This document shows positions 1 through 64,000 of a stretch of DNA of 64,000 nt, in pieces (the first letter of the stretch is position 1; every line of letters begins with the position of its first letter). The notes below the pieces were generated by a model. That model worked only from the letters and a program-made list of their open reading frames with translations. It was not told the DNA's origin and did not search any database. The position numbers were made by a program, and so were the translations under genes. This DNA is from Rhea pennata (taxonomy: Eukaryota > Chordata > Aves > Rheiformes > Rheidae), in the NCBI RefSeq assembly GCF_028389875.1, contig NC_084682.1:3482001-3546000 (forward strand), given 5' to 3'.

Positions 1-3000
1 TGTAAAAAGGTTTCTTCCTTTTGTGGAATCTATTAAATAATCAGATTCACATCCTGACCTCAAATAATAGAGTAGCTCAAAAGATGATCTTTTCTCTGAC
101 ACCACTGAAGATTTATAAGAAATATATTAAAAAAAATTGACATATGCACAACATATACACCTATACCACATGCATATACACACCTACATACACACATACT
201 TGCACACAACTTTTAAAAAATATAAAATGTAGCTGACAAGATAGCAAGACGACAAACTCCATAATCCAGAAGATACCTTTCAAACCTGTAATCTTACACT
301 GCCTAAATCTATGTTACTTCTTGTTGCACTGCTCTGGAAAGACAAATATTATAAAAATGAGGTTTTGGAAATTTTAAGAAAACGTATTTGTACTCTCAAG
401 CACAGTAAGATATCGTAACAGCTCATCATAACGGCTCTCGCAACATACAGCAACATCAGGTGTTTGGAATTTAATGTGCAAGCACATACATAAGCACTGT
501 TGCCAATAATGTAAAATGCATGAATTAAAGAATATACTTAGAATGCTGACCAAAGTTTCATTTAAATGTAGTACTGCTTTAGTAAGCAAGAAAGGAATAT
601 TAACTCACAGGCTATTTTTATTGTTTGTGCAATTCTCTCTAGTGTCGTTTTTTAATCTCCAAGACAAGGTTTGTTTCTTTGTTCTGTAACTTGAACACCT
701 TAATGCCACCAAGCGTAGACTCTGGGCACATGGTTGTAGCTTTACTACTAGGCTAACCACAGACTATACGACTGCAGGTAAATCGATATGCAATCACCTA
801 ACCCGTTGCTGTGAAGCCACACTGCCAGTGTCAGCATGCTGCTGTCACACCTAATTTAGCAATGGTACTGTAACTGGTTAGGACAAACAGCACAGTGACG
901 TAAGCCATGATCCTGTAATTCATACTGCCAAAACCGACTGCTTTACGTGCACATTTGCAGAATGTTCTCAGGTAACTTGCTTGCTATGTGAGGAATTTTG
1001 ACAAATAAGAGAGTAACCCGGGACCTGAAAAATACTTCCCTCAACAAAATCCCTGATGGTACAGTCATGTAAACGAGCATAATTTAAGCTTCCATGTGTA
1101 CCAAAAATAAAGGCTAAAAAATTTTTTTTAAAGATATTTTTCTTCAATGGGCCTCTGAAGAAACCATTACTAGAAGAACAAAAAATGCTTCTGAGAAACC
1201 TACCCAGAAAAAACAAAAGCAGAAGTTTGAAGCTGTAAGTAGAAACACGTGGACCAGATGAACATGGAAAACGAGGCTTCATGGGAAACCTCTTTCACAC
1301 TGCTTGATGATTTTAGCCTTACAGAAGCATAGGACTAGGACTACATGGTGACAAGGACTTGGATGATCAGTGATAGATGTAGAACTTTTGCTTGAAGAAA
1401 GGTATAAACATATAAACATGAAGCAGTGTGAGGGGTTTGCCTTGGGAAAAAGAAAAAGAAGAAAAGAAGGAAAAAAAAGAGAAGCAGAAAAACCCAGAGA
1501 CAGCCTACTCTCGCTCCCTAGAGCCCACCAACACAAGACCATTTCCTTCAGCAAATTCTTTTTAGCTCTGCTTTGCTGCATCCTAAAAATCTGAAGCCTT
1601 TGTCAACTTAGATTTACATTTCAAAACTAATCTTCCCCAGCTAAAAAGTACTGTAAGTATTATAACAAGATTTCTCAATCTCAAATAAAAACTTGTCTTT
1701 TGATGAGAAACAGGTTTATTTTTAGCTACACAGTCTATCTTTAGATATAAACAATCATAACGTGTGGTTCTGCATGTGTTATGAAGGTATTATGCTGCTT
1801 AAAATACTCAACCCCCCACAAATATAAACTAAGAAAAAGATTAAAATTTGCAGCTTTTACCTTAACTGCAGTCACAAAAAACATGTTGCCCTATGATGCC
1901 TGAGCAATAAAATAAAGGGAATTACACATCTGGTGTAGCAAGATAAAGAATACTAACTATACACTCAAATAAAAAGACTACATCAGAAAATCCTATTAAG
2001 GAGGAAAAAAGAATTAATCTGGCTTCCAGTTTCAGTGTAAGTGATGAAGGACATCTGAGCGCTCTAAGTATGCTCGGTGGAGAGCAAACAAGAGCCTCTT
2101 ATCACAGAGGCCGCCGTGTAGGACGGCTTCTTAACCAAAATGGTTCTGCTGCTGTGTTGCACTGAGAGTAAGTGAAAAGTCTGTTAACCAAGTCAGTTCT
2201 CTTCTGACTTTCCCCTACTCCCAATCATTTCAGTTATTATTTCGGTTACAAGCTTTCCTGAATATACTATGAGGTCTTGGAGTAGGAACATAATTAGGCA
2301 CTCAGATTTTGGAAAGAAAGCAGGACTTGAGATAGAAGAGCAATTTATTCTGTAACTCAGTGTTACTCCTTTAAACTAGCTCTGGGCCTCTCATGCCTCA
2401 CATAAGCAGGTTTCCACAGAATCAGAAGCTAGAACAGTTCATCCCTTTTAAATCACTTCAACCAAGTTTCCACTCACCCACAATACTCCTCTGAGTAACT
2501 CTCCAGTTTATTTGGTTAATACAGGGTAAAGACTCAGCCAACACTATCAACAACACTGCAGTTTCATACTAACAACTTTACAACATAAACTGTATTTCAT
2601 AAAAACATCAGAACTTCTAAATGAGTATCTTTATGGATCCTTAGATTAAGGTCAACCATTGAAAAACGCATTATAAAAACCACAGTACCAACGTTTCATC
2701 TCTGAGAGTGAACTCTAGTAGTAAAGGGGATGATGCTTGCTTCTGCAACACCATCTCTTCCTTTGAGCTGTCTCTGATATTTCTCTGACCTCTTGATGAG
2801 CCACCTCAGCTCACCAGACCAGCAGAAAACCAACCAGGAAAAAAAAAGAAAAAAAAAAATCCTTTTCCACAGTTCCAGAGTAGCACCAGATCCAGCCCAA
2901 GGACAGAGGGCAGGACCTCCTCCTTCAGCAGCAAACTGTTACAACATCTCCTCTAGCTTCTCTGAGCATTTCTAATGCTCGGATTGTCTCTAATTTCCCA

Positions 3001-6000
3001 GAAAAGCAGAAAATTTTGCCTTTAACGAATGTATAGCTAGAAGCCTATCACACTATAAGAAAGAAAACATATGGTGCAACTAATCAGATTGTCTGTTATC
3101 ACCCTACAAAAGATTTTAAGAAGATAAAATTATATCCTTGATATAGCCCAACATTTTGCTTGACCTGACTCGGAATACTGAGTGTCAAAACCCAAATTAG
3201 CCACCAGTACCAAGCAATAAAGAAAAAAATAGCTCAAATTAAAAATTATTTAAGTGAAAACATTGTAATTTTTACAATAAAAGACTTAACTCTTAAACTT
3301 TTAAAGCTGATTATCTTGCAATACTTCAGTTATTCCTTTGGAGTATAATTCAGCACTACTCTGGCTGTCTGATTTAACGGAAATATTTTTGCTGTGGTCT
3401 CTTATACAAAAAAAAGATCTGGCAGAGGTGTGACCTGTCAGCTCCTTCTTCAAATTTACTCTGGCACAGTAACTTGATTGAACTGATGACATGAAAGCAG
3501 GAGGCTTACAACAGAATTTGAAGGCAAAAGATTATCTGTCTGGTTACAAAAAATATCTTACCTAATTCAGTTTGTGTAAGCTTTGCTGTTCCTTTTGTTA
3601 CTGTTACCTATTTGATGCAATATAGTCAGAATAGACTTTAGGGACTGAGGCAGAGAAAAAAAAAAGTGATGCAATGGAGTAGTTGAAATCTTCCATCATA
3701 CGCAGTGATTTTTACATACATCTTTTTACTACGCCCAAATCAATGGAAAAAAAACAAACTGTAGACTTCAGAAGTCACATTCAGATTTACAGGAGCCATT
3801 GTAGCTCTCAGAAGACACCTCAGATAATGCTGCACACAAAGCCTAAGAACTGGCCTTTTGGATAAATGCAAGTGCCTCATAGTTAGAGGCTGTTACAGAC
3901 ATTTAAACCTTTAAATAATTTTAAAGAGAAAAAACAGAAAACAAAGATGTTGTGTATGATTAATGGGATCAAAAAAAAAAAAAAAACATAAAACATGAAG
4001 AAGCTAAGATAAAGATCAGAAAGAAAACTACCAGTGCAGAGTGAAAAACAAGCAATGAAAAACCAACAGTGGACAAGTAAAACAAAACTCCATCTGCTTT
4101 TATTAGGTACAAATGTTGAAATGCATAATTTCTGAGTCATTAATTTGGCTTTTTTAGACTACTTATTTTCCTGAAATTATGTCTCATCAGACAGAAATCA
4201 CTTTACGAAGATTTTCATCACAGTGAGGCAAAACATACAGCTTTAGAGTTTGGCAATAAGCCTTTCTTTTCAATCAGCATTAGGTTTTTCTTTTCTTTTT
4301 CTTTCTTTTTTTTTTTCTTAAAAAAAGAAAGAAAGAAAAGGTCACTTCAATGTCATGGGACCTACCTCAGTACTCTGAAGTCACTGAAAGAACTCCAGCA
4401 ACTTCCAGGGAGCGCTGGATAGACTTTAGTGCTGGGAAAGAGACAGAGTGCTTTTCACATGTTGTTTAATTACTCTTCCATCATTTTGCACTATTTTTAT
4501 TGTTAGGTACTTGCACATAATTTGAGATAGCAAGAACGACAGAATTCTATTCCCTAAAGTCTTTTCTTGTTCTTAGGGTTTCTTACATACTGTTATAGCA
4601 CCATTGCAGCTGTTCAGCTCAAATAAATAAGGCTTCTGAAGTAAGAGAATGCCTTTCCCTTGAGAACAGCAAGCAAATGCTGTGCAGAAAGTATCATTAT
4701 TAATTTATAATTATTTCATAACTTACCCCTGATATGCCAGCCTATTTAAAGGCCTCATTTTCTCTTCATCCCAATGAATGTGATGTTGGATATTAGCTAT
4801 AGTTACAAAATCTAAAACTTTATGACACATGGAAACATTTTGCTTTCCCCACCTTTTTAAAGCTGTAACGGTCTAAATTACATTCTGTAACATTAAAATG
4901 ATGTAGAAAGTTAATATTTTGTCACTTTGAAGAACAGATTTCTGTCATAAAACATACTGGGTGTAAACAGATTCCTACATCCTGCAAATGTTTACACACA
5001 GGAGTAAATCTCTTCTTCGAAGTACTCCTACAACTGTCAACAGGAATATCTGGGAGACTGTTACTCTTGATTAAGGATATATCCCAGTATATTACACAAA
5101 AATATGTCTAACAGGGAAAGTGCAAGCAATCTTCTGGAAACCAGTCTACGTTAATAGATAATTCCTCACAGTAAATTCTCTAATCAGTGCGACTGTACCA
5201 TACAACAAACTTCTATGTTGCGAACAACTGTTTTCCTATTTATTTTCAAACTCGGCTTTTAGCTGCAGAAACCTAATGGTTTCTAGTTTTTTCCTCTATA
5301 TGCATTACAAGCAAAAGGACACAGAGGAATGTTTATCTCTTATCTGGATATTGTCATTTTACTGTCTCAAACTTCTTAAAACAAGCTTTTCACTAGGGAG
5401 GAAATCAGTCAGCATCAGACCTAGTGGGGAAACCCTGCACTTGCTCAATGTCTATGGCTCTTACACAGTTCCAGATGTTCAGAACATTAATAATGCACTA
5501 ACTCAAAACCTCTTTTTGAAACTTTAGAATGTGCAAATTGCATTAAAACCTCTTTGCCCTCATTAATGGTATTGTTACAATCCCAGTACTCTGGAAAATG
5601 TTTTTTGGCATTTGTTTAACTTTGTGATATTGCCATTTACTCATTTTAACAGCCAGTGCTCAAATCTTAATGCTTTTAATAGGCCTGGCTAAACAGACTA
5701 CCATCTTTTGTAAATTTATTGAAGCAATTTATTAAATAAGTAAAAGTTGTCAGAAGGCAGTTTTTTTATTGATGGTAAAAAATAGGTTTCTTACAATTTA
5801 TTTACAAAACTCTGTTTCAGGAAAGTTTTAGAAATGAAAATATTCTGTTCTTTTTTTCAACATAATGACCAGCTCATTCTCTGCCACTCTGACAGAGATT
5901 TCTCCAAATTTTGTTTCTACCCACCTCACACAAATCCCAGTAAGAAAAAAAAAAGAAAAAAGAAAAGGGGGGGGGGGGTCTGTCCTAAACTAAGGAGAGC

Positions 6001-9000
6001 CAGACATTCAGAATACTGAAACCATATCCCTTCCCTCAGTCTGTCATATATAGGGGTGGCACATTTATGTCCAGGCCAGCAGACAGCATACGCAAGGACT
6101 TGGGCTCATATCCAATGCAGACACACTGCTGTGCAATGCTGGAAGAGTGCAATAGCCTGAGGTTAAACGGAGGTCCCTTCTGTTTATTCCAAGTAACTAC
6201 CTAGATTGAACTTGAAGATTCTCAGAGGCTGCGTGAAAGGAACACAACCAAGGCCCCTTTTTCTGGTCCACACTGCTCACTGAGTTAATTAATATCATTA
6301 CAGCCTGCTTGCTCAAAGTTGTGCAATACTGCCAGGAACGGTACAGCAACAGAACAGCAAATAACTGTTATCCATGATGTCAGTACAGTTTCGACTGATA
6401 CTTTACGTATGAAAAGGGAACAAAACCAGTAATAACAGGTGTTTCAGTTCAAATGGAGTTGCTGTCATCTAATTCTCTCTGTTCTTATTGAAGAAAACAT
6501 GATCAGCCAAGACACGTAGATTAACAAAACTCAAATTCTGAACTAAAAGCTGTAAAAACAACGAGATACATAGGAACTAAAAAAATAAAATTCAGCATTT
6601 TTAAGTGAAGAAAGTGACTATTTAAGTACTGTTATAACCATACCCCCAAATCCTCACGGAAAACAGCAAACGCAATGCAGCATTAATTGGTCTGTACCTA
6701 CGTATTAATAGTTCTTACTTCCTTACTGATACAGTGAAAGGCAATGTCAGTTTATGAGGAAGGCTATCTGCTTATTAGCAACAGAACTGAGACTGCCAGA
6801 TGTATTCAAGATTAAGTATTGGATAGTTGGGTCCCAGATGTATTTACACTAAACTCCTGACACACTCACTTCACATGGAGAATTGCCTCAAAAGTAAAGA
6901 CTAAATGCAGCAGGAAAAACAGTCAAGTTATGCTCATTACCTTGAAATCAGAAGCAGTGGAAAAAATACTGGGAACTGGTTTATGCTTCAGACATGCAAA
7001 AAAAAAGAACAATCACCCACTGTTCATGTTGGACATGAACTTTCTGAGGGTGGGATGAGGGCTGGATTTCAACACCAGACATTCAAAACCAGTTATTGGG
7101 TACCTACCACCAACAGTAATGCACCCAAAAATGTTTTTTTCTGAATACTGATAGATGGCATTCTGGGTACTAGAGCACCAAATACAACTAACCAAGATCC
7201 AGAAAGTAAGTCCAGAATGAAAACAGAAAACATCATTTGTACAGCATTAGACTTTTCTCAACCATCCACATTTTCTGAAGGTGAACTAAGAAAGTAGTTC
7301 CCTACTTTCCAAGCCCATATTACTGAACCATCTTCACATTCTCTACAGGACAAGCAAAAAGATGAATTGTTTTCGATCAAATATAGCCCAATCTAATCTA
7401 ATAATTTATGTTCTGCTGAGGCATAAATATTAACAAATGCTCTATCTTTCTAACACTAGCAAATTTCAATGCCATTCTCGCGTTCTACATGTTTGGATTA
7501 AAAAATAGTGTTACCTACATTCTTACAAGTTCCATTCTGCAAACTAATATAACCTCCTGAATTTCTTCAGTTTATCAGCTCCTTGTTTGTTGATTATTTC
7601 TTCAAAATTAAATTACACCTAAAGTAATATATTGGATATCAAATACTAAAGGCTCATTTCTTCCTTCCAACTTCATGTATGTTTATTTTGAATAGCAACA
7701 AAGAAAGCAATCACAGTCAGCTTCAAAGATACCAGGTATCACAGCCAAATTTGTGTGTTGATTAGTGTCTAAAATTTCCATGTTTTTCAGTTTACCCCAA
7801 CAAAAGACTCCATCTACGGCAACATGAAAAGTTATACATTTACATCAAAATTTATATATGAAGCAAAAATTTTGCGGACTTTTTTTTTTTTTTTTTTTTT
7901 TTAGATAATTTGGTTTTGGTCTAACCTAGGAAAATTATCTATAAACAATTTAGAGAATAATTATCAAAATGCAGGAAATTAACATAAATTCCAAACTTCA
8001 TTAGAGACTAAAAACTTTCTTCCATTTAGAAATGTATTAATTTCTGATTAAATGGTATGGTTACCAGAAAAGTGCTGAATTATTACAAAAAAAAAAAATC
8101 AAGATTTCTGTAAATATGTTCAATGAACAAACAAGGACTATTTTTTGTTGTGAATTCTCCTACCCATCAAGCACAGGAATATACATAGTGCCTTATAAAA
8201 CACACTTGAAATACCAGGAAATGCTAATTTTCAGAGCCATACAGATCTCCTGTTCCCCAACTGTATTGCCTTATATTTAGGTCTTAAGTTCCAGAGTATC
8301 TGTGACAAAATGACATAAAAATATTTTTTCATGTTTTTGCTGCTTTTAAATTATATCTTTACTTATAGAAAAGCTACTTCAAGAATAAGTAGGGCTTCCT
8401 ATTAGCATTATTATTCTTGTTTCCATTTTTTCCCTTATTCTTTTCTTCAACTCCAGCTTGCAGTGAAAGGTAGGTGAATAAGAATAAAATTCAAACTTAA
8501 CATTACATGTATGTGAATATTCTTAAGGATACACTGAATAACCTTATCAGAAAGAGGTAAGGCTGAAAAAAGTTTATCAGAAAGAAAAGTACGCTAGGAA
8601 ACAAGTGTCTTTGACTACTTTGTTCCAACATGGCATTTGTTAATCTGTTCAATAGCTGTTTGAGGCATTGCAATATACAGAAGAAACTCTAGATAGTCTA
8701 AAAATGTATTGAAGATGTTAATTTGCTGTCATATATATTAAAAAAGATTCAATACTAATGCAATGTAAAAAAAACTTAAAAGCTTTGCATTCATTTTCTA
8801 TTATCATCATTACCTACATAGTTTATTACTCACAAGAGATAAAATGGTTTCATATAGCATCACAGTTGTAAACCACAAACGCCAGTAACCTGCACTTTTG
8901 AAAGTGCAATTAGTTCGAAAAAAGTCACTTTTGCAGACATTTGGATGTTAATACTTTATAGACAGTATAGCAAATAATCTAAAAATACATAGATTTAGAC

Positions 9001-10570
9001 CATTTAACCATTTCTAAGAGGTTCGCAAGAAAGAAAACAAAGTAGTTATTGTTTCTATCTTTTTAGGCTAGTACTTGTGAAATGCTCTTTGTTTTCCCAG
9101 CCATCTCCCTCTACAAATACAGTTGATACAGTATAATATAAAATACACAGCAACCAAGGAAAACTTTGCTACTTGACCTGAAAAGTTAAAGCTCTGCAAA
9201 GAAAAGCAGATACAAATGAAATGGAGGACAAATCAATGAAGGATATTTAACTTCTTAAAGGTGTAAGAGAAAGGAAGAAGTAAACAGAACAAATCTCATT
9301 CTTAAGTGAAGAATACTTATATTTTCACAAGTAAAACTTGTGAACTAAGAAATTCAAAGCCTTTTGAGCAACTGCTTCATTTTTAATTTTTTGCTTCCAA
9401 TTTATGAGTCAACAATTAGCAGACAAATTAATCAACAATGGCTCACAGAAAAAGAAAAAAACAAAAACATTAACATTGTTATCCAGAGATTACAACTTAT
9501 TTTGTTAAAAATCTACTAAAGAAAGGTCAGTTAATTCATCATGATGGATCATCACTAAAATTTATAAGCATTAGCATTTTTCTCCTTGCTAGATACCTTG
9601 ACTTTGATATGACACATATTGAATGAATCATCTAAGATGCAGGCACCAGGCAAGATATATCTTAATGCAGACAGGTCGGCGACATCAACCCTAATGGTCC
9701 TTATCTTAATCTTGTTTAAAAGCATCTTAGATTTCTGAGTAATCTTTTCACCTTCTGATATTCACTTTTATAGAGTGTTTTTGCTGGAGTTGCTACTGAT
9801 TTTAACATAAATGCATTTTTGTTGCATTGTATCATCAGCTTGTTTTTTAGTAATCCTAAAAAATTATCTAGGCTTGCAATTTAGTAAATATAAAATTAAG
9901 GGTTTTTTTAAAAAAAACATGAAAGTGACAGCACTTCAATTACAAAAATAAAAATTTGTATATTATTGTTGGTTACTCCATATATGACACATGACATCAC
10001 AGCTGTCCATAAGATAAAGCAATATACATCAGATGTAGAGATGTATATCCAATACATTGTTTTCTTCTCACACATACATTTTCCTCTGTTGGCTTATTAG
10101 TCTTACGTATTTGTCATACTTATGTTTTGAATAGTCACTTTTCCATGAAAAATATATTTATTCAAATACTTGATAAAATAAAAGTTTCTCTACTATAGCT
10201 TTTTTTCCTATTCACATAAAATCGATGCAATTCCAAATTATTCAGAAATAATAAGTTGGTAGATTTTCTGACCTAAACTGCTCTAATCTTACGCTTCTTT
10301 CTTTCTCCTATAGTTGTCTTGATATACAAAGAAAAAAATGGAGAGGGGGGAAGAACAGCTGAATTATCTTTAATTTTTAACGCATAAGTTTTAAAAACAA
10401 TCAGTTCCCTGACATGTTGGTATGCAAGTAGTTCAACTCAACTTTGTTTTCACAAGAAACTAGTTACTTGCTTTAGTCTATAAAACTTATTAAAGAATAA
10501 GCTAAATTTATCTGCTAATAAAAGTTTCTCATACTAATTTATTTTACAAAGTTATTTAGAAACTAAGGAG

Positions 10571-10624
10571 ATATTTCTTGATATTTTAATGTTAAAAACA
10601 TATTTCTTGATATTTTAATGTTAA
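10571..10624. repeat. 29-bp tandem duplication
   Basis: The 25-nt core beginning ATATTTCTTGATATTTTAAT occurs at 10571-10595 and again, identical, at 10600-10624. Confidence 0.85.
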
Positions 10625-12411
10625 GAAGTTGTACAGTTTTCAAGTCAAAACATAGAGCAATAGAAAAAGTGCTATTTTATATGCTACATGTATTTGGTAT
10701 ATCACTGTTATACCAATTACTTTAATGTTCAAAAGGTTGAGACGGCTTTGCAGTACTTGTTAGTCTACAAACACACAAGTTGGACATCATCTCTATCCCA
10801 AAGAGCAACAATTTAAAACCAAAAGATGGTAAGTGAGGTCAAGAGTACAGGAGACAGAGGGGGGAAAAAAAAAAGTAATGATAATGTTGTTGCATAGGTG
10901 AACAGAATAAAGCCAACCAGAAGGTAGACAGGAGTGGTTTCATTTCCAGTTTCTCAAATATTGGATAATTGTTTCCCTGGCAGAGTGCTTTCCCTCATGT
11001 GTAGTGTGTTTTTATTCTGTTACTCATTTCTCCTCTTTTATCTAATAAGGCTTCTGAAAGCGCCTATCCAAGCAGACAAATTGATGATGGTTGAGCAATA
11101 GCTACACCACTATCAATTTGAGGATGGTGTAGTTCTTCTGAGCTTGGATGACAATTAGGTGGCAGAGGATCAGACAATAGTATCATCAAAATGGTAGTTT
11201 TGGTGGTAGACTAGAGAAACACCACTCAAACTAGTTTATCTAAGTAGAAATGCCCTTATGACTTCTTTTTTTTAAATCAATTACTTCAGTGAATTTCTTT
11301 AAATTCACTGAGTTCACTGCTTTGATACCGCTCAAGCTTTGATTAGGTCAGTGGGTGATCCAGATTGCTCAAGAATATCTAGCGGGCCACCCAGTTTCCT
11401 TAGAGTATTAAAAAATACTTTCTTTAAGCTCTGTTAGGTTCAAATTGGCTTCTAAAGCTGTTGATTTTCATAGTTACATGTCACCTGGCTACCAAGCTGC
11501 TAAGCAACTAGTATCACCTTCTTGTCTGATACCATAAGCTTAGATGAACTAAACCAAAGAGTCAGTCATCTCAGAGATGTCTCCTGCGCAGATACTGAAC
11601 ACTGAAATACTTTTCTGGTAGATAATTTTAGCAACTCACCAACAGCTGAGCATTGTGATTTTCCTTCTAAGCTCATAGTTTAAAATGCAAAAAGAGTCTC
11701 CTTCTATCAGCTTCACATTTTGTCAGACTAATTATATATGGGCTAGTGTTTGAAGTTGTTTGCAAAAAATGTCCATCATTTACATTAACTGTGAAACAAG
11801 GCCCCAGTAACAAGAACTGAAAGCCCTTTGCACTGAACAAGACCTATCACAAAAAGTCTTACTCCTTCCTCCAAAGATGATGCTAAACTTTTCATACAAT
11901 TTCCTAGTCTGGGTTTTGGTAGTTGGGGGAGGTGGGGATGGACTCAAAAAACAAAAACAAAAAAAAAAAAAACAAAAAAAACAAACAAAAAATCTTTCTA
12001 CTGTTTTGTTCTGCAAGTAAGAATAAAACTATCTGCAGACAAAGGGACAAGGCTGATAATGGCAATAGGAATTAAAAAGAATATGCGGGTTGATTTATGA
12101 AAACAGTGACATTCAGCTGACCAAAAGATCAACATTTAATATCTGAAAAAGTTCAATTATGGAATGTGTGCTGTCAATTTTACATAGTGTACTCCTAAGA
12201 AAAAATAGGATATTCTATGCTAGCAAATTATTAAACAAGTCATCCCCTCATAAAAACTCTCATTTTAATACATATTTTGTGTATTCTGATATTTTTGGAT
12301 AGAGTGCAAGACATGATTATTCAAAAGACAAAACTAGAAAACTGCAAGTTATTTGGCAAAATGTGCATGTTTTTCAAAGTACTATGAATGACTCAAAATT
12401 TAACTGCAGAC

Positions 12412-12413
<2 letters not shown>

Positions 12414-12459
<46 letters not shown>
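12414..12459 (+). repeat. (GA)23 microsatellite
   Basis: A pure GA dinucleotide tract of 46 nt, the purine strand being plus. Confidence 0.95.
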
Positions 12460-12461
<2 letters not shown>

Positions 12462-14273
12462 CAAAGTTTCCGTATTTACCTACTATTTTTCTTCTTTTTA
12501 TCAGCCAAATAAATAACATGAAAACATAGAATGAAAGACCAAAACATACAGCTACCAAAAAGGTCTTTGGAAAGTACCTTCTCAGACTGTCATAAAGTAG
12601 TTTAAAAGAATTGTTAGGAAAGGATGCAGGCTCACCATGTTAGGGGCATAAAATTATTTATAAAATGGTGGAATAATATTCTACAGATTATAGGTTTCTG
12701 CTTTTAAGGGGCACCTCAGAGCCAAATATAGATAAATGACTACTAAATCTTCCTGATAGTAGGAGACCTATTCAAAAGAGTCTAGAATCTCCTTGGACAC
12801 AATTTACCTGAAAGAATGCTGAGAAAAACAGAGAGCATTAATGGATGCTTTTTGCGCACACTAGCACTGGAAGGGGTATGTGACTGAAATGCTAGCTCCT
12901 ATAGCAACCTACTCAGTGACATTATAAGGTTCAATTCAGATGTACTTTAAGAAGCATCCAGTTTTCTGATTTTATGATTAGTTTAATGTAGCGACATTCA
13001 GAGACTTTGCATGCCTCTATTTGCACATGGAAACTTTCATATTGGTTGATACTTCTTACAGCTGAGTACAAGATACTTTCTCTCCCTATTAAAGGGGTCA
13101 GAATTTTGAAAAAAAAAATCACTAGATTTCTGCATGAGTTAGTTTCCCCAGCTCTAATATGAATACAGGTGTTTCCCCTTCCACACAACATTTGTAGAGT
13201 ATGTCTTCAAGGTTTACGAAGCAATCTAAAGACAAAATACAGAGAAATAAATATTGTTTATAAAAGCCCGTTAAATTCCAGACTGAGAAGTTCTTATACT
13301 TTAATTTGCTCCACTTCCACCATACATTTATGTTACTTCTGTCATCATGGAATGAAGTCCCAAGTAACAGGTCAAGCAGTAAGAGAGTACCGCCTGTCTA
13401 CTGGTTCGAGGCTCCTGACTGTTCATCATTACAAACTGTGTCAAGTAGGCAAGGGTCTCCACCCGTGCTTCAAGAGGCTACTGTTGCACCCTCTAGTCTT
13501 TCTACACCCTTAGACTGAGGCTGAAAACTGCTAATTTAGCATTCTCACAACAAAAAGACAATATAGCTATATTTCATTAAAGTGAATGAAAGTCCATGAA
13601 ATATTAAGTACACTGAAGTGAATGAAAGTGCTTTAAGATGCAATTACCATCTCTAGTACTCTCCTTATATATAAACAAGGAAGGTAACATCCAATTTACT
13701 ATTTGAATTAAGTGAACAATGAGCTTGACAGGATTAAACAATTTCTTAAAAAGCTGTAGTTTTTCATGAGGTGTAGCAGTTTCTCTACAAAAATTTCTGA
13801 AGAACCGTTTCGAAATGCAAATGACAGGTAAGCAGTATTCTATATGATGATGAAAGGAAAATATTCTGTATTCTCTGTACTAATATGCTTATGCTTACAA
13901 CATCCTTCTATATTTTCAACATATTCATCTCTTAGGCTTAAAGGCAACCCAAACCAGAATAAAAGAAGCAGAATGAAAAAGGGCAGCCATAGAAAAATAT
14001 TGGCAATATGATTTTAAAATATCAGCCTTCAATTGTCTGCAATTTATATTTATCAATATTTTCACTGGGTTCATGGAAGTGTTCCCACAAAGGCAAAAAC
14101 ACTCGATGTGTTTAGCTAGATGACCTTTCAGTGAAGCAGAAGGGCAGTGAGAGGGGGAAGGGTACCAGAGCTGTTCAGCAATCTTTCTTTCTTTATTAAA
14201 TGCCAGTTACAAGTCTCTCTATACTTTCTATTCAGATTAGTATTCTCACAAAAGCTTTCCCAAGTATTTGTCT

Positions 14274-14370
14274 GGTGTGTGTGTGTGCACGCACGTGTGT
14301 ATATATATATATATACATATATATGTGTATGCATGTATATATATATATATGTTTGTATATGTACATATAA
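14274..14370. repeat. Alternating purine-pyrimidine (TG/CA/TA) tract
   Basis: About 95 nt of almost unbroken TG, CA and TA dinucleotides. It explains the repetitive Tyr/Ile open frames on both strands here. Confidence 0.9.
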
Positions 14371-15375
14371 GATCAACTCTCACATACTGTTCAACATTAT
14401 ATACTTCAATAAAAGAATAGTGACGACAGTGAAAACTGAAATGTGTCCTCACTCAATTTAATCAAATAAACGGAATGAAAAATTAACTTTCAAACTGTTA
14501 ACATTGCGTATAAATGCACAGAGTTTTGTGAGCAAGGTTAAATACACTTATACTTAGTAATCCTTTTCCTCAATGATGGTACATTACATGGTCTAATGTG
14601 GTCACCTAATGGCTGCTGTCAGTAACTGCATGTATGACTGCAATTCTTTACAGACAGCCAGTAAAGAAAAAACTGTGCATTGTATTATCTTCAGTTAAAC
14701 AGTAAAAATAACATGAAAGTTTGGGCCAAAAAAAAGAGATAGTGTTCCCCCCCCCCCCCCACAAATTCAAGGAACTTGTAACTAGTGTTTCAAGAAAAAC
14801 AGACCTGAATTATAGATTTATAATGCAGGTTTATACTGTTCTTTAGAACTGAGTTTAAATAACAATCAACTAACGGTAATTAGATAACTGCTGTCAACAA
14901 AATGAAATATTACATAGTTGGTAATTGAGAAATTTGATTCTTTTCAGCTGATTTTGGTGAGCAATCCCCATCTGGCTCAAGGAAAAGACAAACAAACAAA
15001 AAAAGCCCCAAATTTCCAGCCAGTGAAATTAAGCATGAACCAATGAAGTAAATACTAGTGTGAATTTTCCACTTCTAGGTTTTATTTACATATCAAAAAA
15101 TTCTGACAAGACTCTCTCTCTCTCTCTGTGTATTCACACATATATGTATACATACACATATGTGTACATATTTGGACTACAGATCAGTATGGGTATTTTT
15201 GGTAAAATTTATCAAAACAATAGCACTCCTTTCATATTAACTGAGACACTGACATCTGGTAAAAACAAGTGTGAAGATATGAAAAACAAGCTTGTATGCC
15301 CATCAATTACGAGATTCAAGAAATTATGAGATTCAAGAAGATTCCAAAAACAAAGCAAAGTTTGGGGGTTTTGCT

Positions 15376-15413
<38 letters not shown>

Positions 15414-15445
15414 GGCGGGAAGAACATGAATTAAGATTTCCTTAC

Positions 15446-15607
15446 CTTGTAAGATGGCAAAAAGCACAAAACTCCTTGGCCAATTGTCTTACACACTGAA
15501 AGTAGAAGTGCTCCCACTTCATCTTGGAATTCAAAGGTCTCTGTATGCTGGAATGTGGCGCACAGTTTCCGACCATTAGGGCCTGCTCCAATGGTGCCAA
15601 CCCAAAC
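15446..15607 (-). CDS. BRIP1: BRIP1 exon 14, last coding exon in the window, codons 656-709
   Basis: The acceptor is ATACACTAG and the donor AAG|GTAAGG. It encodes [19 protein letters not shown] and ends [10 protein letters not shown], as in vertebrate BRIP1, where helicase domain 2 continues with a leucine-rich helix. A T28 run (plus) lies at 15378-15405, just inside the next intron. Confidence 0.95.
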
Positions 15608-18600
15608 CTAGTGTATTAATAATAAAAATGTTAATATCAAAATATGTGACACAAATTGAATTGAATTATACTAGGTTAAATAACAAAACTTTAAATGTGA
15701 ACAAAAATAGTTAGCTATTCCTAAACAAATTAGTTCTAATATCAAAAATATAGAGAGACTAAATTTCTACTATTATTAAAAGAGAGAAGAGGGCATTCAC
15801 TGACATTAGATGGTTATTATCAAAATAGCATAACTTCAACACTTCCTATGGAATAGATGTCTAAATATTGCTCCTTTTTTCCTTTGAAAATTCACTTTAC
15901 AACATCATTAATGCAATTAAAAGTCTGTTTTATACACTCCTTTTTACTCTTGGGGTGTTTGTTATCATTTATATTGCAAGTTATTGTTCATTTTGCAATG
16001 GCCAGCATCACACCTCAGGAAAGGGAACAACCCTGATTTTTACCTGTGAGTTCCGAATAACATGATTTGCCTCAAGCTGTATAGAAAACTTTACACCAAG
16101 TTCTGAAGAAAATGAATCCATTGGAGAGAGCGTACCGGATGTCAGAACAATTGTTCTAACATCACTTAAGTCTGAAAAAGCCTAGGTTAGAGAAAGAAGA
16201 GAAGGAATTTAGACAATCCATATTATCATTTTAAGCTCTCATATGTATTTGTGATCAGTCAAGTTACAGAAGATCTTCTACTTCACACTCAGCTTACCAC
16301 AGCTGGATTCAAGCACCAAAAATTAAGCATGTGGACTACAGTTTTCTGCCGTAAATTCCTTTTATGTTTGGTCCGTGTAAAGAGGGCACTTGTATCTGAA
16401 ACATCAAGTTGGTTTTCATTCATCCAAGCATAAGTTTGCTGTAAAGCAACTCTGTAATCATCTGCATACCTATACAGATATATGTAATGTAAATATTAAT
16501 TAAAACAATTAAGCAAATTGTAATAATAATTTTATCAGATTGAGTCAGCATTAAGTTTATAAAAAGTAAAGATAGTGTTGCCACAATGCATTTCCAATTT
16601 GAGTATATAAAATAACTTATATGATATACTGTTTAAAAAAGTAGATGTAGACCATGTAGTGTGTAAAGCAATGTTTGCTAGAAACAGATTATTAATCTAG
16701 ATTTAAAGCTTCAACAATTGTTGGTTTCCCTTTTAGAAAAATAATGAAGCTTTGTAATAATTTATAAGTAAAAAAAGAGGTTTAAATCAGAAAGTTTTAA
16801 TAACTGCTGGCATTAATAGTCAAGATTTAAGACATCAGTGGTCAAATTAAGTACTAAATAAAGAAAAAAGAAAAATCTATGCATGTTTCACTTGGCAATG
16901 CATCATGAAAATTTACATGCAAGCTTCAAATAAATTTGTTCAATATTTGAATTCACTTACGAATGCAAAAAAAAATAATTTGGTAGTATTTAAATTAGTT
17001 CTCAATAAATTTTTCCCACATAAATAGATTTTCCAAGGCTTTTTCAAGTGTACGGTTTTGCTCAGAGAAGCCAAGCACCATAAAAGAGGTGTTGTACAAA
17101 TGAAAGAGGCAATTTGGCAAAGCAGCAGAATTAAGTCTGTGTTAGACATGCCTACCTGGCTCCTAACGGCACCTGTTTGTTCTTCAGCATACATACTAAA
17201 GCTATTCAAACATTCTATAAAACATTTGAATTTATAAAAGGAAAAGCAACTATCAGACCTATAAAATACTCTCACTTGAAGTTTTCATGTTTTGATGAAG
17301 TAGGAAGGGAGGAAAAAAAACACCGCAAAGTTCAGGCTGTATATTTTCACTGACCTGCTATTATCTTTAAAAAGACATAAAAGAATCATGAATAACCCTT
17401 TTAACACAATCTGAGTAGCAGGGCTCACAACTGGTATCTCGATAACCTCTTCTCTACCAAACATCAATACTTTTTCTTCTTTTTCCAGGACAGCAGCAAA
17501 ATGTTTCTGTAAGAGGCAAACTCCACATTAACAACATTCTAAGTATCTTCTCAAAACCAAAACTAATACAAACCCAAAGTTGACCACCACAATGTTTTAA
17601 AAGTTCACCTAACATAGCTATAAAAACATAGACTAAAGATAGAATTGAAAAGTAACCATACTTTTAACGTTTGGCTTGTACATAAAGGAAAGATAAGCTT
17701 GCGAATATTGTAAAAACATTTCAACAGTCAATAAAAATGCAGATGGATAGCACAGACAAAACTATCAGTGACTAAATTGCTCAATTTAAATAATTTCACA
17801 CGATCAATTATATACTTTAAAACATTGATTCTCTACAAGTTCCAGTAGCTTAAACGGATAACTCCTGGTTTTCATCAAGTATAATTTTCAGACAACTTTG
17901 TAAAATTGTATTTATTTAAAAGACCTGCTAACGTTTATCTTATGAATATTTCAAGATGTTAAACAAGATCAGCATTATGCACTCTTGTCACTCACCCACA
18001 TGGCATATAACATTACCTGTAGAATGGGAAAAGTAATATTGGTTATTCCCATGCTGTGCAAAATGGTGAGCATTTCTTTTCCACTCCAAACTTTACAGGA
18101 TGTTTCATACCCTCTTTCTACTAGTTGACCAGAGCTCTCCTGTAACCAGCTGTAAGACAGAAATCAGAAATATCTTCAGCATTAATTTTAGTGAGATTTA
18201 GAGATACTTTTCAGGTATAAAACCAATCGAACTTCAAAAATTCCACCATTCTTTAACGCTGATAAACATGTAAAAATAAATATCTAAGTAGATAGATGCT
18301 GTTCTTCTGTATGCAATTTTTACATCTTTGAACTGACTACTATGAAACTGCTTGCGATATAGCTCATGAAAGTGAAAAGTATACTTGTCCCCATAGTTAT
18401 ATTTTATCACCATGTAGTATCTTTGCATTAGGAAAAAGGATGAAAATATAACCTGTTCCTATGATATAATATCTCAGACATATTTAAGAAATATTTCTGT
18501 AGTCTTATTTCCATGTTCAAAGTTGTTGTACTCTTCAGGCCACTCACTACTACTCTAAATGATACTCTAATTGACACTCTGATTGGTTTGTTATCCTGCC

Positions 18601-21600
18601 AATTTCAAGCTTCCCTAGTAAGAAACAAATACGGAGGTTTTCTTAAACATAAAATGATTACTTTTAATATTTATACACAGCTATGGTATGTATGCCAACA
18701 AAAACTGCATACTTTAACCCAGCTACAGATGTTTCCAACTGTTACAGTCTTGCAGCCTACAGTATTTTGAAACTCTGTTTCAAAATTAAGCAGCATTATA
18801 ACCCTACTGACAATGCAAAATGCCATTGGTTTTTATATAAGCATGACCTAAACATGCAGATCTTATCAGTGGCAGAGCTAATATTTTCTCTAATCAAACA
18901 TGTCCTTCATCATTTATCCAGTATTACAGCACTTCCCCTTTGTCGAGAAAAGCAGACAAGCTTGCTCCCTCTCCAAAAATGCCGAAGCTGTCTGTTTTGT
19001 CAACCAGCAGGAGGCATCAGAAAGACAGCTGTCATTTCTACATCCGTTCAAAATATGTATCTGCAAAATCACTTACTTATTATCAACTAAAGCAACAAGG
19101 CTTACGGACTGTTTTAGTTCCAGATTTCCAATTCTGTCACTGCAAATAATCTGTTCAATGGAACAATTAAAAACTCATTTTTGCAAGGTTAAGAACAAAC
19201 CAAAAAGGAACACTATCATAACAATCACTTCTTCAGCTATAATTTGCTCCATCTTGTTAAAAAAAAAAATCATTATCACTCATACACAAGTACGAGTTCA
19301 TCAGTGTAACACTCAGCTCTAACTCCTCAAATGTAAGATCAAGAAGAATTGGAATTAAAATTAGGAAAGGCCACTATGATAGAAATGAAACAGATTTACA
19401 ATAGATAAAACATTTCAGGAAATGCAAAACTTCTGTTTCCGTGTCCTGAACCTCAAACATCACCATAGACCTTTGAAATGGTCATACTTTAAATGCTAAT
19501 ACAAATTAACAGAACAGTATTTCTGAACCAATATATCGTATAAAACTTCACAAATTCTCAAATAAAATCCATCCAATTTAATCTAAAGTTTTTTTCTTGA
19601 AATACTGTTAATTTAGTACAACTACTTGTTTTTAGAATAAAGCAGTAAGAGTGAATAAAAATCGGCTCGATTTCCAGAAAGACACTTACAGCTTCAAAGG
19701 AGAAATAGCATATCCAATTTATTCAGTAAAAGATTTAACAAATGTTACTAACAGCAGTCAGCTGCAGAAAGCATATTTTTCTCTCCCCTCTAAAAAAAAA
19801 AAAAAAAAAAAAAAGAGAGAGAGAGAGAGAAATAGAAATTCTATTGTTCATGTTGTTTACTCTGCTGAACAAACTGATTTGTACTGGTAAACCTGCATCA
19901 CCATGAGTAAAGCCTGCCAGTACACCTCTACAGTATATATTCAAATTCCTCAGAAAGGTCACTTTAGCACCTCATTGGCACTAAGCCCATGCTTAAGTGC
20001 TTTCTGGAATCAAGACCCAGGATATTTATAACTGAAATAAGATTTTTCTAATTACCCATGCATTTGGCAAAGCCATGTCACTTTATGCAATAGCGTATTA
20101 CCAATTACTGGCCATTTACACCCAGTCTTTGGCTTTCCAACAACTGCATTTCATACTGTTGGCAGATTTGCCACGACAATCAACCTTAGTTTTTCTGATA
20201 AGGTTAAAAAGCTTGAAGCAATCAAATCTTTAGCCATGCTGTTCTGATCTTTTACTAAAATTTAATATTCGAAGCATCCAAGGTAGGATAATTAGCCCCC
20301 CCCCCCAAAAAAAAAAGTGAAAGAAAAAAAAAAAAACACTTCTCAGTGGCACATAAACATAAATTTTAAGATGGAGAGAGTATAGGAAAAACGGTAAATT
20401 ACTTGCTGTCCAAGGTTTATTTTGCTGTTTTGCTGACTACTAACATAACAAAATGATTATTTGATATGAGTCAGAGATCAGTTGACTTCAAAGCTAGTTG
20501 TACCATTATCCACTTTTTATATCACTGACTTTATTGTTCAGGTTTCAATGGCCATGCATTTCCAAAATTCTTTCAGTCCTTAGATTCTCAAAAGAAAAGA
20601 TTAAAAATTAAGGTCTACAAAGCTAAATTCCCAATTTTCTAGTGGTGACAGACTCTTCCGACATTGTTTCAACCGCTGTCCAGACTGCTCCCTGCAGACT
20701 ACTTCTGCCTTGCCCCTGCTCGTTTCTTTCCCGCCTTCCCCAACTTCTGCTCCTGATCTTCATTTTTTTCTCTTTCATTCTCTCTCCCTATTTTCCACTT
20801 CTGCTTAGACCCTTCCCTTCCAATTCTACCACCTTCAAGGATTCTGGGGTTTACTTTCCCTCTCTTGCCTTATTATCTTCTTCTCCATGGGGAAAAGCAG
20901 AGAATAGAACATTTTCCATTTTCTCTATTTCTCTCTGCCCTACACATCAATTCTTGCTTCCAAAACAACTTTCTCAGTCATCTATTTCTCTATCCACTGA
21001 ATGTTATGATCTTTGTGCTCCTGCATGGGAAGTTTTAAGAGATTTGGTACATGCTTGGTTTTAGTTTCAGTACAAAAGCAAATCATGAAAATCATGTTCT
21101 AGTGACACAGTCAAGGGCTCAGTTATTCTGTATGGACAACTTTTTTTTCTGACAGCAATTAGAAACTCAAAGAGGATAGTCCATGCTCTGTGCAAAGAGT
21201 TCGTTATCTGAATTCTCTAAAGACTTTAACAAGTCTCTACTGAGAATTTGTATTTACTGCAATTTTTCAGACCCTTATTATCTCTTTGCTCAAGTTAGAG
21301 TAAAGTTTCAGAGGGAAAACAAAAGGCATACTTGATAAATTCACTTTCAAATATTGAGAATCTGTTCCAAATCACAGATGCAACGAGATTCTGAAGCAGA
21401 TTTAGGAAATTATTTAACATCAAGCATGGACAAAATATTTCCTCTCAACCTTTCTGAAAAAACAATTGAATAATTTTAGATAAAACCTAACAATTTTCAG
21501 GATAAGAAATTTAAGCACTGTATAAGTACTCAAATACTGCAAAGATAGAAGCTACTTAGAATATGGTAACTGAAGCTTTGGACAGCTTTAGTGGTTAAGC

Positions 21601-22422
21601 ATCACTACTACACTCTATAATGAATTTCATTGCCTTTTACTGGACCAATAAAGAATTATTATTTCACCTACACATGACAATACGCTGCTTGGGTAGATTA
21701 TTTTTTTCAGCACAGAATACTTTCTTGGGAACATAAGTTCTGTAACTGTTTCACACAAATAGAAAGTGTCTGTTACATCATTTTCTGTCCAAGGCTCCCA
21801 AGTGTTTTATAAACATTAATTAATGCTTTGACAAAGTAATGCTATTGCTATTCTTCAAATAAAAAAATAAACACATGTGAAATATACATGGGCCCACGTA
21901 AAATTTTTGAACGGAACTTCATAAACTAGGAGAGTAAGCTGCATAAAAATCAGCAGAGTCTTCAAGAGCATAAGTCACTTTACAAAACAGAATTGAATGC
22001 TTCCTCTTGAGTAGCAGAGTGTTTTTCTTAAAATAGACCAAAATCCTCTAGATTCCTGAAATGAACAAAAATCAAGTGACTGCATCCTTCGAAGTAGACC
22101 TCTACTGCCTTTTATATGATGCAACACAGTAACCAGTAAAATGCATCAGTAAAAGGAATATAAATGTTATTTTTAAAAAATACTAATTGATATCATAAAA
22201 TTAAAAAGAGTTGCCTTACTTTGTCAAAGAGTAGCACACAGCCCGTAGGGGCTCATGATCCTTCTGCCTGATGTTGTTATTGACCATGAGATCTAGCTCT
22301 TCTCGAGCAGATCTTAGTTGATTTTCTGTAACACTGTAGCTCACTGACTCCCGAGCACAGTCCTCAATATTGTGGGCTTCATCTAAAATGACTACTTGGC
22401 CTTTTAGGTTTATTTCCATCTA

Positions 22423-22466
<44 letters not shown>

Positions 22467-25400
22467 AGTAAAACAGAGTGAAATACATAACCAAGAAATG
22501 GTAACCAGTAGGTTTCTAGAAAACACATATTCTCCATCATGGTGCAAGCAACAGAAAGCTGTTTTCAGCTTTTTATCAAATTTCTGTAACTGGAAAATAA
22601 CCAGAAAAAGAAAAATAAGCGCTATCTCATTCATCCTAGGCGAATATAATCTGAACCTACTACACTCTCTATAACCCATACATTTGTGAAGTCTCTAAAG
22701 GTTCCTTTCCGTTGAGAGGAAAACCCACGTAACTAATCAGCTAAAATATAAGATGAATGAAAGTATTACATGCAATACAGAAATGCTCTTTTTAAATGAA
22801 AGAAGAAAAAAAGATCTCTAACCCAGAGGTTATTTGTAGTTAACATTTTGGATACAAATACTGTAGCTGACTGTTGCACTGACCATTATGTTCCTTAGTA
22901 ACTTCATTTTAACTTCTGTTAACTTCAGTTATTGCAATACTTCACTTACAAATATACTTACACTCTCTCGTATCTGTGGGTCTAGGAGATAATTATAAGG
23001 ACAAAACACAATATCTGCCCCCACCATGAGCTCTCTAGCTGCAAAATAGGCACATGCACGAAGCTTTTTTCCCAGGCTCACTAGATCTTCAATGTCCCAA
23101 GCCTGACATTTCTTATGTGCCAGTTGCAGCGTATGATATTCACTGAGTTTATGAACTCCATGGTAATAAAGACAGGACTTTCCCTAAAAATAAATAGGGA
23201 CACAGAGTTAGATGTTACAAATAATAATAAAAAAAATTTAAACCTCAAACCTTTTATGTGCCTTTAGACTTTTGTTCATGAAAATGTTTTTGAGAGCTGT
23301 TACTTACATTGGACAATGATAAAAACACATCACGTCAGAAAGACAACAAGCAAATCCGTGTCCCCCTCCCCCCAAAAAACTGTAAATCAATAAAAGACAT
23401 TTTATTCTCTTTCATCTATAAAATCAAAGGTAACTTCAGTCTTGCTAAGAACATTAATCCAGCAAATCATCAAATGGGTGAAGAATTCAAAATCATTAAT
23501 AATTACATCTAAATACCCACAAAAATATATAAATACAGTATATTCTTATCCTTTGTCAATAAATTAATACTTTCTGCTTGGAAATTTAACAAGGAAAACA
23601 AATCAGAGAATTTAAATCATATCTGAATCTACTTCTGTTCTTCATGTATTTCTCACCTCTAGAAAGCTCAGGATGGATTCAACGCACTTATCAACCTACT
23701 AATGAGTCTGTCAAGGATTTTCAAAGCAGCCCCTTTATTCATGTTTAACTATGTCAAACAAAATTCAGATCCTGGGGATTTTGAGGTTTAGTGGACAGGA
23801 AGAGTCAAATGCATGGACCAGATATACTTTCTAAATTACAGAAATATATAGGGAATGATTATACTGATGAATAATGATGCTAAGATCGAAATAATATTTC
23901 TGTGCTATTCAACCTGAAAATAATTTGCTATAAATTAATGGCTATAAATTTTTGAAATATAATAATATAAAGATGTAATAAAAATTAAAGATGATGATGA
24001 ACTCTAGAAAATATTTTCTTCAAAACCATTTAAGGATAGAGTGATAATCACAACAGGAAATCCCATCCCATTTTAACACTAACACAACCAAAGGTAAAGG
24101 TTGCAAGTGATGTCATATTTACAGACTTTTGGCTCATAAATTGTCCAGTATCTATTTATCAGCTCACTTCTGTACTAATAAACACTAGCCTTCGTTATCA
24201 CTAGAATATACTCTGAGGATTCAAAAATACAAAAACACTCACACCTAGTAAGTAGAAAACAAACTCAAATCCTCAAAAAAACAGATACAGAATGATATTC
24301 TTCAAAGTCTGAAGTGACAAATTAGTTGTGCCATTTTCTACTGCTCTATGGTGAATTAAACATGGTGCACAAAACTTTCTCAAATTCTTTTCTGATTATT
24401 ACTGTTAAGCTTAATTTGCTATATACAGCTGTGAAACTTTTAACCATAGGGCCATTCCTAACTCACTTTCACATATTTTTAATCAGTCTATATGCATGGC
24501 TGTTATTTTGGTTTAAAAGGAAAACCAAAACGTATGGGAAAAAAAATCTTGCCTTTTGATTTACAATGACCACCTTTATTGAGGACTTGCAGGACTAGAA
24601 AACTGGTAGAAGTTACGCAGTTAAAGACAAAAAACACCCCACATCTATACTGGTGAATGAATCGTGTGTTCCACAGAGAGTATGCAAAATACCACCTCGT
24701 TGACTGGATTATTAAGTTATTATCGCAGAACTGGTCGTGGCTGATCCAATCAAAAAGGGGTTCTTAGCCATTATGTATGTTACAATAAATTAAATCCAAT
24801 CTTTAATTTTTCTAAATATGCAACTATTTTATCCCATATATTGCAGTCAACATTATCAGTGCAAAAGAAGAAAATTTAAATATTAAGGCATAAGTCCTGA
24901 ATACGTAACTTCTTCACGATTAAAGGAAAATATTTTGAGTAAAACTTTTTTTAAATTATAAAGTTTACGAATAATCAAATATTATCCTATCATCACATGC
25001 TTTTACATATTGATACTAAGTATCAACATTTTCTAGAAATTAATATTCTAGTTTAAAGCAACTTACCAGAAGGCATTTAACCAACATAGCATTAAGAAGC
25101 TATATATATAGCTCATTCCAACTTTTCACACAATTATCTTTCATGCAAATAAGCTTAAATGAATGCCCATTTTTCTGAAGCAGAACTACTCACGTGTTTT
25201 CCTTCCAGCAACTCTACACACATTTCATTCCTGTTGCTACCACTACCAGATACCACTGGATGAATACAGGTATAATCCCGGCTAGAAAGAATTGTCATAG
25301 GGACACTGGAATATGCTGTTCTCTTCAACTCCCTGGTAATCTGGGATATTTGTTTGTGTGTTCGTGTTCCAAAAAATATTTTTGGGATGAATGACTGATC

Positions 25401-25835
25401 TCCGTTTTCTTTCTTCTTTGCATTACTATCAGTTTCTTTTCCAGAAGAACAGGAACACTGAGTGCAAGGGGCAGAAGACTGCAAAAAAACCAGACAAACA
25501 AACAAACAGAAAATCCCACTGCAAGATGAACAGGTCAAATTTGTTTAAAATCTATTTGAAAAATGCTTTCTGGGATAGTTCAAGATAGCCTGTGAGGTCA
25601 TCAGGTTGGCCTATCAAACCGCAAAAGGCTTACACACGTAAAAGTATATATAACACCTCCTTATGCCTGAAAATCTTAAAATACTTTTAGCAATCACTGG
25701 ATACAATTTTATCATAATCTAATCATAGGAAGAATTAGTACTCAGCTGAGGATTGACATACATGAATAATGTAAAGGAACTTCTCACATGCAAATATTTA
25801 AATACAGGTTTAAGAAACCTCCTTGAACAAGGGAG

Positions 25836-25879
<44 letters not shown>

Positions 25880-28800
25880 CATCCAGCTACCAGCTACCAG
25901 AAACCCAAACTGAAATGATGACAACACTTTCTTTTAAAGCAAGCAAAAGAAATTTGGACAGTTTAATGAAATTGCATTTGCAGATAAAAACAGATGACTT
26001 CATATACATTCCATTAGAAACATGTTTGCCATGCTATTATATCAAAGAACATCTAGTAACTATGAGACTAAAAAACAAAATTAAAAAATAATCCTGTGAA
26101 ATAATTGTTTAAAACGTATTTTATTCCTGAAAAACACTATTTTTAATGTTCTTCATGACATTAAATACTGGAAAGATTTAGATAGGATTATTATAAATAG
26201 TGTGAAAATAGCAGACACATGGAAACCAAGTAATTCTGAAGTAACCTTGTCCACACACATCTCCTTAATTAATTTTTCTAGTGCAAAAGAGTTTGTATTT
26301 GGTTTTCAGTTTGATAGTGCAAATAACAATGTGTACTTGCCCATTCAAATACTCCTCCTTCACACTTAATTGTAATGAGTAAGATTTACCATTATAAACA
26401 AATGCTAAGTCACACCGCGTGTTACACCACAATACTGGGGATCAAGCTGTCTTTTAGCCTCCACCTTGTGGAAAAGCAAGTTCATATTACCTTCAGTCCC
26501 ACTCAGCCTTGTCCTCCATTAAATATTACAATACATGATAGAACGTGAGTAAATGTAACCCTGCTGGAGCTGTCACTCACTAGGATAAAAGGTTCACTGA
26601 TGTGCCAAATAAACAGGCCCTCAAAGCAGATAAAGTTACACCCATGCTGGAATTGTTACATTCCCTTCTCAGGTTGCAGTAATAGCAGATTTCATTACGG
26701 TGTGCTGCCACATTAAATAGCCAGTTCCAAATATCCTGCTTTCTATATCAAATAATTACTTATTCACTGAAAGGATAAAAAGAAGAGTTATGAATAGGGC
26801 TCTTGTCAATAGTGAAGCAGGAAACAGCTGACATATGGTATATGTTACATACGTGGCAATATTCAACTCAGTTTGTACTCACATAGAAAACTGGAATGCA
26901 AATTCTACCTTGATATTTCTATCATCTATATTCTATTCTGATCTTTGAAATAATGACCACCACATTTACATACTAACAACTAATATAATAGAAGAAGAAT
27001 CAGCTTACTTGCCACATAGGCCTTTAAAAAAAACATTTATCTCTTCACTTTAATTCAAGACAGATTGCTCACGTTTTCAGAGGAAAAAAAGAATAGGCAT
27101 AATTCAAAGATGATAAAAATATCACTAACACTTCACTGCTAATTTTAAGCTTCATATTTAATTTGCCAAATAAAATAATAGAAAAATATCAAGGCCAAAC
27201 GGGTGACTATTCTGAAAAGTTGTTCTAACTGTCATTGTACAATCAAGAAAATAGGAAAATAACAGTTCAAATATTTACATATCAAAGTCCTTTTGTGATG
27301 AGTTTTAAAATATAATAAGTTTCTTTCCCTAAAAAGATTTAAAAGTGTGTTCACATGTCTAAGGTTACAATATTTTACAGGTGGACTCGTAAGTTTTTCC
27401 TTTAAAATTTGAAATTGATATAATACTGGCTTTAAAAAGCACTTTATCCACTATTCCATCTTTAAAATATTACCCTTAAAAATATTTTGAGAGAGAGAGT
27501 TGTAAACTCAGATTGATTTTATAGTAACCAGTAAAAGTATAAAACTGCCCTGTAGTAGTCATAATATTTCTAGAAGACACAGATGCCATTAGCCCAACTT
27601 AAATAAATAAATAAATAAAATTTTATAAGGCCCTTTATAATGAAGAGAAATATTAATGAAATGGTTATAGTATAATTTATAAGTCAAGTTTTTCCTGTTA
27701 TCTGCATTACTACACTTGTATTCTTTGTTATCCTTTAAAAATGGTTTGGCCATTTCTAAATTTTATTAAAAACAAACTATTTTAATACTATATTTCTAAG
27801 AAAAAAGTTACTATTGATATCACACAGAAAAAGCTAATGTAGTGTTAATCTCCCATTACTAATGAAAAAGCAAAGATGCAGAATATTTAATAAGTGGACA
27901 AAGTGATAACTACTAATATGGCAGTTCACATGGCAATGTTGCCTCACATACTGTAAATTTTTACAGATGGAAAGCAGAGATACTTTCTAACTTATAATAC
28001 AGTTAGAAAACCTTCCAACATTTATGTGAAGATCTATAGACTTTTTTTTTTAATTATAAGTGATTAATATTAAAGACAACTTAGAACTAGTCCACTAACA
28101 GCCCCGGTTTGACACACTGTGAAAGCTTTCCCTCCTGATCCCCACAGGCCACCACCTTAGCCACAGCATCAATTTAGAGGCGCGATGGTTCAGGTTTTGC
28201 TTTATTTATGATGCTATCAAAATGTACTTATTGGAGTTCAAGTTGCTGTAGGCTTCAATGAATATTTTATTTCAGCTGCAAATACTTTGTCGCAAAGAGC
28301 ATCACCCTTTTCTAATCAAGAAAAATTATGAGCTCACATACCTAACAAAATCTGTTTAAGTATTGTATAATTTTACTAGCTTTCCCAGACTACATATTCG
28401 CCGTTTTGGTTTAAAATTCTTGTAACGTAGGGTTACACAAAACTAACAGCTAATGAAAAACTACTAAAATATTGAGACTGTGAAGAGAAAGTGGTAGGTA
28501 CACAACTTAAAAACATCATAGAATTTAATCTTACTTATAGCACCCATTTGCTCCATTTGCACTGTTCTAAAAACAGCTGAGTTGCAAGTGTATTTACTAT
28601 GTATGGTGTATTCTTGTCTAGAACATGACAAGTATAAAAGGACTTGATATATATGAGTAACAATTTCCAGAATCACAACAGTTGTGCTTAAAATTTTGCA
28701 GTCAATACAAAACCCTTGGACTTCATAACTAAACCTATTTTCAGCTGTTTGAATCTGCGAGCAACTTTCATTTAGGAGAGGGAGAAAAAATATATACCTC

Positions 28801-31800
28801 TACTGTCTGCAGTATTTCATCAGAAATATCCAGTAACAGATGCCATCAGACATCAGATACCGGACTATACAGACCTTCTTCTAATCTAGCTTGTTTTTCC
28901 TTCTGTTTGTGAGTAGATAAAACAGTCTATCACATCAATATTTATATGGCAAAAAACGTAGAAGTCAGATTAATAAAAGAATAATCAAGTTCACCAACCT
29001 GTCCTACGTGTAAAATAAAGCTCAAACAACACTGAGGCTGTGATCTTTGAAGCACAAAGAGATAAGAGGAGTTCTTCATATCTTCATCTACATTTCCTGG
29101 TTACAAAGCCATCTAACTGATACAGCAGTGAATACCTCTTGTGTGAAATATCACACAAGCACAACCTAGTAAGATATCAGTAGTGACATTACCAGAGCTT
29201 TTCAACTATTCCTTTATATGCTCTCAAAAAGCACAGTATTCTGCTGCTGCTGAAGCCTCTTGATTAAAGTACACAAAGCAGCTGTTTATCCTCTCACAGT
29301 AACCAGCAGGTGAACCCAGTTCAATATTTATCACAGGCTTTCACAGATCACTGCTAACCAAGCAAACGTTTTAATTAAGCTGGAACTTGCTTCAAAGAGC
29401 TCATTCAAAATGTCAATCAGCGGGTAAAGGATCAGATACGGTGTCAGGTGAGAGCATGTAATACAAATCCACAACTTTCTTCATCCCATCGTGGTAAATT
29501 AGGCTATTCTAGAGTCCAGACCCTGATTGTAACAGACTGCCAGTCTCCTGGAATGTGTAACAGAAGTCACTCAAACTCTATTGTGAAGGTTGTAAGCAAT
29601 ATGTTAAACTGCAATGGGCTAGCACATTAAGACAGATTCTCTTTGCAGTTGTTTTTTGATACCCCAAGTGTTTGTTACACTACTCTCCATTTACTGTTTA
29701 CTTTTTTTACCTAGTATAAATGGGGATTCCTTAACACAGCTGCCCTAGTTTCTCAGACTACATGCTTTGATAGAAGTAATCAAGAGAGTACCATAAAGGT
29801 ATAATTTCTCATCTAAACTCATACTAGAAATACCCTCTTTTGAAAGAATCAGCAGCTGAAGGACAGAAATGGATTCCCAGGTGCTAGACTGAAAGAAGCT
29901 AAGAACAAGCCACCGCTTTGAGCAGAAGATCCTCCTGGATCTACAGATGTTCTTTTGATGCAGCAACGCTGGGCAGCACTTCTCATGCTCTTAGAACAAA
30001 CAATCCATTCTCTCTCTGCTGGACTATAAAAAGTAATACTTGACAAGAAATTAACTTCACTTTGAGCACAGAATTGACTGCAATAAAACCCAGATGTAAA
30101 AAAGCAAGTTTTATCCGACTGATTAAGAAAAATAAAAACGGAGGAACTCCTCTTGCACTTTCCAAATTTTATGTATTACTTTACTTGGAAACAAATGCAA
30201 ACTTCTTTGCCTTTCAGCAAATGTTAGAAATTGGTTTTCAATCAACGTGCACACCTAGTAAGCATTAACAGGAATGGCTTACATTAAAAGAAAGAGACGT
30301 AGGTATACATTTTCAAACATGTTCAAACTAATATGACTCTTCATACTAACTTTGTTTCATCACAGTATTGTCAATATCGGCACTGTTCAGAAGAGCCAGC
30401 TAACAGCTTTGTGAGCGCATGCCTAGTTTAAGGTGATGTACCTCCTAAAACTAATTTTTGCCTGTTGTTTTAAAAGGTGTAAGATAAGCGTAGATTGGAA
30501 TAAACTGCATGTTTATTGTATTACTGTATCATCCTAAATACATGATCAATTATGATAATAGTGATGGAATTACCTCCATTGATTTTATTTCAAACAGGAT
30601 AAACTATATGAGAAAAGTATTTTTGCAACTAACAGCCTATGGTGTGACAGTCTCAACATTTTAAATTTAACCTAGTTAAATAGTACAAAGACTAAATAAG
30701 GCCTTTCTTTCTGAAATTGTTTCTTGATATCAGACCATTTCTCAGTCCCTTAAAGCAAACGTTCACCACAGGCACAATATTATATCCTTTTAAATATAAA
30801 GATTAAAAAAGTTTTTATTTTTCGGTCATTTTTTCCTGATCTCTTTTTTTAAAGCAAAGCTTAGAAAATATGTTTGAAAATGGCATTAATTCATGGCATA
30901 ACCCAACAAAGTTTTTTAAAAATACTACATACCATGATTTCAGTCCAAATCTTTTTATTTCATAAACACATTGGTAAGTCTTTGGATTCTGACTCAACCA
31001 CTTCTTTTTTTCCCCGTAGTAATTGGATTTAAAACAAATTATTGTGTTATAGCTGAGTTTATTTTTTTCTGTTTTTGGAGCCAAAATAGTTCTAATACAA
31101 GAATATATTTCTCATCACCATCGGAGACTGGAAACATCAACTAGCAGGCCAAAACACTCCCAGTACAGCTCCTGGATACATTCCAAATATGGAAGGAGAG
31201 AAGACTGAACCAAAATGTCATGATAATACTTCCAGGCTTACTCTATAGATAATAAATCCAGAACTTCAGTGACCATCCAGTCTAAACTGTTACTCATGCC
31301 CTAAGATAACTGAATAAATTCCTTTTTGGCTTGAAGAGATATTTTTATTTTTTTAAGTAGTCTTTAAACAAGGATGTTCAGTAATAAATAGTCCTTGGGA
31401 GTATATTTTGTGACTATCTGCAAAATCAGACCCATGGACAGCACAATGTAACATACTGCTTGACTTCAAAAGACTTGGAAAAATCGGATTCTTACTCAAT
31501 TTTTTACTTAACAAATTGTCAATCTATATTAAAAGTTTTCAGTTTTCTTCACTATCTGAAACGTCTAGAACTTGTAAATCAAGTTTTTCAGATACCCACA
31601 GACAAAGCAAATCTGAGAGTCTATGAAAGAAGAAAAGCCTTTGTCTTCCTTCCAGTGAAGGAAGAAAGGTCTGAAAATCAACAGCACACTCTGCTGGCCT
31701 TTGTATTTCACAGTATCAATTTTATTTCAGTTGCACAAAGCATTTAAAAATCCTACTTGAAAACCTACACACCTATCCCAAACTAATAAAAATTACTTCC

Positions 31801-34800
31801 CCTCAAATAACCTAGAATACAGATTCACTTTTGTCAAGAAAAGATTTAGCTATCAGTATCTTGAAGTAATAGCAAAGTGTCTGCCTTGTTCTTTGTTTAC
31901 AACAGCACAGTGTACTGCAAAGTTGCACTTGAAGTTAAAACAAACAACAATTAAAATAAAAGTTAATTTAAGACACAAAAAGAGCCAACAGCTGTTGGTC
32001 CTAGTTTCAAGTCCTTACATAATATAACGCCATAAACCTACTACAACTTGTGATAAAACAGATTTATACAAGTTGTACAACTGCTGTCACATATTGGAAG
32101 CTAACAGGCTGAATTACTGGGCCAGATTCTCTGCTGTTGGGAAGCCATATCCTAAGTCACCATAGTAGGTTCAGTCCAGTGTTTAGGAGAACTAATTGGA
32201 GAGAAACAATTTAGGCTTTGCAAACCACTGTACTTCAGCTAAGAATAAAATCACATATCCAGTTAAAATGGTTTTCTTAAGTGATTGCACACTGCAATAT
32301 TGTATTTAAATTAGAAGCAAGTCTACAACCATCCTCACTATCTGCATTTATGTTAAGGCTAATATTATCAAACATGGCTAATGATTCTAAGTAGTTATTA
32401 GGACCTGAGATGCCTTAAAGGGTCTGATCATTTAAACATGCTGAGCATTTAAGCCCTGAAAATTAGACTAGACATAAGTTTAACACTCAAAAAACTCAAA
32501 AAGCAATTTGGGAATTCCTTTACAAATATATTTTGATCTAATTCTTTTTACAAATACCACTTAAGTCTCTTATAGACTATTTCTATAACTGCCTATACGT
32601 AAACCATGTTTTAAATGTGATTCATATTTGGTGATTCAGTGAGTTCTGTATTTTCAGGATTTCATGACCCTACAGTATAAACAGATTGCTATACTAGCAA
32701 AGTACTAGGATATATGAAAAACATGCTGAGAGACCAAGGTACTCTGAAGTTAAGCTTTAACTATAGCTTGTTAAAAAAGAAATCTTTAATAGTAACAATA
32801 CTATTCTAGGATTTGAAGTCAAGGTTCATCCATATTTATGTGCAACTAATATTGCAGTTTTGCTGAAGGAACCGTCTTCCTGTCTCCCATCATCTCCTTT
32901 ACCATAGCAGCATAAACTACAGAGAAAAAAAAAAGTTCTACTATACAGTCACTGTTTAACAATTTGATCCTAACAGATGAAAAAAGTAATATGTATTTGT
33001 CAACTTAGCAAGACTATCAGTTTTGAAGTCACTAATTTACAACACAACTTAAAAGCAGTCATTCATGTGATGAGTGTTCAGCCTCTCTCTCACCCCTTGA
33101 AATAAAGAATGTGTGAAATTTTTATAATGATGGAACACAGCCTCAGTCCCAGATAAAGAAATCCGACTAGAAAGGTCCCTCAGATGATTAGGATCCAGGA
33201 ACAGGATGCTGCTTTTAAAAATTAAGTTAATTTTTTAGGGTATTTGTTTTCTTTTACCACAAGAAGCACACAGTCACAGAAGATAAGAGTTAAACTCTAT
33301 ACCTACTCAAAAATAAAAGAAACTTACAATACTTTCAAATGTTTTAATTGTTTGATACTTCTCTTAAAAATACATGAAGCAATTTCTAAAATATATAATA
33401 AAACAGTAGTTTTACAAATCCAGCTTGCACCTAAATACAGAAAGTCTCAGACTTACACCAAAGGGAACCACAGATGATGTACTCACCCTAACAGGAAAAG
33501 GAAAGACCATTTTGGTGTTGAACTATTAACACAAGGGAGTGCTTCCCCAGCAATTTCTCAGTTAGCTGGCAATGAGTCCACACTATCTCAGAAAATGCAT
33601 TTTTTCCTTGCTAGACATCACCGCTAGCAGTAAAAGCCATTGTAGTTCTCATTATTGATAGTGACAATAAATTACTTCAAAGCAATTTATATACTTGCAG
33701 TTTGGAAATCTTTACATTAATTAATAGAGCAGGACACGTAGTGCATTCTGAAAATATATCTTTTTAAGCAGAGTTTTCATGAGCAATTTTATTGAAGCAA
33801 AATCATTAAAAAGTTGATCTCTCTTGAACTGATGCAAGAACTATATTACTGTATTACTTACTTTTTTAGGAGAAAAAACAGTGGTTTTCACACTTTTTTC
33901 AGAGTGAACAATCAGCTCCCCATTCTTTCTCTGATGATAAACTTCTAATGCATCAACTAGCTGCACTCCTTTTGTCAAACAATGACGTTTTCTAACCTGT
34001 TGGGGAGAAAAAGTACTATGCTCAAATACAGAGGACAGAAAAATGCGTTTACACTAGTGGTCGGTGATTTTGTCTCAATTTTTCTTCCCACTGTGAGCAT
34101 GTTTTGTTATTACACTGCATTGCTAATATTCATTAACAGTTTAACCAGATCTAAGCCACACAAAACTGATTTCACAAAAGTTACAAAATTTTAATATAAA
34201 ATACATACAAAAAAAAACGTAATTTTTAACCTAGTCTCAAAAAGCATGTCTTGGAAAATGCATTCAATAAAATAATCTAGTTATTTCTACATATAAACAG
34301 AAAAGTAGATTACTAAACTGTTAGCAAGCTATCCTACTGCATGTTCCTAGACAGCAACAATCCTTTGCTAACATACACTTCTAAAATAAGTATTCTGCAA
34401 AAAGTTTATTTGATATTCATGCAAACTAAATTTCAAACTGAACTAGGCCCCCATTCTAATAATGTTCTTGTTTTCACTGTAATCCTATGTATTTTAGAGA
34501 CTGACCAAACCTGACGGAACCTTCTTTGGCTCTTACTGAGCAAAAAAAGAGCATGTATACCTTTTCTTAACTAATCAGTATCAGTCTTCTATTATTTCAC
34601 ATTGTTACAAAACTGGTAGAAGTTATGATGGTATTATAGATAGAAACAGGAAACTTCCAAAACTAAAATAACAAGAAATAAATTTAAGACATATTAATCA
34701 ATCTAAAAACTAAACAGAAGTAACCATATTATCAATACTCTGAAAAAACACAAAAACTATTCATAGTGCACACTGGAGACACAAGTACTAAGTCATGTGA

Positions 34801-37800
34801 TAGCAATACCAACACAGGTAAAACTGTTAGAGAAGTATTGCACTACATGCAGTAGGCCAGAGATAAATTCATTTGACAGGATATAAAACAGAACTGTAAT
34901 TCATACACAGCAGTATTTATATTTTTAATACATATTTGCAAGAGCACTTTCAGCTCCAGAGTATCGTGCTTCAAAATATTACATTCCAACTGGTGATACA
35001 CACATGCAACGAGTATGTAGTTAGTATGCAACCAGCAATAGTATGTAACAAGTAATTTATGATGTGTTTTCATGTTATACGTTAAACAAACAAAAAAAAA
35101 GTCCATCTAAATTATGACAGTGACATGACCCAGTTAATCCCTCTGCCTTCCTCTAAAACGCTGATTGATATTTAACAGCTTGGTTCGGCTATGCCTGAAT
35201 TATCTTATTGCCAATAAATTTTGCTCACCTGCTGCTCAGTTTCTAAAGAGCGAATCCTTTTCCTGTCTACTTGAAAATCATCATTTTCATCACTACAAAG
35301 AGATGCCCTTTTTTTGGCAGACAATTTTGAAGCTAGGGTTTCATTTTCCTGATGTTCTGTAAAAAGGGCAAGTGCATGTCCATTACTAAGAACACGTTAA
35401 ATAAAGGCAACATTTCTAAAAACAGAAATTACTATACATATAGTTAAGACAGATGACATATGAAATAGTAGTGGATATTTCCTGGACCATTTTACCATCA
35501 TTTCAAAACAGGGCTGAATCATGTACTACTATTATGATAGCAAAAAGAATCCTTGACTTGAAGAAAGCAAACAAAAGACATCGCTGACTATATATTTTAC
35601 TTCTAGAACAGATTTTGGCTATCTATGTATGAAGCAACATGATTTAAATTTGTTTCTTAAAGTTCTGTTTCTCTCCATAAATTAGGTTTAAGATAGATAT
35701 AGATACCTAGGTATATATTCTTATGGGTACATACAGTATCCAACAAAAATGAAGAAAAGATTTTATATATATATATATTTAGTTTAGTTTACTTCTATAG
35801 TAAGTCCTGAGGGCTGAACAAATACTAAAGGTATTAATTTAGGAAGCACAGCTGAACAGGGACTTAGCATAACTGTAAAGGATCAGTAGAGTAAGATGCT
35901 ACCTTTGGACACTTTCACAGAAGACATTTCTTAAAAACTCAGTTAAGAAATAAATATCTTTATTTTCTTGTATGTACTTGATATTATGGCTAACTGCAAG
36001 AGACTTTATTTTTAGAACAAAAATAACATCCTCATAATAGCTGTCAATCGTTTGCCAAAGTCATAATGCTGAACTAAGACAGTGAAGATCAATATCTTCA
36101 GCAACTGTGAATGAGGCTTCCTTGAGGCATTTCACACCCAATTGTTGTCTCCAGCAAATAAACTCTTTCTGCACTTATTTTTCCAGCTAACTACTCATGT
36201 CCCTTAATTTTTACAGTTTTACAAATTATGTATTTTGCAAAATCAAGTGAAACTAACTACAGAACTGCACTGTGAAATGCCTGTTAAAAAAAATCCCAAG
36301 CACAAAAAATAAACCTTTATAATCTCCTTTTCCTCAGTTATAGTTACCTAACATATTTCCCTTAACAATAGACACTTTCAGGGAAAACAAGAATTTATAG
36401 TGGCTCTTTGTGTCTACGAACATACTCTCTCTCTCTCTTTCTTTCTGTATCTGACCAGCAGGACAGGTGTTACAACACCTTCCCTGTCAAGGGCAGTGAT
36501 GTGCTTTTGTAGCAAGGGTTTTATTAACACACATGTGTGTGCTACCGAGTAAAATATTCTAGGCCTATATGCAAAACTTGCAAGTTTTGTGTTGACTCTA
36601 ACATATTTAATATATAATTCAGGAACACCTTTTTTTAATCCCTTTAAGCTTTAGCTTACAGTACAAATGATCTACTTTCCCAGAATTGAGATTCCAGAAA
36701 ACTAGTAAATACTACAAGAATTCAAGTTTTCCAATTCAAGGTATATACTACAGCAGTGCTGATGATTCCTTCTGGAACTGTCAGTTGGCCCTCACAGTTC
36801 AAATCCGCAAAACAGAACACAGAATGCCAAACCGGGGGTGGGGGTGGGGGGTGGGTACCCCCACACACACACACAAATACTTTTACCTACAGTGCAGTCC
36901 TATTGCATGTCTTTTTTCAGTCACTCGAACTAGGGTGAACAGAACGTCCAGATGTAATTAACAATTCAGAGAAAGGTTAGAAGGTGGAAGTGTTGAGATC
37001 AAGGTCCAATGGCTAGTTAACAACCCCTACTACAAAATGAGGGATTTACTAAAAGCTACCTGTGTTTGTTAGTGAGGTTTCAGTTTTTATGGAAGTTCCT
37101 GCTTCATAATTATTAAAAGAACAAGAAGCACCATGATTCACACTTGCTGCAGCCTCGTTGCTCTCAGATTGGGAATGACATGTACAACGACATGGCAATG
37201 AAGTCTCTGGCTTTCTGTCTTCCTTTTCACATGAGGATTTAACCACTGACTTCTCTAAAGAAGATAAAGGACACAGTCATTTTTCTTCTATTAAAAAAAA
37301 CTATATGGGACTATACATTAGAACTAGACTTTCAAAATAGTTAAGATGAAAGATTTTGTTTAGGTACCAGTTTCTAATCACCAGATCTGTAAATTACACA
37401 CTTTTAAAAATGAGATACATGCAAGCAACTTATAAAATCCTTATTCTTTCAGTTGCATATAAACCAGCAGAGATTTAGATTGTTTTAAGTTTATGAAACA
37501 CCACCTTAACTAAGAGAATAGGTATCACTTAGGAACTTTAAAAAAAAATGCACATACATCAAAGACTTTAAATTTCCTCTGAATGTAAGTCATACTGAAT
37601 CGCAGCTCACAATATTTTTACCACAGTATAATAAATTTGGCAAGCTACACAAATCACCAAGTTTTTGGATCTTTAGCACTGTTCCTTATACTTAAAGGAG
37701 TGGCGGGTCAGATCTGAAGCATCAAATACACAGCCATGAAAGGCCCAACTCAGAATCAGCAAAGAAAAGAAAAGGAACAGATATAAAAGCTTACTTTCAA

Positions 37801-39320
37801 ATTGAGTTCTTCACAATAAAGCATTATAAAATTTTTCAAAAATACAAGAAGAAAATTCTTAAAAATTTTTAAGTGCTATTTTGAATTGGACTTCATTTGG
37901 TCCTTTTACACATTATGGATGTGATCTATATCATCTATTTTATTTGTATTATAATCCTTGAGTCTTTATGTACAATACAGTCTGAACAAGCTGTCATCAC
38001 TCCTTGAAGAACTGCAATGCAAAGAACTGTAAAAACTTACAAAACTGAAAAATACACCTCTTTTTCAATCCAGTCTGCATAACTACGAGCCACAAATGTT
38101 TTCTTACAGAGTTCCAACAGTCATATTGCCCCTTAAGATAACAGATATCTAAATCCATTTTAACATGAAAACTACATTGCTTAATAGTATTGGCCACTAC
38201 TGTTTTGATTGCCTAATGCCATTTTACTATTAAGGCTGTACATATAATGATGGACAAATACCTGCATACATTCCTCAAACCAAATATTTAAAGGTTGAAT
38301 TGCAAAAAAAAATATTATAATTTATTTCAGCAGTAACAACTGAGCAACTGGACACCAATATAACTTACCATACAGGGACTGTTGCCATGATAACGCAGAG
38401 CAAAGTAATGCCAAACTTTTGCCACTTCCTGTAGGGCTCTCCAACAAACAATGTTGCCTGTTATTTAACCCCTTAACAATCTTAAAGGAGAACAATGAGA
38501 ACAAAACCATAATTAACAGAGACAGCAAAAAGAGTATTTTAACTACGCTAAAAGTAACTTCTAAAATTAGACAAAGGCACTAGTTCTCATTAAAAAAAAT
38601 CAGCAACAAAAAAACCTCTGACTACTGCTCAGAGGTTCACTTACAGGGAACTTATGAAGTACTTACCTGCTAAAGTAATATCTGATGGGACTGACTTTCT
38701 TTCTGTAGTCTTACAGAACCAAAGCATTTAAAACATCTGTCATGGAACCAAAATATTCATCTTGCAAAGAAAAAGATATTTAAACTTCCTAACTTAAATA
38801 TAAAATATTTAAAAACACTACTCTTGAAAAAATTATTAGAACATTACATTCTGATTGAAGGGTGTGTTTCAGTAGAACATTCCCTCCTTGTACAGCTAGC
38901 TTATATATTACACAGTACATAACTTGGTTCTTAGCAAAAACGTTCAGCCTACAAATCTAAGATGTATTTCAACATTCCAAAACATTATTACTATTTTATA
39001 ATCCAGATATCACAGATTCCTAATCATAGGTCACATATCACTGTATAGCACAAGCTTGTACAAACAGAGAACAAAGAAACACAGAAATACAGTAAGTTAC
39101 ATTACAACTGAAATACTGAAAATAATGGAGGCTCTGAATTGCATATTTTTCTAAAGGTTGATAAGAATTGCAAATCATAAACACTTTAATGTTCACTAAA
39201 GTGAACATTAATATAAATTCTACTTACAGCATTCATCATAGCTAGTTGTGATGGATAAGCCTTGCAAGGGAATATAATTTTCACTCCACCAATAGTATAC
39301 TCTGATACGTCAGAGGGCAT
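15446..39320 (-). CDS. BRIP1: BRIP1 (FANCJ) DNA helicase, 5' part: 13 coding exons, codons 1-709
   Basis: BRIP1 is a nuclear superfamily 2 iron-sulphur helicase that unwinds DNA 5' to 3' in crosslink repair, binds BRCA1 and resolves G-quadruplexes. Joined exons (minus): 39228-39320, 38369-38480, 37060-37254, 35229-35356, 33862-33996, 25194-25478, 22962-23183, 22220-22419, 18017-18149, 17355-17506, 16298-16469, 16044-16181, 15446-15607. All have GT-AG borders and phases fit throughout, giving 2127 nt. Visible motifs: Walker [10 protein letters not shown] with K52 (same number as human), motif Ia FGTRTHKQ at 257-264, iron-sulphur cysteines C292, C308, C320 and C360, DEAH box 403-406, and LTSGTLSP at 622-629. 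The start [12 protein letters not shown] matches the vertebrate start, with A at -3. Motifs IV-VI and the BRCA1-binding tail are absent because the gene runs off the left edge. The exon model is sequence-derived; the identity rests on recalled vertebrate BRIP1 proteins. Odd point: alanine replaces the usual proline after C360. Confidence 0.95.
16044..16181 (-). CDS. BRIP1: BRIP1 exon 13, LTSGTLSP motif, codons 610-655
   Basis: The acceptor is TAACCTAG and the donor CAG|GTAAAA. It encodes [20 protein letters not shown] followed by [27 protein letters not shown] is the helicase motif shared by XPD-family proteins. Confidence 0.95.
16298..16469 (-). CDS. BRIP1: BRIP1 exon 12, codons 552-609
   Basis: The acceptor is TCTGTATAG and the donor GTG|GTAAGC. 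It encodes [18 protein letters not shown] and [14 protein letters not shown], close to human BRIP1. It is followed by a short 116-nt intron. Confidence 0.94.
17355..17506 (-). CDS. BRIP1: BRIP1 exon 11, codons 502-552
   Basis: The acceptor is CTCTTACAG and the donor AGCAG|GTCAGT. It encodes [12 protein letters not shown] and [14 protein letters not shown], aligning with human HFSAVLQKEEK and the following segment. The downstream intron is 885 nt and unremarkable. Confidence 0.93.
18017..18149 (-). CDS. BRIP1: BRIP1 exon 10, codons 457-501
   Basis: The acceptor is GTCTTACAG and the donor CAG|GTAATG. It encodes [12 protein letters not shown] and [12 protein letters not shown], ending ITFPILQ, matching the vertebrate stretch between motifs II and III. 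The next intron is 510 nt with nothing notable. Confidence 0.93.
18150..22219 (-). other. BRIP1: BRIP1 intron 9 (4.1 kb)
   Basis: This intron contains A23 followed by (GA)n at 19792-19830, adjacent C and A runs around 20297-20318, and a strongly pyrimidine-rich plus-strand stretch at about 20660-21000. Open frames of 135-140 codons on the plus strand (18683-19322 and 20642-21064) show no recognisable protein. Confidence 0.55.
22220..22419 (-). CDS. BRIP1: BRIP1 exon 9, DEAH-box exon, codons 391-457
   Basis: The exon begins with ATG (internal Met391) right after acceptor TGTAG and encodes [17 protein letters not shown] (motif II, residues 403-406). It ends AA|GTAAGG in phase 2. Its polypyrimidine tract is a pure 39-nt T run in the transcript. 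Exon skipping (200 nt) would shift the frame. Confidence 0.95.
22424..22462 (+). repeat. A39 homopolymer forming the BRIP1 exon 9 polypyrimidine tract
   Basis: 39 consecutive A residues on the plus strand, T39 in the transcript, sit 4 nt from the exon 9 splice junction. Confidence 0.9.
22962..23183 (-). CDS. BRIP1: BRIP1 exon 8, last two Fe-S cysteines, codons 317-390
   Basis: The acceptor is TTTTTAG and the donor AGT|GTAAGT. It encodes [12 protein letters not shown], with C320, and [16 protein letters not shown], with C360, completing the four-cysteine iron-sulphur site, then [15 protein letters not shown]. Other vertebrates have CPY at the C360 motif; here it is CAY. Confidence 0.95.
23184..25193 (-). 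other. BRIP1: BRIP1 intron 7
   Basis: This is a 2010-nt AT-rich intron between the two Fe-S exons. I see nothing in it beyond short A-runs and random open frames. Confidence 0.6.
25194..25478 (-). CDS. BRIP1: BRIP1 exon 7, motif Ia and first two Fe-S cysteines, codons 222-316
   Basis: The acceptor is TTTTTTTGCAG and the donor CAC|GTGAGT. It encodes a cysteine-rich start ([10 protein letters not shown]), then [14 protein letters not shown] (motif Ia) and [13 protein letters not shown]292 and C308 are the first two iron-sulphur ligands by alignment to human C283 and C298. Confidence 0.95.
25479..33861 (-). other. BRIP1: BRIP1 intron 6 (8.4 kb)
   Basis: This is the largest closed intron in the window. 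It contains an A41 homopolymer at 25838-25878 and an (AAAT)5 tract at 27601-27620. I found no exon, RNA gene or mobile element that I recognise; short open frames in it look random. Confidence 0.6.
25838..25878 (+). repeat. A41 homopolymer
   Basis: 41 consecutive A residues in BRIP1 intron 6, with no retroposon body or target-site duplication that I can see beside it. Confidence 0.9.
33862..33996 (-). CDS. BRIP1: BRIP1 exon 6, codons 177-221
   Basis: The acceptor is CCCCAACAG. The exon opens VRKRHC, completing the basic cluster, and ends SPKK before GTAAGT. This low-conservation region precedes motif Ia. The downstream intron is long (8383 nt). Confidence 0.9.
35229..35356 (-). CDS. BRIP1: BRIP1 exon 5, codons 134-176
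   Basis: The acceptor is CTTTTTACAG and the donor CAG|GTGAGC. It encodes [12 protein letters not shown], then [14 protein letters not shown], matching the vertebrate region that carries the basic nuclear-localisation cluster. The next intron (33997-35228, 1232 nt) is plain AT-rich sequence. Confidence 0.93.
36834..36855 (+). other. Four-run G-quadruplex motif in BRIP1 intron 4
   Basis: Runs of 5, 5, 6 and 3 G separated by single T residues lie on the plus strand, the template strand for BRIP1 transcription. Single-nucleotide loops predict a very stable parallel quadruplex. A short C-run and a (CA)n tract follow at 36857-36874. The rest of the intron (35357-37059) is AT-rich, with a (CT)n tract near 36424-36438. 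Confidence 0.85.
37060..37254 (-). CDS. BRIP1: BRIP1 exon 4, codons 69-134
   Basis: This exon encodes a poorly conserved insert between motifs I and Ia. It contains the cysteine cluster PCRCTCHS, equivalent to CCCACHS in human BRIP1, followed by a Ser/Asn/Thr-rich stretch. The acceptor is TCTTTAG and the donor ACAG|GTAGCT. Phases agree with both neighbours. Confidence 0.9.
38369..38480 (-). CDS. BRIP1: BRIP1 exon 3, Walker A exon, codons 32-69
   Basis: The acceptor is CCTTTAAG and the donor G|GTAAGT. It encodes [23 protein letters not shown]52 is the ATP-binding lysine. It ends in phase 1 after QQSLY. The following intron (37255-38368, 1114 nt) is AT-rich with no further feature. Confidence 0.95.
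39186..39211. repeat. Perfect 12-bp inverted repeat beside the BRIP1 exon 2 donor
   Basis: Arm TTAATGTTCACT at 39186-39197 pairs perfectly with AGTGAACATTAA at 39200-39211, leaving a 2-nt loop. In the BRIP1 pre-mRNA it sits at intron positions +17 to +42, close enough to affect the 5' splice site. Confidence 0.85.
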
Positions 39321-39344
39321 CGTCACCTTTCACCCTGTTTATAA
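39228..39344 (-). CDS. BRIP1: BRIP1 exon 2, start codon, codons 1-31
   Basis: The exon begins with 24 nt of leader (39321-39344) after acceptor TTCTATTGCAG. The ATG is at 39320, and coding runs 39228-39320. It encodes the N-terminal Q-motif region ([18 protein letters not shown]), ending MMNA before donor GTAAGT. A perfect 12-bp inverted repeat lies 16 nt past the donor. The following intron (747 nt) holds nothing else. Confidence 0.93.
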
Positions 39345-40843
39345 CTGCAATAGAAATAAAAAAAAATACTAACCAGTTAATATTAGCAAACATGGGAAAG
39401 TCTGAAACAACATACAGCAGCAAACAGAAACAAGCAGAAATTGCTAACCTGTTAAGAGGGTTAAGTGGCTCAGGATACTAAGAAAATTGCATTCAGGAAT
39501 TTATATATATGACATTAGTTCAAACCTGGTCCTCGTTACAAACAAGAACAAGTTAACATCTGATAAGTAATATTAGCAATTAAGCAGTTTAGAAATGACT
39601 ACAGATGAACTGTGCACATCATCCTAGATTTTATTTTGCAGAGTGAATATTGGCTAGGACATGAACCCAAATCCTTAGTGGGAAAAGTACTTTAGGATAT
39701 TAAATAACTACAGATAATCAGTTTTTCAATTCTGCAAGTTCATTAACTTGAGCTCCAAGACACTGCAAGCTACAGTGATACAGCCTACCACTATGGCTTC
39801 TAAATATTCCTTTTCATTTTGCAGCAGCAAGAAGATTAAGACTGGACACTGACTTTAAAAATGATATGTTTTCTTTCTTACAGTATTAATACAGTAATTA
39901 TTCAGGGGGGGAAATGAGTTGTAATTCACTTGACTATTCTGTTTATTTTCTTGCACTTCTTTCACTTTGGGAAATAAAAAGAAAGGTTGTGCTGTTTCAG
40001 CAGGTCACTCTATCCAGCTGAGTGTCTGGCTGGACAAACTTTACACCTAGTCCTATCTTCCCTATCATCCTAAAATATTGAAATTATTTAATTAAGAGTA
40101 TTGAAGAGAGACATGAGACTTTTAAAAAGAGCACAGTTTTTAAGCAGCACTAACTTTTATAGGTCTTCAGTTCTCAAAATATCTAAACGTGAATTTAAAT
40201 CAGCAACCTCCTTGAGAAATTGATTCACTAACCTGTGTCCTCATCTGACACTTAATGAGTAAATAAGTGCATCAAAAAGCCACCAACACAGGGCATGATT
40301 CAGCTTCACCGTCAGCTTCCTCAACGGGGAAAAGAAATCCTAACCAAAAGGGATCGCTAACATGAGTTCGCAGCCATGCCCTCCTTCCAGAAACGCAGCT
40401 GCACCTCATTGAAAGGCTTTCCCCTCACACGCAAAAGGCTTCTCTCAAACATTTTTTGAGCAGATCGTAAACAATCTTTGCCTAAGAAAAAGCAAGCCCC
40501 TACGAGAGGGGCGGGAGGGGTCAAGACCGCAGTGCTGCGGCCGTCGGAGACCAGGCTCGGGGAGGAGGGACCCCCCGGCCGGAGCCGTCCCTGGGCGAAG
40601 CAGCAGGCTTCCCCACCCCACCTCCACCCCCTCCCCTGGGGAGGCTTTTGGGGGACTCGTGGCGGGCGCGGAGCGCCAGGGCCAGCTGCTGTCATCCTCC
40701 CGCCTCGGCCTATAAAAGGCACCTCGGCGCTTCTTTTCCCTGTCGGGAGACAGAGAAGCAGGAGCCCCTGGAAAGCCCCGCTCCCCGCGGCGAGCCCAGT
40801 CCGCCAGAGCCGCGCTCCGCCGCAGCACGGCGCGGCCGCTCAC
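39345..40843 (-). other. BRIP1: BRIP1 intron 1
   Basis: This intron lies between the non-coding exon and the start-codon exon. Its upstream third (above about 40.45 kb) is part of the CpG island; the rest is ordinary AT-rich DNA. I see no exon, RNA gene or repeat of note. Confidence 0.6.
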
Positions 40844-41110
40844 CTCACACAGCGGCGACAGCAGCCCTCTTCAGCGAGCGTCCTTCCCGCCTCCGCCCCG
40901 GCCGCGGTCCTTCCCGCCAATCAGCTGACAGGAAAGGCTGCGAACCGCCAATCAGCAGGCCGCGAACTCAGCCGCTCCCACCTCCCCTATCCGCGCCGTT
41001 AGAACCAATCGCGGAGGGTCTTGTTGGCTCCTAGGTTGTCTTCGTTGCTGGGCAACCTCCCGGCGGTGACGGCGATGCCGGCGGCGCGGCCGGCGCCTCT
41101 CAGGGGCTCG
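40480..41110 (-). promoter_or_regulatory. BRIP1: BRIP1 CpG-island promoter with paired CCAAT boxes and E2F-like sites
   Basis: This GC-rich stretch is dense in CpG and stands out from AT-rich flanks. It holds CCAAT boxes at 40917-40921, 40948-40952 (31 bp apart) and 41005-41009, and two TTCCCGCC motifs at 40884-40891 and 40911-40918 that match E2F sites; the second abuts the first CCAAT box. Spaced CCAAT pairs bound by NF-Y, with E2F sites, are typical of S-phase genes, and BRIP1 is a known E2F-responsive gene in mammals. No TATA box is evident. Long open frames on the plus strand here are a product of high GC content. Confidence 0.75.
40844..40900 (-). other. BRIP1: BRIP1 non-coding exon 1 (5' end approximate)
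   Basis: The minus strand reads TGTGAG then GTGAGCGG at 40844/40843, a strong 5' splice site inside the CpG island. It would splice to the acceptor at 39345 (TTCTATTGCAG), giving a leader of this exon plus 24 nt. No in-frame upstream coding is seen. The transcription start is inferred from the position of the E2F and CCAAT motifs and is only approximate. Confidence 0.55.
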
Positions 41111-41202
41111 GTAGGTTCCGTTCAGCAACCAGCGTCGCTTGGAAGCAGGTGTCTTAGTGTCTGTAAGACTTTTTTCTTTCTTTCTTTTTTATTTTTCTTT
41201 TA

Positions 41203-42104
41203 AGCAGGAGACAAGCTCTGGGCCCAGCTCCCCAGCTGCACTCCCATATCTTTATAATCGAATATGTTGTGGGAGGTGCTAGCTCTTCCCTCCATCTTCC
41301 TTACAGTTGAAAAATACACTTTGTGACTCTTTTTAATTTATCTTCATGATAATTACTGAAAGTAGTGTATAGGGACCTAAAATGCTAATGAAAATTGTTT
41401 TTACTGAAGTCTGTGACTTTTAAGTACTTACATGCATTTCAATAAACCTTGATCTTGAGATTTTCTTTTCTAAATTGCTAAGAAAGAAAGAGTGAAGTTC
41501 TGCAAGTCATGAGGGCTGGGGGTGTTTTGGTTTTGGTGGGGCTTTTTCCCTGAGGCCCTATGGCATGTTTCCCTGTATCTAACCCAGGTATCAGGCTGAA
41601 AGATCTAAATAAATATAGGCAAATCCACATGAAATTAAAAGTAGGAATATCTACAAATTGATCCAAAACATACACTTGTTTTTACTTAAATATCACTACA
41701 GCGTATAAAATCACAAGCACAAGAGGAAAAAATACATAAATTTAAATTATTTACATATTTTACATCAAAATGACAATATTCTTGGTAGTCAGATGATGTT
41801 ACCACCTTGTTACAGTAGGCTTTACATCAGCACGTTGGTAACTCTGGAATGTGTACCATATCTTGGTTTGGCAATTCAGTATTAGCTTTTCTGTATCACA
41901 TTCCAACACATCTAAGAGAAGAGCTGTGCAAGACATTCAGAAGGCCAGACGAAACAATCAGACTATGATTTCTGGAATATAAACTAGTTTTAATTGAAAA
42001 TATCTTAGTTAAGGACTCTGGATACTGTCATTTTCAAAACAGCAAATGCTGGATTGACAACTTTAGCAGTTACACCATCTTGAAGTACTACATTCAATTC
42101 TGGC
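41203..42104. other. Intergenic gap between INTS2 3' end and BRIP1 promoter
   Basis: About 0.9 kb of AT-rich sequence separates the INTS2 polyadenylation signal from the BRIP1 CpG island. A second AATAAA (minus) at 41188-41193 and ATTAAA at 41989-41994 could serve as backup signals for INTS2. No gene is seen. Confidence 0.55.
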
Positions 42105-42123
42105 ACTACGGCCAAACCTTAAT

Positions 42124-42129
42124 TTTATT
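42124..42129 (-). terminator. INTS2: INTS2 polyadenylation signal AATAAA
   Basis: TTTATT on the plus strand reads AATAAA on the coding strand, 1.1 kb past the stop. It is the first canonical hexamer that I find downstream. Confidence 0.55.
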
Positions 42130-42442
42130 TCTCTGACTGCAAAAGCGTTTGCTGCCCATTATGAGAACCTGGGCAGCCTTGAAGAAACTTCCAGATCCTG
42201 AACCACATACTCTCTTCTGCAATGCAACAAAACACCTTTCAAGGCTAAATCGTCTGGTTTTCCTGTATGAGAGAACAGTCAACTGCTTTCAGAGACAGTT
42301 CTATGTGCATTAAGCACAAAAGTATTAGCCTGCTTGTCCATCAAGCTGCAAGTCTCTAGGATGTAACCACTTTGGTATGGCTAAAATCTATCATTCTATT
42401 CACTACAGTGAAATTCAGCTTCTGTCACAGTAACCTCTGACA

Positions 42443-42443
<1 letters not shown>

Positions 42444-42474
<31 letters not shown>
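42444..42474. repeat. T19A12 block in the INTS2 3' UTR
   Basis: 19 T residues are followed directly by 12 A, so the RNA could form a self-pairing A-T stem within the UTR. Confidence 0.85.
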
Positions 42475-42476
<2 letters not shown>

Positions 42477-43252
42477 AAAATTAACCTAATGACAATTCAG
42501 GTATCTTTGAGCTTTACTTCCCTAGGTCTAGGTCTTTTTCATCTCTTTTAAACTACGTGATGTGTTTCAAAAAAAAAAAAAAAATAACTAGACATCTGAG
42601 CAGCATTAAAAATATATATTCTTTTAAAAAAAAACATGCTTATACAGCTCATTTTGTAATACTAATATTTTTTTTTAGAAGCTTCTAGACCAGTTTCAAA
42701 CTTTTAATGAAGGCTGGCTGATTTTTAAATGAATTAAAGTCACTGATCTCATGAACTCACACTTTGGCCAATGGTTTGAAAAGCAAATAAAAAAAAATTT
42801 TAAGCCTTTTCTTAGGTCTCAGTGCAATGCTACAACTTACTTACACCACATTCTCCAGTCCTATGGACACTAGGTCATTCGAACTTCAGCAAAGCTCTCC
42901 AACCTTCAAGCTTTTCTTACCCATTGCTTTGCTGTTTGCTCAACAAACTAAGCATTTGTTTTTCAAGAAGTGTTATAAAACCATTTATAGGTTTGTTGCT
43001 CAGTTCACGAAGTGATGCGGCATGCCTAAAAAGTATGCTCACTTTCACTGGTAGTTGTCAGAAGTTTTCACTGGAAGCAACATCAGCCTCTGAAGAATTA
43101 CTTCCTTTTGACAAGGTTCAGCCAAAACTTAATCCAATGAATGAAAGATAAGGACTTGTGCTCCAGTTTCTCAATTCACTTGGCAGCTCTCTCCATGTTT
43201 AGACACCATAGACTGTGACACTAGCTACAGTACAATTTCATTTCTGTTCTTC

Positions 43253-43422
43253 CTAAACTCCACTTACACTCATGTTAATTATCTCAATGATAGTACTTTC
43301 AACACACTGGCATAACTGAACATCAGGGTCCATGCTTGCAATGTCCCTTGAACAACTTTTATAGGATGAATCTTTACAAAGTCCTGACACTTCATTTGGT
43401 TTCTCCTTTAGTTGCTGGAGAC
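43253..43422 (-). CDS. INTS2: INTS2 exon 24, terminal coding exon, codons 1137-1192 and stop
   Basis: It encodes LQQLKEKPNEVSGLCKDSS and ends IEIINMSVSGV followed by TAG. The internal GTAAGT at 43262-43267 looks like a splice donor but lies in the conserved frame. Confidence 0.92.
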
Positions 43423-46400
43423 CTAGAAAATTAAGTTAAAAAAATTACAAATAAATATAGCAAAAACAATTGTTATACTACACCCTTAATGCAAGTAGGC
43501 ATATTGTAAAATAATAAATTTGAACCATCACCATTTCATACAGAAGGTTTAATTCCACAGAGTACTTCTAGCGACACTAAAACATTTCATTTCTCCTACA
43601 TCTGACTTCTTTGGTTTTATGTATATTCTTTTAACATAAATATCCTAGCATAGATAACATTAGTGAACTTTCTATCACATGAACAGAACATTTGCTTTTA
43701 GACAGAAAAAAAAACCCAAAACATTTTCCTCAAGTTGATCTGATAGACTTAAACAGTTAAGTCCCCTTCATAAAATCACTATACATTCCTCCACTCATAC
43801 TGCAAGACTTCAGCTAACTCATTTGACTTTGCACTTCCAGTAGACTAGGAAGATTTACATGATCAGTTATTATGCCATAGCTGAGATTTGGAAATGTCTT
43901 TGTATTCTCAAAAGCCAATGGTTTTTGCTCATGCCTTTCCTCCTAAGACTATGATGGCAAATTCCACATGCAGCACTGGCATGCAGGGTTAGATCTTGCA
44001 ATAATAAGTGCAGGGAAACAAAATAGAAGGAAGGCAGTTCATCGAAGCCTAAAAAAGGAATGCCTTCAGCCTCTTTAGCCTCTAACTTCCTTCCTCCCCT
44101 CCAATAAATCCACCTATGCCTACCCTTTCTATATTTACAAGCTTATCATAGTATATTTTATTTTGCATTCAAACTGCACTCAAACGTTGGAAACATCAAA
44201 CATCGTTTTTCTCCCTACCACCATGACATTATTTTTGAAATGCAAGATGCCTTGCTTACGTGTAATAATTGGGTCAAAGTCTCTTGTCTGCGTGGCAACA
44301 TCGGAGGCACAGACTTGGCCTACTTGTATCAGCAGAGACATAATATCCTCATACAAAGGCGGAAAGGCTTGACAGAATGAAACTAAACAAGGCAGGGTTG
44401 GCATAAAAAAGGCATAGCGCTTTGACTGGGTTAGAACTGTCAAGGAAAGAAGAAACGGTTAATTAAAAAGGAACTATTATCAAAACCCAGTAAAGAATTG
44501 TTGTTACGTTTATAAGCATATTTAACACACTGGTTTTTTGGCAAAACTGTATTCAGTCTAGACAAAATAAATTAAACCTCCGCAACAATGTGCTTAGGTG
44601 TTCCTGAAATGCTTACCTGTGAGTAGGGTTCCCATGACATTGATAGCTAAACGAGCCACACTGAGAGATTTAGGTAGTGCGTACTGGATACACAAAAATG
44701 AAAGTAACTGGATTGCAAATATCTGTTAAGCAGGTGAAAGGCAAAAAAGAATAATGTTACAGGCAATAATGTTACAGATTGCTTTGCACTTTCAATCCAA
44801 AGCTCTTCACGTAACTTTTCATTTTACCAATGAGGAGATAAGAGCCAGAAAAGCCTAATAGTAGTTACCGTAAAATATTTCTGCAGACTTTAAGAAAAGG
44901 AACCTCACAGATGTAACATTAATGCAAGTACTAGAGTTAGTGTTGCAGAACCTCACCCCCACCGAGTTTGTTCTGATACTTCAGTGAGAAACAAAGCAAC
45001 ACATGATTCACAATACAATCCCTGTAAAAACTGTTTTGTGTTCAATGGGTTCTGTTTTTAACTTCAGTGAGTACCTTCTAATCAGCAACAACTTAATATT
45101 TGAGAAAGGATTAAGTAGAAGTATTTAGGAAGTTGGTTTGATACAAAAAAGATTTGGAGGGTTTTTTGTTTGTTTGTTTTATTTTCTTATGAGAGGAATC
45201 TTTAGCCCAGTAAATTTCAGTTACTTGGAACTAGTCAAATGTGTAATCTCCTCTTGTTACAACATCCCAATTCAAGGCCTAAAAATTGCTTTAGAGAGTA
45301 AAAATTATCTGTCATTTGCCATTATTTTTCGTTATCATCATGAGACCTTCAAAAATATAGGCAAAACATTTCTAAAGCAAACTCCTGACTCCTCCTTTGC
45401 TGAGCTCTTACTGAGAAGAAACCACCACACTTCAGATTCATACAGAATAACCTTGAGGAAAACAGCATGTGTCATTCTGATAGGCTTTGTGAAGGGATTC
45501 TTGCACTTAGAACAGGGAAAGAACTGGTAAGATAGCTGGCAAGGGAAAAATTTAAAACGTTTCAGGAATTTACACTTTATAGGCTTGCCCCAAGCTTGCC
45601 TCAAGAAACAGTGGTGATAGTTTCGTGGATAAAGACTTAGTAGTCAAACCTTTCATAAAAATTAGTAATATTTTTATCTTAAAGCTGCTTCGTCTGTTCT
45701 ACAGAACATCTCTGCAGAAAAGGCTTACAAAATTAAAATGTTATGCTAGTTCCTGTAGCTATAAAGTACCGGTTAAAAACTAAGTAGGCAAAAATTTGCC
45801 AACTGATGTATACTCTTAAAAAAAAAAAAAAAAAAGTTAAAATTAAAATTTCAAGTCATTACTAAAAGTGCTTTTTTCAGTTCCTGAATGTAATGTTGAA
45901 TTTCATAAGCATTTCATAAACAAGTGTACATGTTAGAGGAACTGCCATAATCTCTGATTTGGGGGTGAGGCCTTTCATTTTACAAAGAAAATGCTAAAAA
46001 TGTTACCTTAATAGTGATCCTTTTATTCTTCCCTCCATCCCCCAACCAATACTTCAACAGGGTTAACTACTTACAATGACTCCCAAACTAGATGACTGCA
46101 CAGTACCTGTTTTTCAAGTTCAGGCTGGGCAATGAGCTCAGGAATGAAATCCAGACAGATGTGCATGGATGGAATCCCTGCCACTGTCAATGCCAGAAGT
46201 TCACATGGATAACCCTGTAAAATTTAGGAAGGAAAAAGTGTATGTCAAAGGTATTTCAAAAACTCTGATGCATTTAAGATATTCAGGTAGATTAAAACAG
46301 CATTAATGCTGTTTCAAAGCATATATAATTGTAACTTTCTTTCATTCAGAATTCTAAGCAACAGGCCTATAACCCAAGGCAACACAAGGCAGGCTGGTAA

Positions 46401-49400
46401 CATACCCTGGTTTTAATCAGTTCTTTATCCACAAGACTCAATTTATTATTTACATACGAACTCCCCAGATCAAACCAAACTGCAATGACCTATTCCTTTT
46501 GTGCCCTTCCTCTGTTCTAAACTTCACCCCAGGCCCAATTTGCACAGCAAAAAAAACCCATGGCAATGCCATGCAGACACGGCAATGAACAATTTAACAC
46601 ACAATGAAAAACACATTTATAGCAAAAAAACCTCCATCTCTTTTTAGGGGGGAAGATCACTGTTTTGGCAGAGGCAACCTTTCTTCTTCCACTCTAAACA
46701 GATAAAGTATGTCCAAACAAAAAGGAAAGAAGGTTTGTATTTGAAGCCAAATTTCAGTTTTGAATAACAGGTTAAATAATTTTAAAACACAGCAAGAAAG
46801 AAGTAACCCACACAAGATGTGAAACAAGTAATTTTAAGATGATTAGGCTAGTCTTCCTTGGCCTAGAACGGACACACTCTTTTGGCATACAGAAGGGCAG
46901 TGACACAAACAAAGCATGCGTTTAATGACGAGGAACAGGCATTGTTTAGCTGCCCCCGCTTGGCCACAGTACTGAGTGCTTGCACTGAAAGAGGGAGGAA
47001 ATGTACCTACTACAGTTCTGGGGGAAAGGGAGGCAGACGAGGGCGTCGTCATAATCTCTGAGGAACACAATAGTAGCATTCCACCACTTCATTTGGCTCT
47101 TTCCTAACCAAGCAACCATTAAAGAACTAAAAAAGAGCAAACCAGACCTGGAAATGAACCAGTTTGACTATGTTGGGATCAGCTATGTACATCTGATGCA
47201 GCAGACAGCAGATAAGACACTGGACCTCTCGAAGATTACACAGCAAGCTATCTTCTTCTTCTTTTAGTTCTGGGCTCTTAGAGCCAGCGGTACTATAAAC
47301 ACTTTTCAACAGGCTGTGGGTATTACTGCTCTGAGCTTTCTCTTCTTCTGTAGGTAAACAGATTTCTAAAAGAATCTGCACAGCAGCACTATCCTGGGAA
47401 GAAATTAAACAGTATAGCATGCGTTAAAACAACAACAACAACTACAACGCAAAGTAAGGGCAATGTAAGAAATTAAAGGCTGTCAAATGGCTAGAATTGT
47501 TTCCATTTAAAAAAGAATCAGTTCAGGAAAATCACAAACCCTGAGAATTTCATTGCAATAACCACTACCACCTTCAAAAAAACGCTGTGTATGTGAATCG
47601 AGACTCAAACAAGAACAAAAGTTTAAATCTGGAGCATCAACAGATTATCATAAGCATAAATCAGAAGAGTCATGTTGAAGGAATCAAATAATGTTTTAAA
47701 ATATATATGCAAATAATGTGTTAGTATTGAATCATCTACAGCCTTGTCATGTGCACATATCATCTACAGCCTTGTCATGTGCACATATAAATAGTGTATG
47801 CCATATGCAAGCAGTCAAACTAGCATAAGTAATTAATCCAATGATCTCTTAAATCATAGAGATCAGAAAATATGTACACGGCCATGTAATTCATAGTATT
47901 CAGAGGAGACGATCATTTAAATAAAAAAAACCTGCTACTAACTCAAAACCAATCTTCTAACAGGGTCATGCTTCCAGGGAGAAGTAAGAAGAGATCATCT
48001 GTGAAACAGGATTACTCAAGAATTCTCATCATGTCAAACTAAGTTAACCATTCTTCAGCCTCACACTTCGCAAGGTTGGCTGCTTCTCCTAAACAACATA
48101 ATTCAAATGATAGGGCTACTGCATTTATTCATGCTTTACTATTCCAATGCTGAGTAGAAAAAGAGCCCTCTGGATACCCCAAGCAAGAAGGAAAAAGTGC
48201 TAGTAAGCAAAATTCTTCTGTTCTAACTAACAAACAACACAAGTCCACTATTAATACAGTTAACCAACACAACGGTTTAGACTAGAAAACAGAAATTTTT
48301 TTATGCTGTGGGAAAAATGTTCATGTTATATTAGATACAATGTGGAGTCAAACGCAGACGCAGTTTTCTTTTTCCTATTAGCAGGAGTCAGTAATAAAAG
48401 TAGAAGTCTTCTTTTTTAATTTCCCATGCCTATATTTCTGTTTATCATTGCCTTTCCACACTTCAGTTAATATCTATTTCTCCACTTTACCTGAGCAGCA
48501 AGCAATGCATTTTTTAATTCTTCCCTGGTAACTTCTGGGGTCTCTGGACCCATTGCATTGTTTTGGGATGGCCTAATGTCCTGCTCCGCTGTTTCCTTTA
48601 GGTGAGAATTGAGGTAGGCTTTTGAAGCAAGAAGATATCCATTCAACATGTGCAAAGTTATATCCATCAGAGGGGGACTCCTAATACAGAAACACATGTT
48701 AAAGCAGAGGTATTTCAGGAGGCAGAACAATATGAACAAACTAAAAATACTCCTCAAAGATTCATTTCGCTGTAGTCTGGTTCATATTAAAGCTGTTTTC
48801 CTTAACACAGCAAAATACTAATCATCACAATTCCTTCTGCTGTCCTGCCATTCAATCCTACTTTTCTCATGCACATGTGGGCATGCATACACTCTACAAA
48901 AACAAGGAACTCCTGAAGAAACTGATTTTTAACAGTCTATGAATAAAAGAAATCAGAAAATTATCTGCTGTACATGAAGTAAGCCAAAATAATGATCTGA
49001 ATGATGGAGATAGAAAAACAAGGTAGACAAGCTCTAAATGACTGCTTCCACAATGCTAAGATGACAAGTTTTCAAATCATACTGCTTTATACATCTCCTT
49101 AACAGTTCTAGAAATTTAGGATTTACATTTTTCATCCAGGGCTGAGTGGACATACATTTAAATATTTCATCTACAGGTTGGCCTTAAAAATGTGATCAAT
49201 AGAAAATTGAAATCTTGCAGAGAGGTACAAAAATGTACCAAGTCAAATAGAAATTTGATTAATGACTAAATTGCTATAAGCCAAAGGCAGACAGAAATAT
49301 GCAAGCAAGAATATGAAGAACAAATCAAGATGACTATTAGCCATTTATTATAAACAGAAAGATAATGAAAAAGCAAAAAAGGGAAAAAATAAGCTACAAC

Positions 49401-52400
49401 TGACAAAAGACATGAATACAAAAGGAATAAAGCTAGAGGCTGAAGTACATTTAAAACGATTAACGTTTTTAAAATAACAAATGCAATTTTCTTCAGACCT
49501 GTTAAAAAAACAGAGCTGCTATTTGCAAATTTTAGTTTGAATTGTTTGCATTACTTCATGTTCTTCTTTAAAGCTGGTTTGTTGCTATCAGTTATGATCC
49601 TTTTCACTACTAAAACTCTCAGTTTATTCTTCTACATCAAAGCCATAAATCAGTGTTATACATCTCCTCTGTCATCACTGACATCTAGAGGAACATATTT
49701 CTAAGTAATACTAAAATAATTACTTGAGAAATTAATCAAATCTATTTTTGTCATATTCACCAAGCATCCAATTGCAGAAATTGTTACCCAAAAAGACAGA
49801 ATACTTCCAGGCCCAAGAGGGATGGCAAAAGACAAAGTGTAAGGATGCTACAGCTACAACCACCACCATGTGGCAGCAGCCATTTTAAGCATGCCACAAT
49901 GTCTATTTAGAAAAAAATTCACATACACAAATCTAACAAAATGGATGGATCTGTGTGCAAATCCATTTACAATCCTAGAGTTTCCAAAATAGGACCGAGT
50001 GCAAGGTTTGTCCAACAGGACACTCATCTGGGTAGTGTGACAAGCTGAAACAGCACAGTTCAGTCAGCACACAGAACAACAAGCTTACTACAAGAAAGTG
50101 GTGCAGCAAAAGATGGAACTTGCAAGCCCATATGACTAGTCTGAAAATGTTTTAAAGTACTGAAAGTTTTCAGAAGTTTTTTGTGAGATAACATTGATGC
50201 ATAGTGAGTGGTAAGTACCACAGAGCATCAGAAGAAATTAAAGAAGAGAGATGCTTACCTATGAACTCTCTGATCACATCTTAGTACAATCAAAGGATCA
50301 ATCATCAGATCATTCTGAGTGTATTTCTGCTGTCGGACTATTTTTACTGAAGGCTGCAGAGCATTAACAGTCATGACCCACAATCTACAAATGAGATTAT
50401 TTTTAACATTTTTAGAAGATAATCCGTAAGAGAAAGAGGATCACATAAGCATTTGGATATTCACTTATCTCAATTAGATGTATTTTTCTAGGCCTATCAA
50501 GGATCAAAAAACCCATACTGCATTTGCAGCTCCTGAAATTAACCAAGATATAGTCAACTTACATTCACTGAAATGAAAATGTTTTTGTTGCAACACAGAG
50601 TATCTGCTTCCTCACAAAAAAAACACTCTTACCAGAACAAGTGAGTGTTTCAGCAATAATGTATCATAAATGATGTATACTATAAAACAATTCTATTATA
50701 TTTTAAGCCAACTGGAGACTCCCTTTACCCCAAGAACAAAAACTACCTAGATCAAAAATTTGAATGAAGCACAAAGGAATGTAGATCTCCAACCCAGCCT
50801 ACTCAATTGCTGGTCACACTAATTCCTGGACCAGTCATAAGTTTACTATAACAGACAAAGGCAGTATATCACTATTTTTTTTTAAACAGAATGTTGCATT
50901 CCATCCATCTGCAAAAACAGATGAAACAGTAGTTTGAACTTACCTTCTTGGCATCACAGTGTTAAGAACCATCCAAAGTTTATTGACAGTCTGAAGAATC
51001 CTCCGTGGGACTCCAGCATTCAGCAACCGACTCATGTTTGAAGTTAGTACTTCTGCATATGGGATCAGTTCACCAGCAGAGAGAAGCGTTAAATGTTCCA
51101 GAATCTGCATCAGCTGGGTATGATTTCCTGGGAGCATGGAAAACGCTATAAAATAAATACAATGGAATTTTGATAAAACTGGACTCTGACATTTTAAAAA
51201 TCCTTCAAGTCTGTTCATAGATTCAGAACAAGCCTGCAGTAGAACATTCTTGTTACGCAAACGCAGCGTACTCAAATGATTCGGACAGATACACACTCCC
51301 AGACCCACTATATTCCAACCTATTAGGGAAAAAAAACGCTTACTTCAAATGAAGCTATTTACCTTCCTGGAGCTGTTTGGGAGAATGATTTTTGGCAATA
51401 TTTGTAAGAAGCATCCTCCTCAGTAAGGCATCAGTGCCTGTGATCTGCTCCTCACAGATCCAGTCTTCCACAATACAGAGGTGTGGATAGTTAGTAGCAA
51501 GAAGGCGTAACAGTGCAGAATGCAAGCCTGTGAGGATATTCAGACAGCATAAATCTTAAATATCTGCATCATTCACATGAACATATGACATCCCTATCAT
51601 CTCAACAACAGACCATGACTGAATCACTGCTGAGAAGTTTAAAAAGCTTGCATGTTTAGAGACTGAAATTGTAACTCCAACAGAAAGGAAAAGTTACCTT
51701 TTGGAAAATGGGATGACCCTATAGTAACTTTAAAATGTAGTCCAGAACAATCTAAAATTCTCAGGTAATTCAAACCTACTCTAAAAAGAGCCATCTTCCC
51801 CAAACTTTCACTATGACTCTCTAAATATACCTGTAACCTCATTCATGACATTTTAAAACAAACAAAAAAGAGAAGCCATGCTATGAAACAAACAACAGAC
51901 GTAAAGCTGGAAATAGGCTTAGCCTTCCTTCTTTATGCGTGCTGGACTTGCACATGCAGATATACCTCCAAGTTCCTGCTGCAGTCCTTGCGCCTGGCGG
52001 ATGAGGTACTTGATTGGAATTTGATCCATTAATGCTGAAGAGTAAGACTTGGGTTTTTTTTGCATGGCAGCTATAAAGAAACAGAAACCACACATAACAT
52101 GAAGTTGGAAAAAGTATTTCCCCAACTGAATCAATAAAGAAAATGTAAAGCATTAGCCTATACATTATTCAGGCAGAATACCGAAAACTCCAAATACCAC
52201 ACGTCACTCCTGTTAAGCGTATTAACTTAAGCCCTTCAGGACACCATTTCTGTGAACTACATCTTTTCCTGGCAGCATCTGGGTTTGATTCAAAGATCTC
52301 CTTAACATTTTTGATCAAGTGTAACTGATTTTGAGACCATAGCTCTAAAATTTCTTTATTCAACATAAAACAATCTGCTTATCAGTTGTTTCATGGAATT

Positions 52401-55400
52401 TCACCTGTTAGTGCACACAACAACTGATAATGGGATGGAGGTTAGAAACGCAGAAAGAATGAAAGCTGCTTTTTAATGTGTTTCTTCCTTGTATAATATG
52501 AACAAAATAGCACTGATGAATGCTGGAAGTTTTAAACACTAAAAAGGGTAGCTAAAAATGCACATCAGATTTAAATACCATGTTTTCAATAAAATCAAGC
52601 TCAATCAATAAACCACACATTGTAAAGTCTGAATTTCAAAGCCAAAAAGGGATCATTCAACTTTGTCAACAACAAAATCACCAAGCAGAGGAAACATGTT
52701 TAGGCTGCAGGTTTGATGGCACATGAATAAATGAAGATCTAAAGTTAATTAACAACACTTTGTTACTTTTTGCTATATTTAATCAGATTGTTATGAACAT
52801 TTACTAGTAAGCTTTTGACCAAATTGGATCCTTTTCAATCTAGAAAAAAAAAACAGACTATATAGTTTTAGTAGAACTTTCATCTCCTTAGTTTCTAGAA
52901 TAATGCTGTACTTACTAAAAGAATTACACTGCCAAAATAAACTCTGATCTAAACTTCTTACATCATACTTGAATCTAACGCTAATATGAACTTTGTTTTT
53001 TGTAAGAATTTCTGTATTTGCATCCAACTTTCAGTTCCACTGTTGCCCATTGATCACATTCACATATACCTAGTGTCTTTGTGTTTGCTAGAAGTGCTTC
53101 TTCATAGGACAGGACATAGTAGAGGACAAGCAACCGTGTTGTGATGCTGTAACGCTGAGCAAGTCGAGCATTTTCTCCCTGCACATAAAACCACAAACAA
53201 AGGTCATGTTGCATCCGTAATACTTGAGAACAAAAATTTGGATTTACCTGCAAATACGAAGAAAGATAAGGCAGTAAACCTTGGATTAAAAATCAAGCTG
53301 TAGGAGGTCCAAGTTGAAGGTTGTAGGAAACTTACTTTTCTAAAAACAAATGACAAAACTTCAAACATAAAACGTGTTTTTGATATCTTGGGATACCAGA
53401 ATGGAACTATCCAAGGATTTCAATGTAAGTCAATGCTTCCCACACATTCTAGATGTGCCCGAGTGACCACTCTCATACTTCTTTCAAAAAGAAAGTGTTT
53501 CTTCCAAAATTAAGTAGCGTGTTTCATTAAAGTAAGATTTTTGATGTAATAAAACTGAATCAGAAAAAAAATTGCATGACAGTGCCGAAAAAGCACCTCC
53601 ACTCTCTAATTCATTTTACCGCTAGAAAGAACCAGTAACTTTGGAAAGTGTTTTTCTTTTCTTTTCTTAGTAGCAAGAGTTGGTCACTTCCCAAGTAACA
53701 GGCTAAAGGGGGGACAATAGCAACACTCAGAAATCTGAGTAGCTCTAACAAGATTCCCATCAAAATACGTGATGGGAGTCTATTTACTATATAGCAGTCA
53801 AAAACAAAAAATAAGGCAACTTTCAGAATCAGCATCAAGCATATGTAAAATGTACTGAACCACATATTCACCTGAACACTTGTGAAATGAGCAAACAAAT
53901 AAATTACCCCAGTGAGTCCTTGAAAAACATTCAGGATCTCCTGTTCCGTGACAGGCTGGTTTGTGGCCTCTGGGTTGGATTTTGATGCCGGAGTAAGAAC
54001 AGAATTAATGTAGACATCAATAAGAGGAAGCAACTGAGGATGAAGTGGAGTGGTGGTTTCACAGAGCTGCCTATAGATCCAGTCCTAGAAAAATAAACGT
54101 CCCTACAGGTTTAGTTTCAAAGACAGATGGCAATGGTTTTGTTTGCAAGAAAAACCCTTTTAACTGGTTAGGCAAAATGTATTTGCATGGGGCTTTGACT
54201 TGGGAAAGCATAATACCAGCTCCGAGTTGGAGGTGGTCATAAACTTCGTATCATGGAAGAGTTTCCCTGTCCTGTACAGCCAACAAAATTTGTCCTGGAT
54301 GGAAATATTCTGACCAGGAGTTTATTAAGTGTAGAAAGGGAAGAGAGATAACTTCTTTATAACTTCCTTAAGTTCTACTCCAGGATTACAGAGCTAAAAT
54401 TAGATACCCTAATTTAATAATGCTCCTTCTTAAATGACATGGTAATAGGCAATTAGATTCATCAAGAATTCTGTTCATTCTGTTCAATTCTGTTTTGTAA
54501 CTTCTTAGGTAATTTTACCAAAATAAATAAATAAGTAAATGTTTGCAAAATCCAGTCAAAATCCAAAATTACAAACAGAAGTAAAATGAAGGTCATACCT
54601 TAATGGATACTTTGTGCTTGGTGAATGACCGACTTCTTAAAAGCTGGTAAATGCAGTGAATAGGTAAAAACCCAGTAATGTTAGCACTGAGATTGCCTGT
54701 AACAGGTACCCGAACTGCATGGGCTGTGACAACCTAAGGGAAAGTTATAATTACCAAGAAAAATAGCACAAACATTCACCTGATCACAATACATAAGCAC
54801 AACATGAAACACAACTAAGTTGCAAAAATACATCCATTCCGGCATGTATTCAGTTTTGTGTGTTTGGAAGCTAAACAACTCTTTTATGCAGTTTGCACAA
54901 TACGTGTACAACTGTAGCACATGTATTACATTTGCATACAATTCCCTGCTGTAGCAAAAAATAGTTCATACTGGACAATTATTTTCATTTGCTTCCTTAT
55001 AATTTAAAAACTCTAGTGTTCAAAAAAGCATAACCAGATCAATGTACAAAAAGAAAAGGTCAAGGCTTTTCCCAGAACCAGCAGCAAAAAGCTTTGACTT
55101 AAAATACCTGTTCAGTGAAAATCTCCTGTGTGAAGATAGTCTTCATTCTGCTCAGTGAGCTGGGCTTAATAACAATCTGAAACAAAGAACACAGTACCTG
55201 CTGTTTTAAATTCTGCCTTTCTTAAGTACTCCAAACTTAGTTCATAAACTCTTAACCTTTTCCAATTTGTCTTGTAGTACCAGGAAAACATTCAGGTATC
55301 TATACTTGGAATGTAAAGCAATATGATTTTCAAATTTCTCAAGTTCACGACTCCACACATCTTTCTCATCCTGAAAATTAACTACCTAGCTTTTACATTT

Positions 55401-56006
55401 GATGAAGTGAGAAGTGGTTACAGAACAGCAAAGTGAACATAAGTCTTTCTGGATAATTTTCAGAAATGAATTAAGTATTATATATCTAGGTATTTCTTCA
55501 AACTTTTTAAAATAAAACTTTTCCAGACAGTTTCAAGAGGTCTTCAATTAGTTTTCTAAAAAGTTCCTATTTTGCAAGTATTGATTTCAACAAGTCAGCT
55601 CTTTTTGAACGTTATCTTTTATTGTAACATTCCTCTATATCTAGTTGCACGTACATTTTGATAGTTTTCTAGAGGAACTTAGTTACTTAGTCATGTCTTG
55701 AGTACACATTTGCTCAAGGATATTAGCAATAACTCAGTTTTCATATCTCAGCTTAAATAGATATAGGTGTATAAATACACAGCAAAAGAAGAAATTTAAT
55801 AAGGAAATATATTTCAGTATAAACAGCTGAGAGTTTACCTTCATTCCCAAAGTGGAGCAGACTAAATCAATGATAGCACTGAGCTGATTACTATGGAAAT
55901 ACATTGCTACCAAGAGAAGCATCTCTCCAAAAGAAGCAGACACACCAGAAATGCTATGATAACAAAGAGGAAAGAGGGCATAAGTAAATGTGAGATTACT
56001 GGAATC

Positions 56007-56047
<41 letters not shown>

Positions 56048-59000
56048 CAAAAAAAGCCTGCTCTCACCTTTCAAAGTAAGCTTCTTCCTTTATCATCCAA
56101 CTAAGCCACATTACCATGAGTTGTTCCTGTTCCGGGGTACTGCACAAAGAAATCCCATAAGAGAGTTTTTTCCCAGGAATTACAGACAGTTTTACTAGCA
56201 TGCAGAAAAATCAACATCTGAGGAAGGAATCTTATGCCAAGAGATGTTTTGTCACTTCCGCTTTAGCGCAGGATAGCTGGAAAAGCACCAATCCCTAACA
56301 CACGCTTCGAAATCTCTGCAAGAGTCCAGTTGTCCAATTTCCTGTCTTGAAAGCACAGGGCAGGAAGCTACAACCCATAAGCAACTGTTTTGCTACTGTT
56401 TTGTCTAGGGTCTTCACAGAGTTTAGCCACAAACTTTTTCAATGGAAAAGTGAATTACTAGGGCCTACGTCAGCCTTCAAACGCCATTTCAAACTAATGC
56501 TGATACTCCCCTCTCAAAAGGGTTTACTATCAACAAGAGGGTGAGCAGAGTAAAACCTCCATTTACTCAGAGTCCTGGAAGACAATTAGCTTTCAACCAC
56601 TGTACTGAGATCTGTATAAAGAATAAGGAGAGAAGAGCTGTGTAGCTGTGGGATGTCACTGCTTCAACTGTGCTCAAACAGTAACATTTTACAAAGCTCC
56701 TTCTCTATCAAGAGGTACCTGACAAGAGTGGAGAAGGCCAGAAGCATACAAAAGGAGAGAGATACAAAGCGAACACCAGCTGGAGTTGCAGGAGGACGGC
56801 TCGTCATTAGCTGAAGTAGCTGCTCAGCCTCTTCATCAGTTGGTCTAAATCGGGAAAAAAAAATCCTGCCTAATTTAAAAGTAGAGAGACTTCCAGTAGC
56901 ATCACAATGGTTATAGATTACTTAAATTTTTTTCTGTTACTTTATTTGTATCTGTTTATCAAGTTACTATCAATAAATGAATATCATCAAGATTAGCTGG
57001 CAATACTCTTTGAACTTAAGATTCACATTAAAGATCTGCTCCAAAGGCTGAGGTCTAGACTTTTTTTTAGTGTTTCTATAGGACTGAATTTTGTAACATT
57101 AAAGAGAGCACAGCATTTCTTGTATTATCATTATTTTAGGTAAAAAATTTCCAGTGTAGTTTACACAAGGATCTTCGCTTATAGACAGAAGAAACTTTTC
57201 TGCTAAGAGTGTACTGGAACACAAAAAAAATATACCTGTCTCCACACACCTTAGAATTATACAATATTTGCTCTCTCTACACTACAGAAATAAAGAAACT
57301 TTCATCAGCTAGCAATTCCAGCCCTGGGAACATTAGAAGGGTCTCCCTCAGCACTAAAAATGGCCTATCCTCCCACGAATGGCTCAAGAACACAATGACG
57401 TTAGCAGACAGTTCATGTTAAAGTTGCCCAAAGCTCCCAACCTCTGCTTAAATTGAACAGACAGTGAATAAAAACATAGAACACTAAAACATTAATTACT
57501 TCAGCCCAGCAATTCCCATCAAAGCGCAATAGAGACGTAACAATGCGCTGGCTTTCACAACATGTTCTTCCTTCAGTCCTGAGTACACAGACACATTTGG
57601 CTCCATATCAACATCTGCTTCTTCAACAATGTGTGTGCTGCGAACCGTGGGAAGGATTCCCATGAGCTCGAGGAGCAGCTGTCTTCTCATTTGCCAAAGC
57701 ACAGAACTGATATTATCTCTTTTTCTCTGTGTGAGAGGTTAAAAGATTAAAACAACAATATAAACCTCATCTCTTAAGTCATTTTATTACATGAGAGCTT
57801 CCATAATGACAAAGACAAGTTAAAAAAAAACATGAGAGGGGGAATTTCTGAATAAAAGTTTCAGTACCAGGGTAACAGGCAACACATGATCATGTTACAA
57901 TGGTTTATTTCAATGAACCACCAGCTTTAATCAACTCTGGCAAGTCAACACAGAACTTCCTCTTGCAAATACTGAGCACAAACACATATACCAGGTAAAC
58001 ATGACTAATTTATGATTCCCTCTTTTCCATGGCTATTAGATCATGTATCTCAAAATCTCTCAGAGAAACAACCACATAGCTGTCTTCAGCAATACTACTT
58101 ATAGATCTGATGGTCCCTCCGGAAAAGGCTGCCTTGTAAAGGCTGTGCCAAGAAGCAAAATAGGATCTATGTGCTTTCAGACAAATGTGCATGCTCATAA
58201 GCAAGTAAGTTACAGCAACTTGCAAAAACAATTTTTAAAATACTCAAAAACATTCATACCTGTTGGCCATTTCGGATGAAAGTTCCAAACCAAGTCCGAA
58301 CCCTGGCATTTGTTCCAAGTAGCAAACCACTCACAAAACAAACCAGGTCACTCACTCCATCATCTGAAGATTCATTTTTGGTGTGATCCAGGGTCAAAGC
58401 AACACCAAGACCTGGCAGATGACACTCCTCCACCTAGACAAAATAGCCAAGTTTGATCTTTTTTTTTTTTTTTTTTTCCCAATGCTCCAGTATGGATCAC
58501 AATCATGATTCACATGTTGTCTCATGATAGAACAATTACAGACTTACCACCATGCCTCGGACCCTTAGCGCTTGGGAAGGGTTCATTTTACACAGGTGGC
58601 GAAGTGCTTCTGTCCTACGACGGCCTCCAACACTTTCCTCATCCTGCCGCTCACCATTCTTAATCAAACCTCTACAGACTAAACATTCAAGAGGAGGTCT
58701 AAGTAAATCTGGCCTTTCCAGCAGAAGCCACAGGAACACATACAAGAAAACCAGCCATTTCGTTCAGCAGACTGTGATTTATTAGCTGAGCCGTGCAAAC
58801 CTGGTGCTGTGGAAGAACTGTTGATCAACTCTGTACGAGCAGAAAGAAACAGTGTTTCTCCTCAGAGAAATTACAGAGTCATTACAGATTTAGGCCTCAT
58901 TCAATTACTGCTCGTACTCTGTCTAATGCAACCTGTGCATCTGGCAGCCTTGGAGACTGAAGTCTTATTGCTATGTAAGTAATAATAAATGGGCAATGGC

Positions 59001-61283
59001 AGCACAAACTTTTCACCTCATGACATGCCTCAGTCTGCGAGACAAGGACTATTAGCAAGGATAGACCAGCTTCCTAGACCCAATCATTCACTGTCAGAGT
59101 CAGCCTTTATAAAGGCGACCTACAGATGAAAAATCGCATCAGGCCCACAATGAGTCTAGAGCAGGCGGTAAGCACAGATAACGAGCGTGATGAGAATGAG
59201 AGGCCTTCCAGCATCTCTAAGCATAAATGCATCCAAATTACATTTCACAAGGCAAACACTCCTGAGTTCAAATATTTACGCTGTTTAGCCTAGAATCAAG
59301 TTGATCGCTAGACTTTATTTCAAAGCTTTACAAAAATAAGTTGAGTAAGAAGAAACTGTAACTCACCCTCATTAAAACTATCAGGAACATTAGCCACTAG
59401 GAGGCACAGAAACCAGGCTCCATTTTTAATGTGCAACAGAGCTTCCGCCACATCAACTATGGGCAACAGTGATGGCAGCTCTGGATAAAGAGACAATTTT
59501 AGCAGTCACAGTAAAGCAAAAACTTTTAATATAAATTTATGTAACACGTTCAAGTTAATGAAGGAAAGATTACTCTTTGGTCTGTTCCTCTTTCAAAGAG
59601 CTGGACATCCAAGATTAACCTTAATTCAGCTATGACAGCTCCAAAAGTTAGGGTAAGGGGTTTTTTTTACGTTTGTAAGAAGCAGTGAAGTCACAAGCAA
59701 AACAGTATCAACTAAAGCACTATAAATACAGAATACTGCACCTGCTTGCAAAATGCAGAGAACATCTGCTGCTTCTTCCAGATAGACAGGACTCTCGAAG
59801 AGCTCAGACGATTTGAGAAAAAACTCACCGTTTGATTCTGACACCTACAAGACAATATTCATCATCACAGAACGGAACTTTCATGAAGTGATTTGTATAA
59901 CTCAACCAACATCTGTCAGACTTTCAAGCTTCAAGCAAGGCTTTGAATTCAACAGATTGAATATGACAGAATCATAGAATATATTAAAAACTGTCAAAAA
60001 TGTACAGCTATAAACATAGGATAGGTATACAAAGATGTTTAGAGTAAGAAACACCTACTAGTACAGATAATTAAATACAGCTGGTATTATTACTTCTTTC
60101 TAAAAGAAAGAAAAACAGCCTACTAAGAATTCTATAAACAGTGTAAGTTTACAGGAAGAAAATAAAATGGAGAGAAAAATGAGAACTATAGTAAATAAAT
60201 ATCATACTGTAATATCGGTAAAAAAAACGGTATAGACAAAAGAAATAGCCACAATATCAACTTGAAGTATGATTTCCAAACCTATAAGTCGTCACGTTAT
60301 ATCTGAGTACAGCACATTACAGAACATACAGAGCCTGTACAGTATTAGAAAAGATCGCCCTCATTTGTTGAGAGGAAGGAAGACTTTCCCTGCAAAGCTG
60401 GGTTCATTAGGAATTTAATCACAAGTTCAACACGACTGGGAGCTTAAATCTTGGTGAAGCAGCTACGGAGTGGAGAAGAGCCCTGACACATCAGGGCAGC
60501 ACCCAGATTCGAACCAGACATCGTTTCAGCACACCCACGCAGCAGCCTTCTGCTTCTTCACTTTCAGGAATATAAAATTCACAAAGGCCAAGCGACGGAG
60601 ATGCAAAACTTACCTTATTCATAATCGCTAGTAATTCGCTAAGCACGAGACGAAGCCGACGAGGCGAATCGCTGTGCTCGAACTCCAGCGTCAGCCCGTG
60701 CTGGAGCTGTGACACCAAGATGCTCTCCCCGCTACCTCCTCCGAGCTTGTGTCTAACAGGCAATTAAAACGTAGCCGCCGTTAAGAAAGCCCACGAGCAG
60801 GGGGCCCTCCCAGGTAAAGGCAGACGGGAATCCTGCGGGGGCTCTTCCCAGGCGGGGGAAGGATCGGAGAGGGCTCTTGTAAGCGCAGCGCCCTATCGCG
60901 CCGCCTTCGATGGATAAAGGCGGCGCTCGGCGAACCTCAGCCTCGACCCGCCGGCCCCAGCGCCCCGCGCAGGACGCGCTGCGCCCTTACCGCAGCTGCT
61001 GCTCCTTGCTGGCGTCCTGCTCCAGGGCGTGGAAGTCCACCGAGAGCAAGGCCACGATGGAGTTGACGGCCTCCACGCCCGAGAGGAGCCGCAGGATGAG
61101 CTTCTTGTCCTGCGCCCAGCGCTGGCTCTGGTCGGCCGGGGCGCACAGGGCCATGCGCACCAGGCAGGGCAGCAGCAGCCGCAGCTCGGGGTCGCTCAGC
61201 GCCGCCAGCCGCACCACGTCCACCTTCTGCATGGCCTCGAAGGCGTAGGGGCTCACGAACTGGAGCCCCGAGCACTCCGCCAT
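43253..61283 (-). CDS. INTS2: INTS2, Integrator complex subunit 2, complete: 24 coding exons, 1192 aa
   Basis: INTS2 is a nuclear helical-repeat scaffold subunit of Integrator, which cleaves snRNA 3' ends and terminates promoter-proximal RNA polymerase II transcripts; it has no catalytic motif. Joined exons (minus): 60991-61283, 60614-60752, 59742-59844, 59367-59480, 58548-58678, 58260-58433, 57500-57726, 56719-56844, 56068-56139, 55839-55953, 55108-55176, 54599-54733, 53908-54084, 53070-53178, 51966-52070, 51363-51527, 50944-51145, 50259-50384, 48491-48680, 47148-47393, 46107-46214, 44617-44722, 44260-44436, 43253-43422. They total 3579 nt with every phase compatible and no internal stop; human INTS2 is about 1204 aa. 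The start sits in a perfect Kozak context (GCCGCCATGG), and its N-terminus LQFVSPYAFEAMQKVDVV aligns with the human start. Introns are 114-1578 nt with GT-AG ends. The same frame stays open upstream of the ATG, which I attribute to the GC-rich minisatellite. Confidence 0.96.
44260..44436 (-). CDS. INTS2: INTS2 exon 23, codons 1078-1137
   Basis: It encodes VLTQSKRYAFFMPTLPCLVS and CASDVATQTRDFDPIIT, with donor C|GTAAGC. The intron is 837 nt. Confidence 0.95.
44617..44722 (-). CDS. INTS2: INTS2 exon 22, codons 1043-1078
   Basis: It encodes IFAIQLLSFLCIQYALPKSL and ends NVMGTLLT, with donor G|GTAAGC. The intron is 180 nt. Confidence 0.95.
46107..46214 (-). CDS. INTS2: INTS2 exon 21, codons 1007-1042
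   Basis: It encodes GYPCELLALTVAGIPSMHIC and ends AQPELEKQ, with donor CAG|GTACTG. The following 1384-nt intron has an A run near 45819-45835 and a 130-codon plus-strand open frame with no recognisable similarity. Confidence 0.95.
47148..47393 (-). CDS. INTS2: INTS2 exon 20, codons 925-1006
   Basis: The largest internal exon, 82 codons: DSAAVQILLEICLPTEEEK, a variable Ser-rich linker, then NLREVQCLICCLLHQMY. The donor is CAG|GTCTGG. The intron is 933 nt. Confidence 0.95.
47733..47788. repeat. Perfect 28-bp tandem duplication in INTS2 intron 19
   Basis: Two identical adjacent 28-nt copies, beginning CATCTACAGCCTTGTCATGT, at 47733-47760 and 47761-47788. The rest of this 1097-nt intron is unremarkable. 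Confidence 0.95.
48491..48680 (-). CDS. INTS2: INTS2 exon 19, codons 861-924
   Basis: It encodes SPPLMDITLHMLNGYLLASK and REELKNALLAAQ. A variable acidic/Asn-rich linker in the middle differs in length from human. Confidence 0.95.
50259..50384 (-). CDS. INTS2: INTS2 exon 18, codons 819-861
   Basis: It encodes LWVMTVNALQPSVKIVRQQK and LIVLRCDQRVH, with donor AG|GTAAGC. The following intron (1578 nt) is the longest in INTS2 and shows nothing notable. Confidence 0.95.
50944..51145 (-). CDS. INTS2: INTS2 exon 17, codons 752-819
   Basis: It encodes AFSMLPGNHTQLMQILEHLT and NKLWMVLNTVMPR, with donor AAG|GTAAGT. The start of this exon is more divergent from human than the rest. The intron is 559 nt. 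Confidence 0.95.
51363..51527 (-). CDS. INTS2: INTS2 exon 16, codons 697-752
   Basis: It encodes LHSALLRLLATNYPHLCIVE and ends NHSPKQLQE, with donor G|GTAAAT. The intron is 217 nt. Confidence 0.94.
51966..52070 (-). CDS. INTS2: INTS2 exon 15, codons 662-697
   Basis: It encodes AMQKKPKSYSSALMDQIPIK and QAQGLQQELG, with donor G|GTATAT. The intron is 438 nt. Confidence 0.95.
53070..53178 (-). CDS. INTS2: INTS2 exon 14, codons 626-662
   Basis: It encodes GENARLAQRYSITTRLLVLY and EEALLANTKTL; the acceptor is TTATGTGCAG and the donor G|GTATAT. The intron is 999 nt without visible features. Confidence 0.94.
53908..54084 (-). CDS. INTS2: INTS2 exon 13, codons 567-625
   Basis: It encodes DWIYRQLCETTTPLHPQLLP and ends NVFQGLTG. 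The donor GGG|GTAATT was chosen because it joins to GENARLAQRYS as in human. The frame stays open for about 99 more codons into the 729-nt intron. Confidence 0.93.
54599..54733 (-). CDS. INTS2: INTS2 exon 12, codons 522-566
   Basis: It encodes VVTAHAVRVPVTGNLSANIT and ends RSFTKHKVSIK, with donor AAG|GTATGA. The intron is 514 nt. Confidence 0.95.
55108..55176 (-). CDS. INTS2: INTS2 exon 11, codons 499-521
   Basis: A 23-codon exon encoding IVIKPSSLSRMKTIFTQEIF then TEQ; the acceptor is TTTGTTTCAG and the donor CAG|GTATTT. The intron is 374 nt. Confidence 0.94.
55839..55953 (-). CDS. INTS2: INTS2 exon 10, codons 460-498
   Basis: It encodes ISGVSASFGEMLLLVAMYFH and ends LVCSTLGMK, nearly identical to human. 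The intron is 662 nt. Confidence 0.95.
56010..56045 (+). repeat. A36 homopolymer inside INTS2 intron 9
   Basis: 36 consecutive A residues (T36 in the transcript) occupy almost a third of a 114-nt intron. Confidence 0.9.
56068..56139 (-). CDS. INTS2: INTS2 exon 9, codons 436-460
   Basis: A 72-nt exon encoding TPEQEQLMVMWLSWMIKEEA; the acceptor is TTTGTGCAG and the donor AAG|GTGAGA. The 114-nt intron that follows contains a 36-nt homopolymer. Confidence 0.93.
56719..56844 (-). CDS. INTS2: INTS2 exon 8, codons 394-436
   Basis: It encodes PTDEEAEQLLQLMTSRPPAT and ends LLAFSTLV. The acceptor is CGATTTAG, the donor CAG|GTACCT. The intron is 579 nt. Confidence 0.94.
57500..57726 (-). CDS. INTS2: INTS2 exon 7, codons 319-394
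   Basis: The acceptor is CTCACACAG. It encodes RKRDNISSVLWQMRRQLLLE and KASALLRLYCALMGIAGL, with donor AA|GTAATT. The intron is 655 nt. Confidence 0.95.
58260..58433 (-). CDS. INTS2: INTS2 exon 6, codons 261-318
   Basis: It encodes VEECHLPGLGVALTLDHTKN and VRTWFGTFIRNGQQ, a whole-codon exon of 58 codons. The intron after it is 533 nt. Confidence 0.95.
58548..58678 (-). CDS. INTS2: INTS2 exon 5, codons 217-260
   Basis: It encodes CRGLIKNGERQDEESVGG and CKMNPSQALRVRGMV, with donor GTG|GTAAGT. The intron is only 114 nt and carries a 19-nt T run (58459-58477, plus). Confidence 0.95.
59367..59480 (-). CDS. INTS2: INTS2 exon 4, codons 179-217
   Basis: It encodes LPSLLPIVDVAEALLHIKNG and ends VANVPDSFNE, with donor G|GTGAGT. 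It is too short to appear as a long open frame; found from homology and phase. The next intron is 688 nt. Confidence 0.94.
59742..59844 (-). CDS. INTS2: INTS2 exon 3, codons 145-179
   Basis: It encodes VSESNGEFFLKSSELFESP and EEAADVLCILQA, with donor CAG|GTGCAG. The intron is 261 nt. Confidence 0.95.
60614..60752 (-). CDS. INTS2: INTS2 exon 2, codons 98-144
   Basis: The acceptor is GCCTGTTAG and the donor AAG|GTAAGT. It encodes HKLGGGSGESILVSQLQHG and ends LAIMNK. The next intron is 769 nt and empty. Confidence 0.95.
60991..61283 (-). CDS. INTS2: INTS2 exon 1, start codon, codons 1-98
   Basis: It opens MAECSGLQFVSPYAFEAM and ends EQDASKEQQL plus two bases before GTAAGG. The exon lies within the CpG island. 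The intron is 238 nt. Confidence 0.95.
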
Positions 61284-61412
61284 GGCGGCGGCCGGCACCG
61301 CCTGCCCGCGGACCTCGCCCGCGGGGGAGCGGCCGCCCCGCCGCCCTGCCGCCGCCGCCCGCCTTCCGGCGCGCGCCGCGCGCGTCACCGCCGGAAGTGA
61401 GGTCACCCCCGC

Positions 61413-61549
61413 GCGGCCGTTGGGCGGCCGTTGGGCGGCCGTTGGGCGGCCGTTGGGCGGCCGTTGGGCGGCCGTTGGGCGGCCGTTGGGCGGCCGTTGG
61501 GCGGCCGTTGGGCGGCCGTTGGGCGGCCGTTGGGCGGCCGTTGGGCGGC
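61413..61549. repeat. 12-copy 11-bp GC-rich minisatellite upstream of INTS2
   Basis: Unit GCGGCCGTTGG (minus CCAACGGCCGC) repeats without error 12 times, with a partial copy at the end. CCGTTGGG recurs at 61417 and then every 11 bp to 61538. Each unit carries CAACGG on the minus strand, a match to the Myb consensus YAACKG. Because 11 is not a multiple of 3 and no unit has a stop, all frames stay open through it. Confidence 0.97.
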
Positions 61550-61646
61550 GCGCGCGGGGTGAAGGGAAGGGAGCCCGCCCCGCCATCGCCGCCCTGCCCC
61601 CGCGGCTGTAAATAACGGGACTCCACAAGCAAGGCTTCATGAATAA

Positions 61647-61652
61647 TTTATT
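61647..61652 (-). terminator. MED13: Probable MED13 polyadenylation signal AATAAA
   Basis: TTTATT on the plus strand reads AATAAA on the minus strand, 364 nt before the INTS2 start codon. Another AATAAA at 62938-62943 could give a shorter UTR. Confidence 0.6.
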
Positions 61653-63616
61653 CCATTTGATTTTTTTTTTTAAAAAGTATAAACTTTTTTTTTCTCATTT
61701 CCTCAATCACAATTTGTACAACTCAGTGTTTATGGCATTCGGCAGCGATAGTGTTTGTTCCGTAATCACGTTTTTGTCATGATAAATACGACGGCTTGGA
61801 CCAGTAACTGTCACCGCTGTGCAAGAACTTAAAAACGGCCCTCGGTAACGCGACCCCGCTGCGGGGAGGGGAGAGGGGAACATGTCCAGTAACGAGGCCA
61901 CAGGCTGCAACGGGCACGCCAGGGCTTTGCCAGGTCCTCACCTCCAGTTTACACGGGAAATACTAAAGCTATATTAGTAACTTCCTGAAAAAGCGCCCCT
62001 GAGGATTATGGTAGGTCCCAAATCCAGTTTTACTGTAAATTAAGTTTTACTCTACTGAAAATAAAAGGTACGGGCCCACCACCACCCCATAGCACAAGGC
62101 ATAGTCCTGGCTCTTCTAATTAAAAAAGATGCGCACACGCACGCACACAAACCTTCCCAGCTGCGGGTTGGCAAGACAGTAATGTCATGTAATGTCACCT
62201 CATTGAGAAAACATTCTCAAAAGAAACCCAGATCAAACATTGTTTATGCAGCACTACCATTAAAACAGACTGATATGCTGTACCATACTGTTGTGCAGCA
62301 AATTATATGGTGTATTAGCATTTTAAACACATTTTACTCTTATTTTTGAAAGCTTTAAAATAATGTAACATACTATTTTGATAATACAGTATTAACAAAT
62401 AGTGCTTGATTAAAGACATCTGCAAGTCTTCATAGCAACACATGAATTTAAAATTACCATTGTAGAAATACAATAATCTGCGCCATACTGACAGCTAAGT
62501 AAGAACATAGCTGAGGATTTAAATATAAATTCATTTATTTTTACTTATCTTAGGAAATGTTAGAAAGATTTACAGGTTACAGCTACTTTAAAATTTAAGG
62601 GTTGTCTGCAAGTACAGTTGGTGGCCTGCTGGTCTAGCAACAGTGTTTACAGAAACCTGATTCAAATAATAGAATAAGTCACAGTCCAGATGACTACATG
62701 GCTTAAGTACAGTATAGCTAAGTTAAAATACATCGTTTTTTAATCTGAATGGAAAAATTTCAGATGCATCTTTCACTGTCTATCTAACAAGAGAAGATAA
62801 ACTTTCACAGCTACTTAACAGAGCGCTGCCAGGAACAATGTTTTTTTTGCAAGACCATTTTGAGAAGCTAGAGCTGAAATTTTCAAATACGTTAAGCCTG
62901 TACTTACTAAACCACCCAAATTTTTGGATTGCGACAGTTTTATTCATAAGTCACTAATTATGTGCCCTTAAAAGGGCAAGAACAGCTAAGTGAAAGAAAC
63001 TAACAAAAATATGCCCAATGTAGTAGCTGGCTCCATGGGGATGGCAGTTTTGATATGCACATTGCTGGCTCTGACTATCACTTTCAGAAATGGCCCTCCT
63101 GATCTTTTCTAGTGATTACAGTTGTATAATTTACTTAAACTGCATTTGGGGGAGGGGAAAAATGGCATATTTCACAGTTGGAGAGTTTCACAGCAAAGGT
63201 TGTGGTCCGGTTAACAATTATACCCATGTTCAGGCAGCTGATTCACTTACCTTTACGGATACAAGTCAGATTTAATCAAAAAAAAATGCTTGAAAATTCC
63301 AGTTTTAGAAGCACTTTTCCCCTTAAAAATCTTAGCCAAATGAGAAAGAAAACACCTGCTCTAAAACAAAAATGCATTGTTTAATCTGTGGTACATTATC
63401 AAGAAAAAGTAATGGACAGACCCAGTTTTTAACTTTAATATCAAAATATGCTGACTTCTGATTGCAATCACTTTTTTTTTTTTTGAAGAAATGACTGAAA
63501 ATTTTTGTCACCAATTGTACAACTTCTTTATACAAAAACCAAAAAAGTTGCTAATATTGTATATTCACAATTCAAGGAGACTTTATAAGAAAAATGATCT
63601 CAGGCAAATATTTTGC

Positions 63617-63660
63617 ATTTACAAAACATGATTTTCATCAACGTGTTAAGTTTTGTAAAT
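63617..63660. repeat. 11-bp perfect inverted repeat in the MED13 3' UTR
   Basis: ATTTACAAAAC (63617-63627) pairs with GTTTTGTAAAT (63650-63660) across a 22-nt loop. Confidence 0.75.
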
Positions 63661-64000
63661 ACAAGTGATTTCTTCTTTGTAGAGGATTAACAATGGGTGC
63701 ACAAATGGATCTTAAAACTTGCTCCTTTCAAGGTTTAGACAGGCAAAATGAACAGCTCTGAGACCCAGGTGATAAACTCGCATGGGTTCTCACAACAGGC
63801 TCACGAGGGCACTGCAGGAGTAAGTCTTCAACCTGGCAGTCAGAAGATGAGGAACTAAGAACAAGCATATGCTGTTGCTCCTCAGCACCCGTAGGGGCCA
63901 TTTTGGAGCAGCAGCAGACATTTGGCATGTGCTAGGAGAATGGAAGGAAACTACTGAGGAAAAATCGTGACTGTAGACAGAGGGAGAGGTTTACAAAAGA

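Follow-up and report, generated by a model that had tools for sequence, protein, structure and literature searches.

A perfect 11-bp GC-rich minisatellite upstream of INTS2 in Rhea pennata, probably within the promoter

Does a short tandem repeat close to the start of INTS2 serve as a regulatory switch, and if so, through which factor and which property of the repeat? The question is posed by an array in the window analysed here, a 64,000-nucleotide stretch of the Rhea pennata genome, which a sequence-only reading had described as a run of Myb sites that would all face the same side of the helix, suggestive of recent expansion or ongoing turnover, and with a copy number that may tune INTS2 expression. 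INTS2 is a subunit of Integrator, a complex that acts in snRNA processing and in the termination of paused transcription, and an element of variable length in its promoter could make a general transcription complex differ from one individual to the next.

The array and its setting

The array spans 137 bp and consists of 12.45 perfect copies of GCGGCCGTTGG on the plus strand, or CCAACGGCCGC on the coding (minus) strand. TRF reports it with period 11, 12.5 copies, 100% matches, and a score of 274, the highest among the 17 TRF rows in the window; a direct script check agrees, finding that each base equals the base 11 positions before it and that the perfect run stops exactly at 61413 and 61549, so that the twelve perfect 11-bp units first noticed are borne out. 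Copies of a single unit longer than 6 bp thus follow one another head to tail, as in a minisatellite. The ends are sharp, only 13/32 and 11/32 flanking bases agreeing with the extrapolated period, and the unit is all but confined to the array: with at most 1 mismatch it occurs 13 times in the window, 12 of these inside the array, compared with 0.05 expected from dinucleotide shuffles of the window, and the lone near-copy elsewhere (1 mismatch) lies at 40537. The array has a GC content of 0.825 and contains 25 CpG dinucleotides, placed alike in every unit. No exact match to three array units was found in a prokaryote genome collection, a result with little bearing on a vertebrate array.

The gene downstream is INTS2, as had been supposed. 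The minus-strand ORF starting MAECSGLQFVSPYAFEAM is INTS2 exon 1, matched by phmmer to PDB chains annotated "Integrator complex subunit 2" (E 3.2e-51) and confirmed by a match to Pfam PF14750, and two more minus-strand ORFs matching PF14750 lie at 53611-54033 and 50940-51308. With the A of the start codon at 61283, the array does lie 130-266 bp upstream of the ATG. It is enclosed by a CpG island of about 0.7 kb, and a GC-rich unit close upstream of a gene, the arrangement known from CSTB, is present here (array GC 0.825, island CpG observed/expected 1.01, 130 bp from the ATG). Coordinates are collected in Table 1.

Table 1. Features in and around the array (positions in the window; a dot marks features given without a strand)
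Feature	Position	Strand	Details
Minisatellite, 12.45 perfect units GCGGCCGTTGG / CCAACGGCCGC	61413..61549	.	TRF and periodicity check
Twelve GGGCGG (GC-box core), one per 11 bp	61422..61548	+	Counts; positions read off the sequence
Twelve CAACGG (YAACKG), one per 11 bp	61417..61543	-	First 61417-61422, last 61538-61543
CpG island	60900..61620	.	GC 0.766, CpG observed/expected 1.01
ETS-type site CCGGAAGTG, followed by AGGTCA at 61400-61405	61391..61399	+	Between array and ATG; also delimited as 61391-61397
Second ETS-type site, CCGGAAG	61363..61369	-	Between array and ATG
INTS2 exon 1, coding part	60991..61283	-	Start codon at 61283; GTAAGG, a putative splice donor, reads down from 60990
Upstream ATG sharing the INTS2 frame, no stop across the array	61284..61586	-	A at 61586
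AATAAA, which may be the poly(A) signal of the gene upstream	61647..61652	-	Motif match

Whether the array belongs to the promoter or to the transcribed leader depends on where INTS2 transcription begins. ETS sites in CpG-island promoters sit near the transcription start; because two ETS-type sequences (CCGGAAG and CCGGAAGTG, the latter followed by AGGTCA) stand between array and ATG, a start below the array, which would put the array in the promoter, appears the more likely arrangement. TATAWA is absent from the array and from the island flanks (60900-61412 and 61550-61620). No Rfam family matched at gathering score within 60000-64000, and a scan for bacterial-type promoters and terminators, uninformative for vertebrate DNA, found nothing.

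A perfect GC-rich repeat also invites the suspicion that its copy number is wrong, having been collapsed or expanded in assembly. High GC content (0.825) and perfect identity between units would both favour such an error, but one ordinary read should span 137 bp, and the ends are sharp with non-periodic flanks; we regard an artefact as unlikely and treat the array as real.

Myb sites, GC boxes, and helical phase

The repeated consensus sites expected of a Myb-responsive array are there: twelve matches to YAACKG, all CAACGG, all on the minus strand, and one every 11 bp (low coordinates 61417 to 61538), exactly as first read, whereas the remainder of the window holds 101 matches on both strands (1.58 per kb). 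One study of the chicken mim-1 locus, as excerpted, terms YAACGG the strong Myb element, the two strong promoter sites named there being TAACGG (PMC6022509); the array has no TAACKG, its Myb-type sites being CAACGG. The proposal that sites roughly one turn apart share one side of the helix holds for near neighbours but fails for the array as a whole. At 10.5 bp per turn successive sites rotate by 17 degrees per unit and by 189 degrees over the 11 steps from first to last, so that they do not share one helix face; the end-to-end drift is 149 degrees at 10.6 and 228 degrees at 10.4 bp per turn, and falls to 0 only at exactly 11.0. We therefore reject same-face packing of all sites.

Nor is Myb singled out by the unit. 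GGGCGG, which we take to be the GC-box core, and GCCN4GGC are each present 12 times in the array, just as CAACGG is, so the description of the locus as a Myb-site array is right in that every unit carries the site and goes too far in picking out Myb. Composition-matched permutation yields 4620 units in all, of which 1.2% contain the Myb consensus, 7.1% GGGCGG, and 2.4% GCCN4GGC; 17.6% contain at least one of 21 consensus motifs and 1.4% at least two, the last figure overstating the surprise because some of the motifs overlap, while two of them, GGGCGG and GCCN4GGC, joined the list after the unit had been viewed. Given so many noticeable motifs, the Myb match is somewhat unusual but not remarkable. 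Being rarer than the GGGCGG match, it could nevertheless be a selected site, and this counts against a reading in terms of GC boxes.

Could c-Myb, A-Myb, or B-Myb acting on CAACGG then set the level of INTS2 by copy number, as in the R6 minisatellite of apple MYB10? Twelve sites in one orientation and the "strong" label given to YAACGG speak for it, as does the apple precedent itself, where one versus six 23-bp units alters auto-activation and reporter data suggested maximum activity with 12-30 engineered units (PMC5671642, as excerpted). Against it, the sites drift around the helix, sites only 11 bp apart may be too crowded for every one to be occupied simultaneously, the array is without TAACKG, and two further motifs recur just as often; such control by Myb could exist, but on balance we think it improbable. 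Apple R6 is the nearest known Myb array by analogy, sharing tandem Myb-type units in a promoter, but it differs in that it belongs to a plant gene, has a 23-bp unit, and has had Myb binding and autoregulation established by experiment, whereas the rhea sites are motif matches. In the FeLV-945 LTR, a 21-bp element that binds c-Myb is triplicated and likewise offers tandem repeats in a vertebrate setting, but in a retroviral LTR, in three copies, and with binding studied by experiment (PMC524034).

Sp/KLF factors are, in our judgement, the plainer candidate for a putative route to INTS2, since GC boxes are frequent at CpG-island promoters. Repeated GGGCGG in such a promoter is what we find, with twelve copies in the array, to which the minus strand of the island flanks adds five. 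A longer form of the GC box, GGGGCGGGG, which we take to be the better Sp/KLF site, occurs 0 times in the array, in the island flanks, and in the window, and the affinity for Sp/KLF may therefore be modest. Tandem GC-box promoters are a known class, and the rhea locus resembles them in having repeated GGGCGG within a CpG island lacking TATAWA; it differs in that the putative sites keep a strict 11-bp spacing inside a minisatellite.

An open upstream frame through the array

Were INTS2 mRNA to start above 61586, the array would be transcribed, and an upstream ATG could be read through it into INTS2 in a frame that depends on copy number. The frame is indeed open into INTS2 from the ATG at 61586, which has G at -3 and +4, and likewise from a second in-frame minus-strand ATG at 61640. 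Since 11 cannot be divided by three, the outcome recurs every three units: gain or loss of units moves the upstream ORF with period three in copy number (13/13 lengths computed, splicing being ignored for ORF ends beyond exon 1), cycling from an in-frame extension, to a short ORF that stops 119 nt ahead of the start codon, to an ORF that overlaps the start codon out of frame.

An open frame is, however, expected by chance here and is no evidence of translation, since the flanks are open in 94% of 5000 dinucleotide shuffles and the array is stop-free in all three minus frames. Moreover, the phmmer match to solved INTS2 starts just two residues before the main Met, leaving the remaining extension uncovered, the context of the main ATG is good too, and the ETS-type sites favour transcription beginning below the array. 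We therefore hold a transcribed leader of this kind to be very improbable, and more improbable still the further proposition that, given an mRNA start above 61586, the array acts as a three-state translational switch. If such a switch did exist, changes in length would step INTS2 output cyclically rather than along a slope.

Origin, likely length variation, and neighbourhood

We consider it fairly probable that the array is a GC-rich slippage minisatellite in the INTS2 promoter, that it is probably length-variable, and that its action, if it has one, depends on how many GC boxes there are and how they are spaced. This reading is supported by i) a perfect array with sharp ends; ii) a CpG island with an observed/expected ratio of 1.01; iii) folding beyond that of shuffled sequences; iv) the GGGCGG copies in array and island flanks; and v) the parallels with the CSTB dodecamer and with human promoter VNTRs described below. 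The array, its unit identity, the island, the motif matches, and the gene are shown directly; the course of events that we infer from there is as follows: replication slippage or unequal exchange would have created the array inside the INTS2 CpG-island promoter, most likely just upstream of the transcription start; the self-complementary CGGCCG in the unit could form single-strand hairpins that promote slippage and help to maintain unit identity; array length would then probably differ between individuals; and any effect on INTS2 would probably depend on how many GC boxes (Sp/KLF) are present and on how far apart promoter elements stand, rather than on a dedicated Myb switch.

Folded as RNA, the minus strand reaches -72.8 kcal/mol (z -3.49, 1/200 shuffles as good) and, folded as DNA, the plus strand reaches -52.2 (z -3.57, 0/200 shuffles as good), scores that a tandemly repeated palindromic core can be expected to give. 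Neither fold is a single stable structure, the RNA centroid being unpaired and the DNA minimum-energy structure having frequency 0 in the ensemble. Hairpin-aided slippage is a plausible cause of both expansion and unit identity. In a separate scan of plus-strand 61301-61700 for G-quadruplexes, the G3N1-7 motif was absent, and with loops of up to 12 there was one match, at 61422-61571.

Perfect identity had been taken to suggest recent expansion or ongoing turnover. If 1-4e-9 substitutions per site per year are assumed, 137 bp would acquire one substitution after 1.8-7.3 million years on average (95% bound 5.5-21.9), and identity is thus compatible with turnover within some million years, yet no proof of recent expansion. 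Recent expansion, length variation, and an effect on INTS2 are each plausible.

The closest known case, by analogy, is the CSTB promoter dodecamer of EPM1, a 12-bp GC-rich unit lying, according to one paper, 175 bp before the gene start, with 2-3 copies in healthy people and 30-80 in patients, in whom the expansion lowers expression (PMC10814315 and PMC9655992, both as excerpted). Altered spacing of promoter elements is named as a contributing cause in the reference list of PMC9655992, and in the excerpted text of that paper repeat size is not reported to correlate with either severity or age at onset, an argument against simple dosage at CSTB. The two loci share a GC-rich unit in a vertebrate promoter; they differ in unit and gene, and in that the rhea array has 12.45 copies, compared with 2-3 in healthy people, and is known from one sequence. 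Human eVNTRs offer a broader parallel, as short tandem repeats less than 500 bp from a gene start: 57% of the promoter VNTRs tested were polymorphic, and among expression-associated VNTRs length correlated positively with expression in 65% (PMC8024321, as excerpted), but length variation and association with expression, known at the human loci, are putative properties of the rhea array. The titles and abstract openings of literature on INTS2 (promoter, minisatellite, synteny) and on chicken promoter VNTRs leave the array undescribed.

For the present, the array joins the other GC-rich minisatellites of promoters; it might affect INTS2 expression, and its chief use is as a candidate VNTR for genotyping.

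The order of genes in vertebrates is BRIP1-INTS2-MED13. Peptide keywords place the end of INTS2 near 43.2 kb, followed in the same orientation by BRIP1-like exons at 39.3 and 38.4 kb, in agreement with that order (3/12 keywords had no match, and a match to SLQFV at 3767 looks like chance). The gene upstream of INTS2 is presumably MED13, although a look with one peptide keyword found no MED13 coding sequence, and the AATAAA at 61652-61647 may be its poly(A) signal; if it is a poly(A) signal, 364 bp separate it from the INTS2 start codon, with the array in between. AATAAA lies about 100 bp upstream of the array; were it the end of the neighbouring gene, that gene and INTS2 would almost adjoin.

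Two further observations concern the rest of the window. At 40357-41034, several overlapping ORFs with GC-rich-looking codons run on both strands, and together with the near-copy of the unit at 40537 they suggest that another CpG island lies there, possibly the promoter of BRIP1. Within the span of the INTS2 gene, 47731-47788 is a perfect 28-bp direct duplication (2.1 copies).
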